64,000 nucleotides of DNA, from positions 186,001 through 250,000 of the forward strand of contig NZ_JACJST010000005.1 in NCBI RefSeq assembly GCF_014698305.1, read 5' to 3'. The notes under the pieces were generated by a model that saw nothing but the letters and a program-made list of their open reading frames with translations, was not told the origin of the DNA and did not search any database. Position 1 is the first letter of the stretch, and each line of letters starts with the position of its first letter. Below are positions 1-64,000 of this stretch, piece by piece. Position numbers and translations under genes: made by a program. This stretch comes from Anabaena lutea FACHB-196. Its GTDB lineage: Bacteria; Cyanobacteriota; Cyanobacteriia; Cyanobacteriales; Nostocaceae.

Positions 1-499
1 TTGACGCACACGATACCTCAGCCGAATCATGTCCGTTGCTGTTCCTCATCGCCACCGCCTTGTTTTTCACCTATCCACTTGCTTCAGACTGGCTTTGATA
101 TTGCTTGGGGCTAGGGTTCCCCTCTGGATTGGGGCAAGTAGGTCTTGACACTCTTCATTCTGAGGCTGGCTCGATGCATCCTGGAAGTTGTTAACTTTGG
201 TGGGATTATTAATTTAAATTTAGTTGTGACAATATTTAAACATAAATTAAGTAATTAGAAAAACTTTTGATCCCACCAAAAAACCAAGACTTCTGGTACT
301 TTTAGATACTATTGATGAAGTTTAACTCTAGTTTTACCTCTCTTCGACTTAAGGGAACAGGAAATATGGATCTGTGAACAGGTGAAAATTCTACTTATCA
401 CCACTCACTTATTCCCCATTACCAGCCCGAACACGGATAATTTAGCAATTTACGTTAAATGTTCCAATCTAAGATTAGTGTCCTTGAATACGAATTACT
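1..499. other. Region upstream of trmD without a confident gene
   Basis: About 500 bases before trmD. In forward frame 3, positions 3-98 read as a 31-residue open tail ending in TGA with a hydrophobic stretch (LLFLIATALFFTYPLASDWL). It could be the C-terminus of a membrane protein starting outside the window, but I do not recognise it and no second line of evidence supports it. From about 190 onward the sequence is AT-rich. Around 400-440 there are degenerate heptamer-like motifs. No tRNA, terminator or promoter could be assigned with confidence. Confidence 0.4.
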
Positions 500-1258
500 G
501 TGCGTTTTGATATAGTTACGCTTTTTCCTGACTGTTTTCACTCGGTTCTGAGTTCCGGTCTTTTGGGTAAAGCCCTAGCCAAACAGATTGCCCAAGTGCA
601 TCTGGTCAACCCCAGGGATTTTACCACTGATAAGCATCGAAAGGTGGATGATGAACCTTATGGCGGCGGTGTGGGGATGCTGATGAAGCCTGAACCTATT
701 TTTGCGGCTGTGGAGTCGCTGCCGATTCTACCGCGCCGAGAAGTGATTTTGATGAGTCCCCAAGGTCAAACAATTAATCAGCCCTTGCTGCGCGAATTAG
801 TGACAAATTACGACCAATTGATTGTGATTTGTGGTCATTATGAAGGGGTGGATGACAGGGTGCTAAATTTAGTCACTCGTGAGGTGTCTTTGGGCGATTT
901 TATTCTCACTGGTGGAGAAATCCCTTCTATGGCTTTAATTAATGGGGTAGTGCGTCTGCTGCCAGGAACTGTGGGGAAGGTGGAATCTCTCAAAGCAGAA
1001 AGTTTTGAAGAAGGGTTATTGGATTTTCCCCAATACACTCGTCCTGCTGATTTTCGCGGCTGGAAAGTTCCAGATGTGTTATTGAGTGGTAATCATGCGG
1101 AAATTGCTAAGTGGCGTTTCCAACAACAAATTCAACGCACTGCTTCCCGTCGTCCCGATTTGCTCTCAAAATGGCAAAAAGAGAGGGAGCAGGGAGATGG
1201 GGAGATGGGGAGACGCGGAGATGGGGAGACGCGGGGACGCGGGGAAAATGAAGAATAA
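500..1258 (+). CDS. trmD: tRNA (guanine-N1)-methyltransferase TrmD
   Basis: SAM-dependent enzyme that makes m1G37 in tRNAs and so prevents +1 frameshifting; a cytosolic homodimer with a trefoil-knot fold. The knot family is visible in GGGVGMLMKPEP (residues 55-66), CGHYEGVDDR (111-120), GDFILTGGE (132-140) and LLDFPQYTRP (173-182). The start is GTG with no clear Shine-Dalgarno sequence; the protein begins at the usual MRFDIVTLFP. The core ends near residue 227 (LLSKWQKERE). The last ~24 residues are a Gly/Arg/Glu-rich low-complexity tail encoded by a GC-rich tandem repeat, so this C-terminus is an acquired extension rather than part of the conserved enzyme. ispF follows 55 bp downstream. Confidence 0.96.
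   Translation: MRFDIVTLFPDCFHSVLSSGLLGKALAKQIAQVHLVNPRDFTTDKHRKVDDEPYGGGVGMLMKPEPIFAAVESLPILPRREVILMSPQGQTINQPLLRELVTNYDQLIVICGHYEGVDDRVLNLVTREVSLGDFILTGGEIPSMALINGVVRLLPGTVGKVESLKAESFEEGLLDFPQYTRPADFRGWKVPDVLLSGNHAEIAKWRFQQQIQRTASRRPDLLSKWQKEREQGDGEMGRRGDGETRGRGENEE
1191..1244 (+). repeat. GC-rich short tandem repeat inside the trmD 3' end
   Basis: Degenerate repeats of GGGGAGATG and GGGGAGACGCGG type run to the trmD stop codon and encode its last ~20 residues (QGDGEMGRRGDGETRGRGEN). The same wording (GATGGGGAGACGCGG) occurs inside rpoC2 near 59899, so this is a dispersed repeat family rather than local slippage alone. Confidence 0.85.
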
Positions 1259-1273
1259 CTTAATTACCTATTT

Positions 1274-1308
1274 CCAATGACCAATGACCAATGACTAATG
1301 ACTAATGA
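1274..1308 (+). repeat. Heptamer tandem repeat (CCAATGA/CTAATGA) before ispF
   Basis: Five consecutive heptamers: three CCAATGA followed by two CTAATGA. This is the short tandemly repeated repetitive (STRR) type common in filamentous cyanobacteria. The array ends five bases before the likely ispF start at 1314 and occupies the place of a Shine-Dalgarno sequence. Confidence 0.9.
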
Positions 1309-1313
1309 CGACT

Positions 1314-1796
1314 ATGAACATAAGAATTGGTAACGGCTACGATATTCACAGATTGGTAAGCGATCGCAATTTAATTTTAGGCGGTATTCACATTCCCCAT
1401 GAACTAGGTTTATTGGGACACAGTGATGCTGATGTCCTCACTCATGCCATCATGGACGCGATGCTAGGCGCTTTATCTTTGGGGGATATTGGTCATTATT
1501 TCCCCCCTACTGATCCCCAATGGGCTGGGGCTGATAGTTTAGTATTATTAACTCAAGTTCATCAACTCATTCGTGACCAAGGTTGGAAAATAGGAAATAT
1601 TGATTCTGTTGTTGTGGCTGAACGTCCGAAATTGAAACCTCATATTTCTAAAATGCGGGATAAGTTAGCAGCAGTTTTAGAAGTAGAACCAAATCAAATT
1701 GGTGTTAAAGCTACTACTAATGAAAAATTAGGACCAACTGGTAGAGAAGAAGGTATTTGTGCATACGCTGTGGTTTTGTTGGTAGCGGGTGATTAG
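1314..1796 (+). CDS. ispF: 2-C-methyl-D-erythritol 2,4-cyclodiphosphate synthase
   Basis: Fifth enzyme of the non-mevalonate (MEP) isoprenoid pathway, converting CDP-ME 2-phosphate to MEcPP with release of CMP; it supplies precursors for carotenoids, phytol and hopanoids. The short ~160-residue protein shows the family metal-site motif GYDIH near the N-terminus, the second ligand region [15 protein letters not shown], and the C-terminal [15 protein letters not shown] loop. I start at ATG 1314 ([14 protein letters not shown]), which matches the usual family N-terminus. An in-frame ATG at 1305 lies inside the heptamer repeat and would add three residues. No Shine-Dalgarno sequence is visible. 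Confidence 0.96.
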
Positions 1797-1830
1797 TTAA
1801 ATTATTTACTGAATTAGAGGAAACAATGAT

Positions 1831-2307
1831 ATGGACATCAAATTTTCTGATAATATTTCACAATATCTCCCTTTTAGGAATAGGAATGGAAATATTGTTT
1901 TATTAGTTGAAATAAAAGCCGAAAACCTAGAAAATGTTTTTAAGCAAAATGCTATTTCTCAATTGAAAACATACTACTTGCAGAATATTAAACAGGATAT
2001 CAAAAAAGATATTCCTTTCGGTATGTTAGTTGATTTGGAAGAAATTAATATTTTCTCATTGACTGAAGAGCAAAATATCAAAGATTCAATATCTCTGAAA
2101 ACAAATGATATACTCAGCATCTACGATCCGGAATTTAGTCAAAAAAGAATATTTAATTTTCATCTAGAAACTCTTGTTCAATCTTGGCTAAGAGATTTAG
2201 CATATCATTGGAATTCAGATAGGCCACCAGCGTATGATGAAGTAGCCAAAATTGGGTTGTTGTCATTAATAGAAGGAGAAGAACATACTTACATAATCAG
2301 AAATTGA
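1831..2307 (+). CDS. Hypothetical protein, possibly PD-(D/E)XK nuclease-like
   Basis: A 158-residue soluble protein without a recognised name. The segment NIVLLVEIKAEN (about residues 21-32) has the hydrophobic-strand plus E-x-K pattern of PD-(D/E)XK nuclease-like folds, but a convincing preceding acidic residue is not obvious, so that link is weak. The C-terminal half contains SWLRDLAYHWN. AGAGGAAAC upstream of the ATG is a reasonable ribosome-binding site. It is 51 bp upstream of a PIN-like gene on the same strand and the two probably form a unit. Composition is AT-rich compared with trmD and argH, which suits an accessory pair. Confidence 0.6.
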   Translation: MDIKFSDNISQYLPFRNRNGNIVLLVEIKAENLENVFKQNAISQLKTYYLQNIKQDIKKDIPFGMLVDLEEINIFSLTEEQNIKDSISLKTNDILSIYDPEFSQKRIFNFHLETLVQSWLRDLAYHWNSDRPPAYDEVAKIGLLSLIEGEEHTYIIRN

Positions 2308-2358
2308 GTAACATATTTACACTTACATACTTTTGATTAGGTTATTAGGAAAATTTAG

Positions 2359-2985
2359 GTGCTGATACTATACATAGAGACTAATATTATCATGGCTGTC
2401 GCCAAAGGAAGAGACTTAGAAGCAGAAAAGTTACTGCGTTATCCTCCTCCATCAATGCGTATAGCCATACCTGCTATTTGTTATATAGAAGCAATTAATA
2501 CATACAGGAAGGATAAGGAATATCAATTAAAATTTCAAGCAGAAATGGATAAACAAATTAACGAATCAATACGTGATCAAACATCTATTCACGCTAAATC
2601 TTTTTCTCGGCATTTACAAAAAGCATCAATTGAAAACACACTATTATTAAATAATATTCAAAACCGTTTCTCTGAAATCATAAATTTACTAATTGAAAAT
2701 GCAGAAAATATAAATTTTAATGGCAGTATAATTAAGGCAATTTCAGAGCAGATTTTCCTAGAGAAAGAAACATTATTAATCAAGAATGATCTGATGGATA
2801 ACTTAATATTACAGTGTATTTTGAGTCATGCAAATCAGCATCATAACAAGCGAAAAGTCTTCATAAGTGGTAACACTAAGGACTTTGGGAAAGAGAATGT
2901 GAAACAAATTTTAAATAGTGCAGGTATAGAATACTTTGGCAATACTAAAAACTTTCTAGGTTGGCTAAATTCTCAATCATCCTAA
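2359..2985 (+). CDS. PIN-domain-like protein
   Basis: 208 residues. The N-terminus LILYIETNIIMAVAKGRD resembles the first strand and metal-binding turn of PIN-fold ribonucleases (usually DTNxxI), here with E in place of the usual D. Later NDLMDNLILQCILSHA and VFISGNTKDFG match the later acidic positions (D-x3-L... and the S/T-x-N-x-D-F motif). PIN proteins cleave RNA and are often toxins. This one is longer than typical VapC (~130 residues) and has a helical insert, more like stand-alone PIN-like proteins. The GTG start at 2359 is the first available. It pairs with the preceding nuclease-like ORF, and no classical small antitoxin is adjacent. Confidence 0.6.
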   Translation: MLILYIETNIIMAVAKGRDLEAEKLLRYPPPSMRIAIPAICYIEAINTYRKDKEYQLKFQAEMDKQINESIRDQTSIHAKSFSRHLQKASIENTLLLNNIQNRFSEIINLLIENAENINFNGSIIKAISEQIFLEKETLLIKNDLMDNLILQCILSHANQHHNKRKVFISGNTKDFGKENVKQILNSAGIEYFGNTKNFLGWLNSQSS

Positions 2986-3005
2986 TTAATTACTGCGAAT
3001 AAATT

Positions 3006-4793
3006 ATGACATTAATTAAAAAGATATTTAATCACACAAAACGCTTTTTATTACTCATAACTCTCCTGTCATTTACAGCAATATCAATTACTGCTTGTAA
3101 TCCAACAAAGCTGAAAAGTCAGGCTGCTCAAATACCGCAATTAGTAACTAGCATTCTCAGTGATCCTAAAACATTTAACTATGCGCTAAATGCGGAATCT
3201 CCCAACATTTTTGGTTTGACTTATGAAGGATTAACTAACGAAAACTATGAAACTGGTCAAATTGAGCCAGCTTTAGCAGAATCATGGCAAATTTCTGATG
3301 ATAAGTTAAAAATTGTCTTTACTTTGCGAGAGAATCTAAAATGGTCTGATGGAAAACCGCTGACAGTTGATGATGTAGTGTTTACTTATAAGGATATTTA
3401 TCTCAATGAAGATATTCCTACTGATATAAGAGACACGCTTAAAATTGGTGAAAATCGCAAGCTGATTGCTGTACGGAAAGTTGATAATCGACGAGTTGAG
3501 TTTACTGTTCCAGAACCATTTGCACCATTTTTGCGTAGTGCTACAGCATATGGTATTTTACCAGCCCATGCTTTAAAAGAATCAATTAAAACAAAAGATA
3601 ATGAGGGTAAACCAAAATTTCTAACTAAATGGGGTGTTGATACTCCACCAGAACAAATCATTGTCAATGGACCTTATAAACTAGAACGCTATGATACTAG
3701 TCAACGTGTAATTTTCCGCCGAAATCCTTACTATTGGCGCAAAGATGCTCAAGGTAAACCTTTACCTTATATTGAAAGGATAGTTTGGCAAATTGTCGAA
3801 TCAACAGATACCTCTTTGCTGCAATTTCGTTCTGGTGGTTTAGATAGTGTAGGGGTGTCTCCTGATTATTTTTCTTTGCTGAAAGTTCAAGAAAAACAAG
3901 GTAATTTCAAAATATATAATGGTGGGCCTAGTTCTAGTACTACATTTTTGTTCTTCAATTTGAATAAAGGGCAAAGGAATGGTAAGCCACTCATTGATCC
4001 AGTTAAGTCACGTTGGTTTAATACGGTAGAATTTCGGCAAGCTGTAGCCTATGCCATTGACAGGCAAACAATGATTAATAATACTTTTAGAGGTTTAGGC
4101 AAATTACAAAATTCACCTATTTATGAAAAAAGTCCCTATTATTTATCGCCTCAAGAAGGACTGAAAGTTTATGACTACAATCCAAAAAAAGCCAAGCAAC
4201 TGCTGATTAAAGGAGGATTTAAATATAATGAACAAGGTCAAGTATTAGATGCTGAGGGTAACGTTGTTCGCTTCACTTTAATTACAAATGCTGGAAACAA
4301 AATTCGTGAAGCGATGGGATCACAAATTAAACAAAATTTGGGCAAAATTGGCATTCAAGTTGATTTTACACCAATGGCATGGAATACATATGTAGATAAG
4401 ATTTCCAACACCCTTGACTGGGATGCTGGTTTAATCGGATTTGGTGCTGGTTTAGAACCAAATGATAGTGCAAATCTTTGGTCTCCTGAAGGTGGATCGC
4501 ATTTATTTAATCAGAAACCACAAGCTGGACAAAAACCAATTCAAGGTTGGGAGGTTTCTCCTTGGGAAGCAGAAATTGGTCAACTCTATATTCAAGGTGC
4601 AAAGGAGTTAGATGAAGCAAAACGGAAGGTAATTTATAGCAAAAGTCAGCAGATTACCCAAGAATATTTGCCCACGATTTATTTAGTAAATCCTTATTCA
4701 TTGGTAGCTGTACGCGATCGCTTTGAAGGGATAAAATTCTCGTCCCTTGGTGGTGCTTTTTGGAACATTCATGAAATTAAAATTACTAAATAG
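3006..4793 (+). CDS. ABC transporter substrate-binding lipoprotein, family 5
   Basis: Periplasmic solute-binding protein of the peptide/nickel (SBP_bac_5) family. The N-terminus is a lipoprotein signal: KKIFNHTKRF, a hydrophobic core, then ITAC with the lipidated Cys at residue 31. Family features include LAESWQISDDKLKIVFTLRE (signature region), WSDGKPLTVDDVVFTY, FNLNKG and FRQAVAYAIDR. At 595 residues it is slightly longer than E. coli DppA or OppA. No permease or ATPase gene is adjacent, so it is an orphan binding protein and its ligand cannot be read from sequence. larB, a nickel-cofactor gene, follows after 104 bp, but the separating repeat array argues against a tight operon. Confidence 0.9.
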   Translation: MTLIKKIFNHTKRFLLLITLLSFTAISITACNPTKLKSQAAQIPQLVTSILSDPKTFNYALNAESPNIFGLTYEGLTNENYETGQIEPALAESWQISDDKLKIVFTLRENLKWSDGKPLTVDDVVFTYKDIYLNEDIPTDIRDTLKIGENRKLIAVRKVDNRRVEFTVPEPFAPFLRSATAYGILPAHALKESIKTKDNEGKPKFLTKWGVDTPPEQIIVNGPYKLERYDTSQRVIFRRNPYYWRKDAQGKPLPYIERIVWQIVESTDTSLLQFRSGGLDSVGVSPDYFSLLKVQEKQGNFKIYNGGPSSSTTFLFFNLNKGQRNGKPLIDPVKSRWFNTVEFRQAVAYAIDRQTMINNTFRGLGKLQNSPIYEKSPYYLSPQEGLKVYDYNPKKAKQLLIKGGFKYNEQGQVLDAEGNVVRFTLITNAGNKIREAMGSQIKQNLGKIGIQVDFTPMAWNTYVDKISNTLDWDAGLIGFGAGLEPNDSANLWSPEGGSHLFNQKPQAGQKPIQGWEVSPWEAEIGQLYIQGAKELDEAKRKVIYSKSQQITQEYLPTIYLVNPYSLVAVRDRFEGIKFSSLGGAFWNIHEIKITK

Positions 4794-4850
4794 GTGATAG
4801 GTTACAGGTGAAAGTTAAGAGTAAATAGCGAACAGCAAGTGAGAATTTTA

Positions 4851-4887
4851 CCAATCACCAATTACCGATTACCCATTACCCATTACC
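4851..4887 (+). repeat. Heptamer tandem repeat before larB
   Basis: Five degenerate heptamers of CCAATTA/CCCATTA type (CCAATCA, CCAATTA, CCGATTA, CCCATTA twice). They end ten bases upstream of the larB GTG start, and no Shine-Dalgarno sequence is present between. Confidence 0.85.
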
Positions 4888-4897
4888 AAAAATTGCT

Positions 4898-5686
4898 GTG
4901 ACTCAACCTGAAGCTTTGCGATCGCTCTTAGAAGCCGTCGCCAATGGTAAAGTAAGCCCAGAGATGGCATTAAACTCACTCAAAGACTTAACCTATGAAT
5001 CTGTAGGTGACTTTGCCAAAATCGATCACCATCGTCAGCTAAGAACTGGTTTCCCAGAAGTGATTTGGGGGCCTGGTAAAACACCTGATCAAATTGCTCA
5101 AATTATGGAAGTCATGCGTCAGCGTGGTTCTGTCGTCATGGCCACCCGGATTTCCCCTGACGTTTATGCCGCACTGCAAAAAAAGGTGCGGGAACTGCAA
5201 TACTTTGAATTAGCGCGAATTTGTGCCATAACTCCCTCCGTAATTGAACCTAGATTTTCTGGCAAAATTACGATTCTTTCGGCTGGTACTGCTGATTTAC
5301 CAGTAGCTGAAGAAGCCGCAGTCACAGCTGAACTTTCTGGTTTTCTTGTCCAGCGTCTTTGGGATGTTGGTGTAGCGGGGATTCACCGCTTACTCAACAA
5401 CCGTCACCTGATTGATTCAGCATCAGTATTAATAGTTGTTGCAGGTATGGAAGGCGCTTTACCTAGTGTGGTTGCAGGTTTGGCAGATTGTCCCGTAATT
5501 GCTGTTCCCACCAGCATTGGTTATGGTGCGAGCTTTTCCGGTTTAGCACCTCTATTGACAATGCTCAACTCTTGTGCTGCTGGTATAGGTGTAGTCAATA
5601 TCGATAATGGCTTTGGTGCAGCAGTTCTAGCGGGACAAATTTTGCGGACTTCAGAGAAATTACGCTTGGCATCACAAACATCTTAA
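4898..5686 (+). CDS. larB: Nickel-pincer cofactor biosynthesis protein LarB
   Basis: LarB carboxylates and hydrolyses nicotinic acid adenine dinucleotide to pyridinium-3,5-biscarboxylic acid mononucleotide, the first step of the nickel-pincer nucleotide cofactor of lactate racemase-type enzymes. The C-terminal half is PurE/AIR-carboxylase-like: ILSAGTADLPVAEEAA (about residues 124-139), VVAGMEGALPSVVAGLADCP and AVPTSIGYGAS. At 262 residues it is the normal size. The start is GTG. No larC or larE lies in the window. Cyanobacterial larB is often found apart from the other lar genes, so whether the full cofactor is made cannot be decided here. Confidence 0.9.
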   Translation: MTQPEALRSLLEAVANGKVSPEMALNSLKDLTYESVGDFAKIDHHRQLRTGFPEVIWGPGKTPDQIAQIMEVMRQRGSVVMATRISPDVYAALQKKVRELQYFELARICAITPSVIEPRFSGKITILSAGTADLPVAEEAAVTAELSGFLVQRLWDVGVAGIHRLLNNRHLIDSASVLIVVAGMEGALPSVVAGLADCPVIAVPTSIGYGASFSGLAPLLTMLNSCAAGIGVVNIDNGFGAAVLAGQILRTSEKLRLASQTS

Positions 5687-5743
5687 AGTTATGACATTAA
5701 ACTATTCAGGGTAAAAAATTGGGTATTATCGCTTAAACTTTAG

Positions 5744-5995
5744 ATGTCATCTGCTACTGTTAACTCAAACACGCAGCCCAAAGAAAATATGACCTACTTG
5801 AGTGATTCCATATCTCAGCTAATTTGGCATTTGCCTGTAGACATCACTTTCCTAGCTCAACAAGTTCGTGATGCCGATCTTATGGGTCAAATTCAACGAA
5901 ATTGGGGACATTTCGTCCAAAGCGGACAAATTTGGGCTTTATTGACTGGTTTGATTATTGGCTATATGCTTAAGAGTTTAACTAGTTACGGTTAA
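5744..5995 (+). CDS. Small membrane protein, unknown function
   Basis: 83 residues with a polar N-terminus and a single hydrophobic segment near the C-terminus (IWALLTGLIIGYMLKSL, about residues 63-79), so probably one membrane span with a very short tail. It lies between larB and argH on the same strand and is followed by a terminator-like hairpin, so it may be its own transcript. I do not recognise the family. Confidence 0.6.
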   Translation: MSSATVNSNTQPKENMTYLSDSISQLIWHLPVDITFLAQQVRDADLMGQIQRNWGHFVQSGQIWALLTGLIIGYMLKSLTSYG

Positions 5996-6006
5996 ATTGA
6001 TTTGAG

Positions 6007-6056
6007 ATTTTAGATTTTGGATTTATCATCAATCCGAAATCTAAAATTGTTTTTTC
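6007..6056 (+). terminator. Terminator-like hairpin after the small membrane protein
   Basis: ATTTTAGATTTTGGATT (6007-6023) pairs with AATCCGAAATCTAAAAT (6031-6047), giving a 17-pair stem with one G-T wobble and a 7-base loop, followed by TGTTTTTT. It resembles a rho-independent terminator although the stem is AT-rich. The motif is also built from GATTTTG-like repeats seen elsewhere in the window. Confidence 0.6.
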
Positions 6057-6072
6057 CTCTTTCTTCAGATTT

Positions 6073-7458
6073 ATGACCGAAAAACAAACTTGGAGCCAGC
6101 GATTTGAATCCGCACTGCATCCAGCTATCGCTCGTTTTAATGCCAGTATAAGTTTTGATATCGAATTAATCGAATATGACATCACTGGTTCCCAAGCTCA
6201 TGCCAAAATGCTGGCTCACACGGGGATTATTTCCCCAGAAGAAGGAGAGCAACTAGTTACAGGCTTAGAACAAGTCCGCCAAGAATACCGCCAAAGAAAA
6301 TTTCAGCCTGGTATCGATGCCGAAGATGTACATTTTGCTGTTGAAAAGCGACTAACAGAAATTGTCGGTGATGTGGGTAAAAAGCTACATACAGCACGCT
6401 CTCGCAACGACCAAGTAGGAACTGATACCAGACTCTACCTCCGCGATCAAATTCAACAAATCCGCCAATATTTACGGGAATTTCAAACTGTTTTACTCGA
6501 TATAGCTGAACAGCACGTTGAAACCCTGATTCCTGGCTATACTCACCTGCAACGCGCCCAACCGGTGAGTTTAGCTCACCATCTCCTGGCATATTTTCAA
6601 ATGGCGCAACGGGACTGGGAACGCTTGGAAGATGTTTATAGCCGAGTGAATATCTCTCCTTTGGGGTGTGGCGCTTTAGCGGGAACTACTTTCCCCATTG
6701 ACCGCCATTACACAGCGGAATTATTAAAGTTTGATAGGGTTTATGCTAACAGTTTGGATGGAGTGAGCGATCGCGATTTTGCGATCGAATTCCTCTGTGC
6801 GGCAAGTCTGATTATGGTTCACCTCAGCCGACTTTCCGAAGAAGTCATTCTATGGTCATCAGAAGAATTTCGTTTCGTCACCCTCAAAGATAGCTGTGCC
6901 ACAGGTTCCAGCATCATGCCCCAAAAGAAAAATCCCGACGTACCAGAATTAGTACGTGGTAAAACAGGGCGTGTCTTTGGTCATCTCCAGGCCATGTTGG
7001 TGATTATGAAGGGGCTACCCCTGGCATATAATAAAGACTTACAAGAAGATAAAGAAGGTATTTTTGACAGCGTTAATACCGTAAAAGCCTGTTTAGAAGC
7101 AATGACTATTTTATTACGGGAAGGTTTAGAATTTCGCACTCAGCGCTTGGCAGAAGCAGTAACAGAGGACTTTTCCAATGCTACTGATGTGGCAGATTAT
7201 CTAGCGGCACGGGGTGTACCTTTCCGGGAAGCTTACAACCTCGTCGGCAAAGTCGTAAAAACCAGCATGGCAGCTGGTAAACTGCTCAAAGATTTGCAGT
7301 TAGAAGAATGGCAACAATTGCATCCAGTATTTGCCGCTGATATTTATGAAGCAATATCTCCCCGTCAAGTAGTTTCTGCCCGCAACAGTTACGGTGGTAC
7401 TGGCTTTGCCCAAGTTAGACAAGCGCTCGTCACTGCCCGTACAAATATCAGTAACTGA
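6073..7458 (+). CDS. argH: Argininosuccinate lyase
   Basis: Last step of arginine synthesis: argininosuccinate to arginine plus fumarate; a cytosolic homotetramer of the fumarase/aspartase superfamily. Superfamily motifs are clear: [18 protein letters not shown] near residue 110, [12 protein letters not shown]-type region ([18 protein letters not shown]) and the signature [12 protein letters not shown] (residues ~278-289). At 461 residues it has full length. The ATG follows a pyrimidine-rich leader without a Shine-Dalgarno sequence. A strong hairpin lies 33 bp downstream. Confidence 0.98.
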
Positions 7459-7490
7459 GTATTTGTAACTCAGAATTAAATTCAGATTGC

Positions 7491-7522
7491 AAAATTTAGG
7501 GTGTACTTTTGTACACCCTAAA
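7491..7522. terminator. Bidirectional terminator between argH and the small basic-protein gene
   Basis: A perfect 12-bp stem (TTTAGGGTGTAC at 7495-7506 with GTACACCCTAAA at 7511-7522) and a TTTT loop. The minus strand continues with TTTTGC, so termination is best supported for the minus-strand gene at 7562-7726, but the stem also ends the convergent argH transcript. Confidence 0.8.
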
Positions 7523-7561
7523 AGTGCAAAGACTCAAAGAGTAGAGAAATAAATAGGCATA

Positions 7562-7726
7562 TTACTCAGCATCAACTGCTGCTGCTCCTTCATCTTCTTC
7601 ACTCTTAGGAGGTCTTTGTTGGAACCTTCTTTGCATTCTTCCTGTCGTAGTCCGTTTACGAAACTTTCTGGCATATGCCTGGTTCCGTAGCGCCTTTTCT
7701 TTTTTGGGGTTACGGCGCTTGGCCAT
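7562..7726 (-). CDS. Small basic conserved protein, unknown function
   Basis: 54 residues with a strongly basic N-terminal two thirds (MAKRRNPKKEKALRNQAYAR, then KFRKRTTTGRMQRRF) and an acidic tail (KSEEDEGAAAVDAE). I start at 7726 because GAGGT lies five bases upstream (complement of 7731-7735); an ATG at 7750 would add eight residues but lacks such a site. The charge pattern resembles small ribosome- or nucleic-acid-associated proteins; this is inference only. It is followed by a strong terminator. Confidence 0.75.
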   Translation of the reverse strand: MAKRRNPKKEKALRNQAYARKFRKRTTTGRMQRRFQQRPPKSEEDEGAAAVDAE

Positions 7727-7968
7727 ATTCACCTCATGAATAAACAACAAAAAATTGGCATCTAGGCAATATCAGCTACCGATATTATTGATATACTTTT
7801 AGCCTAGTGCAAAAAATCAATACATTAGAAACAGCATACCATCCTATCGTATTAAAATAGGTGATGTCAAGCAAAAATTAGAATCATTTACCCAAAATTT
7901 CAACTTTGTACGTAAATAATCTATTTTTGAGATCACTACCTTAGCCAAATTCAAAAAAGTCTTGATTC

Positions 7969-8059
7969 GTAGGTTGGGTTGTTCGCGTTAGCGTTGCGGA
8001 GAAATCAGCATGAAACCCAACAAATGCGTTGGGTTGCGCTGTCGCTTAACCCAACCTAC
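7969..8059. mobile_element. MITE-like element with GTAGGTTGGGTT ends (copy 1)
   Basis: A 91-bp sequence with perfect 12-bp terminal inverted repeats (GTAGGTTGGGTT and AACCCAACCTAC) and a nested internal inverted pair (AACCCAAC with GTTGGGTT). No coding capacity. A second element with the same ends lies at 44022-44109. Confidence 0.75.
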
Positions 8060-8219
8060 CAAAAATGGCGAAGGTATTGTGAGATTATACGTGTTTTCTG
8101 GATTTAAACAAAAAATTGATCATTATAGTAATCATCAATGATATCTGATAGCTTGCGTGGCGTAGCCATAAAATTTTAAGTCTGGTAGATAGGGATATGC
8201 CCACCGCAGCAATGGTTTT

Positions 8220-8278
8220 GTGGGCAATGCCCAGCAGCATCTCCAGATTTTGGTGGGCATTGCCCAGCATCTCCAGAT
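8220..8278. repeat. Direct duplication of a palindromic 26-29 bp unit
   Basis: Two adjacent near-identical units, each starting GTGGGCA(A/T)TGCCCAGC and ending CATCTCCAGAT (8220-8248 and 8253-8278). The GGGCATTGCCC core is palindromic and recurs at 12041-12055. Confidence 0.75.
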
Positions 8279-8695
8279 ACTGAGATTTTTTCAATAATCA
8301 AATCGGATTCCTATATTATAAATACTTTTTTTAGATAAGTAGTTAAGAATTTCATCAAGAAGACAGTTCATCAATTCATGTTATTAAGCAAAATGTCCTG
8401 AATTGACTTTACCAACCTCGTATTTATTAGAGTTTATAATTAGGTTTTGGCTCTGTGCTAATAATGCTAAGACAAAACTATAAATATTGATTCAGTTTAT
8501 CAATCCACCATACTGATCAAAGTCATGCATTTACTGAAAGCAGATGTTAAAATTGATTTATTCAATGTATATTCGCGAGAATTACAGCCCCTAATACTAA
8601 ACATTTCTGTATAAAACAAAACTCGAACAATATTTTATTATTTGAGTTGATGTAAGTGCTAGGGAATTCTACACTACAACATAAACATTTGAAGA

Positions 8696-9190
8696 TTGAA
8701 AATTTTAGATTTCTTTACGCCTGTCATCAAATCTACACGTAGCTTATGGCACGTTGGACAAACAGTATTGGGTATTATTTTTCGCCATCCCATTACTGGT
8801 ACTAGTATTATCCCGATTTTACCTGATGGTCGAATTGTGCTAATTCGACGGAGCGATGATGGTTGCTGGTCTTTGCCCGGTGGTATGGTTGACTGGGGAG
8901 AGGATATTCCCAATGCAGTCCGGCGGGAGTTGATGGAAGAAACTGGACTAGAATTAGTGAAAATTCAGCGTTTAGTTGGAGTTTACTCCGCACCAGATCG
9001 AGATCCTCGAATTCATTCAATTTGTGTTGTGGTTGAAGCTGAAGTACAAGGAATCATGCAGGTTAAGGATACTTTAGAAGTTCTGGAAATTCAAGCGTTC
9101 CCTTCTACTTCTCTACCTCAACCACATATGTCTCATGATCACTCTCGGCAGTTACAAGACTACCTCAATGGCTTAACAACATTAGCATAA
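8696..9190 (+). CDS. NUDIX hydrolase
   Basis: A hydrolase of nucleoside diphosphates linked to another moiety. The Nudix box G-x5-E-x7-R-E-U-x-E-E-x-G-U is complete: G(MVDWG)E, then seven residues, REL, EE, TGLEL (about residues 62-84). Preceding strands IIPILPDGRIVLIRR and WSLPGG fit the fold. 164 residues is normal. The start is TTG at 8696 (MKILDFFTPV); no alternative ATG precedes the conserved region. The substrate (ADP-ribose, oxidised dNTP or other) cannot be assigned. Confidence 0.9.
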   Translation: MKILDFFTPVIKSTRSLWHVGQTVLGIIFRHPITGTSIIPILPDGRIVLIRRSDDGCWSLPGGMVDWGEDIPNAVRRELMEETGLELVKIQRLVGVYSAPDRDPRIHSICVVVEAEVQGIMQVKDTLEVLEIQAFPSTSLPQPHMSHDHSRQLQDYLNGLTTLA

Positions 9191-9200
9191 TAAGATTTTG

Positions 9201-9230
9201 GATTTTGGATTTAAGACTAAATCTAAAATC
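9201..9230. terminator. Hairpin between convergent NUDIX and coaX genes
   Basis: GATTTTGGATTT (9201-9212) pairs with AAATCTAAAATC (9219-9230): 12 pairs including one wobble, with a six-base loop. It lies between two convergent genes, so it is a plausible shared terminator, though there is no clean T-tract on the plus strand. Confidence 0.5.
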
Positions 9231-9282
9231 TATGCTTTTGTAAATTTTGATGTTTACTTATATTTAAAATTCATATTCCTAA

Positions 9283-10095
9283 TTAATTATTTCCAATTAG
9301 GATTTTTTCCATACCCAAAAAAATCAAATTATTTTCTAATATTAATTTTTCTGTAATCTCTGGAATATAAGTTTGGAGAAAGTTTTTAAAGAAATTACCA
9401 TCCCCGCCAGTAATGGCAATTTTACTTTCAGGAAATAAGGATAACCAAGCCTGAATAAAATCTTTAATTCCCGCTAATAATGTGTAAATTACTCCACTTT
9501 GAATTGCTTCGGTTGTATTCATGGCAAAACGTGGAGGTAAAGATGTGATTAAACGAGTTTCTAATAATGGTAATTGTCCTGTATTCTGCCCCAAACTGGT
9601 AAACTGTAAACTTAGTCCTGGCAAAATTGCCCCACCGACTAAACACTGATTAGCATCTGCACCTGTAAAAGTCAGTGCTGTGCCGGCATCAATTACTAAA
9701 ATGGGAAATCCATAAGTTTTTCCTGCACCATATAAAGCAATAGCGCGGTCAATTCCTAGTGTGGGATACATACCTTTGAGAGGGATGTTGTTTAAGGTAA
9801 TTAAGCGCACATTTGGGTAAGTTTGCCAAAGTTTTGTTTGACTAGGAACGACGGAAGCTAAAACGAGAGTGATGGGGAGGTTGGGGGAGAGGAAGATGGG
9901 ACGAGAAGAAGATGGTGAGAGAGGAATAGTATTTGTTTTAGCTAATTGTTGCATATCAGATTCTGATAGATGGTCTGTATCCCAAGCTGAGTTGAGGGTA
10001 TTGTCAACAAATAACGCCCAATGTAAGCGGGAATTACCAATCATTAATCCTAGCCAAGGATTATCTGTGCGTTGTTGGTGGGTATTCTGTTTCAC
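9283..10095 (-). CDS. coaX: Type III pantothenate kinase
   Basis: First step of coenzyme A synthesis (pantothenate to 4'-phosphopantothenate). The ASKHA fold is shown by [10 protein letters not shown] near the N-terminus, [24 protein letters not shown] (phosphate-2 motif), GGAILPGL and AITGGDG. The first phosphate motif reads MIGNS where many family members have DxGNT/S. An extra loop ([20 protein letters not shown], about residues 57-76) is encoded by a purine-rich repeat (9871-9925, plus strand). 270 residues. It faces flv3 divergently across ~110 bp. Confidence 0.9.
9871..9925 (+). repeat. Purine-rich repeat inside coaX
   Basis: GATGGGGAGGTTGGGGGAGA and following GATGGGACGAGAAGAAGATG resemble the GATGGGGAGACGCGG family found in trmD and rpoC2. 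It is translated on the minus strand as a Ser/Pro-rich loop and stays in frame. Confidence 0.6.
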
Positions 10096-10205
10096 AGTTT
10101 TAACTTTCTTAAGTCAGCCATAGGTTTTTTAAGAAAAACTAACATTCAACCCGTGTCACAATAAAGTGAGAGGAACAAATACTCATTTTGTCAAGGAGGG
10201 GAGTT

Positions 10206-11954
10206 ATGGTATTGCTCACCGATAAACATGAAGGACAGGAAAACCCAGCCCCACAAAAACGGCTCACCATACAGACTGTAGAGATTGCTGAAGATACGAC
10301 AGCGATTAGGTCTTTGGACTGGGATCGCGATCGCTTTGATATCGAGTTTGGTTTGCAAAACGGTACAACTTATAACTCATTTCTCATCCGTGGTGAGCAA
10401 ACTGCCCTAGTTGATACGTCTCACGAAAAATTTCGTCAGCTTTATTTTGATACACTCACGGGTTTAATCAATCCTGAGGAAATAAATTATTTAATTATCA
10501 GCCACACGGAGCCAGATCACAGCGGTTTAGTGAAAGATTTGCTGTTTATGGCTCCTGAGATTACTGTAGTCGGTTCTAAAGTGGCAATTCAGTTTTTAGA
10601 AGATTTGGTACATCGACCCTTTAAACGCCGAATTGTCAAAAATGGCGATCGCCTTGATCTAGGAAACGGACACGAATTTGAGTTCGTCATTGCCCCGAAT
10701 TTACACTGGCCTGACACCATTTTCAGCTTTGACCACAAAACCCAAATTCTCTTTACCTGCGATGCCTTTGGCTTGCATTACTGCACAGAAAACACCTTTG
10801 ATGATGATTTAGCAGCGATTGAAAAAGATTTTCGATATTACTACGACTGCTTGATGGGGCCAAATTCCCGTTCGGTCTTGTCTGCCTTGAAGCGGATGGC
10901 AGAATTAAAAGCAATCAAGATGATTGCTACTGGACATGGACCCTTATTATCCCACAATGTTGAAGAATTAACTGGACGTTACCGCAATTGGAGTCAAAGC
11001 CAAACCAAAGCAGAAACCACAGTTGGAGTATTTTACGTTTCTGAGTATGGGTATAGCGATCACCTGGCACAATCCATCACCAATGGTATCGTTAAAACAG
11101 GCGTAGCCGTGGAAATGGTCGATTTGGGTGGAACAGTCGATTTACAAGAGTTAAGGGAGCTTGTAGGACGCTGTACAGGTATCGTTGTGGGAATGCCTCC
11201 AGCATCTGGTAATGCCACAATTCAAGCTGCCTTGAGTACGGTTTTAGGTTCTGCCAAAGAAAAACAAGCGATCGGTATTTTTGAAACCGGTGGTGGAAAT
11301 GATGAACCAACTTATCCACTATTAAATCAATTCCGGGCTGCGGGTTTGAATGTAGCTTTCCCCGTAATTGAAATTCGGGAAACACCGACAGAGAACACTT
11401 TCAAAAAATGCGAAGAAGCAGGAACCGACTTAGGACAGTGGGTTACAAGGGACAAAAGCATCAAAGCCATGAAATCCCTCGCTGCTGACTTAGATAAAGC
11501 CTTGGGGAGAATTAGCGGCGGTTTATATATCATCACAGCTAAAAAAGGTGATGTATCCAGCGCCATGTTAGCTTCTTGGGTAAGTCAGGCCAGCTTTAAA
11601 CCATTAGGGTTTTCCATCGCTGTAGCCAAAGATCGAGCAATTGAATCACTCATGCAAGTAGGCGATCGCTTTGTTCTCAACGTACTCGAAGAAGGCAATT
11701 ATCAGCCATTGATGAAACACTTCTTAAAACGGTTCCCTCCCGGTGCAGATCGTTTTGAAGGAGTCAGAACCCAACCAGCAGAAAATGGTGCGCCAATTTT
11801 AGGTGATGCACTAGCTTACATGGAATGTGAAGTAGTCAGCAGAATGGACTGCGGCGACCACTGGGCAGTATTCAGCACCGTTTACGCCGGAAGAGTATCA
11901 AAACCCGATGCACTGACAGCAGTTCACCACCGCAAAGTCGGAAACCATTATTAA
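10206..11954 (+). CDS. flv3: Flavodiiron protein Flv3 type (canonical diiron site)
   Basis: Class C flavodiiron protein that reduces O2 to water with electrons from the photosynthetic chain or NAD(P)H. Three modules: metallo-beta-lactamase-like diiron domain (to ~260), flavodoxin (~265-410) and C-terminal flavin-reductase domain (~430-582). Iron ligands are canonical: HTEPDH near residue 100, H in NLHWPD, D in TCDAFG, H in TGHGPL. I start at ATG 10206 because AAGGAGGGG lies just upstream; a TTG at 10188 would place that Shine-Dalgarno sequence inside the gene. flv1 follows on the same strand. Adjacent flv3-flv1 order matches the heterocyst flv3B-flv1B pair of Anabaena PCC 7120 (flv3A and flv1A are not adjacent there), so a B-type identity is likely but inferred. 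Confidence 0.92.
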   Translation: MVLLTDKHEGQENPAPQKRLTIQTVEIAEDTTAIRSLDWDRDRFDIEFGLQNGTTYNSFLIRGEQTALVDTSHEKFRQLYFDTLTGLINPEEINYLIISHTEPDHSGLVKDLLFMAPEITVVGSKVAIQFLEDLVHRPFKRRIVKNGDRLDLGNGHEFEFVIAPNLHWPDTIFSFDHKTQILFTCDAFGLHYCTENTFDDDLAAIEKDFRYYYDCLMGPNSRSVLSALKRMAELKAIKMIATGHGPLLSHNVEELTGRYRNWSQSQTKAETTVGVFYVSEYGYSDHLAQSITNGIVKTGVAVEMVDLGGTVDLQELRELVGRCTGIVVGMPPASGNATIQAALSTVLGSAKEKQAIGIFETGGGNDEPTYPLLNQFRAAGLNVAFPVIEIRETPTENTFKKCEEAGTDLGQWVTRDKSIKAMKSLAADLDKALGRISGGLYIITAKKGDVSSAMLASWVSQASFKPLGFSIAVAKDRAIESLMQVGDRFVLNVLEEGNYQPLMKHFLKRFPPGADRFEGVRTQPAENGAPILGDALAYMECEVVSRMDCGDHWAVFSTVYAGRVSKPDALTAVHHRKVGNHY

Positions 11955-12017
11955 TTCGTAATGCGTAATTCGTAATTCGTAATTGAAGAGAAATTTAAAA
12001 TAGCCAATTACGAATTA
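11952..12017 (+). repeat. Heptamer repeat plus inverted copy after flv3
   Basis: TAATTCG, TAATGCG, TAATTCG, TAATTCG and TAATTGA run from 11952, so the flv3 TAA stop is the first three bases of the array. TAATTCGTAATTG (11973-11985) is perfectly complementary to CAATTACGAATTA (12005-12017), which makes a 13-bp hairpin with a 19-base loop. Confidence 0.85.
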
Positions 12018-12040
12018 TCAATTATTAATTACCCAGTAGG

Positions 12041-12055
12041 GTGGGCATTGCCCAC
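12041..12055. repeat. GTGGGCATTGCCCAC palindrome
   Basis: A 15-base palindrome between flv3 and flv1 with the same core as the repeat at 8220-8278. Could form a small hairpin in the intergenic RNA. Confidence 0.7.
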
Positions 12056-12151
12056 CATTGCTATAATTCCGACCACTGAAAAGTAGATTTTTGACAAATC
12101 ATTTAAGACAGCCAGAAAAATTACGAATTATCAATCGAATATCAGTAAATT

Positions 12152-13861
12152 ATGCAAAATACTAAACCCCGTGATGTACAAATATTGCCCATTGGTACAG
12201 ATACAACAATATTGCGATCGCGCAGTTGGGCTAGGTTAAGATTTGAAATTGAATATGCTTTAGCTAAGGGTACAACCGCAAATTCTTTTATCATTCAAGG
12301 TGATAAAATTGCCATTATTGACCCACCGGGGGAAACTTTCACCGAAATTTATCTCCAAGCTTTACAACAACGGATTGATATTAAAGCAGTTGATTATGTA
12401 ATTCTTGGTCACGTCAATCCTAACCGGGCTGCGACACTAAAAGCTTTACGGGAAATTGCCCCGCAAATTACTTTTGTCTGTTCAAATCCAGGCGCAAAAA
12501 ATTTACGTGCCGCTTTAGAAAATGAGGAGTTACCGATTCTGGTAATGCGGGGAGATGAAACTTTAGATTTAGGGAAAGGTCATCATCTGCAATTTATTCC
12601 TACACCTAATCCCCGCTATGCTGATGAACTTTGCACTTATGATCCCCAAACAGAAATCTTATTTTCTGATAAGTTATTTGGGGCGCATATTTGTGGTGAT
12701 CAAGTATTTGATGAAGGTTGGGAAGTCTTTAACGAAGATAGGCGTTATTATTTCGATTGTCTCATGGCTCCCCACGCCAGACAAGTAGAAACAGCTTTGG
12801 ATAAATTGGCAGATTTGCCGATTAGATTATACGCTACTGGACACGGGCCTTTAGTTAGGTACGCTTTACAGGAACTTACCCACTCTTATCGGGAATGGAT
12901 TCAACAGCAAACCAATGCTGATATGAAGGTAGCTTTGATTTATGCTTCTGCTTATGGGAACACTGCGACTTTAGCTGGTGCGATCGCACGTGGTATAACC
13001 AAAGCAGGTGTGAGTGTCGAATCAATTAACTGCGAATTTACCGAACCCGAAGAAATCAAAGCCGCAATCGAAAAATGCGCCGGTTTTGTAATTGGTTCTC
13101 CCACATTAGGTGGACACGCACCCACACCAGTCCAAACAGCTTTAGGAATTGTTCTTTCTACCGCTACAAATAATAAATTAGCTGGGGTTTTCGGTTCCTT
13201 TGGTTGGAGTGGGGAAGCAGTTGATTTAATTGAAGGGAAACTCAAAGACGCAGGTTACAGATTTGGTTTTGACACCATTCGCGTTAAATTCAAACCCAAC
13301 GAAGTCACCCTACAAACCTGCGAAGAAGCCGGAACCGATTTCGCCCAAGCACTAAAACGCGCTGCAAAAAGAGCCGTTGTGGCTAAACAACCTGCAACTA
13401 ATGTAGAACAAGCAGTTGGTCGGATAGTCGGTTCTCTGTGTGTAGTTACTGCTACTCAAGGAGAAGTGAAAACAGGGATGTTAGCATCTTGGGTGACACA
13501 AGCTAGTTTCAGTCCTCCTGGTTTAACTATTGCGGTAGCTAAAGAACGAGCAATGGAAACTCTCACACATACTGGTAATGAATTTGTCGTCAATATCTTG
13601 GCTGAAGGTCGGGAGATACGCAAGCATTTTATGAAGGTTTACACTCCCGGACAAGATAGATTTGCGGGTTTAGCAACGGAAGAAGCTAGTAATGGCGGTA
13701 TTATTCTCAACGGTGCTTTAGCTTACCTGGAATGTTCTGTCCAAAGTCGTATGGAAGCCGGTGATCATTGGTTGGTTTATGCAACTGTTAATGATGGGAA
13801 AGTGTTAAATCAAGATGCAGTGACTGCTGTACATCATCGGAAATCCGCAAGTTATTATTAA
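12152..13861 (+). CDS. flv1: Flavodiiron protein Flv1 type (non-canonical metal site)
   Basis: Partner of Flv3 in O2 photoreduction, same three-domain layout, 569 residues. The diiron ligands are largely replaced: HVNPNR instead of HxExDH, R in TPNPRYAD where Flv3 has H, K in FSDKLFG where Flv3 has D; only the final H (TGHGPL) and first H remain. This pattern defines the Flv1/Flv2 group, thought to work in heteromers with Flv3/Flv4. The flavodoxin domain (ALIYASAYGNTATLAGAIAR) and the flavin-reductase domain (VGRIVGSLCVVTA...) are intact. About 200 bp with repeats separates it from flv3, so shared transcription is possible but not shown. Confidence 0.92.
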   Translation: MQNTKPRDVQILPIGTDTTILRSRSWARLRFEIEYALAKGTTANSFIIQGDKIAIIDPPGETFTEIYLQALQQRIDIKAVDYVILGHVNPNRAATLKALREIAPQITFVCSNPGAKNLRAALENEELPILVMRGDETLDLGKGHHLQFIPTPNPRYADELCTYDPQTEILFSDKLFGAHICGDQVFDEGWEVFNEDRRYYFDCLMAPHARQVETALDKLADLPIRLYATGHGPLVRYALQELTHSYREWIQQQTNADMKVALIYASAYGNTATLAGAIARGITKAGVSVESINCEFTEPEEIKAAIEKCAGFVIGSPTLGGHAPTPVQTALGIVLSTATNNKLAGVFGSFGWSGEAVDLIEGKLKDAGYRFGFDTIRVKFKPNEVTLQTCEEAGTDFAQALKRAAKRAVVAKQPATNVEQAVGRIVGSLCVVTATQGEVKTGMLASWVTQASFSPPGLTIAVAKERAMETLTHTGNEFVVNILAEGREIRKHFMKVYTPGQDRFAGLATEEASNGGIILNGALAYLECSVQSRMEAGDHWLVYATVNDGKVLNQDAVTAVHHRKSASYY

Positions 13862-13876
13862 GAACCCCACCCCTAG

Positions 13877-13902
13877 CCCCTCCACGAAACAGCGAGGAGG
13901 GG
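13877..13902 (+). terminator. Hairpin after flv1
   Basis: CCCCTCC (13877-13883) pairs with GGAGGGG (13896-13902) 15 bases after the flv1 stop, followed by TAATTTAT. GC-rich stem but no strong U-tract; probable transcript end or RNA-stabilising repeat. Confidence 0.45.
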
Positions 13903-13930
13903 TAATTTATTTACCCATTTGGACTAATTG

Positions 13931-14050
13931 CCTACCAGGAGGCTCTGCCTCCAATCCCAGAATACAAGTCATTTTATCCCATTTTGTGGTGGTAGTTGAG
14001 GCAGAGCCTCATCAACTGCATTCCTAGTCAGAGACTGGGAACGAGAAAAA
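13931..14050. mobile_element. Truncated MITE-like repeat (copy 1), upstream of the MazEF pair
   Basis: About 120 bp closely similar to 15035-15157 (CTACCAG-AGGCTCTGCCT through CAACTGCATTCCTAGTCAG and GGAACGAGAAAAA). It lacks the left terminal inverted repeat present in copy 2. Inside, AGGCTCTGCCT and AGGCAGAGCCT are inverted copies. No coding capacity. Confidence 0.8.
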
Positions 14051-14135
14051 ATATCTACAAATCTCTTGATGTTCCTGAGAATACTATTTATGCTACTTTA
14101 AAGTAAGAAAAATAAGATTACCAGATGGCAATACC

Positions 14136-14360
14136 ATGCAAACGGAAAAAATCTCAATTTCCTTACCATCCCCATTAGTACAGTTTGTTGAGAATTACAA
14201 AATTACCAAAGGGTGTAAATCTCGTTCTCAAGTAATTGAGTTAGCACTAGATTTACTGCGATATCAAGACTTAGAACAAGCATATAGAGAAGCATCAACA
14301 GAAATTGACGAAGCTTGGGAATTAACCACAGGGGAAGGCTTGACAGATGAAACGTGGTGA
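14136..14360 (+). CDS. Ribbon-helix-helix antitoxin, MazE/CopG type
   Basis: 74 residues. The N-terminal KISISLPSPLVQFVENY is a ribbon-helix-helix DNA-binding segment (beta strand plus first helix) followed by SRSQVIELALDLL (second helix). The acidic C-terminal part (ASTEIDEAWELTTGEGLTDETW) would wrap the toxin. It overlaps the toxin gene by 14 bp, the normal coupling for such pairs. Probably autoregulates its promoter. Confidence 0.85.
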   Translation: MQTEKISISLPSPLVQFVENYKITKGCKSRSQVIELALDLLRYQDLEQAYREASTEIDEAWELTTGEGLTDETW

Positions 14361-14685
14361 AATTTACTTTGCTAATCTGAATCCAGCCGTAGGTTCTGAA
14401 ATGGATAAACGCCGTCCGGTTCTAATAGTCAGTAATGATGCTAATAATAATGCTGCTAGTGTAGTCACAATTTTACCTATTACTTCCAACGTTAGCCGTG
14501 TTTATCCCTTCGAGGTTTTGCTAAATCCAGAAGATAGTGGTTTATCTAAACCTTCTAAAGTTCAAGCCCAGCAAGTACGCACAATTTCTAAACAGCGAAT
14601 TTTAGGAGATGCTATGGGTAGTTTGAATACAGAATTAATAGCATTAGTGAATGCTGCGCTCAAATTACATCTCTCTTTAGAGTAA
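14347..14685 (+). CDS. MazF/PemK-family toxin (endoribonuclease)
   Basis: 112 residues of the PemK/MazF family: MKRGEIYFANLNPAVGSE, KRRPVLIVSND, VVTILPITSN, SKVQAQQVRTISKQRI. These proteins are sequence-specific mRNA interferases neutralised by the cognate antitoxin, here the overlapping upstream gene. The whole module lies between two copies of one MITE-like repeat, which suits an acquired cassette. Confidence 0.9.
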   Translation: MKRGEIYFANLNPAVGSEMDKRRPVLIVSNDANNNAASVVTILPITSNVSRVYPFEVLLNPEDSGLSKPSKVQAQQVRTISKQRILGDAMGSLNTELIALVNAALKLHLSLE

Positions 14686-15008
14686 ATTACGATTTTGTGA
14701 GATGAACTATGAATACTGTTACTTTAAAAAGCTCATTTTATCGAAAAACTTATTGCGATCGCACAAATAATCGAAAAACGAACCGCAGAGGACACGGAGT
14801 AATCAGAGTTTGAGAGTTTTTTCGTAAGTCCTAAGATTATAGCGATCGCTTTCCTCCCCCCAAGCATCGCATTTTTGGAGATGTCTAAAGGTGATGTAAA
14901 TGCGATATGCAGGAAAATAAAAAAGATATTTCATAAATTTTATTTTTATGTTATTCTTACTAACCTTGCTTGTAAAAAAAATAAAATAATTAAACCGTTG
15001 GTAAATTG

Positions 15009-15150
15009 CTCGTTCCCAGACTCCGGCTGGGAATGTCTACCAGAAGGCTCTGCCTTCAAACCCAGCATACAAGCCATTTTACCCGATTTTGTCGTGGTAG
15101 TTGAGGCAGAGACTCATCAACTGCATTCCTAGTCAGAGACTAGGAACGAG
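15009..15150. mobile_element. MITE-like repeat (copy 2), downstream of the MazEF pair
   Basis: 142 bp with imperfect terminal inverted repeats: left CTCGTTCCCAGACTCCGG..., right end complementary to CTCGTTCCTAGTCTCTGA...; about 22 of 27 positions match. The internal ~115 bp is a direct repeat of 13931-14050. No transposase is encoded, so movement would need one in trans. Confidence 0.8.
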
Positions 15151-15251
15151 AAAAAAATCCTGTAAGAACCTTACGATAATTCAACAAATCCTGTAACGAG
15201 AAAAAAATTTTATCTCTATCATCGTCAAGTATGTGTTATATTAAATATGTC

Positions 15252-15293
15252 AATAAAAAACGGGTAGAATACTCATTCAAGTAGCCCACCCGT
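15252..15293 (-). terminator. Terminator for the small membrane-protein gene
   Basis: On the minus strand ACGGGT pairs with ACCCGT (plus positions 15260-15265 and 15288-15293), with an internal GAAT/ATTC stem, followed by TTTTTTATTG. Confidence 0.5.
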
Positions 15294-15379
15294 ACTAAAT
15301 AAGACTGATACAGCGAACAACATAATACAGATGTTTTTTGCACAAACATCGAACTGTTGTGTAATTGTATGTTCTGATT

Positions 15380-15520
15380 TTACTTCTGTTTGATAATCGT
15401 AACAACAGATTCCACTCTTTGGAAGGTAGAATCTGTATATTTGGCGGTAGTAGCTAAGTTAAAAGTGATATAGCTAACTAAAGCCAAAGCTGCCAAGGCG
15501 AAAGCGTAGTGTTTAATCAC
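15380..15520 (-). CDS. Small single-span membrane protein, unknown function
   Basis: About 46 residues from a GTG at 15520 that has GAGG nine bases upstream. The peptide (VIKHYAFALAALALVSYITF, then NLATTAKYTDSTFQRVESVV) has a short basic start, one hydrophobic segment and a polar tail. Longer frames from 15550 (ATG) or 15583 lack a ribosome-binding site. A terminator-like hairpin follows. I do not recognise the family; the combination of start signal, membrane segment and terminator supports a real gene. Confidence 0.5.
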   Translation of the reverse strand: MIKHYAFALAALALVSYITFNLATTAKYTDSTFQRVESVVTIIKQK

Positions 15521-15689
15521 TTTAGTTTTCCTCGATGGTGAGCTATACATAAACCATAACTTCGACCAGCGCCTCGATAGCATTCAAGGCGCGCTTTGGC
15601 TGTTTATATGTATTTTTCAGTATAGCACTCTTTCTAAGGTTTGAAAAAAAATTTCGTTTTTTTTACAGCAGTAAACGAAATACATATTT

Positions 15690-16253
15690 ATGACTACCTA
15701 TGTAATAAACCTAGCGCCAATAATTCACCTTACAGATGAGCAGTTTTACAAACTCTGTATGGCGAATAAAGACTTAAACCTAGAACTCACCGCAACAGGA
15801 CAACTGATTATTCTCCCAGGTTCAGGAGGAGAAAAAGGTATTCAAGAAGCAAACTTAAATGCTAGTGTAGGTAATTGGAATCACCAAACCCAATTAGGAA
15901 TTGTATTTAGTTCCTCAACAATATTCCGACTTCCCAATGGCGCAAAACGTTCACCTGATGTAGCTTGGATAAAATTAGAACGCTGGGAAGCACTAACAGA
16001 CGAAGAACGGGAAAAATTTCCCCCACTTACACCAGATTTTATAATTGAACTGAGATCAAAATCAGACAGATTGAAAACCCTGCAAGAAAAGATGCAGGAA
16101 TATATAGATAATGGTTTGCGTTTAGGTTGGTTAATTAACCCCCAAGACAAACAAACAGAAATTTACCGACTCGGAAAACCTGTAGAAATCGTTCAACTTC
16201 CCGCGCTACTTTCTGGAGAAGACGTTTTACATGGATTTGAATTACAGCTTTAA
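15690..16253 (+). CDS. Uma2-family protein (DUF820, restriction-endonuclease-like fold)
   Basis: 187 residues of the Uma2/DUF820 family, greatly expanded in cyanobacteria. Typical features: LTDEQFYKLCMANKDLNLEL near the start, GxxxFxLPNGAKRSPDVAWI (here TIFRLPNGAKRSPDVAWI), PDFIIELRSKSDRLKTLQEK, YIDNGLRLGWLINP. The SPD and IELRSKSD segments correspond to the PD-(D/E)XK-like active site. Function in vivo is unknown; many copies are thought to be mobile or remnants. A stand-alone gene. Confidence 0.9.
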   Translation: MTTYVINLAPIIHLTDEQFYKLCMANKDLNLELTATGQLIILPGSGGEKGIQEANLNASVGNWNHQTQLGIVFSSSTIFRLPNGAKRSPDVAWIKLERWEALTDEEREKFPPLTPDFIIELRSKSDRLKTLQEKMQEYIDNGLRLGWLINPQDKQTEIYRLGKPVEIVQLPALLSGEDVLHGFELQL

Positions 16254-16368
16254 ACAACATGAGAGTTTTTAGCCTTATTTAGTATAAATTTAAAATGTAC
16301 CAATTAGAAAAGTTTGCTGTGCAGGACTTGTGAAAATATAAATACAGTTCCTGACTAAAAAATTGTAT

Positions 16369-17829
16369 ATGAAAAAAACCCTATTCCTCAGCCCACCTTC
16401 CTTTGATGGCTTTGACGGTGGTGCTGGTTCACGATACCAGGCTAAACGAGAAATTACTTCCTTTTGGTATCCCACATGGTTAGCCCAACCCGCTGCTTTG
16501 GTTCCAGGTAGTAAACTGGTAGATGCGCCACCCCATAATCAAACTGTAGAAGATGTGCTGAAAATTGCCAAAGATTATGAATTGGTAATTATGCACACTA
16601 GTACTCCTTCCCTCGCTAATGATGTCAAGTGTGCTGAAGCCATAAAAGCCCAAAACCCAAATGTGCAGATTGGTTTTGTGGGGGCGCACGTTGCGGTATT
16701 ACCAGAAGAGACACTGCGGGAAAATCCAGTTATCGACTTTGTCTGTCGGAATGAGTTTGACTATACTTGTAAAGAAGTCGCAGAAGGTAAATCTTTGTCA
16801 GAAATCACGGGTTTAAGCTACCGTGACCAAAATTCCCAGATTCGCCATAATGAAGAGCGGGCTTTGATTCATGACTGGGATGCTATGCCCAGTGTACTGC
16901 CAGTTTATGCTCGTGATTTAGATATTAGCAAATATTTCATTGGCTATTTGCTGCATCCTTATATTTCTTTTTACACTGGGCGCGGTTGTCCAGCGAAATG
17001 TACTTTTTGTTTGTGGCCGCAAACCATTGGTGGACACCTTTACCGTCATAAAACTCCAGAAGCGGTAGGAAGGGAAATGGAAGAAGCCAAAGCCTTGTTT
17101 GGGGACAAGGTGCGGGAGTATATGTTTGATGATGACACATTTACTATTGATAAACATCGAGCGATCGCAATTAGCGAACACATGAAGCGGCTAAAACTGA
17201 CTTGGAGTTGCAACGCCCGCGCTAATTTAGACTACGATACTTTAAAAACTTTACGGGATAACGGCTTACGCTTATTGCTTGTGGGTTTTGAATCAGGAAA
17301 TCAAGAAACTCTCAACCGCATCAAAAAAGGTATCAAGCTAGAAGTGGCGCGGGAATTTATGAAAAATTGCCACAAACTCGGTATCACCGTCCACGGTACT
17401 TTTATCATTGGTTTACCGATTGAAACCAAAGAAACTGTAGAAGAAACAATTCGCTTTGCTTGCGAACTCAGTCCCCATACAATTCAAGTTTCTATAGCTG
17501 CACCTTATCCCGGTACAGAACTGTATGAACAAGCTAGGGCTAACGGTTGGTTTGCGAACGAATCATTAGTCGCAACTTCCGGGATTCAAACCTCAACTTT
17601 GCAATATCCTACTCTTTCCAGTGCAGAAATTGAAGATGCTGTTGAGCAAATGTATCGCAAATTCTACTTCCGTCCCAAAGCAATTATTCCCATTGTTCGG
17701 GAAATGTTGACTGATAGACAGATGTTGGTACGTCGTCTGCGAGAAGGTGGAGAGTTTTTCTCTTACTTGAAAGAACGTCGCACCCAGTCTGTCGCTAACG
17801 CTAAAGCAAATCAGACAGCTGTTGTGTAA
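16369..17829 (+). CDS. hpnJ: HpnJ-like radical SAM protein (hopanoid side chain)
   Basis: B12-binding-type radical SAM protein, 486 residues. The Rossmann-like N-terminal domain (to ~190) precedes the radical SAM core with CPAKCTFC (CxxxCxxC, about residues 207-214) and YMFDDDTFTI, VGFESGNQETL, GTFIIGLP. It matches the HpnJ family, which in other bacteria forms the cyclitol ether headgroup of bacteriohopanetetrol after HpnI and HpnK have acted. I start at ATG 16369 rather than TTG 16363. hpnK follows 181 bp downstream. Family assignment is from recall of motifs and context, not a database match. Confidence 0.8.
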   Translation: MKKTLFLSPPSFDGFDGGAGSRYQAKREITSFWYPTWLAQPAALVPGSKLVDAPPHNQTVEDVLKIAKDYELVIMHTSTPSLANDVKCAEAIKAQNPNVQIGFVGAHVAVLPEETLRENPVIDFVCRNEFDYTCKEVAEGKSLSEITGLSYRDQNSQIRHNEERALIHDWDAMPSVLPVYARDLDISKYFIGYLLHPYISFYTGRGCPAKCTFCLWPQTIGGHLYRHKTPEAVGREMEEAKALFGDKVREYMFDDDTFTIDKHRAIAISEHMKRLKLTWSCNARANLDYDTLKTLRDNGLRLLLVGFESGNQETLNRIKKGIKLEVAREFMKNCHKLGITVHGTFIIGLPIETKETVEETIRFACELSPHTIQVSIAAPYPGTELYEQARANGWFANESLVATSGIQTSTLQYPTLSSAEIEDAVEQMYRKFYFRPKAIIPIVREMLTDRQMLVRRLREGGEFFSYLKERRTQSVANAKANQTAVV

Positions 17830-17896
17830 TAGTGTGGAGGCGTTTCAGAGAAGGTTTAAAAAGTTTTAAAGTTTATCGAAAGAACCCCTCTCCAAA

Positions 17897-17919
17897 CCTC
17901 TCCCCGTGGCGGGGAGAGG
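17897..17919. repeat. CCTCTCCCCG hairpin repeat between hpnJ and hpnK
   Basis: CCTCTCCCCG (17897-17906) pairs perfectly with CGGGGAGAGG (17910-17919) around a TGG loop. A common type of cyanobacterial intergenic repeat; it may also stabilise or terminate the hpnJ transcript. Confidence 0.75.
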
Positions 17920-18010
17920 CTTTAAAACTTGGTTTTTGTCTTATGAAAAAGTAAGGTTTTTAGCCGTTTTGAGTAGATATTCAAGATTAAATTGACAAAT
18001 ATGGATATTA

Positions 18011-18916
18011 ATGGTTGAGGAAAAAGAACAAAAACATCGTCGTTTCGCCATTATCAATGGTGATGATTTCGGCTTTTCTCAAGGTGTTAATCAAGCAATT
18101 ATCCAAGCACATAGCCAAGGCGTGCTGACTAGTACTAGTTTAATGGTAAGTGGTGATGCGGCCGAAGATGCGATCGCACTGGCCAAAAATTATCCTGATT
18201 TAGCAGTCGGTTTACACCTGGTGTTGGTTTGCGGTAAATCAGTTTTACCACCTTCACAAATTCCCCATTTAGTAGATTCAGATGGAAACTTTTCTGATAA
18301 TCCTACCCAAGCAGGTTTAAATTATCAATTTAACCAAGCTACCCGTGAGGAACTTCGTCAAGAAATCCGCGCCCAATTAGAAAAATTCCGCGATTCAGGT
18401 TTACAGCTTTCTCATGTAGACGGACATTTACACCTTCATGTTCATCCTGTGATTTTAGGGATTTTAGTTGATTTAGCCAATGAATTTAATATTAAATTAA
18501 TGCGTTTACCATCTGAAGAATTGGCAAAAAGTCTTAAACTTGATCAACGTAATTTACTAATTAAAATAGTTTGGTCTGTAGTGTTTGGACAATTGCGCCG
18601 TTATGGTGAGAATTTATTAAAAGCTCATAATATTGAATTTGCTAACCGAGTTTATGGCTTATTACAAACTAGCAATGTTACAGAAGAATATTTACTAGGT
18701 TTGATACCGCAAATTCAAGCCGATTTCATAGAAATTTATTCTCACCCCGCAATAGTTAACGCTGGAGAACCGTTAAATACTCCAGGAGGTGAAATCGAAC
18801 TTGGGGCGTTATTGAGTGAACGTGTGCGTGAGGCGTTGGTGGTGAATGGGTTTGAGTTGACGAATTATGTAAAGTTGAATTCAGTAGCTGCGTCATCTGC
18901 ACTCAAATACAACTAA
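18011..18916 (+). CDS. hpnK: HpnK-like deacetylase (ChbG/YdjC family)
   Basis: Metal-dependent deacetylase of the YdjC/ChbG family. Ligand motifs: INGDDFGFSQGVNQAI near residue 15 (DD) and SHVDGHLHLHVHP near residue 138 (H-x3-H). HpnK deacetylates the GlcNAc added to bacteriohopanetetrol by HpnI, giving the glucosaminyl form. The neighbouring hpnJ and hpnI homologues support this over a chitooligosaccharide role. 301 residues, ATG start. Confidence 0.8.
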   Translation: MVEEKEQKHRRFAIINGDDFGFSQGVNQAIIQAHSQGVLTSTSLMVSGDAAEDAIALAKNYPDLAVGLHLVLVCGKSVLPPSQIPHLVDSDGNFSDNPTQAGLNYQFNQATREELRQEIRAQLEKFRDSGLQLSHVDGHLHLHVHPVILGILVDLANEFNIKLMRLPSEELAKSLKLDQRNLLIKIVWSVVFGQLRRYGENLLKAHNIEFANRVYGLLQTSNVTEEYLLGLIPQIQADFIEIYSHPAIVNAGEPLNTPGGEIELGALLSERVREALVVNGFELTNYVKLNSVAASSALKYN

Positions 18917-18921
18917 AATCT

Positions 18922-19293
18922 TCATTTCTTAGTGACGGCGTGTTTTTGCAAATCTTCCAAATTACACACCTCCACAGCCCTAGCATGGGTAGCTGAGAGG
19001 ACAACTGGAGGTGCAACCCCAGCCTCAAGAGCTTCTTGCCAACGGGCTGCACACAAACACCAACAATCACCAGGTTTCAAACCGGGAAAATTATATTCAG
19101 GAAAAGGGGTACTCAAGTCGTTTCCTAGAGATTTGGTAAATTCTAAAAATTCTGCTGTCACTTGAGCGCAAACCACGTGCATTCCCATATCTTGGCCACC
19201 TGTTGTACAAAACCCGTCGCGGTAAAACCCTGTCATGGGAGAAGTGCAGCAAATTTCTAAGTTTGTTCCTAATACGTTTTTAGCGTCTGCCAT
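18922..19293 (-). CDS. DUF2237 family protein
   Basis: About 123 residues, starting at MADAKNVLG (19293); a longer frame to 19356 overlaps the ABC gene and is unlikely. Conserved DUF2237 pattern: NVLGTNLEICCTSPMTGFYR, DGFCTTGGQDMGMHVVCAQV, GLKPGDCWCLCAARWQEA, VVLSATHARAVE. Many conserved Cys/His residues suggest metal or redox chemistry, but no function is established. It follows the ABC transporter gene on the same strand with 34 bp between and may be co-transcribed. Confidence 0.85.
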   Translation of the reverse strand: MADAKNVLGTNLEICCTSPMTGFYRDGFCTTGGQDMGMHVVCAQVTAEFLEFTKSLGNDLSTPFPEYNFPGLKPGDCWCLCAARWQEALEAGVAPPVVLSATHARAVEVCNLEDLQKHAVTKK

Positions 19294-19327
19294 ATTTAAT
19301 CCTAATGTTATCCTATAACTATAAATT

Positions 19328-20956
19328 TTAAAGGCAATATTCCTTGTTATACTCAATTTTACCGTAGTCTAGTTTAATGATGCGGTCGGCTAGATGAAAA
19401 TAGCGATCATCATGGCTAATTACTAGGATGGTTTTACCTTTTTTTCGCAATTCTGGTAATAACTGAGTATAGAATATTTCTTTAAATATGGGATCTTGGT
19501 CTGCTGCCCATTCATCAAATAAATAAATTGGTCTATCTTCTAAATAAGCTGTTAGCAAAGCTAATCTCTTTCGCTGTCCTTGAGAAAGTGCTGTGGTAGA
19601 AAGTTGCCCGTTTTCAATTTTTACTTTATGGTCTAATTGTAATTTTTTAATATATTCTCTCGCTTCAAAATCTAGAGCGCTATTTTCTAAACCCAAAAGT
19701 TCTTCAAATAAATAGAAGTCGGAGAAAACAACGGCAAAATGTTGGCGATACCATTCACGATTTTGATCATTAATTAATTCTCCATCAAAGACAATTTCTC
19801 CATTTTCAGGAATGTATAATCCAGTAATTAATTTAGCTAGGGTAGATTTACCGCTACCGTTTCCACCAACAATGAATATTATTTCTTGAGGATAGATCGT
19901 CAAATCAATTGAACCAAGAATAAAGTTGTTATCTTCTTGTTCTCTGTAATAAGTGTGGGTAATACCATGAAGTTGTAAACTTTGCCAGAAATATTGAATA
20001 GGATGCGGTAATGTTGAGATTTCTGCCCGATTACCTAGAGATAAACCTAGAGATTCTATTTTTTGTAAGGCTATATCGGCTTTGCTAATTTGAGGAAGAT
20101 TACTAACAATATTATCCATCGGCAACATCAAATAAGTGAAAGTTAGAATATAGCTGGAAAGGGTTTGAGGACTGATAGGCAAAAATTTAGGTAATGCAAA
20201 TAATAAAAAACCCATTGCGAAAAAAAACAGCAGCTTACCCCAACTAGTAGTTGCCGCAAATAAAGTCAAACCATCAATATTATGACGGCGAAATTGGCTG
20301 GCAGTTGATTGTAAATTTTTTGTTAAAAAAACTTGACGGCGTTGATAGTTAAGTTTAAGTTCTTTGATGCCATCTGTAATAGTTGCTAAATGCTTAAATA
20401 GTAAATCTTGATCTTCACGGGCAAGGGCTAATAATTGCGCTCCTCTATTTAACAACCATTGGCAGCTACCGATACCCACTACCATTAAAATAACTAGCAT
20501 TAATAATACTAACCAAGATAGGCAGGTGATATAAACCAAACAACCCAAAACAGTTGCTAAATCAATGCACATAAAAGGTACTATATATACAGCATTGGCA
20601 ACAGCTTGGACATCTTCTGTTAAAGTTGCTAATAGTCGAGAATTTCCGATTTGTTCCAGATGACTTAACTCAGAAGCAAGTATTTGCCGACTCAAGCGCA
20701 TTCTTAATTGTAAAATTGCATTTTGAGAGAGGCGAATTAGCATTACTTGTGTAATGATGCTGGTAATCAGAGCGATAATTACTAAAGCCAAAAATCCCCA
20801 AGCGATGGATATTAAAGGTAAAGTATATTCTTGATTTGCGCCACTGCTAATGAGGGCAATTAGTCCAGCACTACTAGCACCACTCAAAAAACCGGTAAAG
20901 ATGGCGATCGCTACCATCACCCAAGAAGAACGTAGAAGAAAGTAAATTACATTCAT
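19328..20956 (-). CDS. Cyclic-peptide-exporter-type ABC transporter (fused membrane and ATPase domains)
   Basis: 542 residues: about six membrane spans in the first ~290 residues, then an ABC ATPase with Walker A GGNGSGKSTLAK, signature LSQGQRKRLAL, Walker B PIYLFDEWAADQDP and switch His in VISHDDRY. The layout and the DEWAADQDP box resemble the PvdE/SyrD-type exporter family. These export siderophore precursors or cyclic peptides; substrate here is unknown and no peptide synthetase is nearby. Its ATG abuts the divergent hpnI GTG (20956/20957), so both genes share regulatory DNA located inside each other's 5' coding regions. Confidence 0.85.
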   Translation of the reverse strand: MNVIYFLLRSSWVMVAIAIFTGFLSGASSAGLIALISSGANQEYTLPLISIAWGFLALVIIALITSIITQVMLIRLSQNAILQLRMRLSRQILASELSHLEQIGNSRLLATLTEDVQAVANAVYIVPFMCIDLATVLGCLVYITCLSWLVLLMLVILMVVGIGSCQWLLNRGAQLLALAREDQDLLFKHLATITDGIKELKLNYQRRQVFLTKNLQSTASQFRRHNIDGLTLFAATTSWGKLLFFFAMGFLLFALPKFLPISPQTLSSYILTFTYLMLPMDNIVSNLPQISKADIALQKIESLGLSLGNRAEISTLPHPIQYFWQSLQLHGITHTYYREQEDNNFILGSIDLTIYPQEIIFIVGGNGSGKSTLAKLITGLYIPENGEIVFDGELINDQNREWYRQHFAVVFSDFYLFEELLGLENSALDFEAREYIKKLQLDHKVKIENGQLSTTALSQGQRKRLALLTAYLEDRPIYLFDEWAADQDPIFKEIFYTQLLPELRKKGKTILVISHDDRYFHLADRIIKLDYGKIEYNKEYCL

Positions 20957-22117
20957 GTGCGAATTGTCAGTTATCAGTTGTCAGCCATTTTAGTTACTGC
21001 CTCCTTTTGTTTATCAGCAGTTTTATTCTACTGTTACGGGATTTATGCGGCGATCGCATTTCGGCGTTTTCCCTCTCCCGTCAATCCCGAATTTCATCCA
21101 CCTTTAACCATTCTCAAACCACTTTGTGGAATAGATGAAGAGACTTACACCAATCTAGCCTCATTTTGTCAGCAGTATTACCCAGAATACCAGATTGTCT
21201 TCGGGGTAAGGGATTTGATCGACCCCAGTATAGAAATTGTAGAAAGGCTAATTCAGCAATTTCCCCATGTGGATATTAGCTTAGTTGTCAAGGATGAAAT
21301 TATTGGCACAAACTTGAAAGTAAGTAACTTAGCCCATGCTTTCACCACAGCCAAACATGACATATTAGTTATCGCTGATAGTGATATTCGTGTTGACAAA
21401 GATTATTTACAACAGATTATCCAACCGCTAACTGATCAAGGTGTTGGTGTTGTCACTTGCTTATATCGTTCCTTAGCCAGGGGATGGGTAGCCGCATTAG
21501 ACGGAATCGGTACTGCTACAGACTTTCATACAGGCGTTTTAGTCAGCAATCAATTAGAAGGAATAAAATTTGCTCTCGGTTCTACGATAGTCATTCGTAA
21601 ACAAGTGCTGGAAACAATTGGTGGCTTTAAAGCGATCGCAGATTATCTTGCTGACGATTTTCAACTTGGCTACCTCCCAGCCCAAGCAGGTTATAAAGTC
21701 ATATTATCTAATTATATAGTTGATCATGTTTTAGGTACTAGCAACCTGAGCGATACCATCAAACGCCAAATCCGCTGGGCTAGGTGTATCCGTGTTTCTC
21801 GTCCTTGGGGTTATTTAGGACTCGTCTTTACCTACGGAACAGTTTCTAGTTTGTTGTTGTTGATAACTAGCGGTGGTTCTATACTCGGCTGGACTGCGTT
21901 AATTATTATCTGGGGAATGCGGTTAGTTATGGGTTGGGTTGTGGGAGTCAATGTTTTGCATGATCCCATCGCCAAAAAGTTTTTATGGCTAATCCCTCTA
22001 CGCGACTTGCTGCATTTCTTCATCTGGTGCTACAGCTTTTTTGGTAACACCATTGAATGGCGCGGACAGCGAATGAAGTTGACTCCAGAGGGTAAGTTGG
22101 TGGTAATTTCTATATAG
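20957..22117 (+). CDS. hpnI: HpnI-like hopanoid glycosyltransferase (GT2/GT21 type)
   Basis: Membrane glycosyltransferase similar to ceramide glucosyltransferase. An N-terminal membrane segment (~10-35) is followed by the catalytic domain: LTILKPLCGIDEETYTNL, IADSDIRV (DxD-like), ADDFQLGY and QIRWARCIRVSRPWGY (QxxRW motif), then C-terminal spans. HpnI transfers GlcNAc to bacteriohopanetetrol. The GTG at 20957 directly follows the divergent ABC gene's start; the first codons (VSYQLSA) are encoded by the heptamer-like CAGTTATCAGTTGTCAG, so the true start may be further in. Confidence 0.8.
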   Translation: MRIVSYQLSAILVTASFCLSAVLFYCYGIYAAIAFRRFPSPVNPEFHPPLTILKPLCGIDEETYTNLASFCQQYYPEYQIVFGVRDLIDPSIEIVERLIQQFPHVDISLVVKDEIIGTNLKVSNLAHAFTTAKHDILVIADSDIRVDKDYLQQIIQPLTDQGVGVVTCLYRSLARGWVAALDGIGTATDFHTGVLVSNQLEGIKFALGSTIVIRKQVLETIGGFKAIADYLADDFQLGYLPAQAGYKVILSNYIVDHVLGTSNLSDTIKRQIRWARCIRVSRPWGYLGLVFTYGTVSSLLLLITSGGSILGWTALIIIWGMRLVMGWVVGVNVLHDPIAKKFLWLIPLRDLLHFFIWCYSFFGNTIEWRGQRMKLTPEGKLVVISI

Positions 22118-22183
22118 GGAGTAAAGGCAAGGAAACCCCGCCCCTACATAGAATATGAACGACGATTTTCATCGTCAAGGCTT

Positions 22184-23299
22184 TTACAGGCGACGTAACC
22201 AGGTAGATTGTTCCCAAACAGCTTGCAGGGAAACAAGATTTTGGCGATTAAACCAATGTTTCCAAGCCGCTTTCAGATTTCCCTTGGCTGCTGCTTGCAC
22301 CCCATCACTAACAGCCACACCAATATGTTGCATGACGCTAGAGTCGCGGTAGCAATCAATCATACAAGCTGTACAACCATCGCGCACCCGTTGGGAACCA
22401 TCAAACTCTGTGATATGACACATGGGTTTCTCCCAGTTGTGGCAACGATAAAGGTTAAGATGCCAGTCTAGATAAAATAATTTCCAGCCACCAAGACACC
22501 CAAATTGCTCTGGTTCTCCCCGTAAATGACGCTGCATATCTTCAATAGAGGCGGTAGGATTGACAACCGCAAAGTCGCGTTTTAGGGCTTTGACAGTTTC
22601 AAAAAGTTGATTTAATTCCTCCGCAGTGTAGTTGACTAAGTCCGATTCGGCATAACCAAGATAGGATGAGCCAAGGGTGGTTAGAGGATAGGAGAAAGTG
22701 ACACTGTCAAACCCTAAAGACTTCAAAAAAGGTGGTAGTTGATTATAATCTTCTATCAATCTACTCATAGTGACAGAAGCTGTAGTACTGATATTGCGTC
22801 GTTGGAAATGAGTATTAGCTTCTTGAATGCGATCGCATACTCCTCTAAGTCCCCGGTTTTGCTCATGTTTCTGGGCTTCAGCCGCATCAATAGAAATAAT
22901 CACACTCATCAACCCAGCATCAGCTAACTCATCAATCCGTTTTGGTGTCAGCAGTGAGCCATTTGTTACCAACATCGTTGCCATACCAAGGCTAGAAGCA
23001 TGAGCAATCATCTCATTTAAATCTGGATGAGCCATTGGTTCACCACCCACATATATAAGAAAATAGACTCCATTCCGGTAAAGAATTTCCGCCGCTTGTT
23101 TTGCCTGTGCCAATGTGACAGAATGCCGCTCATCTATCGGCATCTTATCCACAGCAAAACTACAGAACCCACAACGGGCATTACACACACTGGTAATAGC
23201 AAATTGACAAGTCGAAGGCCCCCCATCCAGTAATCCTTGTCGAGCAAGTTCCCAAAATGAACGCCGTTTTGCACCTAAAACCGGGCTACTTTTTGACAT
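22184..23299 (-). CDS. Radical SAM protein with C-terminal Cys-rich (SPASM-like) region
   Basis: 371 residues. The 4Fe-4S SAM motif is CNARCGFC (about residues 38-45), followed by LIYVGGEPMAHPDL (GGE motif) and ISIDAAEAQKHEQNRG. The C-terminal region FGCLGG, LYRCHNW, PMCHITEF and GCTACMIDCYRD supplies extra cysteines, as in SPASM/twitch auxiliary-cluster domains. It converges on hpnI. Its N-terminus does not match HpnH (adenosylhopane synthase) as I know it, so I leave it unnamed; a role in the neighbouring hopanoid-type pathway is only positional inference. Confidence 0.85.
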   Translation of the reverse strand: MSKSSPVLGAKRRSFWELARQGLLDGGPSTCQFAITSVCNARCGFCSFAVDKMPIDERHSVTLAQAKQAAEILYRNGVYFLIYVGGEPMAHPDLNEMIAHASSLGMATMLVTNGSLLTPKRIDELADAGLMSVIISIDAAEAQKHEQNRGLRGVCDRIQEANTHFQRRNISTTASVTMSRLIEDYNQLPPFLKSLGFDSVTFSYPLTTLGSSYLGYAESDLVNYTAEELNQLFETVKALKRDFAVVNPTASIEDMQRHLRGEPEQFGCLGGWKLFYLDWHLNLYRCHNWEKPMCHITEFDGSQRVRDGCTACMIDCYRDSSVMQHIGVAVSDGVQAAAKGNLKAAWKHWFNRQNLVSLQAVWEQSTWLRRL

Positions 23300-23640
23300 A
23301 AAATTTTTCTCGTAATTTGATAATTTATTGAGTAAATGTACTAATACCTATAGTTTTGAGCCTAAAAATCAATATTAAGCTGTTACACATCTAGTTTGCA
23401 CATTAAGGGTGCAGAGCGAGGAAAAGTCGTTTTGATTCGGTGAAATCGAATAATTTACAGCAGATTTCAGGTTCCAGGAGGTACAAAATTTAAGAACAAA
23501 GCCATATAAAACAAGAGTTTCAACCCTGTGAAGAGTTCCCTAAGAGATCGCTATAAAAAAAGTAACCCACTCCACTGCCGGAATAGGTTACTTTTTTATG
23601 TAATTTAGGGGGTTAGGTGATTTAGCTGAGTGGAGGCTAC
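23300..23640. other. Intergenic region upstream of the radical SAM gene and downstream of rbp
   Basis: A 341-bp spacer with the minus-strand promoter region of the radical SAM gene (unresolved) and the terminator at 23555-23597. Nothing else recognised. Confidence 0.5.
23555..23597. terminator. Terminator downstream of the RNA-binding protein gene
   Basis: AAAAAAAGTAACC (23555-23567) pairs with GGTTACTTTTTT (23586-23597). With A- and T-tracts on both sides, it works as a minus-strand terminator for the rbp gene and could act in both directions. Confidence 0.85.
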
Positions 23641-23973
23641 TTAGTAGCGACCACGACCGCCACCACCACCGCCACCGCCGTAGCCGCCGCGTCCGCCGCC
23701 GCCACCACCACCGAAGGAACCACCACGGTCTTCCTTGGGCTTGGCTTTATTAACTTTCAAATCACGTCCCATCCATTCAGCACCATCAAGAGCTTCGATA
23801 GCTGCTGTTTCTTCTGCATCTGTACCCATTTCCACGAAAGCAAAACCGCGAACACGGCCAGTTTCCCGATCGGTGGGAATCTGCACGCGCTTAACAGTAC
23901 CGTATTCTGCGAATACAGCTGATAGAGCGTCCTGTGTAACTTCGTAAGAAAGATTGCCTACGTAAACTGACAT
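23641..23973 (-). CDS. RRM-type glycine-rich RNA-binding protein (Rbp)
   Basis: 110 residues: one RNA-recognition motif (RNP2 VYVGNLSY at residues 3-10, RNP1 RGFAFVEM at ~43-50) and a Gly/Arg-rich tail from ~84 to the end. This is the cyanobacterial Rbp family, single-RRM proteins often cold-induced and implicated in mRNA localisation; the Gly-rich tail is typical of the cold-regulated subgroup. It is followed by a strong terminator. The start MSVYVGNLSY is the family start. The long untranslated leader is typical of cold-regulated rbp genes. Confidence 0.95.
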   Translation of the reverse strand: MSVYVGNLSYEVTQDALSAVFAEYGTVKRVQIPTDRETGRVRGFAFVEMGTDAEETAAIEALDGAEWMGRDLKVNKAKPKEDRGGSFGGGGGGGRGGYGGGGGGGGRGRY

Positions 23974-24385
23974 AGATTACTTTGTGTCCAAAACCATCGG
24001 GTGTAGAGATTTAGATTTTGGAGAGAAGTCTGTAAATACCAAAAGGGAAAAACCTATCAATACTAACAACACACACTGCCGCCAAATCAAGTCTCACCTT
24101 TTTATAATGACACACCAGCCAGAATTTTGGGGGAAATTTTTGTAAATTTTTTGTAAAAAATTATTTCCCCTCTTGAGAAGCTCTCCAGCCTACAAATTGC
24201 ATCATTATTTTAGGCAAAACCGACCTATTGCTCTCCCCTGCTGACTAAAAGTAATGTGTTGGAGAGCAACACAGTATTAAGTTCAACTCTAACGACAGCA
24301 ACAACTAATCCCGTTTCACTTTCAGGTTGAGACAGATAGACGCGGAGATTCATTTGTAGCTTTAATTAAGTGAATTGATATAGAG
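23974..24385. other. Long leader region of rbp and spacer
   Basis: 412 bp between the rbp start and the end of the lyase gene. It would hold the rbp promoter and 5' leader (minus strand). One inverted pair is visible: TTGCTCTCC near 24230 with GGAGAGCAA near 24262-24270. No coding sequence seen. Confidence 0.5.
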
Positions 24386-24922
24386 TTATACTCGCTTTTC
24401 CAAATATTGACCAATCATCAACTGCTCACCAGCACGGGAAATGATACTCTGTCTGGTGCGGTATTTGCTGCCAATAAGCTTGATTTCTTCCTCAAAGACG
24501 GAACTGTTGTACTCAGTTCGCAAAGACAGGGTTTGGAAATTGGAGAAATAATATTGAGCCGTAACTGGTTTGGTTGTAGCGAAACCGCGATCGCGGTACA
24601 AGATATTTCCCAAAGCACCAAACAGCGTGCAGCCCTGCGATTCTTTTCCGGGTTTTAGTACATCGGTACTTTCCCAACTCACTTGGGCACCACAGGTCAA
24701 AATTTCTAACTTGGACAAATCATGTAACTGAGCCAGGTTGTGCAATTCCTCACAACCCTGTTCTAAAAACCGGATGGTGATTAGACTCTCCACCTCTTTG
24801 GTTTCTCCCTGGGGTAGGGTGTAATATCGCCGTTCAGATCGCCACTCACCTACTGATGCTTGGAAAAATTCCGCAATCTGCTGTTCATTGGTAGTTTGGA
24901 CAATTTTCAGGGATGATGTCAC
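24386..24922 (-). CDS. Phycobiliprotein chromophore lyase, CpcS/CpeS family
   Basis: 178 residues of the CpcS/CpeS/CpcU lyase family, lipocalin-like beta-barrel proteins that attach phycocyanobilin to conserved cysteines of phycobiliproteins. Family pattern: FFQASVGEWRSERRYYTL near residue 19, VSWEST, GNILYRDRGFATTKPVTAQYYF, LSLRTEYNSSVFEEEIKLIG, KYRTRQSII. The S-x-G-E-W-R-S-E-R-R-Y-Y motif is diagnostic. It may be the CpcU-like rather than the CpcS-like branch, which I cannot settle, so no symbol is given. A lone gene, divergent from the RND operon across ~440 bp. Confidence 0.88.
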   Translation of the reverse strand: MTSSLKIVQTTNEQQIAEFFQASVGEWRSERRYYTLPQGETKEVESLITIRFLEQGCEELHNLAQLHDLSKLEILTCGAQVSWESTDVLKPGKESQGCTLFGALGNILYRDRGFATTKPVTAQYYFSNFQTLSLRTEYNSSVFEEEIKLIGSKYRTRQSIISRAGEQLMIGQYLEKRV

Positions 24923-25367
24923 TCTTTACCTTCCTTACATAGATAGAGTCGCTGTAGTGTCAATCTGCTCACCAATCTGGCTATGAGTACAATGGCTCAA
25001 AAATCAATCTTTGTTTAATATTCTTAATATATAGTCAAAATCATAGAAATACTAGCCTTAGAGACAAATTTTTGGATTGAGGAAATACGAAAAAGGGAAA
25101 GAATTAAGAATTATCTGCCTTTTGACCGCTTTTAACCATGACTAATTTCCTATTACCCATTTCCCGAAAAATATTTATACTAATTTTATGATTTCATATA
25201 GATTAGGATTTTGAAACTTTTGTTGAGCAAAAATAGTGATTTTAACTACAAAAATTGCGGAAAAAAAGATTAAATATCGTCTGTTTTTCTGTGATTTATT
25301 TTATGCAAAATAGTTTGCTCATAAACGGTTGTTTAACTGTAAAAACTCCCAAATAGGAGAAAAATTC
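24923..25367. other. Divergent promoter region between the lyase gene and the RND operon
   Basis: AT-rich 445 bp between divergent starts; it should hold both promoters. I see no unambiguous -35/-10 pair or operator. A frame could be extended upstream to TTG 25329, but the AGGAG site at ~25355 favours the ATG at 25368. Confidence 0.45.
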
Positions 25368-26714
25368 ATGATTTTGGATGGAAAAAAGCTGCAAAAACAG
25401 GTGAAAATACCAACGACCTTAATTGCCACCCCAGTCATGAACAGACAAACATTATTAATGACTTGTATGTTGGGACTGGCAATGTTGACAGGGAGTTGTG
25501 GGTCACTACCAAAAGAATCAGCCGAAGCTCAATCTAGACAGCCCGGAGGTAGAGAAAGAGGTAACAGTGAGACTGCTGTAGATGTAGCGATCGCACAGAC
25601 AAACTCATTAAGCCCCTCACCGGAATATATAGGTAACACCACAGCATATCGGATAGTTTCAGTGCGATCGCAAGTAGAAGGGCGACTACTAGCATTAAAT
25701 CTAGATGTTGGAGATACAGTCCAACGAGGACAAATCATCAGCCAATTAGATGATGTTCTCCTCAAAACCGGATTACAGCAAGCAGAAGCAGAACTAGCCG
25801 CCCGTCAATCAGAAGTCGCAAGGGCCATGACCCAGGTAAGTAATGCAAACGCCGAAGTTGAAAAAGCGCGTTTAGAAGTAGTACAAGCCAAAGCAGATTC
25901 CCAAAGACAACAAAAATTATTGAAAGAAGGCGCAATTTCCGAACAAGCTGCCCAACAAGCTCAAACCAAAGCTCAAACCGCAGCCCAAGCCCTACAAGCC
26001 ACCATTGAACAAGTCAGAACCGCAAAGCAAGCTGTAGCCGCAGCCCAAGGTATAGTATTTGCCCAGCAAGCAGCAGTTTCTGGTGCTAAAGAACGCCGTT
26101 CATACTCCCGCTTAATCTCCCCCATTACTGGTATAGTCACAGAAAAAGTTACAGAACCAGGTAATCTCCTCCAACCAGGTAACGAAGTCTTAAAAATAGG
26201 TGACTTCAGTCGGATTAAAGTCGTAGTTCAAGTTTCTGAATTAGAACTAGGAAAAATTCAGGTTGGACAATCTGTACAAGTGCGATTAGATGCTTTTCCG
26301 GAGACAAATATCATGGGTAGAGTTACTCGCATTTCTCCAACAGCTGATAGTACAGCCCGTTTAGTACCGATAGAAGTAGTGATTCCCAACAGCGGAGGAA
26401 AAATTGGCAGTGGACTACTAGCACGAGTCAATTTTGACACCGAAACACCACAGCGAGTAGTGGTTCCAGAAACAGCAATTAATGATTTCCAAAGACAAAC
26501 ACAACGAGAAGACAACAATGGCACAGTATTTGTCGTGGATGAAAAAGATGGTAAACCCAAGGTCAAAGAAAGAACCGTAACTTTAGGGAAAACAGCAAAC
26601 GGTAAAGTGGAAATTATGTCTGGCTTACAACCAGGAGAAAGTTATGTTGTTCGCAGTAGTCAGCCATTAAAAGATGGCGCAGTTGTGAAGTTATCAATTT
26701 TGTCACAAAAATAA
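25368..26714 (+). CDS. RND efflux periplasmic adaptor (membrane fusion) lipoprotein
   Basis: 448 residues. ATG 25368 follows AGGAG. The lipobox LTGSC gives Cys44; an ATG at 25437 would give an ordinary 20-residue lipoprotein signal but lacks a ribosome-binding site. Order: lipoyl half (VRSQVEGRLLALNLDVGDTVQRGQ), long alpha-hairpin coiled coil (~125-235, Ala/Gln-rich), second lipoyl half (YSRLISPITGIVTEKVTEPGN), beta-barrel and membrane-proximal domain (VVPETAINDF). It links an inner-membrane RND pump to an outer-membrane channel. The pump gene follows after 15 bp; no TolC-like gene is in the window. Confidence 0.93.
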   Translation: MILDGKKLQKQVKIPTTLIATPVMNRQTLLMTCMLGLAMLTGSCGSLPKESAEAQSRQPGGRERGNSETAVDVAIAQTNSLSPSPEYIGNTTAYRIVSVRSQVEGRLLALNLDVGDTVQRGQIISQLDDVLLKTGLQQAEAELAARQSEVARAMTQVSNANAEVEKARLEVVQAKADSQRQQKLLKEGAISEQAAQQAQTKAQTAAQALQATIEQVRTAKQAVAAAQGIVFAQQAAVSGAKERRSYSRLISPITGIVTEKVTEPGNLLQPGNEVLKIGDFSRIKVVVQVSELELGKIQVGQSVQVRLDAFPETNIMGRVTRISPTADSTARLVPIEVVIPNSGGKIGSGLLARVNFDTETPQRVVVPETAINDFQRQTQREDNNGTVFVVDEKDGKPKVKERTVTLGKTANGKVEIMSGLQPGESYVVRSSQPLKDGAVVKLSILSQK

Positions 26715-26729
26715 CAACAAGCTTGAAAA

Positions 26730-29700
26730 ATGCAAACAACAAACACTAACAGCGGTTTTAGTATCAGTGCAACTTCTATCCGCCAACACATTGGTACACT
26801 CATGCTCACCTTGGCTGTGATCGTCATGGGCGTATTTTTCATCATTCGTTTACCTGTAGATTTGTTACCATCTATTACCTATCCCCGGATTGGGGTGCGG
26901 ATAGAAGCCCCAGGAATTTCACCAGAAGTAGCAGTTGATGAAGTCACCAAACGTTTAGAAGAAGCCTTTTCCGCGACTGAAGGTGTAATTCAGGTGTTTT
27001 CCCAAACCCGTGAAGGTCAAATTAGTTTGGATTTATACTTTCGACCGGGAGGAAATATTGACCAAGCCCTCAATGATGCCACAGCGGCCTTTAACCGATC
27101 TAGAAACCGATTACCAGATAATATTCAAGAAGCACGGGTATTTAAAATAGATCCTTCCCAATTACCTGTTTATGAATTTGCGATCACTTCACCCACCCTT
27201 AAAGGTGTTGATTTACGAGTTTTTGCCGAAGAAGAACTAGCCCGTGAATTGGGTGTGGTAGAGGGAGTTGCTGGGGTCAGTGTATCGGGAGGAGTGAAAG
27301 AAGAAGTCAGGGTAAATATTGATTTAGACCGTCTCCAAGCCGTTGGTGTGGGTTTGACGGATGTACTCAATGAACTCCAAAACCGCAACCAAGATATTTC
27401 CGGTGGTCGGATTTTAGGAACAAATTCAGAAGCTTTAACCCGGACTGTGGGACGCTTCCAAAGTGCTGATGAACTTAATAATCTTTCCTTTGAAGTATCC
27501 GCGCCAAATTCTGATATCAAAAACCGTGTTTACTTGCGAGACTTTGCTGAAGTTATTGATGGGTCAGAAAAACAGCGAGTCTATGTTTTTCTCAATGGCG
27601 AAGAAGCGGTAAAAGTCAGCGTTCAAAAACAACCAGATGCTAACACCATCAACGTTGTCGATGGCGTGAAAAAACGTTTAGCAGAACTGCAAAAAGGGGG
27701 TGTGATTCCTCAAGAAGCAACTCTCACGGCTACCTTAGATGAATCCAAATTTATCCGTGATTCTATAGCTAATGTGACCACTTCGGGGTTAATTGGCTCA
27801 GGTTTAGCAGCGATCGCAGTTTTACTCTTTTTGGGTTCTTTACGTCAAACCTTTATTATTGTTGTCGCCATTCCCCTAGCATCTTTGACAGCAATTATCT
27901 TAATGGGGTTATTTGGCTTGTCACTTAACGTTTTTAGCTTAGGTGGTTTAGCATTAGGCGTGGGAATTGTGGTTGATAATTCCATCGTCATGTTAGAAAA
28001 CATAGCTGAGGGAATTAGTCAAGTAAAAATTCGCAATCAAGACTCAAAATTATCAGCTGCATCAATTATTCAACAATCTGAAGACAGCAGCCGAGAAGTA
28101 GAATCAGCTTTAGTCGCTTCCACTAGTACTAATTTAGTTGCAGTATTGCCATTTTTATTAATCGGTGGTTTTATCTCATTACTCTTCAACGAGTTAATTC
28201 TCACCATCAGCTTTTCCGTAGCGGCTTCAATTTTAATCGCCGTTACCGTTGTTCCTATGCTGACATCGCGTTTATTAAGTTTACCCTTTTCCAGTTCCCT
28301 CAATAATTTTTGGCCACTGCGGGTATTTAATAGCCGTTTTGAGGCCGCGACAAGAGCTTATAGCAGTTTTTTAAGTGGGATATTGCGGTGGAGATTGTTG
28401 ACAATTGCGATCACAATTATCTTATTAGGTGGTGGTAGTTGGTGGATAGCGCCTCAACTTCCCCAAGAAATTCTCCCCCGTATCAATACCGGACAAGTCA
28501 ACTTAATTGCCCAGTTTCCCCCCGGTATACCCTTAGAAACTAACCAAAAAGTCATGAAAGCTGTAGATGACATTCTCCGTCAACAGCCAGAAACAGAATA
28601 TGTATTTTCTACAGTTGGTGGTTTTCTCTTTGGTAACAATAGCAGTGCTAACCCTCTGCGAAGTTCCAGCAACATTACCCTCAAACCAGGCTCAAACGTA
28701 GAGACTTATGTTGAACGTGTCACCAAAGAGTTTAGCAAGCTTAACTTAGTAGATATTCGTCTCCGTATCACCCCTGGTCAAGTGCGGGGTTTAATTCTCA
28801 ACAACTCTCCTGTCCGTAACGCTGATGTTGACATCATTCTCCAAGGGAATGACTCCAACACTTTGGAACAAGCCGGTCGGGAATTATTAGCAAATTTAGA
28901 ACAAAAAGCCACCGCAGTCCGATTCCGTCCTGAGGCAGATGCGCGTCAACCAGAAATTCAGATATTACCCGACTGGGAACGAGTTGCAAAAGTTGGTTTA
29001 AACACCAAAGATATTGGAGACACAATCCAGACCGCAATTGAAGGTAGTATACCCACCCAGCTACAACGCAATAACCGTTTAGTTGATGTCCGAGTACAGT
29101 TAAACGAAGCTTCCGTACAATCAACTTCTCAGTTAGAGAGATTACCTTTATTTGTGGAAGGTAATCAACAAATCCGTTTGAGTGATGTAGCAAAAATAGC
29201 CGAAGCCCAAGCACCAGGAGAAATTCAACGGATTAATCAGCGTCAAGTCTTCCTAATTGCGGGTAATTTGGCAGAAGGAGCAAGCCTAACTAAAGCATTA
29301 GAACAGGTAGATCAAGTCCTCAGCAGTACAAATTTCCCCCAAGGGGTGAGTCTTTTACCCAGTGCGACAGCTGAATCTAATCAAGAACTACAAAACTCGC
29401 TGCAAGTGTTAGGAGGATTAGCTATCTTCTTAGTCTTTGTCGTCATGGCTGTGCAGTACAATTCCCTCGTAGACCCTTTGGTAATTTTGTTTACTATTCC
29501 TCTAGCATTAGCTGGAGGTATTTTTGGGCTTTATATTACTGAAACTGCCATTGGCGCAACAGTAGTTGTTGGTGCGGTCTTGTTAGTAGGTATTGTGGTT
29601 AACAACGCCATTATTATGGTGGAACTAGCTAATCAACTTCGGGAACGAGAACACATTGACCGCAAAACCGCAATTTTAAAAGCCGCACCCCAACGTTTAC

Positions 29701-29945
29701 GCCCGATTTTAATGACAACCATTACGACTGTTTTAGGTATGTTCCCTCTCGCTTTGGGAATTGGAGAAGGTTCAGAATTTCTCCAACCATTGGGTGTGGT
29801 CGTATTTTCTGGTTTGTCTTTAGCAACGTTGCTAACGCTGTTTATAATTCCCTGTTTTTATACTTTGCTACACGATGTAATCGGTGGACGTTGGGCAAAA
29901 CCCATATACATTAGGCTGCGGATTTGGAAAAAGAAGTATCAGTAA
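26730..29945 (+). CDS. RND-family efflux pump, inner-membrane component
   Basis: 1071 residues, the length and duplicated architecture of AcrB/HAE1-type pumps: TM1 (MLTLAVIVMGVFFIIRLPVD), large periplasmic loop, TM2-6 (~338-530), second loop (~560-870), TM8-12. Proton-relay region reads GIVVDNSIVMLENI, with DN where AcrB has DD. Other motifs: LPSITYPRIGVRIEAPG, and VAVQYNSLVDPLVILFTIPL-type segment in TM8-9. It forms a trimer with the adaptor encoded just upstream. Substrate range cannot be inferred. Confidence 0.95.
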   Translation: MQTTNTNSGFSISATSIRQHIGTLMLTLAVIVMGVFFIIRLPVDLLPSITYPRIGVRIEAPGISPEVAVDEVTKRLEEAFSATEGVIQVFSQTREGQISLDLYFRPGGNIDQALNDATAAFNRSRNRLPDNIQEARVFKIDPSQLPVYEFAITSPTLKGVDLRVFAEEELARELGVVEGVAGVSVSGGVKEEVRVNIDLDRLQAVGVGLTDVLNELQNRNQDISGGRILGTNSEALTRTVGRFQSADELNNLSFEVSAPNSDIKNRVYLRDFAEVIDGSEKQRVYVFLNGEEAVKVSVQKQPDANTINVVDGVKKRLAELQKGGVIPQEATLTATLDESKFIRDSIANVTTSGLIGSGLAAIAVLLFLGSLRQTFIIVVAIPLASLTAIILMGLFGLSLNVFSLGGLALGVGIVVDNSIVMLENIAEGISQVKIRNQDSKLSAASIIQQSEDSSREVESALVASTSTNLVAVLPFLLIGGFISLLFNELILTISFSVAASILIAVTVVPMLTSRLLSLPFSSSLNNFWPLRVFNSRFEAATRAYSSFLSGILRWRLLTIAITIILLGGGSWWIAPQLPQEILPRINTGQVNLIAQFPPGIPLETNQKVMKAVDDILRQQPETEYVFSTVGGFLFGNNSSANPLRSSSNITLKPGSNVETYVERVTKEFSKLNLVDIRLRITPGQVRGLILNNSPVRNADVDIILQGNDSNTLEQAGRELLANLEQKATAVRFRPEADARQPEIQILPDWERVAKVGLNTKDIGDTIQTAIEGSIPTQLQRNNRLVDVRVQLNEASVQSTSQLERLPLFVEGNQQIRLSDVAKIAEAQAPGEIQRINQRQVFLIAGNLAEGASLTKALEQVDQVLSSTNFPQGVSLLPSATAESNQELQNSLQVLGGLAIFLVFVVMAVQYNSLVDPLVILFTIPLALAGGIFGLYITETAIGATVVVGAVLLVGIVVNNAIIMVELANQLREREHIDRKTAILKAAPQRLRPILMTTITTVLGMFPLALGIGEGSEFLQPLGVVVFSGLSLATLLTLFIIPCFYTLLHDVIGGRWAKPIYIRLRIWKKKYQ

Positions 29946-29947
29946 AA

Positions 29948-29975
29948 GTAGGGGCGTATTGCAATACGCCCCTAC
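29948..29975. repeat. Perfect 28-bp palindrome at convergent gene ends
   Basis: GTAGGGGCGTATTG followed directly by its reverse complement. It begins three bases after the RND stop codon and its right arm includes the TAG stop of the convergent glycosyltransferase gene (complement of 29972-29974). It can act as a terminator stem in either direction. Confidence 0.9.
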
Positions 29976-31027
29976 ACCAATTCCCTATAAACTGCCATTG
30001 TTTCTTGATTTACACGGGCAATACTGAGCGACTCTAAATTTTCCTGTGACCGATGTTTCCAATCTTGGAGAATATCTGGGTTACTTAATAGCTTAACTAA
30101 GGCTTCAGCTAAAGCTTGACTATTTTGAGCCGGTACTAAAACGCCAGCTTGACCATGATCTAAGGCTTCGGGGATGCCATCTACCTCTGTAGCAATAATA
30201 GCAGTCCCGGCTTCCCTGGCTTCTGAAAGCACAAGAGGACATGGGTCACGGTGAGAAGCAAGAACAAAAATATCACAAGAGAGTAAATAGCCTTGCGGTT
30301 CTGGTTGAAATCCTTCAAAATGGATGCGATCGCTCACAGAAGTGGCTTGTGCTTGTGCTGCAAACATTTCTATATCGGGACCATTTCCCACTAGATAAAG
30401 ATGCGCTGTGGGGAAATCCTGGGCAATTTGCTCAAAAGCAGCGATTAATTCGGTGATACCTTTACGTTTATACATTCCCGCTACAGTTGCGATCGCAGGA
30501 TGTTGTAAATTTAAAGGTTGATAATCTGATATTTGTCGAGTGCGAGGACTCCCCAACGTACCATTGCGTACTACCCGTAACTTATTCTCAGGAATACCAC
30601 GTCGCACCATTGAAGTTTGCACAGCCTGACTAACAGCAATTACCCTATCTGCTAAACCCATTAACAAACTAGAACGCTGGAATTCATTGTGGACTGTGGA
30701 AATTAAAGCATACCTATTTCTTAGTCTCAAGATACTTGCTAAAACTATCCCAGTCATCATATGAGCATGAACAATATCGGGCTGAAACTGTTGTACAATT
30801 TTCCCATAAGCCCTCGCTGCTTTAATAATATTTATTGGGTTTCGACTTTGGTCTATTTCGTAGTGTTTGACACCATATTTATATAATAATGTTTCATATT
30901 CTCCCCCACCGGAAATTACAGCGACATCATGACCATTTTTGGCTTGTAAACAGGCAATGTCTACAGCTACATTGACAATGCCATTACCGATTTCTTGAAC
31001 ATGATTCAATATATGGATAATTCTCAT
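29972..31027 (-). CDS. Glycosyltransferase family 4 (GT-B)
   Basis: 351 residues with the GT4 two-domain layout: N-terminal HILNHVQEIGNGIVNVA and DIVHAHMMTGIV, C-terminal VAGMYKRKGITELIAAFE, LVGNGPD, IHFEGFQPE and the E-x7-E region LASHRDPCPLVLSEAREAG. Donor and acceptor cannot be told; likely in polysaccharide or glycolipid synthesis. It lies alone; the long upstream region shows no operon partner. The stop codon lies inside a palindromic repeat. Confidence 0.9.
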   Translation of the reverse strand: MRIIHILNHVQEIGNGIVNVAVDIACLQAKNGHDVAVISGGGEYETLLYKYGVKHYEIDQSRNPINIIKAARAYGKIVQQFQPDIVHAHMMTGIVLASILRLRNRYALISTVHNEFQRSSLLMGLADRVIAVSQAVQTSMVRRGIPENKLRVVRNGTLGSPRTRQISDYQPLNLQHPAIATVAGMYKRKGITELIAAFEQIAQDFPTAHLYLVGNGPDIEMFAAQAQATSVSDRIHFEGFQPEPQGYLLSCDIFVLASHRDPCPLVLSEAREAGTAIIATEVDGIPEALDHGQAGVLVPAQNSQALAEALVKLLSNPDILQDWKHRSQENLESLSIARVNQETMAVYRELV

Positions 31028-31777
31028 AATCTTGGAAATTGGTGTTGAAAATTTTTAATTAAGTAGAAAGGCACAAATAAAGATAACTATGTAATTTAAT
31101 ATGAGATTATATGTCATGCAGGAAATAAACCCACCATACTTCTAGTACCGCTTTCTCGGAATTAACAATTAAAAATGAAAAAAGTAGATTAAACAGGCTT
31201 TTTCAGTATTTTTAATTGTTGCTTAACTTACGCCGTGTTGTACTAGTGGAAAATCAAGCTACAAAATTTTTTCAAATCTGTAGCCTAAACATTTGGACGT
31301 AATTCATTACATCCGCTGATCTGAACTAAATAAGCACAATCGAAAAGAAAACAAGTATCCTTATTTTCTTCTTCTGCCAAAGTTAATGTTATTCATCAGT
31401 TTTAGGTTATTGCAATCTTTATTTCTGCTCGATTATATACAGCCTGATTTTATTTTTTATATTTTTATAAATGTAATTGAACTCATCCCCATATTCTCTG
31501 ATAGTGCAATCAGTGAAAACTATTTTGGTGTCATAACTGAGAAAAATTTAGATATATTGCGGACGGAGATTGCTACAGCTTGATAGGGTGGGTTAGGCGC
31601 ACAAAATAAGATAACAAACATCAAAATTTGCTCATGTTGTTTCGTAACCGACTCTTTATCCGGATAACAAAGATGGGTTGAAACTTGCTATAGTGCAGTT
31701 ATATCCGCGTGTTTATATCTAACCTAAGTTTGAGAAAATGTTTAGAAAGCCATAAACCTTACCAAAAGACCTCTATT

Positions 31778-31869
31778 AGGACTTACGCAAAATATAACTG
31801 AAAACCTGATTCTTGCGTAGTAGTAGTTCATGAATTACCACTACGTTCGTTCGGTTTTGCGTAAATCCT
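31778..31869. mobile_element. MITE-like element with AGGACTTACGCAAAA ends
   Basis: 92 bp. Left end AGGACTTACGCAAAA (31778-31792), right end TTTTGCGTAAATCCT (31855-31869), inverted with one mismatch. Internal TGCGTAGTAGT/ACTACG is also partly inverted. No coding capacity. A TATAAT sequence begins four bases past the right end, so the element may contribute the upstream part of the rplS promoter. Confidence 0.75.
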
Positions 31870-31894
31870 GTCTATAATAAGGACGAGAAAATGA

Positions 31895-31917
31895 CGAGTT
31901 TAGGGAAAATAAACTCG
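31895..31917 (+). promoter_or_regulatory. Hairpin in the putative rplS leader
   Basis: CGAGTTTA (31895-31902) and TAAACTCG (31910-31917) form a perfect 8-bp stem with a GGGAAAA loop, downstream of a TATAAT. Too AT-rich and without U-tract to call a terminator. Confidence 0.4.
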
Positions 31918-31980
31918 AAATTCACGGTTTCAAGGGTCAAAATTGATTCCTGACTCCTCTTCTTAAACTAGCCACTTACG

Positions 31981-32029
31981 TTGATGTCCTCAGAAGACGT
32001 TGTTCGGCATTTTCAACAACCAACATCAA
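31981..32029 (+). promoter_or_regulatory. Nested stem-loop upstream of rplS
   Basis: TTGATGT (31981-31987) pairs with ACATCAA (32023-32029) and, nested inside, GTTGTT (31999-32004) pairs with AACAAC (32015-32020). It lies ~80 bases before the rplS ATG. Could be an autoregulatory leader as known for several ribosomal-protein genes; no known family matched from memory. Confidence 0.4.
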
Positions 32030-32111
32030 TAATTGAAAATAGCTGGACTGTCAGGCAGTTATGGATTTATGATTGATGATCGTGAGTTTTTTTCAGAAAA
32101 TTGGAGAAACT

Positions 32112-32474
32112 ATGAACGCTCAAGAAATTATTCGCTCGATTGAAGCGGAACAACTAAGGTCAGATTTGCCCGTAATTTATGTGGGCGACACAGTCAAGGT
32201 AGGAGTAAAAATTAAAGAAGGCGATAAATACCGCGTCCAACCTTATGAAGGAGTGGTAATCGCTAGACGCAACGGCGGAATTAATGAAACCATCACCGTC
32301 CGCAAGGTTTTCCAAGGTGTCGGCGTTGAGCGCGTATTTTTGTTGCATTCTCCTCGGATTGACAGTATCAAAGTATTGCGACGTGGTAAAGTGCGACGTG
32401 CTAAACTATATTACCTGCGCGATCGCGTCGGCAAAGCCACCCGGATTAAACAACGGTTTGACCGCTCTTTGTGA
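32112..32474 (+). CDS. rplS: 50S ribosomal protein L19
   Basis: Large-subunit protein at the 30S-50S interface. The start is ATG 32112 ([20 protein letters not shown]), preceded by GGAG with good spacing; an upstream in-frame start at 32073 would add 13 non-conserved residues. Conserved L19 core: [71 protein letters not shown]. Followed by tRNA-Trp, secE and nusG, the common cyanobacterial order. Confidence 0.97.
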
Positions 32475-32532
32475 TTCAATCCGCCAAAGCGAGGAGAGAA
32501 ATCTCAGCCTCCAAGCGGCATCTGCCGCTCAC

Positions 32533-32561
32533 TTGCTTTCCCAAGAAAATTAAGTTATAAT
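32533..32561 (+). promoter_or_regulatory. Putative sigma-70-type promoter for tRNA-Trp
   Basis: TTGCTT (32533-32538), a 17-base spacer and TATAAT (32556-32561). Start of transcription would fall near 32568, about 57 bases before the tRNA. Confidence 0.5.
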
Positions 32562-32624
32562 CAAAGTCGAAATTGCGTTAAACTAAAAAAGTTCAGCGCA
32601 ATGACTGGAACAAAGACAGCTTGT

Positions 32625-32697
32625 GCGCTCTTAGTTCAGTTGGTAGAACGCAGGTCTCCAAAACCTGATGTCGGGGGTTCAAGTCCTCCAGGGCGCG
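32625..32697 (+). tRNA. trnW: tRNA-Trp (anticodon CCA)
   Basis: 73 nt, 3' CCA not encoded. Acceptor stem GCGCTCT pairs with AGGGCGC (one G-U); D arm TTAGTTCAGTTGGTAGAA; anticodon CCA at 32658-32660 in loop TCTCCAAAA; T arm GGGGGTTCAAGTCCTCC; discriminator G. Lies between rplS and secE. Confidence 0.96.
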
Positions 32698-32717
32698 CTT
32701 AAAAGCAAAAAATATAG

Positions 32718-32776
32718 CCCGAAACGAAAACGCATCTGCCAAAATGGCAGTTAGTGTTGATAATTTCGGGTATAAT
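32718..32776 (+). promoter_or_regulatory. Hairpin and -10 box upstream of secE
   Basis: CCCGAAA (32718-32724) pairs with TTTCGGG (32764-32770), with an inner CTGCCA/TGGCAG stem (32736-32741, 32745-32750); directly after it comes TATAAT (32771-32776). The hairpin may end the tRNA transcript and the TATAAT may be the -10 box of a secE-nusG promoter; no good -35 is at the right distance. Confidence 0.4.
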
Positions 32777-32883
32777 TATTTTTGCTTGCAGCTTATTTGT
32801 TTCCATTAAATGGGGTCGAAGCTGTAAACCTTGACGAAAACTAGCAAGGTGTAGCTATGTAAGAAACGGGGGGGATAACAACC

Positions 32884-33105
32884 GTGGCCAAAAAAAATGA
32901 AGCAGAAATGCCAGAAACCGGAAATGGGTTCAGCTTGAACAATTTCTTCCAAGGAACAAAAGAAGAACTTGAAAAAGTAGTTTGGCCCAGTCGGCAGCAG
33001 TTGGTGAGTGAATCAGCAGCTGTGTTGTTAATGGTGACACTCTCCGCATCTTTGATATATTTGGTCGATGGATTGTTTGCTTGGGCAGCAAAACAGGTAT
33101 TCTGA
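32884..33105 (+). CDS. secE: Preprotein translocase subunit SecE
   Basis: 73 residues with the conserved amphipathic helix (FFQGTKEELEKVVWPSRQQL) and one membrane span (VLLMVTLSASLIYLVDGLFAW). Part of the SecYEG channel in cytoplasmic and thylakoid membranes. The start is GTG. Its TGA stop overlaps the nusG ATG by one base (33105), so translation is probably coupled. Confidence 0.95.
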   Translation: MAKKNEAEMPETGNGFSLNNFFQGTKEELEKVVWPSRQQLVSESAAVLLMVTLSASLIYLVDGLFAWAAKQVF

Positions 33106-33755
33106 TGACTTTTGCAACAGACGAACCACTGGATACGTTGCAGTCAGAGGAAGCACTAGAAACAGCGATCAAGGAAGCACGCTGGTATGCAGTGCAAGTA
33201 GCCTCAGGCTGTGAGAAGCGCGTGAAGACCAACTTAGAGCAGCGCATCCAAACCTTTGATGTCGCTGACAAAATCATTCAGGTGGAAATTCCACACACGC
33301 CAGCGGTGAAAATCCGAAAAGATGGTAGCCGCCAGCACACAGAAGAAAAGGTTTTTCCTGGTTACGTGCTAGTGCGGTTAATCTTAGATCCGGCAACTAA
33401 GCAAATTCCCGATGATACTTGGCAGGTGGTACGAAATACCTCTCACGTAATCAATTTTGTGGGAGCAGAACAAAAACGTGGTACCGGCAAGGGTCGCGGA
33501 CACGTGAAACCAGTACCACTGAGCAATTCAGAAGTAGAACGTATATTCAAACAAACCAGTGAACAAGAGCCATTAGTCAAAATTGACATGGCTACAGGTG
33601 ATAAAATCATTGTACTTTCTGGTCCATTTAAGGACTTTGAAGGCGAGGTGATTGAAGTTTCGCCAGAACGAAGTAAGCTAAAAGCTCTACTCTCGATTTT
33701 CGGACGAGATACACCAGTAGAATTGGAATTTAATCAGGTAGAAAAACAGAGCTAA
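33105..33755 (+). CDS. nusG: Transcription termination/antitermination protein NusG
   Basis: Binds the RNA polymerase clamp and promotes processivity, pausing control and coupling to the ribosome. NGN domain: ARWYAVQVASGCEKRVKTNL, EKVFPGYVLVRL, WQVVRNTSHVINFVG; C-terminal KOW: GDKIIVLSGPFKDFEGEVIEV, KLKALLSIFGRDTPVELEF. Start at ATG 33105, overlapping secE; ~216 residues. rplK follows after 6 bp. Confidence 0.97.
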   Translation: MTFATDEPLDTLQSEEALETAIKEARWYAVQVASGCEKRVKTNLEQRIQTFDVADKIIQVEIPHTPAVKIRKDGSRQHTEEKVFPGYVLVRLILDPATKQIPDDTWQVVRNTSHVINFVGAEQKRGTGKGRGHVKPVPLSNSEVERIFKQTSEQEPLVKIDMATGDKIIVLSGPFKDFEGEVIEVSPERSKLKALLSIFGRDTPVELEFNQVEKQS

Positions 33756-33761
33756 ATCCAA

Positions 33762-34187
33762 ATGGCGAAGAAAGTAGTAGCGGTCATTAAACTGGCCCTG
33801 AATGCTGGAAAAGCCAACCCAGCACCGCCAGTAGGCCCAGCATTGGGTCAACATGGCGTTAACATCATGATGTTCTGCAAAGAGTACAATGCCAAAACAG
33901 CAGACCAAGCTGGGATGGTAATACCTGTAGAAATTTCGGTTTTTGAAGATCGGAGTTTTACATTTGTACTCAAAACACCTCCAGCATCAGTATTGATTCG
34001 CAAGGCAGCGAAAATTGAGCGCGGATCTAATGAACCTAACAAAAAGAAAGTTGGGAGCATTACCAGAGCGCAATTGAGAGAAATTGCTCAAACCAAACTT
34101 CCTGACCTCAATGCCAACGATATCGACGCGGCAATGAATATTGTGGAAGGAACCGCCAAAAATATGGGCGTGACTGTAGCAGACTAA
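33762..34187 (+). CDS. rplK: 50S ribosomal protein L11
   Basis: 141 residues; binds the GTPase-associated centre of 23S rRNA. Conserved stretches: [76 protein letters not shown]. Six bases after nusG, 108 before rplA. Confidence 0.98.
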
Positions 34188-34295
34188 TTTTGAATTTGGC
34201 ATTGGGAGTTAAAAACTCAGTTTCAATCCAAAATCTAAAATCCAAAATTTAATTGGGGGAGAAGCGCAACTTCGATATCACCCCAGGAGCAGAAA

Positions 34296-35012
34296 ATGGC
34301 AAAGAAAATATCACGCCGATTAGAGGCGTTGCAAGATAAAGTAGAAGACAGAGACTATACACCTATAGAGGCTTTAGCTCTGTTAAAAGAGACAGCAACA
34401 GCTAAATTCCCCGAAGCCGCAGAAGCACATATCCGGCTAGGAATTGACCCGAAATATACAGACCAACAGTTGCGGACAACAGTAGCATTGCCTAAGGGTA
34501 CTGGACAAATCATCCGGGTAGCAGTGATTGCTAGAGGTGAAAAAGTCAACGAAGCTACAAATGCTGGTGCTGATATCGCTGGTTCAGAAGAATTAATTGA
34601 CGAAATCCAAAAAGGGCGGATGGATTTTGACAAGCTGATTGCTACACCAGATGTGATGCCACAAGTAGCAAAGCTTGGTAAGTTACTAGGTCCCCGTGGT
34701 TTGATGCCCTCACCCAAAGGTGGAACTGTGACATTTGACGTAGCAAGTGCGATCGCAGAATTCAAAGCAGGTAAATTAGAATTCCGTGCTGATCGAACTG
34801 GGATTGTCCATGTTATGTTTGGTAAGGCATCCTTTACCCCTGAAGATTTGTTAGTCAACCTCAAAGCTTTGCAAGAGACAATTGACCGTAACCGTCCTTC
34901 AGGAGCCAAAGGTCGTTATTGGCGCACATTTTACGTTTCTGCTACTATGGGTCCATCGATTAAGATCGACATTAGCGCCCTACGAGATTTAAAACTGACT
35001 GAAGCTGCATAA
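34296..35012 (+). CDS. rplA: 50S ribosomal protein L1
   Basis: 238 residues; L1-stalk protein. Conserved: [96 protein letters not shown] upstream serves as ribosome-binding site. The spacer before it contains TCCAAAA-like repeats. Confidence 0.98.
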
Positions 35013-35100
35013 TTTTAGATTTGAGAGTTGAGATTTTAGATTGAGCGTTGGTAAATAGGCAACTGAATTTTTTGCTTCATTATCAACCTTTAATTTCAAA

Positions 35101-35128
35101 TCCAAAATCCAAAATCCAAAATCCAAAA
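35101..35128 (+). repeat. TCCAAAA heptamer x4
   Basis: Four exact tandem TCCAAAA units directly upstream of the L10 leader. Confidence 0.95.
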
Positions 35129-35133
35129 TTTAA

Positions 35134-35287
35134 TAGAGCCGGAGACAGCAGGTGCTAACAGCTTAATATCCTGCCTAGGTTGATGCTTTGATTGCCTGAC
35201 TTTTTATCAACATATATGTATGATAACTGCGGCATTAAAAGTACTACTGTGAAACCCCGGCTAAGATAGCTGGGGTTAATTGTTTTC
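35134..35287 (+). promoter_or_regulatory. Ribosomal protein L10 leader with attenuator
   Basis: The segment GCCGGAGACAGCAGGTGC... with TTAATATCCTGCCTAGGTT matches the conserved core of the L10(L12)4-binding leader known from bacterial rplJL mRNAs (CGGAGACAGyrGGTG pairing with TTAATyCyrCC). It is followed by a strong hairpin: 11 pairs at 35253-35263 and 35267-35277 with an AGA loop, then AATTGTTTT, an attenuator terminator. Excess L10 would favour termination before rplJ. Confidence 0.8.
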
Positions 35288-35337
35288 GGTTAGTCAGTAA
35301 ACAGTTAAACAGTGAACAGTGAACAGTAAATAATAAT

Positions 35338-35358
35338 AACTGATAACTGATAACTGAT
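35338..35358 (+). repeat. AACTGAT heptamer x3
   Basis: Three exact tandem AACTGAT units between the L10 attenuator and the rplJ ribosome-binding site; preceded by AACAGTG-like units from 35299. Confidence 0.9.
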
Positions 35359-35387
35359 AAAATTTTGCCCTTGGAGGTGAAAAAAGT

Positions 35388-35966
35388 ATGGGTCGAACTT
35401 TAGAAAACAAAAAAGAGATTGTCGCTGATCTCAAAGAGACTTTGAGTGAATCAACTTTAGCACTGGTAATTGATTATCAGGGTTTAACAGTTGCTGAAAT
35501 TAGTGACTTACGGCGGCGTTTACGTCCTAGTGGCACAGTTTGTAAGGTGACGAAAAACACCTTTATGGGCATTGCCATTCAAGATCAAGAAAAATGGCAG
35601 CCATTGTCGGAATTGCTCAAAGGTTCTTCCGCTTTTTTGCTAGTCAAAGAAGATTTCTCATCTGCAATTAAAAGTTACCAAGAGTTCCAAAAAGTTACCA
35701 AGAAGACAGAACTTCGTGGTGGCGTTATGGACGGTCGCCTGCTGAAAGAAACTGATGTCAAGGCTTTAGGAGACTTGCCATCTAAGGAACAACTCATGGC
35801 GCAAATTGCTGGAGCTATCAACGCTTTGGCTACCAAAGTTGCTGTGGGTATCAACGAAGTTCCCAGTTCTTTGGCTCGTGCCTTGCAGGCTGTGGCTGAG
35901 AAAGAACAAGGTGGTAGCACAGAAAGTACAGAAAGTGCTGACAGTGCTGAAAGCGCTAGTGAGTAA
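35388..35966 (+). CDS. rplJ: 50S ribosomal protein L10
   Basis: 192 residues; base of the L7/L12 stalk and the regulator of its own leader. Conserved: [81 protein letters not shown]. The C-terminal helix is followed by a Ser/Glu/Ala-rich tail ([18 protein letters not shown]) that looks like a short lineage extension. Strong ribosome-binding site TTGGAGGTGA. Confidence 0.97.
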
Positions 35967-36004
35967 TTGGTAGTGGGTAATAGTTATTTTCTAATGACAA
36001 ATTA

Positions 36005-36032
36005 CCAATCATCAACAACCAATCATCAACAA
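36005..36032 (+). repeat. 14-bp direct repeat x2 before rplL
   Basis: CCAATCATCAACAA occurs twice in tandem (36005-36018 and 36019-36032), an exact two-copy repeat in the rplJ-rplL spacer. Confidence 0.9.
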
Positions 36033-36063
36033 AAAATTCAAAATTATTTAGGAGTCATAATCA

Positions 36064-36453
36064 ATGTCTGCTGCAACCGAACAAATTTTAGAACAACTGA
36101 AAACATTGACCTTGCTCGAAGCTTCTGAATTAGTTAAGCAAATTGAAGAAGCTTTTGGAGTAAGTGCTGCTCCAGCTGCTGGTGGAATGATGATGATGGC
36201 TGCTCCTGGTGCTGCTGCTGCTGAAGTAGTAGAAGAAAAAACCGAGTTTGATGCAATTTTAGAGTCAGTTCCAGCTGATAAGAAGATTGCTGTCCTGAAG
36301 ATTGTCCGTGAAATCACAGGTTTGGGTCTGAAAGAAGCTAAAGACTTGGTAGAAGCTGCTCCTAAGCCAGTTAAGGAAGCTGTAGCTAAGGAAGCTGCTG
36401 AAGATATCAAGAAACGTATCGAAGAAGCTGGCGGTAAAGTCACCATTAAGTAA
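36064..36453 (+). CDS. rplL: 50S ribosomal protein L7/L12
   Basis: 129 residues; multi-copy stalk protein that recruits translational GTPases. N-terminal dimerisation domain ([20 protein letters not shown]), Ala/Gly/Met hinge ([18 protein letters not shown]), C-terminal factor-binding domain ([34 protein letters not shown]). TAGGAG lies upstream. Ends the operon; a terminator follows. Confidence 0.98.
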
Positions 36454-36489
36454 TTTGTAATTATAAATTACTTGATCTTTTTTGAGTGA

Positions 36490-36515
36490 GGAGTCTGATT
36501 CAGGCTCCTTTTTTT
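36490..36515 (+). terminator. Rho-independent terminator of the rpl operon
   Basis: GGAGTCTG and CAGGCTCC form an 8-bp stem (one G-T) with an ATT loop, followed by TTTTTTT. 36 bp after the rplL stop. Confidence 0.92.
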
Positions 36516-36521
36516 ATTGAT

Positions 36522-36866
36522 AAATGTCTGAATCAGGATACTCAGAATTTAAGGATGTACAGGATGAAAAAAATCCAGTGAAGATAACTACATTACATCC
36601 TCGACAAATGTCTGAATCAGGATGATCAGGATTTAAGGATGTACAGGATGAAAAAAATCCAGTGAAGATAACTACATTACATCCTCGACAAATGTCTGAA
36701 TCAGGATGCTTAGGATTTAAGGATGTACAGGATGAAAAAAACCAGTGAAGATAACTACATTTAATCCTGTAAATCCTCTATTCTTGTGAATCCTGATTCA
36801 GAGGATAAAGATGAAAAAAATCCAGTGAAGATAACTACATTAAATCCTGTAAATCTTGATTTAGAA
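36522..36866. repeat. 84-bp tandem repeat between rplL and the kinase gene
   Basis: Units start at 36522, 36606 and 36690 (period exactly 84 bp; AAATGTCTGAATCAGGAT... AAGGATGTACAGGATG... CCAGTGAAGATAACTACATT), then a degenerate fourth to 36866 that ends at the kinase stop codon. Units contain stops in frame on the plus strand. TCTGAATCAGGAT of unit 3 is the inverse of ATCCTGATTCAGA near 36790, so strong pairing is possible. Confidence 0.9.
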
Positions 36867-36867
36867 T

Positions 36868-38730
36868 TTAACATTGTTTTGCGTTCGCCGGATTCACAAA
36901 ATCATGTAAATCTGCATCCCAAATACTAATGTAAATAAAATCACAGTTTTGCCGGACTATCTGACCTTTAACAGAACCTTTACTAAACTGGAAATTATCT
37001 AACTGACGCTGTTGTACCTGTTTTAGTCCTTGCTGAATTTCTCCTGTCGCTTGTCCACCTAACATTCCATTCAATGTTGACTGCATGAGTTGGGGGTTTA
37101 CTGTTTGGGCAAAAGCTGCCTCAGTTTGCCGCAAAACTCCAGATTTACGGTCAAATAAGTAACCTAAATCAATTTGGTTTGGTACTACCTTATAAGTGAC
37201 AGCACGAGTATTACTCCACAAGCCTCTTAAATCTTTTTTCTTTCCAAGTGTTGCTTCTACGGTGCTTCTTGATGTACCTGTAGGAAATGCTGGCACAGTT
37301 TGACTGATATTATTAGCATTTAATTGATTACTTAAATCTTGTTTTTTCTGATCTGGCTTTTTCTGGGAAGCGGTAGATACATCTACTGTGGGGACTGCTT
37401 CCGGTTGAACCTGATTATCTTCTGTTTCGGGTGGTAGTGTTGATATGACTGTCGGAGTAGGAGTAGCTTGACTAACAGGTTCTTCGACTGGTCTTGGTGT
37501 CAATGCCTCTGAAGCAGTGTCCTCCGGTGCAGGATTAGAAATAATTTGCTGTTGCGTTGAGGGTCTAGGTGCAACTGGACTTGGGGAAGGTTGCTCAAAA
37601 ACAGGAGAATTTGTGGGTAAAACACTAGGAGTTGGCAGTTCCGGTGAGACAGTCGGATTAGTAGCAATGGGGACAGCGGGTTCTTGCTGACGGTTAATGC
37701 TAGAAATAGCTGCATTCGTGACTAAACTTATCACTAACAAACTACCAACAATCAAAGCTGGTTTTTGCCAGTTTTCAGAATTGTTAGCTGTTTTGATGAC
37801 GGGAATTTTGGGAGATGAAGATATTGGCTGAGTGGGCTGAATGGTAGCAGGGGGTGGGCTGAGGCTGATTGTAGCCCTAGTAGTGGGAGACTGTGAGGGG
37901 ATAACACTGGGAGATTGTAAAGCGTATAGCATTTTACTGGCAGTGCTATAGCGATCGCTCGGACGTGGTTCAATTGCTTGAGAGAGTACCCTAAATAATT
38001 CTGGGGATATACCAGAAGCGTATTGTTGCCACAGTATTTGCCCCGTCTGGGGGTGAGTTTCTAATTCTTGGGGTTGTTTACCAGTGAGTAGATAAATCGC
38101 CGTTAAGCCTAAGCTATAGATATCAGTAGCATAAACTGGACGACCAATGGCTTGCTCACTCGGCATATACCCTGGTGTCCCTATGACTAGGGATTGCAGG
38201 GGCTGTCCTGAAGGATTAATGACAGTACGGATAGTTTCCTTAACTGCACCAAAATCAATTAAAACTGGTTTGTTATCTTGATGGCGAAGGATAATATTAT
38301 CAGGCTTGATATCTCGATGAATAATGCCTTTACTGTGGACATAATCTAAAACTGACAGCAAGCTTAAAAGAATTTCCCGAACAGTTGTTTCAGCTATATA
38401 TCCTTTAGCTTCAACCATTTGCGTTAGCGTTTGACCTTGAATCCATTCTTGAACGAGGTAAAACTGCCCATTTTCAGGAAAGTAAGCGTAGAGTTTAGGA
38501 ATTTGGTCACTAGCTTCACCTAGATGTTCCAAAGTAGCAGCTTCTCGTTTAAACCTGTCTTGAATTATTTGATAGGTTTTTGCATCATTGCTAATCGGTT
38601 TGAGTTGCTTGATAACGCACCGACGAAGAGAAGGCATATGGGTATCTTCGGCTAGAAAGGTTTCACCAAACCCACCAGCACCGAGTACCTGAATAACTTG
38701 ATAGCGATTGTTTAGCAGTGTTTGTGTCAT
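36868..38730 (-). CDS. Membrane-anchored serine/threonine protein kinase
   Basis: 620 residues. The Hanks-type kinase domain (~8-275) is complete: GAGGFGETFLAED loop, VIKQL lysine, HRDIKPDNIIL catalytic loop, DFGAVKE metal loop, GTPGYMPSEQ activation region. One membrane span follows (PALIVGSLLVISLVTNAAI, ~325-343), then a Pro/Thr/Ser-rich linker (~350-475) and a C-terminal ~140-residue domain (FPTGTSRSTVEATLGKKKDL... CDFIYISIWDADLHDFVNPA) outside the membrane. This domain is not PASTA and not one I recognise; it likely senses a signal. No target is adjacent. The stop codon lies at the end of the 84-bp repeat array. Confidence 0.92.
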   Translation of the reverse strand: MTQTLLNNRYQVIQVLGAGGFGETFLAEDTHMPSLRRCVIKQLKPISNDAKTYQIIQDRFKREAATLEHLGEASDQIPKLYAYFPENGQFYLVQEWIQGQTLTQMVEAKGYIAETTVREILLSLLSVLDYVHSKGIIHRDIKPDNIILRHQDNKPVLIDFGAVKETIRTVINPSGQPLQSLVIGTPGYMPSEQAIGRPVYATDIYSLGLTAIYLLTGKQPQELETHPQTGQILWQQYASGISPELFRVLSQAIEPRPSDRYSTASKMLYALQSPSVIPSQSPTTRATISLSPPPATIQPTQPISSSPKIPVIKTANNSENWQKPALIVGSLLVISLVTNAAISSINRQQEPAVPIATNPTVSPELPTPSVLPTNSPVFEQPSPSPVAPRPSTQQQIISNPAPEDTASEALTPRPVEEPVSQATPTPTVISTLPPETEDNQVQPEAVPTVDVSTASQKKPDQKKQDLSNQLNANNISQTVPAFPTGTSRSTVEATLGKKKDLRGLWSNTRAVTYKVVPNQIDLGYLFDRKSGVLRQTEAAFAQTVNPQLMQSTLNGMLGGQATGEIQQGLKQVQQRQLDNFQFSKGSVKGQIVRQNCDFIYISIWDADLHDFVNPANAKQC

Positions 38731-39011
38731 GCTCGGTTACAAACGACAACCCTTCCCAATGTATACCAGATACTTTGATGATGTAGAGATGAGATGTATC
38801 CGATACGAGACATTTGGAAAAATTGTCGCTTATTAACTGTACCGAGAAGAAAGATTTAGTCTAAACTTGCTGAGTATGGTTTGTATTAAAACCATCCATT
38901 AACTGTATAATCACTGTAGTGATTTATTTTCCCCTGCTCAAACAGCAATATCAAGGCGGGATGAGAGTAGATAGTATTTTTTCTCCAAGCATCTAACCAA
39001 ACCAAACCTAA

Positions 39012-39857
39012 ATGAAAATTTACCCCATCAAACTTACACTAACTATCATCTCATCTGTTAGCTTAATCACCCTACTAGCGGGGAAAGTGGCTGCTATCAC
39101 AGAACCACCTTTACAGATTGCTAATTACCCAGCTACAACCATTGCTCAAACTGAGACAAAACCGGATCTTGACTTACTAGCTAAAACTATAAGGGACTTT
39201 TTCCAGAGCGATCGCTATCTCACTGAATCTGAATCCCTTTTAACTGCTAAGACGAACGGTTTTGATATCATATTTAAGATTAAAACTAAAACTATCGCCC
39301 AGTCAGGTAAAAAATTTCGCTCGGAAATTACTTTGAGACAACAGGGAGAATCAAAACAGATCAACTATTTAGTAATTTCTGATGGGAAAAAAGTTTGGAT
39401 TTACAAACCTGATTTGAAACAATATGCTGTAACTTCCTATGCTGCTTTCAATGAATCATTTTTTATAGGTCTTTCATCCTTAATGTTTGTAGAAATTCCA
39501 GAAGATGCTAGAGAAGAAATTGCTCAAGCTGAGAACAGCCAATCCATTGTACAAGGATTTGGCTTGACTAACCTAAAGGAATTACAACAGGAAAAACGTA
39601 CAGTTGTTGGTGAGGAGTTATCTATCTATACTTATAAAAATTCAAAAGATGGCTTGACCTTTAGTGGTTTCATTCAACCACAAACTGCAAACCTCAAGCA
39701 ACTAGAAATGAGGGGTAACAGCGAAGGGTTAGACATTATGATAACAGAAAAAATCTTGGCAAGAACAACCGCTCCAGCTATAGACGCTCAAACTTTCACT
39801 TTTACACCACCAGAAGGGGTAAAAAAAGTAAGCTCTATTTCTATCTCACCATTTTAA
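39012..39857 (+). CDS. Exported LolA-like / DUF2092-type protein
   Basis: 281 residues with an N-terminal signal peptide (KIYPIKLTLTIISSVSLITLL) probably cleaved near residue 27. The rest is a beta-rich domain: FRSEITLRQQGESKQINYLV, SDGKKVWIYKPDLKQYAVTS, EQLEMRG-type strands and TFTFTPPEGVKKV at the end, as in LolA/LolB-type lipoprotein carriers and DUF2092 proteins. Role in outer-membrane lipid or lipoprotein handling is inferred from fold only. A monocistronic gene. Confidence 0.7.
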   Translation: MKIYPIKLTLTIISSVSLITLLAGKVAAITEPPLQIANYPATTIAQTETKPDLDLLAKTIRDFFQSDRYLTESESLLTAKTNGFDIIFKIKTKTIAQSGKKFRSEITLRQQGESKQINYLVISDGKKVWIYKPDLKQYAVTSYAAFNESFFIGLSSLMFVEIPEDAREEIAQAENSQSIVQGFGLTNLKELQQEKRTVVGEELSIYTYKNSKDGLTFSGFIQPQTANLKQLEMRGNSEGLDIMITEKILARTTAPAIDAQTFTFTPPEGVKKVSSISISPF

Positions 39858-39987
39858 AGATGTAACAAGAGGGAATAGGAAAGATCATCAGAGCATTATT
39901 TGTTATTGATAAACAACCTTATTTCCTCAAATATCTCAGGTTATAACAGTCTTGATAGGCGATATAGTCTATTTATATCTGATATCT

Positions 39988-40608
39988 CTAATAGCCATAC
40001 TTTCGTTTCTTATTTGCAGATTGAGTAGCCCTTGATTCTAAGGTAAATTCTGGAATTTCTTCAAGTTCAGCTTCACTTAAATTATACTGTTCACAAACTA
40101 AACTTAAGCGATTTCCAGGAGTTTTCACAGCATTAACAGAGTGGGTTAAATCACCTTGAAAGTAAACCAAGGTGTTAGTTTGCGGTTTAATTTGTCCAAT
40201 TTGGCGTTTAGGGGATTTTAGCACCAATTCTCCTCCCTCCATGTTTTCTGGTACACGCACATAGAGAACACTGACAAGGTGAGGTGGTTCAATGGTTTTG
40301 CAGTAAGAACGCAAAGAACGATCTATGTGCGGATCAACACGAGAGCCTTCTTTTAGCAGCAACGGATTGAGATAAAAAGCATTACAGTTAGGCTGGATTG
40401 CTAAATCCAAATAAGGCTTAAAAAAAGGAAATTTTTGTTCAACTGTTTTTAATCCCTGACGCTGAAACACTACAGAAAAGCCTTTGGTGTTGATAAAATC
40501 GCGGTTGAGGTTGTTGATAGCAAAATAAGGACTAGCTTGGATTTCTCCCCACAAGTCATTAAGGTAATTATTAGGTAAAACGCTTGTTTGTAGTTGATAA
40601 TATTTCAC
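39988..40608 (-). CDS. 2-oxoglutarate/Fe(II)-dependent oxygenase family protein
   Basis: 206 residues of the prolyl-4-hydroxylase-like superfamily. Visible facial triad and cosubstrate Arg: H-x-D in DPHIDRS (about residue 93), distal H in LTHSVNAV (~156) and R in GNRLSLV. The jelly-roll strands VSVLYVRVPENMEGGELVL and TNTLVYFQGD fit. Substrate unknown. Last gene in a minus-strand run with the fructosamine-kinase-family gene, 51 bp from it. Confidence 0.85.
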   Translation of the reverse strand: MKYYQLQTSVLPNNYLNDLWGEIQASPYFAINNLNRDFINTKGFSVVFQRQGLKTVEQKFPFFKPYLDLAIQPNCNAFYLNPLLLKEGSRVDPHIDRSLRSYCKTIEPPHLVSVLYVRVPENMEGGELVLKSPKRQIGQIKPQTNTLVYFQGDLTHSVNAVKTPGNRLSLVCEQYNLSEAELEEIPEFTLESRATQSANKKRKYGY

Positions 40609-40659
40609 GATGAATAGAAGAAAATATTCCAGTATTTAGTGAGATCAATAAATTTGTTA

Positions 40660-41529
40660 TCAACCACGCAAAATTCGTTCAATCATCTGATTTGCTTGAG
40701 AAGAATAACCACCACCAAACAAATTAAAATGATTTAAAACGTGATAAAGATTATAGATAGTTTTTCGTTTTTCGTATCCTGAATTTAAGGGAAACACCTC
40801 TTTATAACCTTGATAAAAAGTCGGTGGAAACCCACCAAAAAGTTCTGTCATTGCTATATCAACTTCTCTATCACCAAAATAAGTTGCCGGATCAAAAATC
40901 ACTGGTTCACCATCAACTGTACAACCTACATTTCCTCCCCATAAATCACCATGTACTAAAGATGGTTGGAGATGATGATCTGCCAATAATTCTGGGATAG
41001 CGGCTAATAACTTATCTTTGAGAGGGAAACTTCCACCACGTCGCGTTGCTAACTGAAATTGATAACCTAAGCGATGTTTAGTATAAAATTCTGCCCAATC
41101 ATCAGTCCAAGTATTAATTTGTGGTGTTGAACCAATAGTATTATTCATATCCCAGCCAAAACCCTTTTGACTGGTAACTTTGTGCATTGCTGCTAATTTA
41201 CGCCCCATTTCTTGCCAAGATTTGCTATCACTATCTCGCATTTCTAGCCATTCCAACACAATATAACTAGAATTGCTCGCAGTTCCCCAACATAAAGGTT
41301 GAGGAACAAGGATTGTATTGGTATGATACATTTGCTGTAAACCCAGCATTTCGGCTTCAAACATCCTCACTTGGGATGCTTGGTTAAGCTTAACAAAGTA
41401 AGTCAGCTTACCATCACTCACAGCATAACCTTGATTAATACACCCACCGCTTACGGATAAATGTTGCTGAGTGTGGAATTTTTGGCCAGTCACTTGGCTA
41501 ATATGAGTATCAATTTCTTGCCAAATCAT
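40660..41529 (-). CDS. Fructosamine kinase family protein
   Basis: 289 residues of the fructosamine-3-kinase/ketosamine-3-kinase family (protein-kinase-like fold), which phosphorylates sugar adducts on amines so that they decompose. Features: SGGCINQGYAV, FVKLNQ lysine, LVHGDLWGGNVG catalytic loop, VIFDPATYFGDREVDIAMTE metal loop, NLYHVLNHFNLFGGGY. Lies between the oxygenase and M16 peptidase genes on the same strand. Confidence 0.93.
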   Translation of the reverse strand: MIWQEIDTHISQVTGQKFHTQQHLSVSGGCINQGYAVSDGKLTYFVKLNQASQVRMFEAEMLGLQQMYHTNTILVPQPLCWGTASNSSYIVLEWLEMRDSDSKSWQEMGRKLAAMHKVTSQKGFGWDMNNTIGSTPQINTWTDDWAEFYTKHRLGYQFQLATRRGGSFPLKDKLLAAIPELLADHHLQPSLVHGDLWGGNVGCTVDGEPVIFDPATYFGDREVDIAMTELFGGFPPTFYQGYKEVFPLNSGYEKRKTIYNLYHVLNHFNLFGGGYSSQANQMIERILRG

Positions 41530-41629
41530 AGTTTGTTAGTTATGGAGGCGAATTAAAACTCGCCCTTACTTGTCAGTTGTTAAGAAGAGATTACCAATGG
41601 ATATTGTAAAATTAAGGACGGGGTTTACC

Positions 41630-42907
41630 CTACGCTGGTTTGATGACAACTACACCATAAGCATTGGGGGAAAGATATTGTTGTGCTGCTTGTAGAAGAT
41701 GATTTGCATCCTGGGCTTGAATATAATCTGGGTAGTTAAATGCAGGTTCTAAATCACCAATTAAAGATTGATAATAACCATATAAGCCAGCGCGATCGCT
41801 TGGGGTTTCATTCCCAAACACAAATCTATTGGCTACACGTCGCCGCACACGGGCAATTTCCGACTCTTTTACCATCTCTGTTTGTAGTATATGCAGATGT
41901 TGTGCGATCGCTTCCTCTACTACTACTAAATTTTCTACATCACACTTTGCTGAAATAGTAAATACACCTTGCAACAAATTACTCATATTACTCACAGAAA
42001 TTGAAGATACCAATCCCCGTTCTTCTCGTAAATCCTGGACTAACCTTGATGTGCGTCCATGTCCTAAAATTCCCGCGACAACGTCAAGTGCATAAGTTTC
42101 ATTTAACTCCATCAAACCAGGTACTCGCCAAATCATCACCAACCTGGCTTGCTGGAGACTTTCATCAATAAATTCCCCACGGACAATTTCTGTAAAGGCT
42201 GGTTCAGGAATAACTGTTTCCCGTTCCCCCTTCACAGTTGAAAATTCCCTATTTTTACCCAATCCCTCAGCTACAATTTCTACTAATTCTTCTACAGGTA
42301 AATTACCCACAGCTACCGCAGTAATTGATTGCGGTTGGTACCAATGAGCATGAAAATCCCGCATTTGTTGCGGTTTAACTTGAGAAATTACCTCTTCTGG
42401 CCCCAGTACCGGACGACGGTAGGGTAAAGAATCAAAAGCAGTTTCCATTACTCGGCGAAAAGTACGACGACGGGGATTATCTTCTGAACGCCTGATTTCT
42501 TCCAGAACTACCAAACGTTCCCGTTCAAAAGCATCATCAGGAATACTTGCATTAAATACAACGTCCATTTGTAACGGAGCGAGTTCCGCAAAGTCCTGAG
42601 GAGCGGTATTTATATAGTAATGAGTGTAATCTTGGCTCGTAGCCGCATTAGTCACCGCACCCCGTTCTTCAATTCGCCGTTCAAATTCACCACTAACTAA
42701 TTGCTGTGTTCCTTTAAAAATCATATGCTCTAAAAAGTGAGCCATTCCGTTAATAGCGTCTGACTCTACAGCAGAGCCAATTTTTACCCATAAGCTGAGG
42801 TTCACTGCTTCCACGGGCATTTGTTCGGCGATAATTGTTAAACCATTAGGTAAATGATGTAGCGTTGGCGCATTCAGGCGAGGAAATTTCAGTAAAGTGG
42901 ATGTCAT
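41630..42907 (-). CDS. M16 family zinc metallopeptidase (processing-peptidase-like)
   Basis: 425 residues; inverted zinc motif HxxEH in HFLEHMIFKGT (about residues 62-66) with the distal Glu in the LVVLEEIRRSEDNPRR region, then LPYRRPVLG and FHAHWYQPQSITAVAVGN. The second half lacks the zinc site, as normal for a single M16 unit. No signal peptide is evident, so it is probably cytosolic or associates with a partner. Cyanobacteria usually have two such genes side by side; only one is here. Confidence 0.92.
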   Translation of the reverse strand: MTSTLLKFPRLNAPTLHHLPNGLTIIAEQMPVEAVNLSLWVKIGSAVESDAINGMAHFLEHMIFKGTQQLVSGEFERRIEERGAVTNAATSQDYTHYYINTAPQDFAELAPLQMDVVFNASIPDDAFERERLVVLEEIRRSEDNPRRRTFRRVMETAFDSLPYRRPVLGPEEVISQVKPQQMRDFHAHWYQPQSITAVAVGNLPVEELVEIVAEGLGKNREFSTVKGERETVIPEPAFTEIVRGEFIDESLQQARLVMIWRVPGLMELNETYALDVVAGILGHGRTSRLVQDLREERGLVSSISVSNMSNLLQGVFTISAKCDVENLVVVEEAIAQHLHILQTEMVKESEIARVRRRVANRFVFGNETPSDRAGLYGYYQSLIGDLEPAFNYPDYIQAQDANHLLQAAQQYLSPNAYGVVVIKPA

Positions 42908-43050
42908 TGGTAGTGGTGAGGTGAAGAGCTAGGTTACTTCTTATATCTTACAACCCCCTCGATGGTGTAAACCCTGTAGAGAAGTTTCAATTTAGACTAG
43001 CCACTTCTTTAAAAAGTGGGGGATATTGTTGTTCATCGTTAAAATCTTAT

Positions 43051-43611
43051 TTATCTAAATAATCCTATTGATTGCAAACTGCTAACTAACTCAGCAATAC
43101 CTTGTGCAGCTAGTCCAACACCAACAGCTAAAGCAGATGCAATTTCAATAATTTTTAGCAACCCACTTGACTTATATTTTGCATCATCTAAATCATCTTT
43201 TTGATTTTTAATTTCAATAACTATATGATTATCTTTGTGATTTAGAGAATCAACTAAATTCTCCATTTTTTTAATATGTTGCTCTTGTGTAGAGATACGT
43301 TTTTTGAGATTTTCTAACTTACTATCTATCTGAGTTTTGACTTCACCAATTTTTTCTTTACACTCCTCTACATTAGTTTCACGAGTTTGAATTGCTGCTT
43401 CTACACTAGCAATTAAGTTATTATCTGAATTTGCATAAACTCCTTTACTACTTTTCAGCATCTTCAGTTTTTCCTGAAGACTTTCCATATCTTCCTGATA
43501 CTCTTTTTGTGATTCTCCCAAGGTTTCAATTTGTTGACTATTATCTTTAATTTCACTTTCTAAATCTTGGCGATCATTATATTCCATTTGTGACATAATT
43601 CTTAATATCAA
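43051..43611 (-). CDS. Coiled-coil protein with C-terminal hydrophobic segment
   Basis: 186 residues. Residues ~10-145 are a nearly continuous heptad-rich coiled coil rich in E, K, Q and L (LESEIKDNSQQIETLGESQK, EYQEDMESLQEKLKMLKSSK, KKRISTQEQHIKKMENLVDS), followed by a hydrophobic, Gly/Ala-rich C-terminal segment (IASALAVGVGLAAQGIAELV) that could insert in a membrane. Function unknown. Its start follows directly after the stop of the 125-residue gene (43611/43612), so the two are almost certainly co-translated. Last gene of the HerA-type cluster. Confidence 0.7.
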   Translation of the reverse strand: MILRIMSQMEYNDRQDLESEIKDNSQQIETLGESQKEYQEDMESLQEKLKMLKSSKGVYANSDNNLIASVEAAIQTRETNVEECKEKIGEVKTQIDSKLENLKKRISTQEQHIKKMENLVDSLNHKDNHIVIEIKNQKDDLDDAKYKSSGLLKIIEIASALAVGVGLAAQGIAELVSSLQSIGLFR

Positions 43612-43989
43612 TTATTTCTTAATTTCCCTAAACATATCTTGCAAATCCATTAAATCTATGCTATTCAGAAAATCTATCATTACTTGGCAATCATGAGCAA
43701 TATTTCTCAATTCTTCCGCTTCAGTATTAGTGGTAAAATGTAATTGTGCTTTAGCAAGTAACTGTGATAATTCCTGAAATTTAGATATTATTATCTGCTG
43801 TTCTTGCTGCATTGAAACAACAGTTTTTAATGGTGAACTTCCAGATTTTTCTAATTCAGAAATCCAGCCAGGAGTAAAAATTAGTTCTTCATATATTTTT
43901 AACAATTGTAAATAAGCATGATTGAACCTTATAGCCTGATTTGCTAAAGTTTCGTAAGATAAAACTAGATTTTTAACTGCTATATCCAA
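43612..43989 (-). CDS. Small helical protein, unknown function
   Basis: 125 residues, helical by composition with no membrane segment (MDIAVKNLVLSYETLANQAI, then QEQQIIISKFQELSQLLAKA). Unrecognised. It sits between the ATPase gene (133 bp upstream, containing a MITE-like element) and the coiled-coil gene (0 bp downstream). Could be an adaptor of the cluster; this is positional inference only. Confidence 0.65.
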   Translation of the reverse strand: MDIAVKNLVLSYETLANQAIRFNHAYLQLLKIYEELIFTPGWISELEKSGSSPLKTVVSMQQEQQIIISKFQELSQLLAKAQLHFTTNTEAEELRNIAHDCQVMIDFLNSIDLMDLQDMFREIKK

Positions 43990-44021
43990 AATGATTTTCT
44001 CCTATTTATAAATTTCATAAA

Positions 44022-44109
44022 TTGTAGGTTGGGTAGAGCGATAGCGAAACCCAACATTGTATAAAACTTCTTGAAACGTTGGGTTTCCTTACGTCAACCC
44101 AACCTACAA
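44022..44109. mobile_element. MITE-like element with GTAGGTTGGGT ends (copy 2)
   Basis: 88 bp with perfect 13-bp terminal inverted repeats (TTGTAGGTTGGGT and ACCCAACCTACAA) and a nested inner pair (CGAAACCCAAC / GTTGGGTTTCC). Same family as 7969-8059. Sits between two genes of the HerA-type cluster. Confidence 0.8.
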
Positions 44110-44122
44110 ATGTACTATTTTC

Positions 44123-47100
44123 TCATATTTGTAAATCACGTTTAACCTTATTAATTTTTGCTTGCTGAATAGCTAAACTCAATACTTCCGTTAACTTATC
44201 TTGTAATTCTCGTTTCTCATTTTGCAAACGCTTTAGAATCTCTTTTAAAGAGAAATCTTCAACATCAGTAATACGTCTTTGTTCATAATCAAGATTGTCT
44301 TTTAGTTTTTGAATATCTGCAACCTGTGATTCTCTACCTAAAATCTGGGCTAAATTTATAATCTGTTGCTGAATAGTTTGCATCTGACGAGATGTTTTTT
44401 GCCAAAGTTGTTTATAATGACTGCGACGAATTTTATTATTCTTATCCAATACTTCTTGATAAGATTTGTCAAATATATCCAACCTTTGATTTACCAAAGA
44501 TTCTAAGTCTACCAAATCTGTTAAAGTTAAATCAGCAGCAAGTTGTAAATATTTAAAACTGCGAATATTATTCGCATCAATTCTTCTATCTATTTGCAGT
44601 GATAACTCATCGGGAACAGGGTTTAAATCAAAACGTAACTCTCCAGCTAACCGATGAAAGATTTCCTGTTTTAAATTTGATAATAAGAGTTGTAATTCTG
44701 TGCAACCTTGGGAAACTTCCTGCAATTCTTCCCGAATATCAGTTAAACTTTGATTGTATTCTTTGTACAATCTTTGATATTCTTGTAAAGCAGTGCTGAG
44801 TAAAGTTTCCTGACCTTTAATATACCAAGTGCGAGATTTTATAAAATTCCTAATTTTATCATTTGTAATTGAACTTTCTACCCCTAACTTCTCCTTAGCA
44901 CTATTTTCATAAGGAATTTTCACCGGGTGGGGACGATACCAACCTTCCATATATAAAAAAGATTCACCAGGTTGTAACCGTGCAATTTCTTCCATTTGTG
45001 ATTGGTCTAAAAGCATCGCTTGGCCAATATCTTTTCTATCATCTGCTGACACCAAACGATGAGCAATTTTCACATTTGTAGTTTTGACAACTTCTGCTGC
45101 TACTCCTGTGGGTAACTGGTCAGCAATAATAATTGCTTCTCTTAATGCTCGCATTTCTGCTAACATTCTTGTGACATAATTTGCAGCTTCTTGTTTTGTA
45201 TTTGCATCTTCACCAGAAGAAGTACCTAAATTTCTCCCTACTAAGTTATGCGCTTCTTCTAATAATATAATATGTTCAGGATTTCCGGCTTTTTCTGTAC
45301 GTTGACGCTTGATATATTCGCGGATTTTTGTTAGCAAAAAGAACGTCATTAAGTTTGCTTGGTCTTGGTTTAAATAGTCTAATTCTAAAATTGTGGGATA
45401 TTGCAATAAATCAGCAATTGTGGGACTACTACGTTGAGTATTCAACATTGCACCCACACCGCGTTTTAACAAACTCCCAATTCTCACTTCTAAAGCAGTT
45501 TTCAGGTTAGATTTTACCTCACCTGCGTAATCTTTAGTTTCAAATAAAGCGGTGATTTTATCATATAAATCCCGCATGGTAGGAATTGGTAAATTTTCTG
45601 GTGTTCCCTCTTCGCTTCCCGTCCATTCCCGGTGATAATATATTTCTTCCAATGCTTCGGAAAGCAAAGCGGGTAAGGGACCAGAAAGGGGTAACGCACC
45701 CCGAAATGAAGCTTCTAAATTAGAAATGTGTTCATAAAAAGGAACTCCTGCGGAAACTTCAAAGGGATTAAAACGGAAAGGGGAAATTAAATCATTTCCT
45801 AAAGTGTAAACTCTTAATTCTTGGGTGAGAATTTTTAAAGATTTGAGAAATTCTAAATCAGCGCGAGTAAATTTACTCAGATTAGGATTAATAGCCAAAA
45901 GTGAACGATATTCAGTTTTTGCAGGTTCAAATACTAAAAATGGGATTCCATGACTCCACAACTGAGTTAGTAAATTAAAAGCTGTGGTTGTTTTTCCACT
46001 TCCGGGAACACCACAAATAAAAGCGTGTTTATTCAGTTGTTTTAATTCAATTTGAATTTTGTTTTCTTCACCTCGGTTAATTTCATAACCACCAAAATCA
46101 ATCCATTGTTTATCTTTATCTAAACTGGTAATATCATTTTCTTGACTAATTCCCGCTACAGGTGCATCACTGGGTACAACTATACGAAATAAACCACTAA
46201 TTTCATTTAATGTTGCGTAGCGGTGTAAAGGTTTTAAATCTAAGACGCGCACACTACCTTTACCTGTGATTGAATCACCTCCAAATTCTGCTTCTCCCAG
46301 TCCTTTATCCCATTCTTCCCAATGGGTAGCGGTGGAAAGTTTTCCTGATTGGGTAGCTGCAAGACTGTCTGTAAATGTGGGATGATTGGGAGTGAGAATA
46401 ATAGTCCGGTAGCGGCTTTTTTTCGTTCCACTTAGTAATAATGTTCCTAAAACGCTGCGAACTGCTAACTCATTTTTTCCCAAAACTTTGAAGCTATAAC
46501 GAAATAAACTTTCTGTTAAGTAAGAAAATTGATATTTTTCGTAAATACGAGAAACTAATTGCGCGTTTCTGTCTCCTTCTTTAGCAGAACTCAAACTAGA
46601 ACTGCTACTCGCTTGTCGCAGTTGGGATAACATTTGATCTAACGCATTTATCCAACTAGATTTCTCTTGTAATGTGGTGGTATCTGGTTGCAAAGTTATT
46701 TCTAATATCATGGAACTATTGAAACGAGAAATAACTTGACAAACTACTAACATATCGTTAGCTTCATCTGCTTCTAATTGCAATGGTACATAATAATTTG
46801 GTAGTCCTTTTGTATTTAGTGATGCTAAAGAATCTTTGGGACGAGTGCTGATAATTTCTTCGTGTTTTATTGCTTCACCAATACAGTCTACCCAATTGAG
46901 ATTTTGAAGTTGGGGAACTTCTGTTTGTAATTCAATTTTATAAAATTGGTTGAGAAATCCATCTGTGATAATTTTTTTAATATCTTCAGCTATTTGAGTT
47001 TCAGTATCTGGTGAAATAGGTTGTGATTGACTGACGACTAAATAAATACCCAGTCTTTTATCGAAGGGTAAACCGGGTGTGTAGCGATAGCGTATGGAAA

Positions 47101-47257
47101 AGGTGAGGTTATAAACTCTACCTATATCGCTGAGAAGGAGTAAGAAGTCTTTTTGACTGCTGAGAACTTTTTGACGTACTTCTTGTCCGTATTGGGAGGT
47201 GTATTTTTGGGATTTTAGATCGGGGAGTTGGGGTATTTGGAAGATTAGGGGGAACAT
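44123..47257 (-). CDS. HerA/VirB4-like P-loop ATPase with coiled-coil tail
   Basis: 1044 residues. The N-terminal ~390 residues are unrecognised alpha/beta sequence. Next a RecA-type HerA/FtsK-like ATPase: Walker A GVPGSGKT (416-423), FLVFEPAKTEYR, Walker B EHIILLEEAH (661-670), DQLPTGVAAEVVKTTNVKIA (713-732, sensor and Arg-finger-type region). From ~815 to the end it is long coiled coil. HerA-type ATPases pump or translocate DNA or protein and often partner with nucleases in DNA repair or phage defence; here no nuclease is recognisable. Starts 10 bp after the upstream 564-residue gene, so they share an operon. A weak match to secretion-type VirB4 ATPases is an alternative. Confidence 0.85.
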   Translation of the reverse strand: MFPLIFQIPQLPDLKSQKYTSQYGQEVRQKVLSSQKDFLLLLSDIGRVYNLTFSIRYRYTPGLPFDKRLGIYLVVSQSQPISPDTETQIAEDIKKIITDGFLNQFYKIELQTEVPQLQNLNWVDCIGEAIKHEEIISTRPKDSLASLNTKGLPNYYVPLQLEADEANDMLVVCQVISRFNSSMILEITLQPDTTTLQEKSSWINALDQMLSQLRQASSSSSLSSAKEGDRNAQLVSRIYEKYQFSYLTESLFRYSFKVLGKNELAVRSVLGTLLLSGTKKSRYRTIILTPNHPTFTDSLAATQSGKLSTATHWEEWDKGLGEAEFGGDSITGKGSVRVLDLKPLHRYATLNEISGLFRIVVPSDAPVAGISQENDITSLDKDKQWIDFGGYEINRGEENKIQIELKQLNKHAFICGVPGSGKTTTAFNLLTQLWSHGIPFLVFEPAKTEYRSLLAINPNLSKFTRADLEFLKSLKILTQELRVYTLGNDLISPFRFNPFEVSAGVPFYEHISNLEASFRGALPLSGPLPALLSEALEEIYYHREWTGSEEGTPENLPIPTMRDLYDKITALFETKDYAGEVKSNLKTALEVRIGSLLKRGVGAMLNTQRSSPTIADLLQYPTILELDYLNQDQANLMTFFLLTKIREYIKRQRTEKAGNPEHIILLEEAHNLVGRNLGTSSGEDANTKQEAANYVTRMLAEMRALREAIIIADQLPTGVAAEVVKTTNVKIAHRLVSADDRKDIGQAMLLDQSQMEEIARLQPGESFLYMEGWYRPHPVKIPYENSAKEKLGVESSITNDKIRNFIKSRTWYIKGQETLLSTALQEYQRLYKEYNQSLTDIREELQEVSQGCTELQLLLSNLKQEIFHRLAGELRFDLNPVPDELSLQIDRRIDANNIRSFKYLQLAADLTLTDLVDLESLVNQRLDIFDKSYQEVLDKNNKIRRSHYKQLWQKTSRQMQTIQQQIINLAQILGRESQVADIQKLKDNLDYEQRRITDVEDFSLKEILKRLQNEKRELQDKLTEVLSLAIQQAKINKVKRDLQI

Positions 47258-47267
47258 GGTTGAATAA

Positions 47268-48962
47268 TTAAATTGATAATAGATTTAATATCTTTTGTTT
47301 TTCATCATTAAGTCTATGTTGTTCACTAGATTTTTTACTAATAGTTTCTCGTCGGCTTTTTTGAGAACCTTCAAAGAATTCTCCACATATTTGAATAGCT
47401 ACAAATTCAAATATAACACCAAGTATAATTGAACCAATAATAATCCCTCCCCAGTGCATCATAATATGAATTAAAAAAGCCATAATAAATGAAGCAAAGG
47501 GAGATATTTTTAGTAGTAAATTAATTTGTTCAAGATTTGCTTGTTCATTGTCAATCTTTTTATCTAGAGGAGCTAATTTATCTTGTATGTAACCTTTATA
47601 AAATTTGTTTACTTCGTATTTTGATCGTGATAATTCATCATGCAAATACTGTAAATAATTATCTAAAATTAAATCATATTGGTCATTTTCTTCTATGTTT
47701 ATATAGGGAATAGTATTAAAAGTATTATTTACAATTATTTTTGTATACACCAAAAAATTGGTAGATTGGATTTGTTCTAGTTGTTTATCAAGGTTAGATT
47801 TTAAATCTAGTGTTGCTTTGTATCTGTTTTCACATAATTCCTTCTTTGTATTTATTTCATTTCTGAGGTTATTTAAAAAAAGCTGGCAATCATTCTTTAC
47901 TTTATTCCTATGTAATGTTGGCAACATAGTTACTAAGTTATTTGCCATATCTTTCAACTTTTTGTATAAATTAGATGTATAGTAAGATGTAGAACGCTTA
48001 TTTGAATTAAATTCTTCTTGGATTAAAGATATAGCTGTTAATAAATCTGGCTGATAATATTGATTAAAGTTACTTAGCAATGAACCATCTATTTTCGATA
48101 AATTATCAGCAGCAATTTTTCTAGTGTTAGAATTATTACTCTGTAAACAATGAACTTGAGTTTCAACCAATATAGCAATATTCTCTTTACTGACACTGGG
48201 ATTTATTATTTGACTATATGCTTCTTGACAAGCAACTAATTCAAATAATTCATTTTCATCTACTTCTGATGCAGAACTTCCCATATTTTCTGCTCTTTGT
48301 AAAGCCTGATTAGTTTCTCTGATAGCTCGTAAAAATAAAGCATTAAATACTTTGATAATTATTGATTTAGAATTATCCACTATTGCTAAAAGTGCATGAA
48401 CACCCAAGCCTGTCTTTTTTATATCAGTAAAATTTTGACCTTGCGCTTTTATAGATGCTGTTTCTGATCTGAGCTTTTCTAAATCTCCATATATCCAAAA
48501 ATTTAAATAATCTCCAAAATCATTACTTGATAACAAATTTTTGTCTCCAATTCTTTTAATTTTACCCTGTACTATCTTTTCAGCAAGACTCTTAGGTTCT
48601 ACCGTTAAGTGTCGAGATACAGCAATAAAATCAAACTTCAGATTTTCAATAGTCGTCGCAGCAGACCAGCAAATTAAATCCGTTTTTCCTGACTGCGCTT
48701 GCTCACTTAGAATCGCCAACAAATCATCACTTTGCTTTAATCTTTCCCTAGTATCTGCATCTTTAATCTTGCCAAAAGCCTGAATAGTTAAAGCTACCAC
48801 TGCTTCTAACTTAATATTTTTCAATATCTCTACAAATGCCTCAACAGGTGGTGGATCACTTATCGCTAAAGCCTCAAATAAATCAATTTGTTCCCCTGCA
48901 TTTTGACATTCCCGGAAAGCGTTAATGATTTCAGCAGCAGTTCTGAGGCTTGAGTAATCCAT
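47268..48962 (-). CDS. HEAT-like/coiled-coil protein with C-terminal membrane hairpin
   Basis: 564 residues. The N-terminal ~130 residues look like helical repeats (AFVEILKNIKLEAVVALTIQ, AFGKIKDADTRERLKQSDDL), followed by a long helical/coiled-coil middle (LFLNNLRNEINTKKELCENR, YKATLDLKSNLDKQLEQIQS) and two adjacent hydrophobic segments near residues 490-530 (FASFIMAFLIHIMMHWGGII, then IGSIILGVIFEFVAIQIC), then a basic tail. It is likely to be anchored in the inner membrane by a hairpin. Function unknown. First gene of the cluster, 10 bp before the ATPase. Confidence 0.75.
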   Translation of the reverse strand: MDYSSLRTAAEIINAFRECQNAGEQIDLFEALAISDPPPVEAFVEILKNIKLEAVVALTIQAFGKIKDADTRERLKQSDDLLAILSEQAQSGKTDLICWSAATTIENLKFDFIAVSRHLTVEPKSLAEKIVQGKIKRIGDKNLLSSNDFGDYLNFWIYGDLEKLRSETASIKAQGQNFTDIKKTGLGVHALLAIVDNSKSIIIKVFNALFLRAIRETNQALQRAENMGSSASEVDENELFELVACQEAYSQIINPSVSKENIAILVETQVHCLQSNNSNTRKIAADNLSKIDGSLLSNFNQYYQPDLLTAISLIQEEFNSNKRSTSYYTSNLYKKLKDMANNLVTMLPTLHRNKVKNDCQLFLNNLRNEINTKKELCENRYKATLDLKSNLDKQLEQIQSTNFLVYTKIIVNNTFNTIPYINIEENDQYDLILDNYLQYLHDELSRSKYEVNKFYKGYIQDKLAPLDKKIDNEQANLEQINLLLKISPFASFIMAFLIHIMMHWGGIIIGSIILGVIFEFVAIQICGEFFEGSQKSRRETISKKSSEQHRLNDEKQKILNLLSI

Positions 48963-49223
48963 ACTGTTGGTAGATGTGACAATTTATTTGTATATAAAAT
49001 ATCACATATCACCGCGTCATAATAAAGCGCTTATACTTAATTAACAATTGTTGAAAAATAATGAATGTCTCCAGATCCCAGACTGCTCAAATGAAGATCC
49101 AATTTGTAATTTACCAAAATTCCCAAACCTAGGCGATATTATATCCTATTTATGCATTTTCATTGAATCATGTGGTTTTAATATCTATAATAGATTTATC
49201 TTCGTTTCTAAAAGGATTTGACC

Positions 49224-49670
49224 ATGAAAATAGAAGAAAAATCAACACTCTATGAAACTGATTATCAAGAATGGATAGAAACTACATTACAGCATTTACG
49301 TAGGCAAAATTTTAATCACTTAGATTTAGAGCATCTCATTGAAGAAATTGAAGCAATGGGTAAAAGTGATAAACGAGAATTACAAAATAGACTAATAATT
49401 TTACTAATGCACTTATTAAAATGGAAATATCAACCAGAAAATCAATCTAATAGTTGGTTATCTACCATTGATGAACAACGTCGTCAAATTTCATTTATTT
49501 TTGAAGATAGTCCTAGCTTAGAAAAAAATTATCTAACTACGGTATTTGATAAATGTTATCAAATGGCTCGAAAATCAGCTAGTAAAGAAACTAAATTACC
49601 TATTAGCGAATTTCCTGAAAACTGCCCTTTTGCTCAAAGTGAAATTTTCGATTTTGATTTTTATCCCTAA
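49224..49670 (+). CDS. DUF29 family protein (copy 1)
   Basis: About 148 residues of the cyanobacterial DUF29 family: LYETDYQEWIETTLQHLR, LEHLIEEIEAMGKSDKRELQ, HLLKWKYQPE, ENCPFAQSEIF. ATG 49224 follows AAAGGA; TTG 49218 is an alternative. Helical, soluble, function unknown; often in tandem copies. A paralogue follows after 26 bp. Confidence 0.9.
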   Translation: MKIEEKSTLYETDYQEWIETTLQHLRRQNFNHLDLEHLIEEIEAMGKSDKRELQNRLIILLMHLLKWKYQPENQSNSWLSTIDEQRRQISFIFEDSPSLEKNYLTTVFDKCYQMARKSASKETKLPISEFPENCPFAQSEIFDFDFYP

Positions 49671-49696
49671 TCTTTATTTATAGGAGTTTTGACACC

Positions 49697-50146
49697 ATGA
49701 TAACTGTAAAGACTTTGTACGAAACTGACTTTAATCTCTGGTTAGAAGAAACTGCAATTCTCCTGAAAAAAGGAGAACTAGACCAATTAGATATCGAAAA
49801 TTTACTTGAAGAAATTGAAGGGATGAGTCGCAAAGAAAAAGATGCTTTAGAAAGTAATCTAATTCGGGTAATTCAACATTTACTTAAGTGGCATTATCAA
49901 CCACAAAAACGCTCTCCCAGTTGGTCTTATACCATTATTGAACACTCTCGCAGACTAAATAAAGCTTTTAAAAATAGTCCTAGTCTGAAGCCTTACTTCG
50001 ATGCTGTATTTAATGAATGTTATAATGAAGCTTGTAAAGCTGCTGCTGTTGAAACTCAACTTCCTTTAACTACTTTTCCTGAATCATGTCCCTTTACCAA
50101 GTCTGATATTTTGGATGTTAATGTTGATGATTATTTGATTAACTAA
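49697..50146 (+). CDS. DUF29 family protein (copy 2)
   Basis: 149 residues, paralogue of the preceding gene (LYETDFNLWLEETAILLKKG, IENLLEEIEGMSRKEKDALE, HLLKWHYQPQ, PESCPFTKSDI). Tandem duplication is evident from matching length and motif order, although sequence has diverged. Function unknown. Confidence 0.9.
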   Translation: MITVKTLYETDFNLWLEETAILLKKGELDQLDIENLLEEIEGMSRKEKDALESNLIRVIQHLLKWHYQPQKRSPSWSYTIIEHSRRLNKAFKNSPSLKPYFDAVFNECYNEACKAAAVETQLPLTTFPESCPFTKSDILDVNVDDYLIN

Positions 50147-50212
50147 TATTGTCACTATCTATTTCAAAAGGTAATTTTTCAAAATTTTTAATCCTTTGAT
50201 TCGATAAAGTAG

Positions 50213-50233
50213 GGGTTTAGCCTTGCTAAACCC
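50213..50233. terminator. Hairpin between convergent genes
   Basis: GGGTTTAGC and GCTAAACCC form a perfect 9-bp stem with a CTT loop between the DUF29 pair and the convergent unknown gene. A shared terminator or an intergenic repeat. Confidence 0.6.
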
Positions 50234-50272
50234 TTACAACTACTAACCCACTACCACACCCCTACATTTTGA

Positions 50273-50992
50273 TCAACTTTTTGCCATTGGTGGAAAAACA
50301 GAAATACTCCTTGGTGCTTCAGACGAGGGTAAGAATTTCTCTACCAATAATTGTTGGTAAGTATTTAAAGAATCTTGCCAATTCTGAACTAGTTGTTGCA
50401 AGTCCTGTATTTTTTCTGCTGGGGTGTTACCAGCAAGAGGATAGTTGAAGTTACCAGAAAATAAAATAGCTGGTGCTTGCTTGTCAGGAAACTGAACATT
50501 TACTTGGTTGATACCCAAGTTTAGTGTTCCCCGTTTTAAAGGATAAGTTAACTGCAAAGTAGCATTCACTTTTCCTTCTCCAAATTGCTGCCATGAACCT
50601 GGTGCTAAAAGTTTACCGCTTATGTACTGGTATGCATCAGCTTCTGAGTCAAAGGTAGTAAATCCTCTAGGGTTAATCCCCACGGTTTGATACTCTACTT
50701 GGGATAGTTTGTCTATGAGGTTTTGAGTAATTTTAGGTACTAGTACTTCTGCTGCTGGTTTTGTTCCTATACTCTCCAATAATGTTACGCTATTAGGCTG
50801 GGCAACGATTCCTAAGCCATTGGTAAAAAAAATCTGGACTACACCATTGGTATAAGCTGGTTGTTTTGCTAACTCCCAATCTGCGGGAATAACTCCTGTG
50901 TATTTCAAGAAATCAGGAGTCAGAACGGTGGGATTGAGATTTTTGGCGATAATAACGATCGCTAATTCTTGGATTTCAAAATTTTGGCTCAT
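50273..50992 (-). CDS. Hypothetical protein, cyanobacterial type
   Basis: 239 residues without signal peptide or membrane span. Segments: ELAIVIIAKNLNPTVLTPDF, YTGVIPADWELAKQPAYTNG, LGINQVNVQFPDKQAPAILF and a C-terminal ...EKIQDLQQLVQNWQDSL helix. Beta-rich then helical. I do not recognise the family. Alone on the minus strand between DUF29 genes and the desaturase. Confidence 0.75.
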   Translation of the reverse strand: MSQNFEIQELAIVIIAKNLNPTVLTPDFLKYTGVIPADWELAKQPAYTNGVVQIFFTNGLGIVAQPNSVTLLESIGTKPAAEVLVPKITQNLIDKLSQVEYQTVGINPRGFTTFDSEADAYQYISGKLLAPGSWQQFGEGKVNATLQLTYPLKRGTLNLGINQVNVQFPDKQAPAILFSGNFNYPLAGNTPAEKIQDLQQLVQNWQDSLNTYQQLLVEKFLPSSEAPRSISVFPPMAKS

Positions 50993-51150
50993 AAACCTAT
51001 GTGCTTTTTGACATTACTAATACTGTATACCCAAATACAAGTATAAATATAGCGTTTCCTAAAATTGATTCTCGCACTTCCTTCTTGTCTTTGCCCGATT
51101 TAATTTAAAATTATGAGTAGTAATATTAAGAATTGTAAAATTAAGTATCA

Positions 51151-52665
51151 ATGCCTAGTCTTTCCCTTAACAAAAATCAATCCCGCGTTATTGTCGTTGG
51201 TGCGGGTATAGGTGGACTTACCGCCGGTGCATTATTGGCACATAGAGGTTATAGCGTCTTAATTCTTGATCAGGCTTTAGTTCCCGGTGGTTGTGCTTCC
51301 ACCTTTAAACGTCAAGGCTTTACCTTTGATGTGGGTGCAACTCAAGTTGCAGGTTTAGAACCTGGGGGAATTCATCACCGCATTTTCTCAGAATTAAATA
51401 TAGATTTACCAGAAGCAACGCCTTGTGACCCTGCTTGTGCGGTTTATCTCCCTGGGGAGTCTACACCCATCAATGTCTGGCGTGATTCTCAAAAATGGCA
51501 GGAAGAACGCCAAAAACAATTTCCTGGTAGTGAACCTTTTTGGCAATTATTAACAACTTTATTTAATGCTAGTTGGGAATTTCAAGGACGTGATCCTGTT
51601 TTACCACCCCGTAATTTATGGGATTTAGGACAATTAATCCAAGCGGTGCGTCCGAGTACGTTGATAACTGCACCTTTCACTTTGTTTACTGTGGGAGATG
51701 CTTTACGGTTATGTGGTTTAGGGAGTGATTCCCGACTGCGGACGTTTTTGGATTTACAACTCAAGTTGTATTCGCAAGTGAGTGCGGAAGAAACGGCTTT
51801 GCTTTATGCTGCAACAGCGTTGAGTGTTTCCCAATTACCCCAAGGATTGTTTCACCTCCAGGGTAGTATGCAAGTGTTGAGCGATCGCTTGGTAGAATCT
51901 TTAGAACGAGACGGTGGTAAGTTATTAATGCGCCACACCGTCGAAAAAATCAACGTTGAAAATGGTAAAGCTAACGCTGTAGTTATTAAAAATCAGAAAA
52001 CCGGCGAAGTTTGGACAGAATCGGCAGATCATGTAGTTGCTAATGTCACTGTCCAGAATTTAGTAGAATTATTAGGAGAAAATGCTCCTTCTGGATATAA
52101 ACAAAGAGTAGCCAAACTACCTCCAACTTCCGGTGCATTTGTAGTTTATTTGGGTGTAGAGAAGAGTGCAATTCCTGCTGATTGTCCGCCTCATCTACAA
52201 TTTCTATATGATATCAACGGACCAATAGGTGAGAATAATTCCCTGTTTGTATCTGTGAGTCATGAAGGAGATGGCCGCGCACCGGAAGGAAAAGCCACAA
52301 TTATTGCTTCTTCTTTTGTTGATTTTACTCCCTGGTGGAATACTCAAGATTATGAAGGGTTAAAACAAAAATTTACCCAAGATGCAATATCTAAACTTTC
52401 ACAATATTTCTATTTAAAGCCAGAAACTATCATTTATGTAGAAGCTGCCACACCTAAAACTTTTGCTCATTTTACCGGCAGAGAAAGCGGTATTGTTGGT
52501 GGTATTGGTCAAAGAATTCCTACTTTTGGCCCCTTTGGTTTTGCTAATCGTACACCTATTAATAATTTGTGGTTAGTTGGTGATTCAACTCATCCAGGGG
52601 AAGGAACTGCGGGGGTGAGTTATTCGGCGTTGACGGTAGTTAGACAAATTCAAGCTCAAAATTAA
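51151..52665 (+). CDS. crtD: FAD-dependent carotenoid desaturase-like protein (CrtD type)
   Basis: 504 residues of the phytoene-desaturase/CrtO-like FAD oxidoreductase family. The Rossmann fold VIVVGAGIGGLTAGALLAHR (about residues 13-32) starts the protein; RQGFTFDVGATQVAGLEPGG near residue 55; the C-terminal FAD motif NLWLVGDSTHPGEGTAGVSY. Best matches the cyanobacterial C-3',4' desaturase group (myxoxanthophyll pathway); a CrtO or other paralogue is possible, so the symbol is tentative. Its TAA overlaps the ATG of the next (HicB-like) gene by one base. Confidence 0.72.
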   Translation: MPSLSLNKNQSRVIVVGAGIGGLTAGALLAHRGYSVLILDQALVPGGCASTFKRQGFTFDVGATQVAGLEPGGIHHRIFSELNIDLPEATPCDPACAVYLPGESTPINVWRDSQKWQEERQKQFPGSEPFWQLLTTLFNASWEFQGRDPVLPPRNLWDLGQLIQAVRPSTLITAPFTLFTVGDALRLCGLGSDSRLRTFLDLQLKLYSQVSAEETALLYAATALSVSQLPQGLFHLQGSMQVLSDRLVESLERDGGKLLMRHTVEKINVENGKANAVVIKNQKTGEVWTESADHVVANVTVQNLVELLGENAPSGYKQRVAKLPPTSGAFVVYLGVEKSAIPADCPPHLQFLYDINGPIGENNSLFVSVSHEGDGRAPEGKATIIASSFVDFTPWWNTQDYEGLKQKFTQDAISKLSQYFYLKPETIIYVEAATPKTFAHFTGRESGIVGGIGQRIPTFGPFGFANRTPINNLWLVGDSTHPGEGTAGVSYSALTVVRQIQAQN

Positions 52666-52916
52666 TGGTTAAGCAAATGCAAACACTAATTAGACTCAAA
52701 ATTGAAAAATTTACAGAAGATGGTGAAGAATATTTTTTGGCGACCAGTGATGATTTACAAGGATTAGTTGCCGAAGGAAAAACAGTACAGGAAGCTATAG
52801 AAATTGCTGAAGATGTAGCCAAAGTCTTATTAGATTTAGAAAAAGAAAATAATCATAATTTTCAGTTACAACATTTACCTTCTCAGTTTGAATATCCGCT
52901 AATTATGGAGGTTTAA
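52665..52916 (+). CDS. HicB-like antitoxin
   Basis: 83 residues. The HicB-like segment FTEDGEEYFLATSDDLQGLV and AEGKTVQEAIEIAEDVAKVL is typical of HicB N-terminal domains; no separate DNA-binding tail is evident. It overlaps both neighbours by TAATG (crtD stop at 52663-52665; hicA start at 52916). Confidence 0.85.
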   Translation: MVKQMQTLIRLKIEKFTEDGEEYFLATSDDLQGLVAEGKTVQEAIEIAEDVAKVLLDLEKENNHNFQLQHLPSQFEYPLIMEV

Positions 52917-53137
52917 TGGGAAAATTAGCAGGGTTTTCTTATCGAGAAGTGACTCAAAAATTAGGAAAATTAGGTTTCCAATTTTACCGTTCAGCAAAAG
53001 GAGATCATGAAATATGGTTTAATCCAGAAATTAATCAAAAAACAACGATTCCTCATCATCGAGAGATTAAGGAAGGAACACTCAGAAATATCCTCAAACA
53101 AGCTCAAATTGATGTTGATGTTTTTCTTAATGTTTAG
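52916..53137 (+). CDS. HicA-like toxin (YcfA family)
   Basis: 73 residues of the HicA/YcfA family: YREVTQKLGKLGFQFYRSAK, GDHEIW, TTIPHHREIKEGTLRNILKQ. The dsRBD-like fold with the catalytic His in GDHE-type turn cleaves mRNA. Antitoxin-first order with one-base overlap. Followed in the same frame by 60 open codons. Confidence 0.88.
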   Translation: MGKLAGFSYREVTQKLGKLGFQFYRSAKGDHEIWFNPEINQKTTIPHHREIKEGTLRNILKQAQIDVDVFLNV

Positions 53138-53320
53138 TTTCTCAAAGATTGGAGAAAAATTTTGTTATCTTTACATAATTCAGAAACTCAAATCAGCCCC
53201 ACTTTTGCACCACTACAAATCAAAGAAATGCCCCGATTTATCGAAGAAAGTAAAAAGATTGGACAAATAGCCGCAACTCGCGTTTTCCGAACTTGGGTTA
53301 GACTTGCATTAAATGAATAA
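53138..53320 (+). pseudogene. In-frame open tail after hicA, probable gene remnant
   Basis: Immediately after the hicA TAG, the same frame stays open for 60 codons to TAA at 53318 (FLKDWRKILLSLHNSETQIS... EMPRFIEESKKIGQIAATRV... FRTWVRLALNE). Possible start codons inside are TTG 53162 and ATG 53228. It could be a short separate peptide, an eroded 3' gene or chance; low complexity is absent, so I record it at low confidence. Confidence 0.3.
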
Positions 53321-53379
53321 TATTAAATTAAACAAAAAAAGGGGCTGATTTTACACAGTCCCCTTTTTCCAATCACCCA

Positions 53380-55473
53380 TTACAACCCATTACTAGTTGG
53401 AGATGGCTGAGATTGCTCAAATCCCGGTGAAGGCTCAGACGATAACTCAGGTGAAGGCTCAGGTGATGATTTAGGAAGAATAAATTGTCGCCAAGTTTTA
53501 ATTTGTTCTTGGGCATCTCTGTAAGCAGAACTACCCCGTGGAATTAACCGAGCAGTTTGAATGCTTCTAGCAACATCAAACTCGCTTTGAGAGCGTGCCA
53601 TTTGCAACAATTGTTGACTCCATTGATCAATAGCCACATTTGCATCCATACGTAAGACGTTACGGTTTGAAACCCGATCAGCTAACCGTATGGCCTCAGC
53701 TAAAGCTTCTGGTGTGCCAGTAATTGCCACTTCTCGTGCTTTTTGCCAGTTTTCTCTGGCACGGATTTGCTCTTGCCAACTATCAACAGCTGTTTGGGCT
53801 TCACTCGCAAGCGCCCGTCCTGATGAAGCAATTTTTTGTGCTTCCTTGACAGCAGCGTTTAAATCACCACTGTCAGCGATGATGCGTGCTTGATCTAGAT
53901 AAGGTTGATCTTGAATTCGCTGAATTTTAGCTGTCCAAGTGCTAATTTTTTTCCGTGCTTCTGGGTATAAGGCACGACCAGATCGGATTTGACCTGCTTC
54001 TGCGATCGCAGCTTGTAAGGAGCTAATATCCTCTAATAGAGCTATTTGTTCAGCACGGTCTAAATAAGGTCGGTCTTCGATAGACTCCACTTGTCCACGC
54101 CAACGTCCCATTTCCTGCCTAGCTTCGTTAGCGCGGGGGTTACTATCAGGAATCATCTGTACTTCAGAAATTGCCGCCGTTAACTCGTTAATTGTGCCTT
54201 GACTAGCTAGGTTTCGCGCTTTTTCCAAACGAGAAACATCTTCAATTTCTAATTGCCAACGAGCAATCAGCTGTTGTGCTTGATCATAATTTTCTCTAGA
54301 AGCATCAATTTGTTGTGCTTGGGAAATGGCTGCCTCTAAACCAAACACAGTTCCTGTCCAAGCGCTCCTTTGTGCTTCACCCAAAACAATAAAATCATCG
54401 ATTTCAGTTTGTAAGGAAGCAATTGGCGGAATTTGTCTGACAATTTCTAGGGCTGTATCAGCATCTCGCTTCTCCATTCTCGCTTTTGCCAAATTCAGCA
54501 TCTTGCGTCCAAATTCGGGAATCAATTCCTGCGCTTTTTGATGCAAGTAACTATCTGGCTTAATTGACTCAGCCAATTTAATAGCTGCTAGTAAGTCATT
54601 GACTGAGCGATTTGCTGCTAGATTTTCAGCCTTATAGAGCTTATCGCCATCTTCCCGCGCTGTCACAATAATGTTATTTAACTGGTCGTATTTGGTAGAT
54701 GCCCAATATTTATTGTTAACACGCAACAGTTTAGATGACAGCATAAAAGCTGATTGCCAATTCCTTTGGCGCAGTTCTTTTTCCGATTCTTGGTAGATTG
54801 CTTCTGCCTTTGACCAGATAGACTGCCATTTGGTAATTTGCTCTTCTACTAGTTTACGAGCTTCCAAATCTTCGGGAATTTGACGAGCAGTAGCGATCGC
54901 TTCTTCTAAATTCCCCTCTTGGAAACTCTGATCGGCAAGCTGTAAAATATCTCGCGACCATTCTTCTAAAAAAGTATTAATTTGTCCCCTGAGGGGGTGA
55001 TTCTGTGGCAGTTCCTTCACCAGAGCGATCGCTTGGAGCAAGTCATTTATAGTTTGCTTTGAAGCAGCTAACTGACCGCAGTGTAAGCGTACTGATGCAC
55101 TTGCCAAAGGCCAGAAGATTTTTGGGCAGTTTGGTGCTGATGGTAACTTTAGCAGCATCGCTATTGACAAAAATGCCACACTACCAGGAATCAAAGTTAG
55201 CAATACTGACCAAAACACCCAGCCTCTCATCCAGCGAGGTATTTTCTCAATCAGATTACTGAGGTTATAATTTTCATCTGAATGGTTAATTATAGGTAAT
55301 CCTTCGGTATCGTTCTCTTTTCGCTGCTTCACTGACTTAGAGTTAGAACCAGTAGCTGGGACACCAGATGCTTGAGATTTCCCGACTTGTGAAGTTCGGG
55401 ATGGTTTTGTCTTTTGATCTGGCTTTCTTGCTCTGGCTGGAGACCAACTGTCTGGAATATCTCGCTCTGTCAT
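53380..55473 (-). CDS. Membrane-anchored helical-repeat protein
   Basis: 697 residues. A charged, disordered N-terminus (~1-80) precedes a hydrophobic segment (WVFWSVLLTLIPGSVAFLSIAML, ~86-108). The rest is about nine repeated helical modules (L-x2-A-I-x2-A-x2-I... W) each closing with W-x-x-x-I/Q, for example ...TWTAKIQRIQDQPYLDQARI and ...RWRGQVESIEDRPYLDRAEQ. A TPR- or Sel1-like solenoid is likely; cyanobacterial relatives are often labelled chromosome-segregation ATPase, but I see no P-loop. The C-terminus is Ser/Pro/Glu-rich. Function unknown. Confidence 0.8.
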   Translation of the reverse strand: MTERDIPDSWSPARARKPDQKTKPSRTSQVGKSQASGVPATGSNSKSVKQRKENDTEGLPIINHSDENYNLSNLIEKIPRWMRGWVFWSVLLTLIPGSVAFLSIAMLLKLPSAPNCPKIFWPLASASVRLHCGQLAASKQTINDLLQAIALVKELPQNHPLRGQINTFLEEWSRDILQLADQSFQEGNLEEAIATARQIPEDLEARKLVEEQITKWQSIWSKAEAIYQESEKELRQRNWQSAFMLSSKLLRVNNKYWASTKYDQLNNIIVTAREDGDKLYKAENLAANRSVNDLLAAIKLAESIKPDSYLHQKAQELIPEFGRKMLNLAKARMEKRDADTALEIVRQIPPIASLQTEIDDFIVLGEAQRSAWTGTVFGLEAAISQAQQIDASRENYDQAQQLIARWQLEIEDVSRLEKARNLASQGTINELTAAISEVQMIPDSNPRANEARQEMGRWRGQVESIEDRPYLDRAEQIALLEDISSLQAAIAEAGQIRSGRALYPEARKKISTWTAKIQRIQDQPYLDQARIIADSGDLNAAVKEAQKIASSGRALASEAQTAVDSWQEQIRARENWQKAREVAITGTPEALAEAIRLADRVSNRNVLRMDANVAIDQWSQQLLQMARSQSEFDVARSIQTARLIPRGSSAYRDAQEQIKTWRQFILPKSSPEPSPELSSEPSPGFEQSQPSPTSNGL

Positions 55474-55633
55474 CTCTCACACCAAAGTAATTGAATGGCG
55501 GTCTATGTTAGACCGATAATTCCATTTTCGCCATATTAGCTTTCTTTAACGTCATTAAAAAGCTATTTTTTCAAGATCTATCTCCATAGATACCATTTGC
55601 GACTCCTAAACATAGTATCTTTCTATACTTATT

Positions 55634-56533
55634 TTAGGTAGAAGATTCTGCCTGCAAATCAACAATTAGTTGAGTTAGATGATCGCTACTAGCTTGGTAA
55701 ACTTTGCCACAAAAATCACAAGTTGCTTCTGCACCATCATCTTTAATAATCATATCTTGCAGTTCTGCTTCTCCCAATATCTTCAGCGCCCCTAGCACCC
55801 TATCAAAGGAGCAACCACAGTGGAAGCGTAGCATCTGGCTTTCTGGAAATATGTTCAGTCCCATATCTCCCAGTAGATCAGTCAAAATTTCCGTTAAAGT
55901 CTTTCCAGCTTGCAATAATGGCGTAAAACCTGATAATGCAGAAACCCTGGATTCTAGCTTTGCGACTAAAGCTTCATCTCTAGCAGCTTTGGGTAATACT
56001 TGTACCAGTATGCCTCCAGATGCTGTAACGCCACCTAATCCCACAAACACACCTAAAACCAAAGCTGAAGGTGTTTGTTCTGAAGTTACTAGGTAATGAG
56101 CAACATCATCGCCAATTTCACCGGAAACAAGTTCTACTGTACTAGAGTAAGGATAACCATAACCAATATCTCGAACAACATAGAGATAGCCACTACCCAC
56201 AGCACCGCCAACATCTAGCTTGCCTTTAGCATTAGGAGGTAATTCCACTGTTGGGTTGCCCACATAGCCACGTACCGTACCATCTAAACCTGCATCTACC
56301 AATATACCACCTAAAGGTCCATCGCCCTTCACTCGCACATTGACCCTAGATCCAACACGCTTCATACTAGAAGCCATCAACAAACCCGCTGACATAGTTC
56401 TCCCTAGTGCCGCTGTAGCTACATAAGAAAGCTTATGCCTCACTCGTGCTTCTTCTGTTAAGCGTGTGGTAATCACACCTACTGCACGAATTCCTCCGTC
56501 AGCTGCTGTAGCGCGAATTAACTGATCCGCCAT
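55634..56533 (-). CDS. hslO: Redox-regulated chaperone Hsp33
   Basis: 299 residues. Holdase chaperone activated by oxidation of four zinc-binding Cys. Core: RATAADGGIRAVGVITTRLT, RVKGDGPLGGILVDAGLDGT, GYLYVVRDIGYGYPYSSTVE, SEQTPSALVLGV; C-terminal redox switch FHCGCSFDRV (CxC) and TCDFCGKVY (CxxC). Complete family length. Confidence 0.96.
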   Translation of the reverse strand: MADQLIRATAADGGIRAVGVITTRLTEEARVRHKLSYVATAALGRTMSAGLLMASSMKRVGSRVNVRVKGDGPLGGILVDAGLDGTVRGYVGNPTVELPPNAKGKLDVGGAVGSGYLYVVRDIGYGYPYSSTVELVSGEIGDDVAHYLVTSEQTPSALVLGVFVGLGGVTASGGILVQVLPKAARDEALVAKLESRVSALSGFTPLLQAGKTLTEILTDLLGDMGLNIFPESQMLRFHCGCSFDRVLGALKILGEAELQDMIIKDDGAEATCDFCGKVYQASSDHLTQLIVDLQAESST

Positions 56534-56722
56534 GAAACCCTTACAATTCTTAATAAGATGACTTTTTTATTGTAAGTTCTCTGGGGACTAGGAGGTAGGG
56601 AGATGTCCAAGTGATTAACAATTCAAAATTCACAATAGTGCCAACAGCAGGTCACTTTCACAAAATTGAAGACAGTTGGAGTAGGGGATTTAAACCCTTG
56701 AATTGACGACAACCCTCTTTCC

Positions 56723-56757
56723 CAATTACCAATTACCAATTACCAATTACTAATCAC
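56723..56757 (+). repeat. CAATTAC heptamer x4 before the SRPBCC gene
   Basis: Four exact CAATTAC units followed by TAATCAC, ending one base before the ATG at 56759. Confidence 0.92.
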
Positions 56758-56758
56758 T

Positions 56759-57145
56759 ATGCTAGGTAATTTTCAACAAAGCCAAATACGCATTGAAATT
56801 AAAGCTTCAGTAAATGCCATTCACGATAGTCTACTGCGACCGCCACAACTGCAAAAATGGCTTTTAGGACAAAGTTTTGCCCCTGGAATGCCAGAAACAC
56901 TGGAAACCGGATTTGATTTTACTACTTCAACTGGGTTAGTTCAAATACATCATCATGTTGATGTGGTAAAACCTAATTGTCTGCGCTTGCTACTCAGTAA
57001 CGGTATTGATGGTTTTCACGAGTGGTACTGGGGAGAGGGTTGGGTACAGTCTCGCCTAGAAGGTGTGTCAATTTTACCTTTAAAGTTAGGGCAAACGCTG
57101 ACCTTGTTAAGTTTGCGTCAGTTTTTGGCAAGTCAGAAAATATAA
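56759..57145 (+). CDS. SRPBCC/START-like small protein
   Basis: 128 residues. The pattern RIEIKASVNAIHDSLLRPPQ LQKW, then ETGFDFTTSTGLVQIHHHVD and GIDGFHEWYWGEGWVQSRLE, ending LLSLRQFLASQK, fits the ligand-binding SRPBCC (Bet v1/START) fold. Ligand unknown. The ATG at 56759 lies one base after a heptamer array, with no ribosome-binding site. Confidence 0.75.
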   Translation: MLGNFQQSQIRIEIKASVNAIHDSLLRPPQLQKWLLGQSFAPGMPETLETGFDFTTSTGLVQIHHHVDVVKPNCLRLLLSNGIDGFHEWYWGEGWVQSRLEGVSILPLKLGQTLTLLSLRQFLASQKI

Positions 57146-57426
57146 ATCTGTAAAAAGTAAGTAGTCGGACAAAATTAAATTCACTCGTTGAGAGAGGGAA
57201 CTCTTAACTCTTAACTGGGAACAGAAAAATCAGTTGTGTAATTAATTCTGTCCCATTACTTATACTACTTGAATAGGATCAGGTTGGTTTTCACAAGCTT
57301 CTCGACTATGCCCACCGAACGCTGTGCTAACGAAGGAGAGAGGTTTTTGAGGATAAATACCAGATCAATTCTATGACTCTCTGCAATCTCACATTTGCTA
57401 CCGCTTCCCAAAGCAAAACTGAGGAC

Positions 57427-57461
57427 AAAAAAAGGCAAAAGATAAATTAATTTCTTTTGCC
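57427..57461 (-). terminator. Terminator of the rpoBC1C2 operon
   Basis: Minus-strand GGCAAAAG...CTTTTGCC stem (plus 57434-57441 and 57454-57461) followed by TTTTTTTG. It lies 24 bp after the rpoC2 stop. Confidence 0.88.
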
Positions 57462-57484
57462 CTTTCAACGATTATCTTTGAGCT

Positions 57485-60400
57485 TTATTCTTCATCGAAA
57501 TCATCATCATCATCATCCTCCTCGTAGTCTTCCTCTTCCTCTTCCTCTACCAAATCACTAACTTCATCAGCAATCAAATCATCATCATCATCATCATCTA
57601 ACACCGACTTGGAGTCTCTTTTGCCTCCATAACTACCATCCCCCAAACCAGGAGCATCAAGACTATAAAGCTTGGCTGTGCGATCATCCAACACCATGTC
57701 TAAAGAATCATCAACCTCATCCAAAACTCCTGTCCCTAGGTCAGTTCCATAGTCATCAATGGTGGTAGTCTCTTCATAGGTGTTGTAGCCAGTACCAGCC
57801 GGAATCAACCGCCCAATGATCACGTTTTCTTTTAAGCCTCGCAGCCAGTCAGATTTGCCCTCAATGGCGGCTTCAGTCAAGACTCTGGTGGTTTCTTGGA
57901 ACGATGCAGCGGAGATGAAACTGTCGGTGTTGAGAGATGCTTTGGTGATACCCAACAGCACAGGGGTGTATTGAGCCTTTGCTCCACCGGTGATAGACAT
58001 AGCTTCGTTGACTTGTTCTACTTGGCGCAGTTCTACCAATTCCCCAGGCAACATGGTGGTATCACCACCATCATCAATTCGGACTTTGTTGGTCATCTGC
58101 CGGACAATTACTTCTATGTGTTTGTCAGCAATATCAATGCCTTGGGACTGATAAACCATCTGCACTTCGTTAACCAAGAAGCTCTGCACTTTTTGCAAGG
58201 CATGACTAGCACAGGCATAAATGCCATCTTCGGAACCGAGACTAAAGAATATTTCTAAAATCTCGTGGGGGTTGGAGGGTCCATCTGTCAGGGGTTGACC
58301 CGCTAAAACCTGAGCGCCGTCAGGAACCATGAGGTTTTGTCCGGGACCGAGGGGATAGTCGGTGATGACTCCGTTAGATTCTACAACTTTGATGGCATAG
58401 GCTTCACGGGTGATGCTGGTGATTTCGTCACCGTCTCCATACACCACTTTCACCAATCCTGGACGACGGCACAAGATGCAGGCTTCTTTGGGTTTACGGG
58501 CTTCTAACAGTTCTTCAATGCGGGGTAGACCTTGAATAATGTCTCCGGTTTTCGCCCGTTCAAATACCAATAACACTAAGTTGTCTCCCCGTTGCACCAA
58601 GTCCCCATCTTCTATCTGCAACACTGCTCCTGGACTGACTCGGTAAGGGCGACCAACGCGCAGCGTGATCGAGTAGGAGGTAGGCTGTGGGGTATGGGGT
58701 GCAAGGGAAGAACTTTCTTCTTTACTGTCACCTGTAACCTGTAACCTGTCACCTGCTTTTACTGATACCACTTGCCCCGACTCTGAAGCCAAGACACCGG
58801 GGGCGATTTCTGTTCCTTCAACTAACAAATCACCTTTTTTGACTTTGGGCGGGGTGGTGGTAGAGATAGAGATCATGTCATTGTCACGCAAGACTAAGCA
58901 ACGGCGCACTGCTTCTGCGTCTTTTCGCACTCCTCTAACTATGCCGCCTTCTTTACACAATATCTGTGTCCGTGCTACTACTGAGCCGGGGACAATGCTT
59001 AACCCATCTTCTACTTCTAGGGTAGTTTGGGTTGCTCCTTGGGTAGCATCAGCAGCAATGTCTCGACGAATGACTAAAGACTCTAGTATCACCAACTGCA
59101 ACCGCTGAAGTTCTGGATTTTCTGTGTCGGGGACTAGTTCAATATCTGCTGCTAAGGGTGAGGAACTATGATCTTGTTCTCCTTCTTGCTCAATTTCTAA
59201 TACCAACTGAGTCCGCAGCAGTTCTACTCCTTCTACAGATTTGACTCGTTCAGAATCTTTGTAGGGCAGACGTTGCACGGCTCTGAGTTGAATGGAGCGT
59301 CCGGTTTGTTGGCTAACTGAGGTAGTGGAAGGCAGGTCTGGGTTACTGGGAACGGCAAATTCCACTACAGGACGACTCAACAGAGCGGGTCCTTCGGGGG
59401 ATTCTATATATTGAATGTAGCGAAGTTCGGTGGCGACTGTTCCTAGGAGTTCTTCTCCGGGTTGAAGGAAGGTGTTGTCGCGCCCCATAATCGCTTCAGG
59501 GTCATCGACCATCAACAGTTCACCGGGCTTAATCACTACTTCTCGCAAGATGTCGTTCTTTTGGGTAACTTCTATGACTCCGCTGGTTTGACAGAAGATG
59601 TCTTTGACTACTTCTGTGCCGGCTTCGACAAACTGACCATCTTCTACTATCAACAAGGAAATGTCTTTATTGACTTCGTGGGTTTCTTCAGGAATCCACA
59701 ACAGTGTGCCACCGGTGACTACTTCATAACCCAGCTTGGCTTTGCCTTTTTTCTGAACCTCTACACCGGCGAATTTCAAGAATCCTCCGGTGGTGGTGCG
59801 ATAACGGTCATCAATTAGCTCGGCAACTACCTGACCATTCTGTACTTTGGTTCCAGGGGTGGCACGGAGATTGAAGGTCTGGGCAGAAGAGGACGCCAAG
59901 ATGGGGAGACGCGGTGAGGAAGTCGGAGTCTTGGCGGTTCCCGTCGAGTCCGTTCGTCCGAAGGACGTGCCGGAGGCATCACTTCCGAACCCGAAGGGTG
60001 ACGCGGAGAGATTGTCTCCCTGCCCCCCTGTCCCCGTGTCTCCGTGTCCCTCTGTCCCCGTGTCCTCGTATCCCTGTTCCCTGTAACCTTCTCCTGTATG
60101 CACTAAATAATTATTCCGCCCTTGGGAACTGTGGACTGTGACTGTGGCTTGGTCTAGGACTACTGAAGCGGTGATGATTTCGATTTCTCTGGTGGCTTTA
60201 CCGGGGATGATTTCTGGCAGCCGCACTACCCCACCATGCACACTGGTGAGTTTGGTTTCAGCTAAGACACCATTGGTTTCTATGCTGTCACCATTTTTGA
60301 CTACTAGCTCTGCTCCTGGAGGCAGGTTATATACTTCTCCAGACAGAATCCAAATCAATCCACCTCTGGAGGCGGTGGTAGTGGTGTTGCCCTGACGGTC

Positions 60401-61813
60401 GGTTTTTTGTTCAGAAACCACATCAGCAAACTGCACTTCTCCGGCGAGGTCTGAGGCTACGTCTTTGACGGCTTTTTCGGTGTTGGTGCGGGTGGTTCTG
60501 CCTCCTAGGGCAACTTCTGCTAACAGCTGCCCCAGTTTGACTTTTTGTCCTTCGTGAATATATAGGGTGGAACCTTGGGTGACTTGAATTTCTTGGTGTT
60601 TGTCTTCTAGGGTTTGGGTGTCTGGGTCTGCACCTTTGGATTTGGGGTTTTGGATTTCTAGGAGTCCGTTGGTTTCGGCGTAGAGTGCGTCTTCACCGTG
60701 ACGGGTGCGATAGGGACGGGTTTTGAGTTTACGGGAGATTTTGACCACACCGTCAATTTTGGAGCGGACTTGTTGGGCAACTTCGCCGGTGAATACGCCG
60801 CCGGTGTGGAAAGTCCGCATGGTTAGCTGGGTTCCCGGTTCACCGATACTCTGGGCAGCAATGATACCCACTGCTTCTCCTAGGTCTACCATTTTGGCGT
60901 GTGCCAAACTCCAGCCGTAGCAGTGTTGACATACTGAACGGGCTGCTTCGCAGGTGAGGGGACTCCGCACCATGACTTCTTTGACTTGGGCTGCTTGAAT
61001 GAGGGCGGCTAGGTCGTCATCCATGGGGGTGTTGCGAGGAGCGATGATTTCACCGGTGGTGGGGTGAATTACGTCTTGGGCTACTACTCTGCCCATGAGT
61101 CTGGTGCCAATGGGGATGAGGACTTTTGCGCCTTCGGTCATGTCTCGTAGGGGTATGCCTCTGGTGGTGCCACAGTCAAATTCCCGAATGATTACGTCTT
61201 GGGATACGTCTACTAGTCGGCGGGTGAGATATCCTGAGTCGGCAGTGCGGAGTGCGGTGTCTACTAGTCCCTTTCTGGCTCCATAACTGGAGATGATATA
61301 TTCAGTGACGGTGAGTCCTTCTCGGAAGTTGGTTTTGATGGGTAAATCTATGATTTCCCCTTGAGGATCTGCCATGAGTCCGCGCATTCCCACTAGTTGG
61401 CGGACTTGGGAGATGTTACCTCTGGCTCCAGAGAAGGCCATCATGTAAACTGAGTTGAGGGGGTCGGTTTTTTTGAAGTGGGCAACTACTTCGTCTTTGA
61501 GGCTTTCGCTGGTTCCGTTCCAGGTGTCGATTACTTTTTGGAAGCGTTCAACTTCGGTGATTTCACCGCGTTTAAACCGAGCTTCGGTGCTGAGGATTTC
61601 TTCTTCGGCTGCGTCTAGGAGCGATCGCTTGGAGGGCGGAACCATGAGATCATCTACGCTGATGGATACTCCGGCTTTGGTGGCATAACGAAACCCTAGG
61701 TCTTTGAGTTTGTCTGCCATGACGGCGGTGCGGGCTGTTCCATAATGGGTAAATGCCCAGGATATTAAGTTTCTCAGCTGACTTTTGTTAACAACAACGT
61801 TACGAAAAATCAT
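57485..61813 (-). CDS. rpoC2: RNA polymerase beta' subunit, C-terminal part (RpoC2)
   Basis: 1442 residues. Split beta' is a cyanobacterial/plastid mark. Bridge-helix/trigger-loop region: [56 protein letters not shown] and [20 protein letters not shown] near residues 118-196. Then the large lineage insertion SI3 (~340-970), followed by [21 protein letters not shown], the clamp and an acidic C-terminus ([17 protein letters not shown]). SI3 contains an extra ~69-residue low-complexity piece (about 576-645) and a second short repeat-encoded piece (~1020-1045), see repeats at 59880 and 58725. Third gene of rpoB-C1-C2. Confidence 0.97.
58725..58755. repeat. Heptamer repeat inside rpoC2
   Basis: CTGTCAC, CTGTAAC, CTGTAAC, CTGTCAC, CTG: four heptamers within the coding sequence, encoding residues around 1020-1030 (QVTGDSK...). 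In frame. Confidence 0.85.
59880..60088. repeat. GC-rich repeat-derived insertion inside rpoC2
   Basis: About 207 bp (69 codons) of repetitive sequence: GATGGGGAGACGCGG-like at 59899-59913 and CCCCGTGTCTCCGTGTCC-like at 60029-60070, opposite in orientation, with a central GC-rich piece that includes CCGTTCGTCCGAAGGACG. It encodes a Gly/Thr/Ser-rich stretch ([20 protein letters not shown] and following) that preserves the frame. Confidence 0.85.
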
Positions 61814-61853
61814 AGTCGCTTGGCTCCAATTAAAAATTAATACTTAATAAGTC

Positions 61854-61983
61854 CTGAGTAGTGAGTACTGAGTATAAAGACTAAATAGTGTTTATGGCTG
61901 AGTGAAAATCCCTGTAGAGAAGTTATGTATAACTTTCCTACTACTCATTACTCATTACTCATTACTCGGTACTCACTACTCGG
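61854..61983. repeat. Inverted heptamer arrays in the rpoC1-rpoC2 spacer
   Basis: CTGAGTAGTGAGTACTGAGT (61854-61873) is inverted against ACTCGGTACTCACTACTCGG (61964-61983); 18 of 20 positions are Watson-Crick on both strands. The right arm continues as an ACTCATT heptamer array (from 61943). It may form a 20-bp stem in the operon mRNA. Confidence 0.85.
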
Positions 61984-61985
61984 CA

Positions 61986-63863
61986 CTAACTTGCCAGGGC
62001 TTCTTGAATGGCTTTGTTATAAATCACTCGACCGGGAGTGGTGTAGATATACTGAGAAATCAAATTTCCTTGGGCATCTTGACGAACGCGGCGGAATTTA
62101 TACAACAATGTCCGAGTTCCATCATTGTTTTCGATGATTTCCAATGGTTCGGTGTCTGGTTGACTAGTTTCCATTTCGCCATCGAACCGCACATATATAT
62201 AGGCATGAAGTTCTACTTTGTCTTGGTGATATGCCATAATCACGTCATCGAGGGAGGCGAAGTATCCACCAGCGCCAATGGTTGCGGCGGGATTTTCGGC
62301 TGTTAAATAATATGCTCCTAATACCATGTCTTGGCTAGGGGTGACGATGGGTTTGCCTGTGGCTGGGGAAAGAATGTTGTTAGAAGCTAACATCAACAAT
62401 CTGGCTTCGGCTTGACTTTCCAACGACAGGGGGACGTGAACTGCCATTTGGTCTCCGTCAAAGTCGGCGTTAAAGGCTGGACAGACCAGAGGATGGAGTT
62501 GAATGGCTCGCCCTTCGACTAATATGGGTTCAAAGGCCTGAATCCCTAATCGGTGTAGGGTGGGGGCGCGGTTTAACATCACCGGATGCCCTTCAATTAC
62601 TTCTTCCAACACATCCCAAACGCTGGGGTCATTGCGAGAAATTAGCTTTTTGGCGGCTTTGATGTTGTTGACCATGCCCGAACGAATCAACCGGTTAATC
62701 ACAAAAGGCTGAAACAGTTCTATGGCCATTTCTCTGGGTAGTCCACATTGGTGGATTTTCAGCTTCGGCCCGACGACAATGACCGAACGTCCTGAATAGT
62801 CTACCCGTTTACCTAACAGGTTTTGGCGGAAGCGTCCTTGTTTTCCCTCAATAATATCGGAGAGGGATTTGAGGGGGCGGTTGTTTGCGCCGACTACTGT
62901 CCGTCCGCGCCGACCGTTGTCGATGAGGGCATCAACGGCTTCTTGCAACATCCGTTTTTCGTTACGGACGATGATTTCTGGAGCTAATATTTCTTGCAGT
63001 CTAGCTAGACGGTTGTTGCGGTTAATCACCCGACGGTATAAATCGTTTAGGTCGCTGGTGGCGAATCTACCGCCGTCGAGTTGCACCATAGGGCGTAAAT
63101 CGGGAGGAATGACGGGAATAACTTCCATGACCATCCATTCTGGTTTGGAACCAGTGGCGATGAAGTTATCAATTACCCGCAGGCGTTTGATGAGTTTGGC
63201 GCGTTTTTGTCCTTTGGCGTTGCCGATTTCTTCTCTGAGGTTTTCGGCTTCTTGTTCGAGGTTGATATCTGCCAATAGTCGCAACAGTGCCTCTGCCCCA
63301 ATGCCTACTTCGACACCAACTAATAGGGAATCTTCGCTATAGATTGCGTCTTCGATTTCTAACCACTGGTCTTCGCTGAGGAGTTGTTTGTAGGTGAGGG
63401 TGTCGGCGTTGCCGGGAGCGAGAACTACATAGGAGTTGAAGTAGACGATTTGTTCAACATCTCGCAAGGGCATATCTAGGAGAATAGCAATATAGCTAGG
63501 AATGCCCTTGAGATACCAAACATGAGCTACCGGGGCTGCGAGCTTAATAAAGCCCATGCGGTGACGACGGACACGTGACTCTGTGACTTCTACTCCACAG
63601 CGTTCGCAAACTATGCCTCTATGACGTACACGCTTATATTTGCCACAATGACATTCCCAGTCCTTAGCTGGTCCAAAGATGCGTTCACAGAACAAACCAT
63701 CCATCTCTGGCTTCAGCGTCCGGTAATTGATAGTTTCTGGCTTGGTCACTTCACCCACAACCTGACCATTAGGCAAAGTCCGTTCACCCCAGGCTCGAAT
63801 GCGTTCTGGAGAAGCCAGTCCGATTTTCACGTAGTCAAACTGATTAGTTTGGGGAGATCTCAT
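61986..63863 (-). CDS. rpoC1: RNA polymerase beta' subunit, N-terminal part (RpoC1, gamma)
   Basis: 625 residues. Zinc-finger region [20 protein letters not shown] (about residues 71-90), [20 protein letters not shown] and the catalytic NADFDGD (residues 465-471) coordinating the active-site Mg2+. Full length for cyanobacterial gamma. Starts at ATG 63863 after a 94-bp spacer from rpoB; 172 bp with repeats separates it from rpoC2. Confidence 0.98.
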
Positions 63864-63900
63864 GAGAATTAAAAATGAAAAATTTAAAATTAAAAAAAGA

Positions 63901-63948
63901 AATAGGTGATGGGTAAAAAAAACTTTTATCCATTACCCATCACCTATT
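63901..63948. repeat. Inverted heptamer repeat in the rpoB-rpoC1 spacer
   Basis: AATAGGTGATGGGTAA (63901-63916) and TTACCCATCACCTATT (63933-63948) are perfect 16-bp inverted copies with a 16-base loop. The right arm belongs to a CATTACC-type heptamer array reaching 63958. Confidence 0.9.
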
Positions 63949-63957
63949 ACCCATTAC

Positions 63958-64000
63958 CTACTCGTCTTCTTCCAATGACTCACGAGAAAGTGATTCATAG
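63958..64000 (-). CDS. rpoB: RNA polymerase beta subunit RpoB, 3' end (partial)
   Basis: The last 13 codons and TAG of a minus-strand gene that continues past the window: YESLSRESLEEDE. Position directly upstream of rpoC1 and the acidic tail fit RpoB. Identity rests mainly on operon order. Confidence 0.8.
   Translation of the reverse strand, partial: YESLSRESLEEDE

What the first reader, a model, noticed from the sequence alone, without database searches (positions are those of the whole stretch)
43051..48962. Uncharacterised four-gene cluster around a HerA/VirB4-like ATPase with membrane-linked coiled-coil partners
Seen: four minus-strand genes (HEAT-like protein with membrane hairpin, HerA-type ATPase with Walker A/B and a ~230-residue coiled-coil tail, a 125-residue helical protein, a coiled-coil protein with hydrophobic C-terminus) with gaps of 10, 133 and 0 bp. 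Known: HerA-type ATPases usually work with nucleases in repair or antiphage systems. Inference: this set has no recognisable nuclease and two membrane-linked coiled-coil partners, so it may be a membrane-associated translocation or defence machine.
Basis: partly seen in the sequence, partly recalled or inferred. Interest (0 to 1): 0.7.

Follow-up and report, generated by a model that had tools for sequence, protein, structure and literature searches.

The report
HerA-ATPase cluster related to toxin operons
A four-gene cyanobacterial cluster built around a pumping ATPase belongs to a little-described family of operons whose relatives carry exchangeable toxins, which suggests a membrane-tethered weapon or defence device rather than a DNA-repair machine.

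Summary
In detail: genes A (membrane hairpin), B (HerA-type ATPase), C and D (coiled coil) lie where stated. The set is real and sparse: C is found in 6 and D in 8 of 291 order genomes, and seven relatives with B about 50-94% identical all keep C and D just downstream; in one, a dynamin stands in A's place. Its meaning comes from relatives. The same ATPase core on plasmids is followed by a colicin/HNH-type or ADP-ribosyltransferase toxin in 5 of 18 neighbourhoods opened. In 16 cyanobacterial loci B's N-terminal domain is fused to an FtsK ATPase instead and is followed, 16 of 16, by a ~72-aa helical protein and a protein with a paralogous N-terminus and one of six unrelated C-termini, one a deaminase followed by Imm1 immunity. 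One of the two loci in B's sister clade carries such a C-terminus. Best reading: a membrane-tethered, ATPase-driven effector system, related to polymorphic-toxin operons and working like a small type VII system, with C and D in the partner and effector slots. Against it: C and D show no toxin domain, no homology to the sister's helical proteins, and no immunity gene. Export itself is not shown.

The parts
47268..48962 (-). gene A, 564 aa: helical-repeat (HEAT-like) N-terminus, long helices, membrane hairpin
   Evidence: model mean pLDDT 54.7; residues 1-110 mostly 68-83
48468..48962 (-). A residues 1-165: module also found at the N-terminus of other cyanobacterial proteins, one with WD40 repeats
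47370..47525 (-). A residues 480-531: hydrophobic hairpin
   Evidence: kept in 5 of 5 A proteins tested
44123..47257 (-). gene B, 1044 aa: HerA/FtsK-superfamily ATPase
46163..47164 (-). B residues 32-365: N-terminal domain shared with FtsK-type proteins of the sister operons
   Evidence: hhalign 99.9%, E 6e-33, 36% identity over 305 columns
44903..46105 (-). B residues 385-785: ATPase core used for profile A5 and the tree
45989..46012 (-). Walker A, GVPGSGKT
   Evidence: G416, G419, G421, K422 invariant in 19 of 19 sequences
45245..45265 (-). Walker-B region, LLEEAHN
   Evidence: E667, E668, A669, H670 invariant in 19 of 19
44126..44830 (-). B residues 810-1044: helical tail, not conserved outside the near clade
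   Evidence: model mean pLDDT 45.9 overall, 62-85 over most of the tail
43612..43989 (-). gene C, 125 aa, all-helical by sequence; TTG start
43051..43611 (-). gene D, 186 aa (181 from the ATG at 43596): coiled coil with hydrophobic, glycine-containing C-terminus
43087..43167 (-). D residues 149-175: most hydrophobic stretch

Best explanation
The cluster is a conflict (toxin or defence) operon of the same broad family as polymorphic-toxin operons. Proposed working: A sits in the membrane by its hairpin and holds B through its helical-repeat part (inferred); B binds A and the substrate through its N-terminal domain and tail and, as a ring ATPase, drives a protein partner through or into the membrane (inferred from the superfamily and the gene neighbours of relatives); C is the small helical partner or chaperone and D the effector, whose coiled coil is the carrier part and whose hydrophobic end acts on a membrane (inferred from position only). 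Shown: conserved gene set; homology of B's N-terminal domain to that of FtsK-type proteins which precede true polymorphic toxins; toxins and immunity genes after the same ATPase core elsewhere. Not shown: export, the target, any activity of C or D.
For: (1) C and D follow B in all seven near relatives (L009, L010, L011, L012, L013, L067, L069; in L069 one gene lies between B and C, in L009 a HicA/UPF0150 pair) and A is present in four of them (L010, L013, L067, L069), replaced by a Dynamin_N protein in L012 (60.9 v 27 bits), nearly deleted in L011 and beyond the contig end in L009. (2) B's N-terminal domain is homologous to that of FtsK_SpoIIIE-type proteins (PF01580 over cut-off in 4 of 4 scanned) found in 16 of 291 order genomes; an A-profile match lies just upstream in 9 of the 16. 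(3) In 16 of 16 such loci the ATPase is followed by a 71-78-aa protein and then by a protein with a paralogous N-terminus and one of six C-terminal clusters; one is a MafB19 deaminase (36.9 v 27 bits) followed by Imm1 (52.3 v 22.4); further toxin domains CdiA_C and EndoU come next in two loci. (4) B's sister clade (L078, L079; fork 100/99) has coiled-coil proteins after the ATPase, and in L078 the second one carries a C-terminal domain 40% identical (E 5e-40) to that of the FtsK-type locus L117. (5) The same ATPase core on plasmids is followed by WHH/colicin-DNase, LHH or ADP-ribosyltransferase toxins in 5 of 18 regions opened (13 had the next gene scanned): L023, L025, L028, L030, L032, with SMI1/KNR4 next in three and DUF6985 in one. 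(6) D matches the coiled-coil protein that follows the ATPase in L083-L085 and L014 (hhalign 92.5%, reversed-sequence controls 4.5-16.7%, eight shuffles 0.0-0.1%). (7) Patchy, decaying distribution: L011 and L065 are remnants.
Against: No toxin domain is recognised in C or D. C and D are not homologous to the sister operons' helical proteins (0.1% and 3.4%; 0.05% and 2.0%). D's end is of one kind in all nine homologues, so it is not polymorphic, and no gene after D is shared among the near relatives, so there is no immunity candidate other than C (by inspection). Toxins were recognised over cut-off after the ATPase in only 1 of 20 other cyanobacterial HerA-type loci (L015, third gene), though few of their neighbours were scanned. 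In L079, the other sister locus, the shared C-terminal domain is absent. Export was tested nowhere. The relatives on plasmids often have WYL regulators, dynamins or, once, Csm6 nearby, which fits defence as well.
Confidence: 0.45

Rival explanations
1. An intracellular antiphage or abortive-infection device: B senses or pulls on invading DNA or a phage complex, and D (with A) damages the cell's own membrane. Toxins in the relatives are suicide effectors, not exported weapons.
For: HerA/FtsK domains are recurrent in anti-invader systems (passages of PMC10853773, and PMC12839542). PADLOC HerA and mad8 profiles match B. Dynamins and WYL regulators stand beside several relatives and Csm6 near one. 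Low GC and patchy distribution.
Against: In 16 sister loci the effector has a helical N-terminus paralogous to a free small protein, and Imm1/SMI1 immunity genes occur, the pattern of exported polymorphic toxins. No other gene of a known defence system was matched in the cluster.
Confidence: 0.3
2. A DNA-transfer or DNA-import motor related to CedD or VirB4, with A as membrane anchor.
For: Best NCBIfam match of B is CedD (E 1.7e-19). The Chlorogloea copy (L012) lies beside a DUF87 protein with sub-threshold conjugation-type matches.
Against: CedD score 69.9 against a cut-off of 600; toxin and immunity genes after the ATPase in relatives; no relaxase or pilus gene in the cluster.
Confidence: 0.1
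3. A cell-envelope or chromosome-organising house function peculiar to some cyanobacteria.
For: In the window genome and in L009 and L011 the cluster lies near the same M16 peptidase and fructosamine-kinase genes, so it has been inherited in place for some time.
Against: Absent from most genomes: B core in 18 of 291, C in 6, D in 8; decayed in L011 and L065.
Confidence: 0.08

Closest known systems
[quoted passage not shown] 2012, PMC3482391; passages seen)
   Same: Family context: effector genes with constant N-terminus and variable C-terminus, immunity genes, a pumping ATPase of the FtsK/HerA superfamily as trafficking part; met in the FtsK-type sister operons.
   Different: In the window no variable toxin and no immunity gene; ATPase is a single HerA-type domain with a separate membrane partner. 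The passages seen list T7SS ATPases with FtsK/HerA domains but not this gene set.
Type VII secretion (EssC with WXG100/LXG proteins)
   Same: Works-like only: FtsK/HerA ATPase followed by a small helical protein and a helical-N-terminus effector.
   Different: One ATPase domain, no membrane segment in B; the sister's small proteins give no WXG100 match and LXG only below cut-off in one of two scanned.
HerA/FtsK capture anti-invader systems (PMC10853773, PMC12839542; passages seen)
   Same: ATPase superfamily; exchange of HerA and FtsK domains on a constant partner is the pattern described there.
   Different: No endonuclease, no Orc/Cdc6 or HTH partner recognised here.
CedD / MADS mad8 / antiphage HerA
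   Same: Sequence similarity of the ATPase core.
   Different: Far below NCBIfam cut-offs; no partner genes of those systems.

Membership tests
FtsK-HerA superfamily ATPase | Walker A and acidic Walker B | tested here: met
   invariant in 19 of 19 aligned relatives
FtsK-HerA superfamily ATPase | glutamine as sensor 1 with an arginine just before that strand (definition from a passage of PMC10853773) | tested here: met
   R703 and Q714 invariant in 19 of 19; the assignment of roles is inference
Curated HerA (NCBIfam HerA_antiphage, HerA_Thermprot) | score over the curated cut-off | tested here: not met
   25.5 and 22.9 against 800; HerA_C has no match in the whole own genome
CedD | score over the curated cut-off | tested here: not met
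   69.9 against 600
MADS | mad8 together with other mad proteins | tested here: not met
   mad8 59.3 bits in B, no other mad profile in A, C or among the 25 shown for D; neighbours beyond the four genes not scanned
Polymorphic toxin system | constant N-terminus with exchangeable C-terminal toxin domains | tested here: not met
   window: D's C-terminus is of one kind in 9 of 9 homologues. FtsK-type sister operons: met, 16 loci, 6 C-terminal clusters
Polymorphic toxin system | adjacent immunity gene | tested here: inconclusive
   none recognised in the window cluster; Imm1 in L116, SMI1/KNR4 in L025, L030, annotated in L028
Polymorphic toxin system | toxin activity on other cells | not testable with these tools
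   needs experiment
Type VII secretion system | membrane-bound ATPase with several FtsK domains | tested here: not met
   B has one ATPase core and no segment over the hydropathy threshold
Type VII secretion system | WXG100 or LXG protein | tested here: not met
   C and D: no match. Sister small proteins: LXG 16.1 against 26.5 in one of two

The most novel reading that the evidence does not exclude
A previously unrecognised delivery class: one conserved N-terminal domain carried by interchangeable HerA-type or FtsK-type motors, plugged into interchangeable membrane partners (HEAT-hairpin protein, dynamin, other hairpin proteins) and loading interchangeable effectors. The window cluster is a version whose fixed effector is a membrane-active coiled-coil protein.
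Probability: 0.3. Interest if true: 0.8.

Novelty: new variant of a known kind. Interest (0 to 1): 0.58.

Why it matters
If right, a set of genes called hypothetical or DUF87 in many bacteria becomes a testable toxin-delivery or defence family, with cyanobacterial operons (FtsK-type, with obvious toxins and immunity genes) as the entry point. It would also give a natural experiment in which the motor domain was exchanged while its N-terminal domain and membrane partner were kept.

Tried and rejected
Structure prediction of B (mean pLDDT 45.9, pTM 0.30) and A (54.7, 0.28) was too poor for a fold search, so none was run. phmmer of B against solved structures gave only weak P-loop matches (best E 0.0029, adenylate kinase). 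A relation of A to the 300-aa hairpin protein upstream in L014 and L083-L085 was tested and not found (0.8%). C or D as homologues of the sister operons' helical proteins: not found. Viral contigs gave no relative of B; the phage collection gave two unannotated records, core only, not followed. Canonical HerA-NurA repair was rejected: scores far below cut-off. By-eye guesses not borne out by Pfam and so not counted: a lipase in L035 (no family), HNH in L016 (no family), RelA/SpoT in L036 (21.0 v 27), GIY-YIG in L112 (19.4 v 22.6), a metallopeptidase in L024 (23.4 v 25.6). The D to L083-L085 match rests on coiled coils; the reversed-sequence control lowers but does not remove that worry. E-values are for a set of 16 sequences.

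Paper searches made; none listed a paper that, by title and abstract start, describes this gene set. Only passages were read, of PMC3482391, PMC7159879, PMC12839542, PMC8195603 and PMC10853773. The library lacks most subscription journals and preprints, so novelty is provisional.
Full report
Observation. B carries Walker A and a Walker-B region and passes Pfam's DUF87 cut-off narrowly (24.4 v 23.2) and AAA (23.9 v 21.2); C, D and A pass none of Pfam's, and nothing passes NCBIfam's cut-offs. D's start is more likely at 43596. D's hydrophobic end is marked in the window but weak in most homologues.

Conservation of the set. A single-sequence search found B at E 1e-15 or better in 7 of 291 class genomes; a profile of the core found it in 18 of 291 order genomes, 19 loci. 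In the same 291 order genomes D was found in 8 (two of them fragments: G417 with two stops, G517 with 37 residues), C in 6 (G136 with a stop) and the A profile in 23, mostly its first 165 residues in other proteins. Near relatives of B (about 50-94% identity) are L009, L010, L011 (the same contig as L066), L012, L013, L067 and L069. All seven have C and D downstream. The order differs: L067 is B-C-D-A, and L069 is A-B-(MshEN plus A-type N-terminus)-C-D, with a stop inside A's match. In L012 a dynamin-like gene lies 27 bp before B. L011 has lost most of A and the start of B, and L065 keeps only an interrupted C and an intact D. In L009, as in L065, a HicA/UPF0150-type pair lies beside C (Pfam for L009; by eye for L065).

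Position in the family. In a tree of 46 cores the window's clade of eight rows is supported 100/99; L078 and L079 are its sister (fork 100/99); a group with L014 and L083-L085 is next (97/86); the plasmid proteins lie further off.

What follows the ATPase in relatives. Of 44 plasmid records with a match I opened 18, chosen to spread over organisms. In 13 of these the next gene was scanned with Pfam; 5 passed a toxin cut-off: L023 (WHH, colicin DNase), L028 and L030 (colicin DNase, WHH) and L032 (ADP-ribosyltransferase), and L025 (LHH). The gene after it is SMI1/KNR4-type in L025 and L030 and by annotation in L028, and DUF6985 in L023 (26.0 v 24.5). Among 20 other cyanobacterial HerA-type loci (L014-L019, L072-L085) only L015 showed a toxin over cut-off (Ntox46, third gene); only some of their neighbours were scanned. 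Upstream partners vary: dynamins, a Band_7 protein and a GTPase, hairpin proteins.

The FtsK-type sister operons. The A profile led to loci where an A-like gene precedes a protein of about 680 aa whose N-terminal part is that of B (hhalign 99.9%, 36% identity, residues 32-365) and whose C-terminal part is FtsK_SpoIIIE (over cut-off in 4 of 4 scanned). They occur in 16 of 291 order genomes and not in the window's own genome at E 1e-40. In all 16 loci (two of them nearly identical, L118 and L121) the next gene codes for 71-78 aa and the following one for 225-317 aa with a paralogous N-terminus; its C-terminal parts fall into six clusters without BLAST matches to each other at 1e-3. One is a MafB19-like deaminase, followed by Imm1. 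The next genes in L138 and L139 are CdiA_C and EndoU domains. This is the pattern of polymorphic toxins. The hydrophobic segment in A-like genes was seen in 8 of 10 tested.

The link between the two types. Besides B's N-terminal domain and A, an effector domain is shared: the second gene after the HerA-type ATPase in L078 has a C-terminus 40% identical over 190 residues to the effector of the FtsK-type locus L117, on a different N-terminus. L078 belongs to the sister clade of the window's B. The other sister locus, L079, has no such domain.

Mechanism. From this I take the cluster to be a membrane-tethered ATPase device for an effector, in which C and D occupy the places of partner and effector. 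A is the anchor, exchangeable with dynamin or other hairpin proteins. Whether the effector is exported (weapon) or released inside (defence) is not settled. I lean to export because of the type-VII-like arrangement and the immunity genes in the sister operons; PMC7159879 (passage) makes the same distinction, noting that constant parts in polymorphic toxin systems are trafficking parts. Against it stand the lack of any toxin domain or sequence relation to the sister's helical proteins in C and D and the uniform end of D.

Novelty. No described system matched in Pfam, NCBIfam or PADLOC, and ten paper searches listed none (numbers under Tried and rejected). Parts are of known kinds, hence new variant of a known kind.

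Noticed in passing
L112-L118, L121, L138-L145: FtsK-type cyanobacterial operons with a free ~72-aa helical protein and polymorphic effectors with paralogous N-termini; probably the better place to study this family.
   Followed up: partly
L013:4850-7267: A is fused at its C-terminus to an FKBP-type prolyl isomerase (128.1 bits).
   Followed up: no
L069:6863-7837: A protein in the operon joins an MshEN domain (33.5 v 23.1 bits) to an A-type N-terminus, which hints at a cyclic-di-GMP input (MshEN role recalled).
   Followed up: no
L096:1486-2940: A-type N-terminus fused to WD40 repeats: the module is shuffled among cyanobacterial proteins.
   Followed up: no
L009:3406-3885: HicA and UPF0150 genes on the opposite strand between B and C; a similar pair lies before C in the decayed locus L065.
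   Followed up: partly
L036:5299-10824: Streptomyces plasmid: ATPase, then a protein with a sub-threshold RelA/SpoT match, then two genes on an HD_4 hydrolase (76.7 v 27.2 bits); possibly an alarmone toxin with its hydrolase.
   Followed up: no
window 49218-50146: Two tandem DUF29 genes next to the cluster on the other strand.
   Followed up: no
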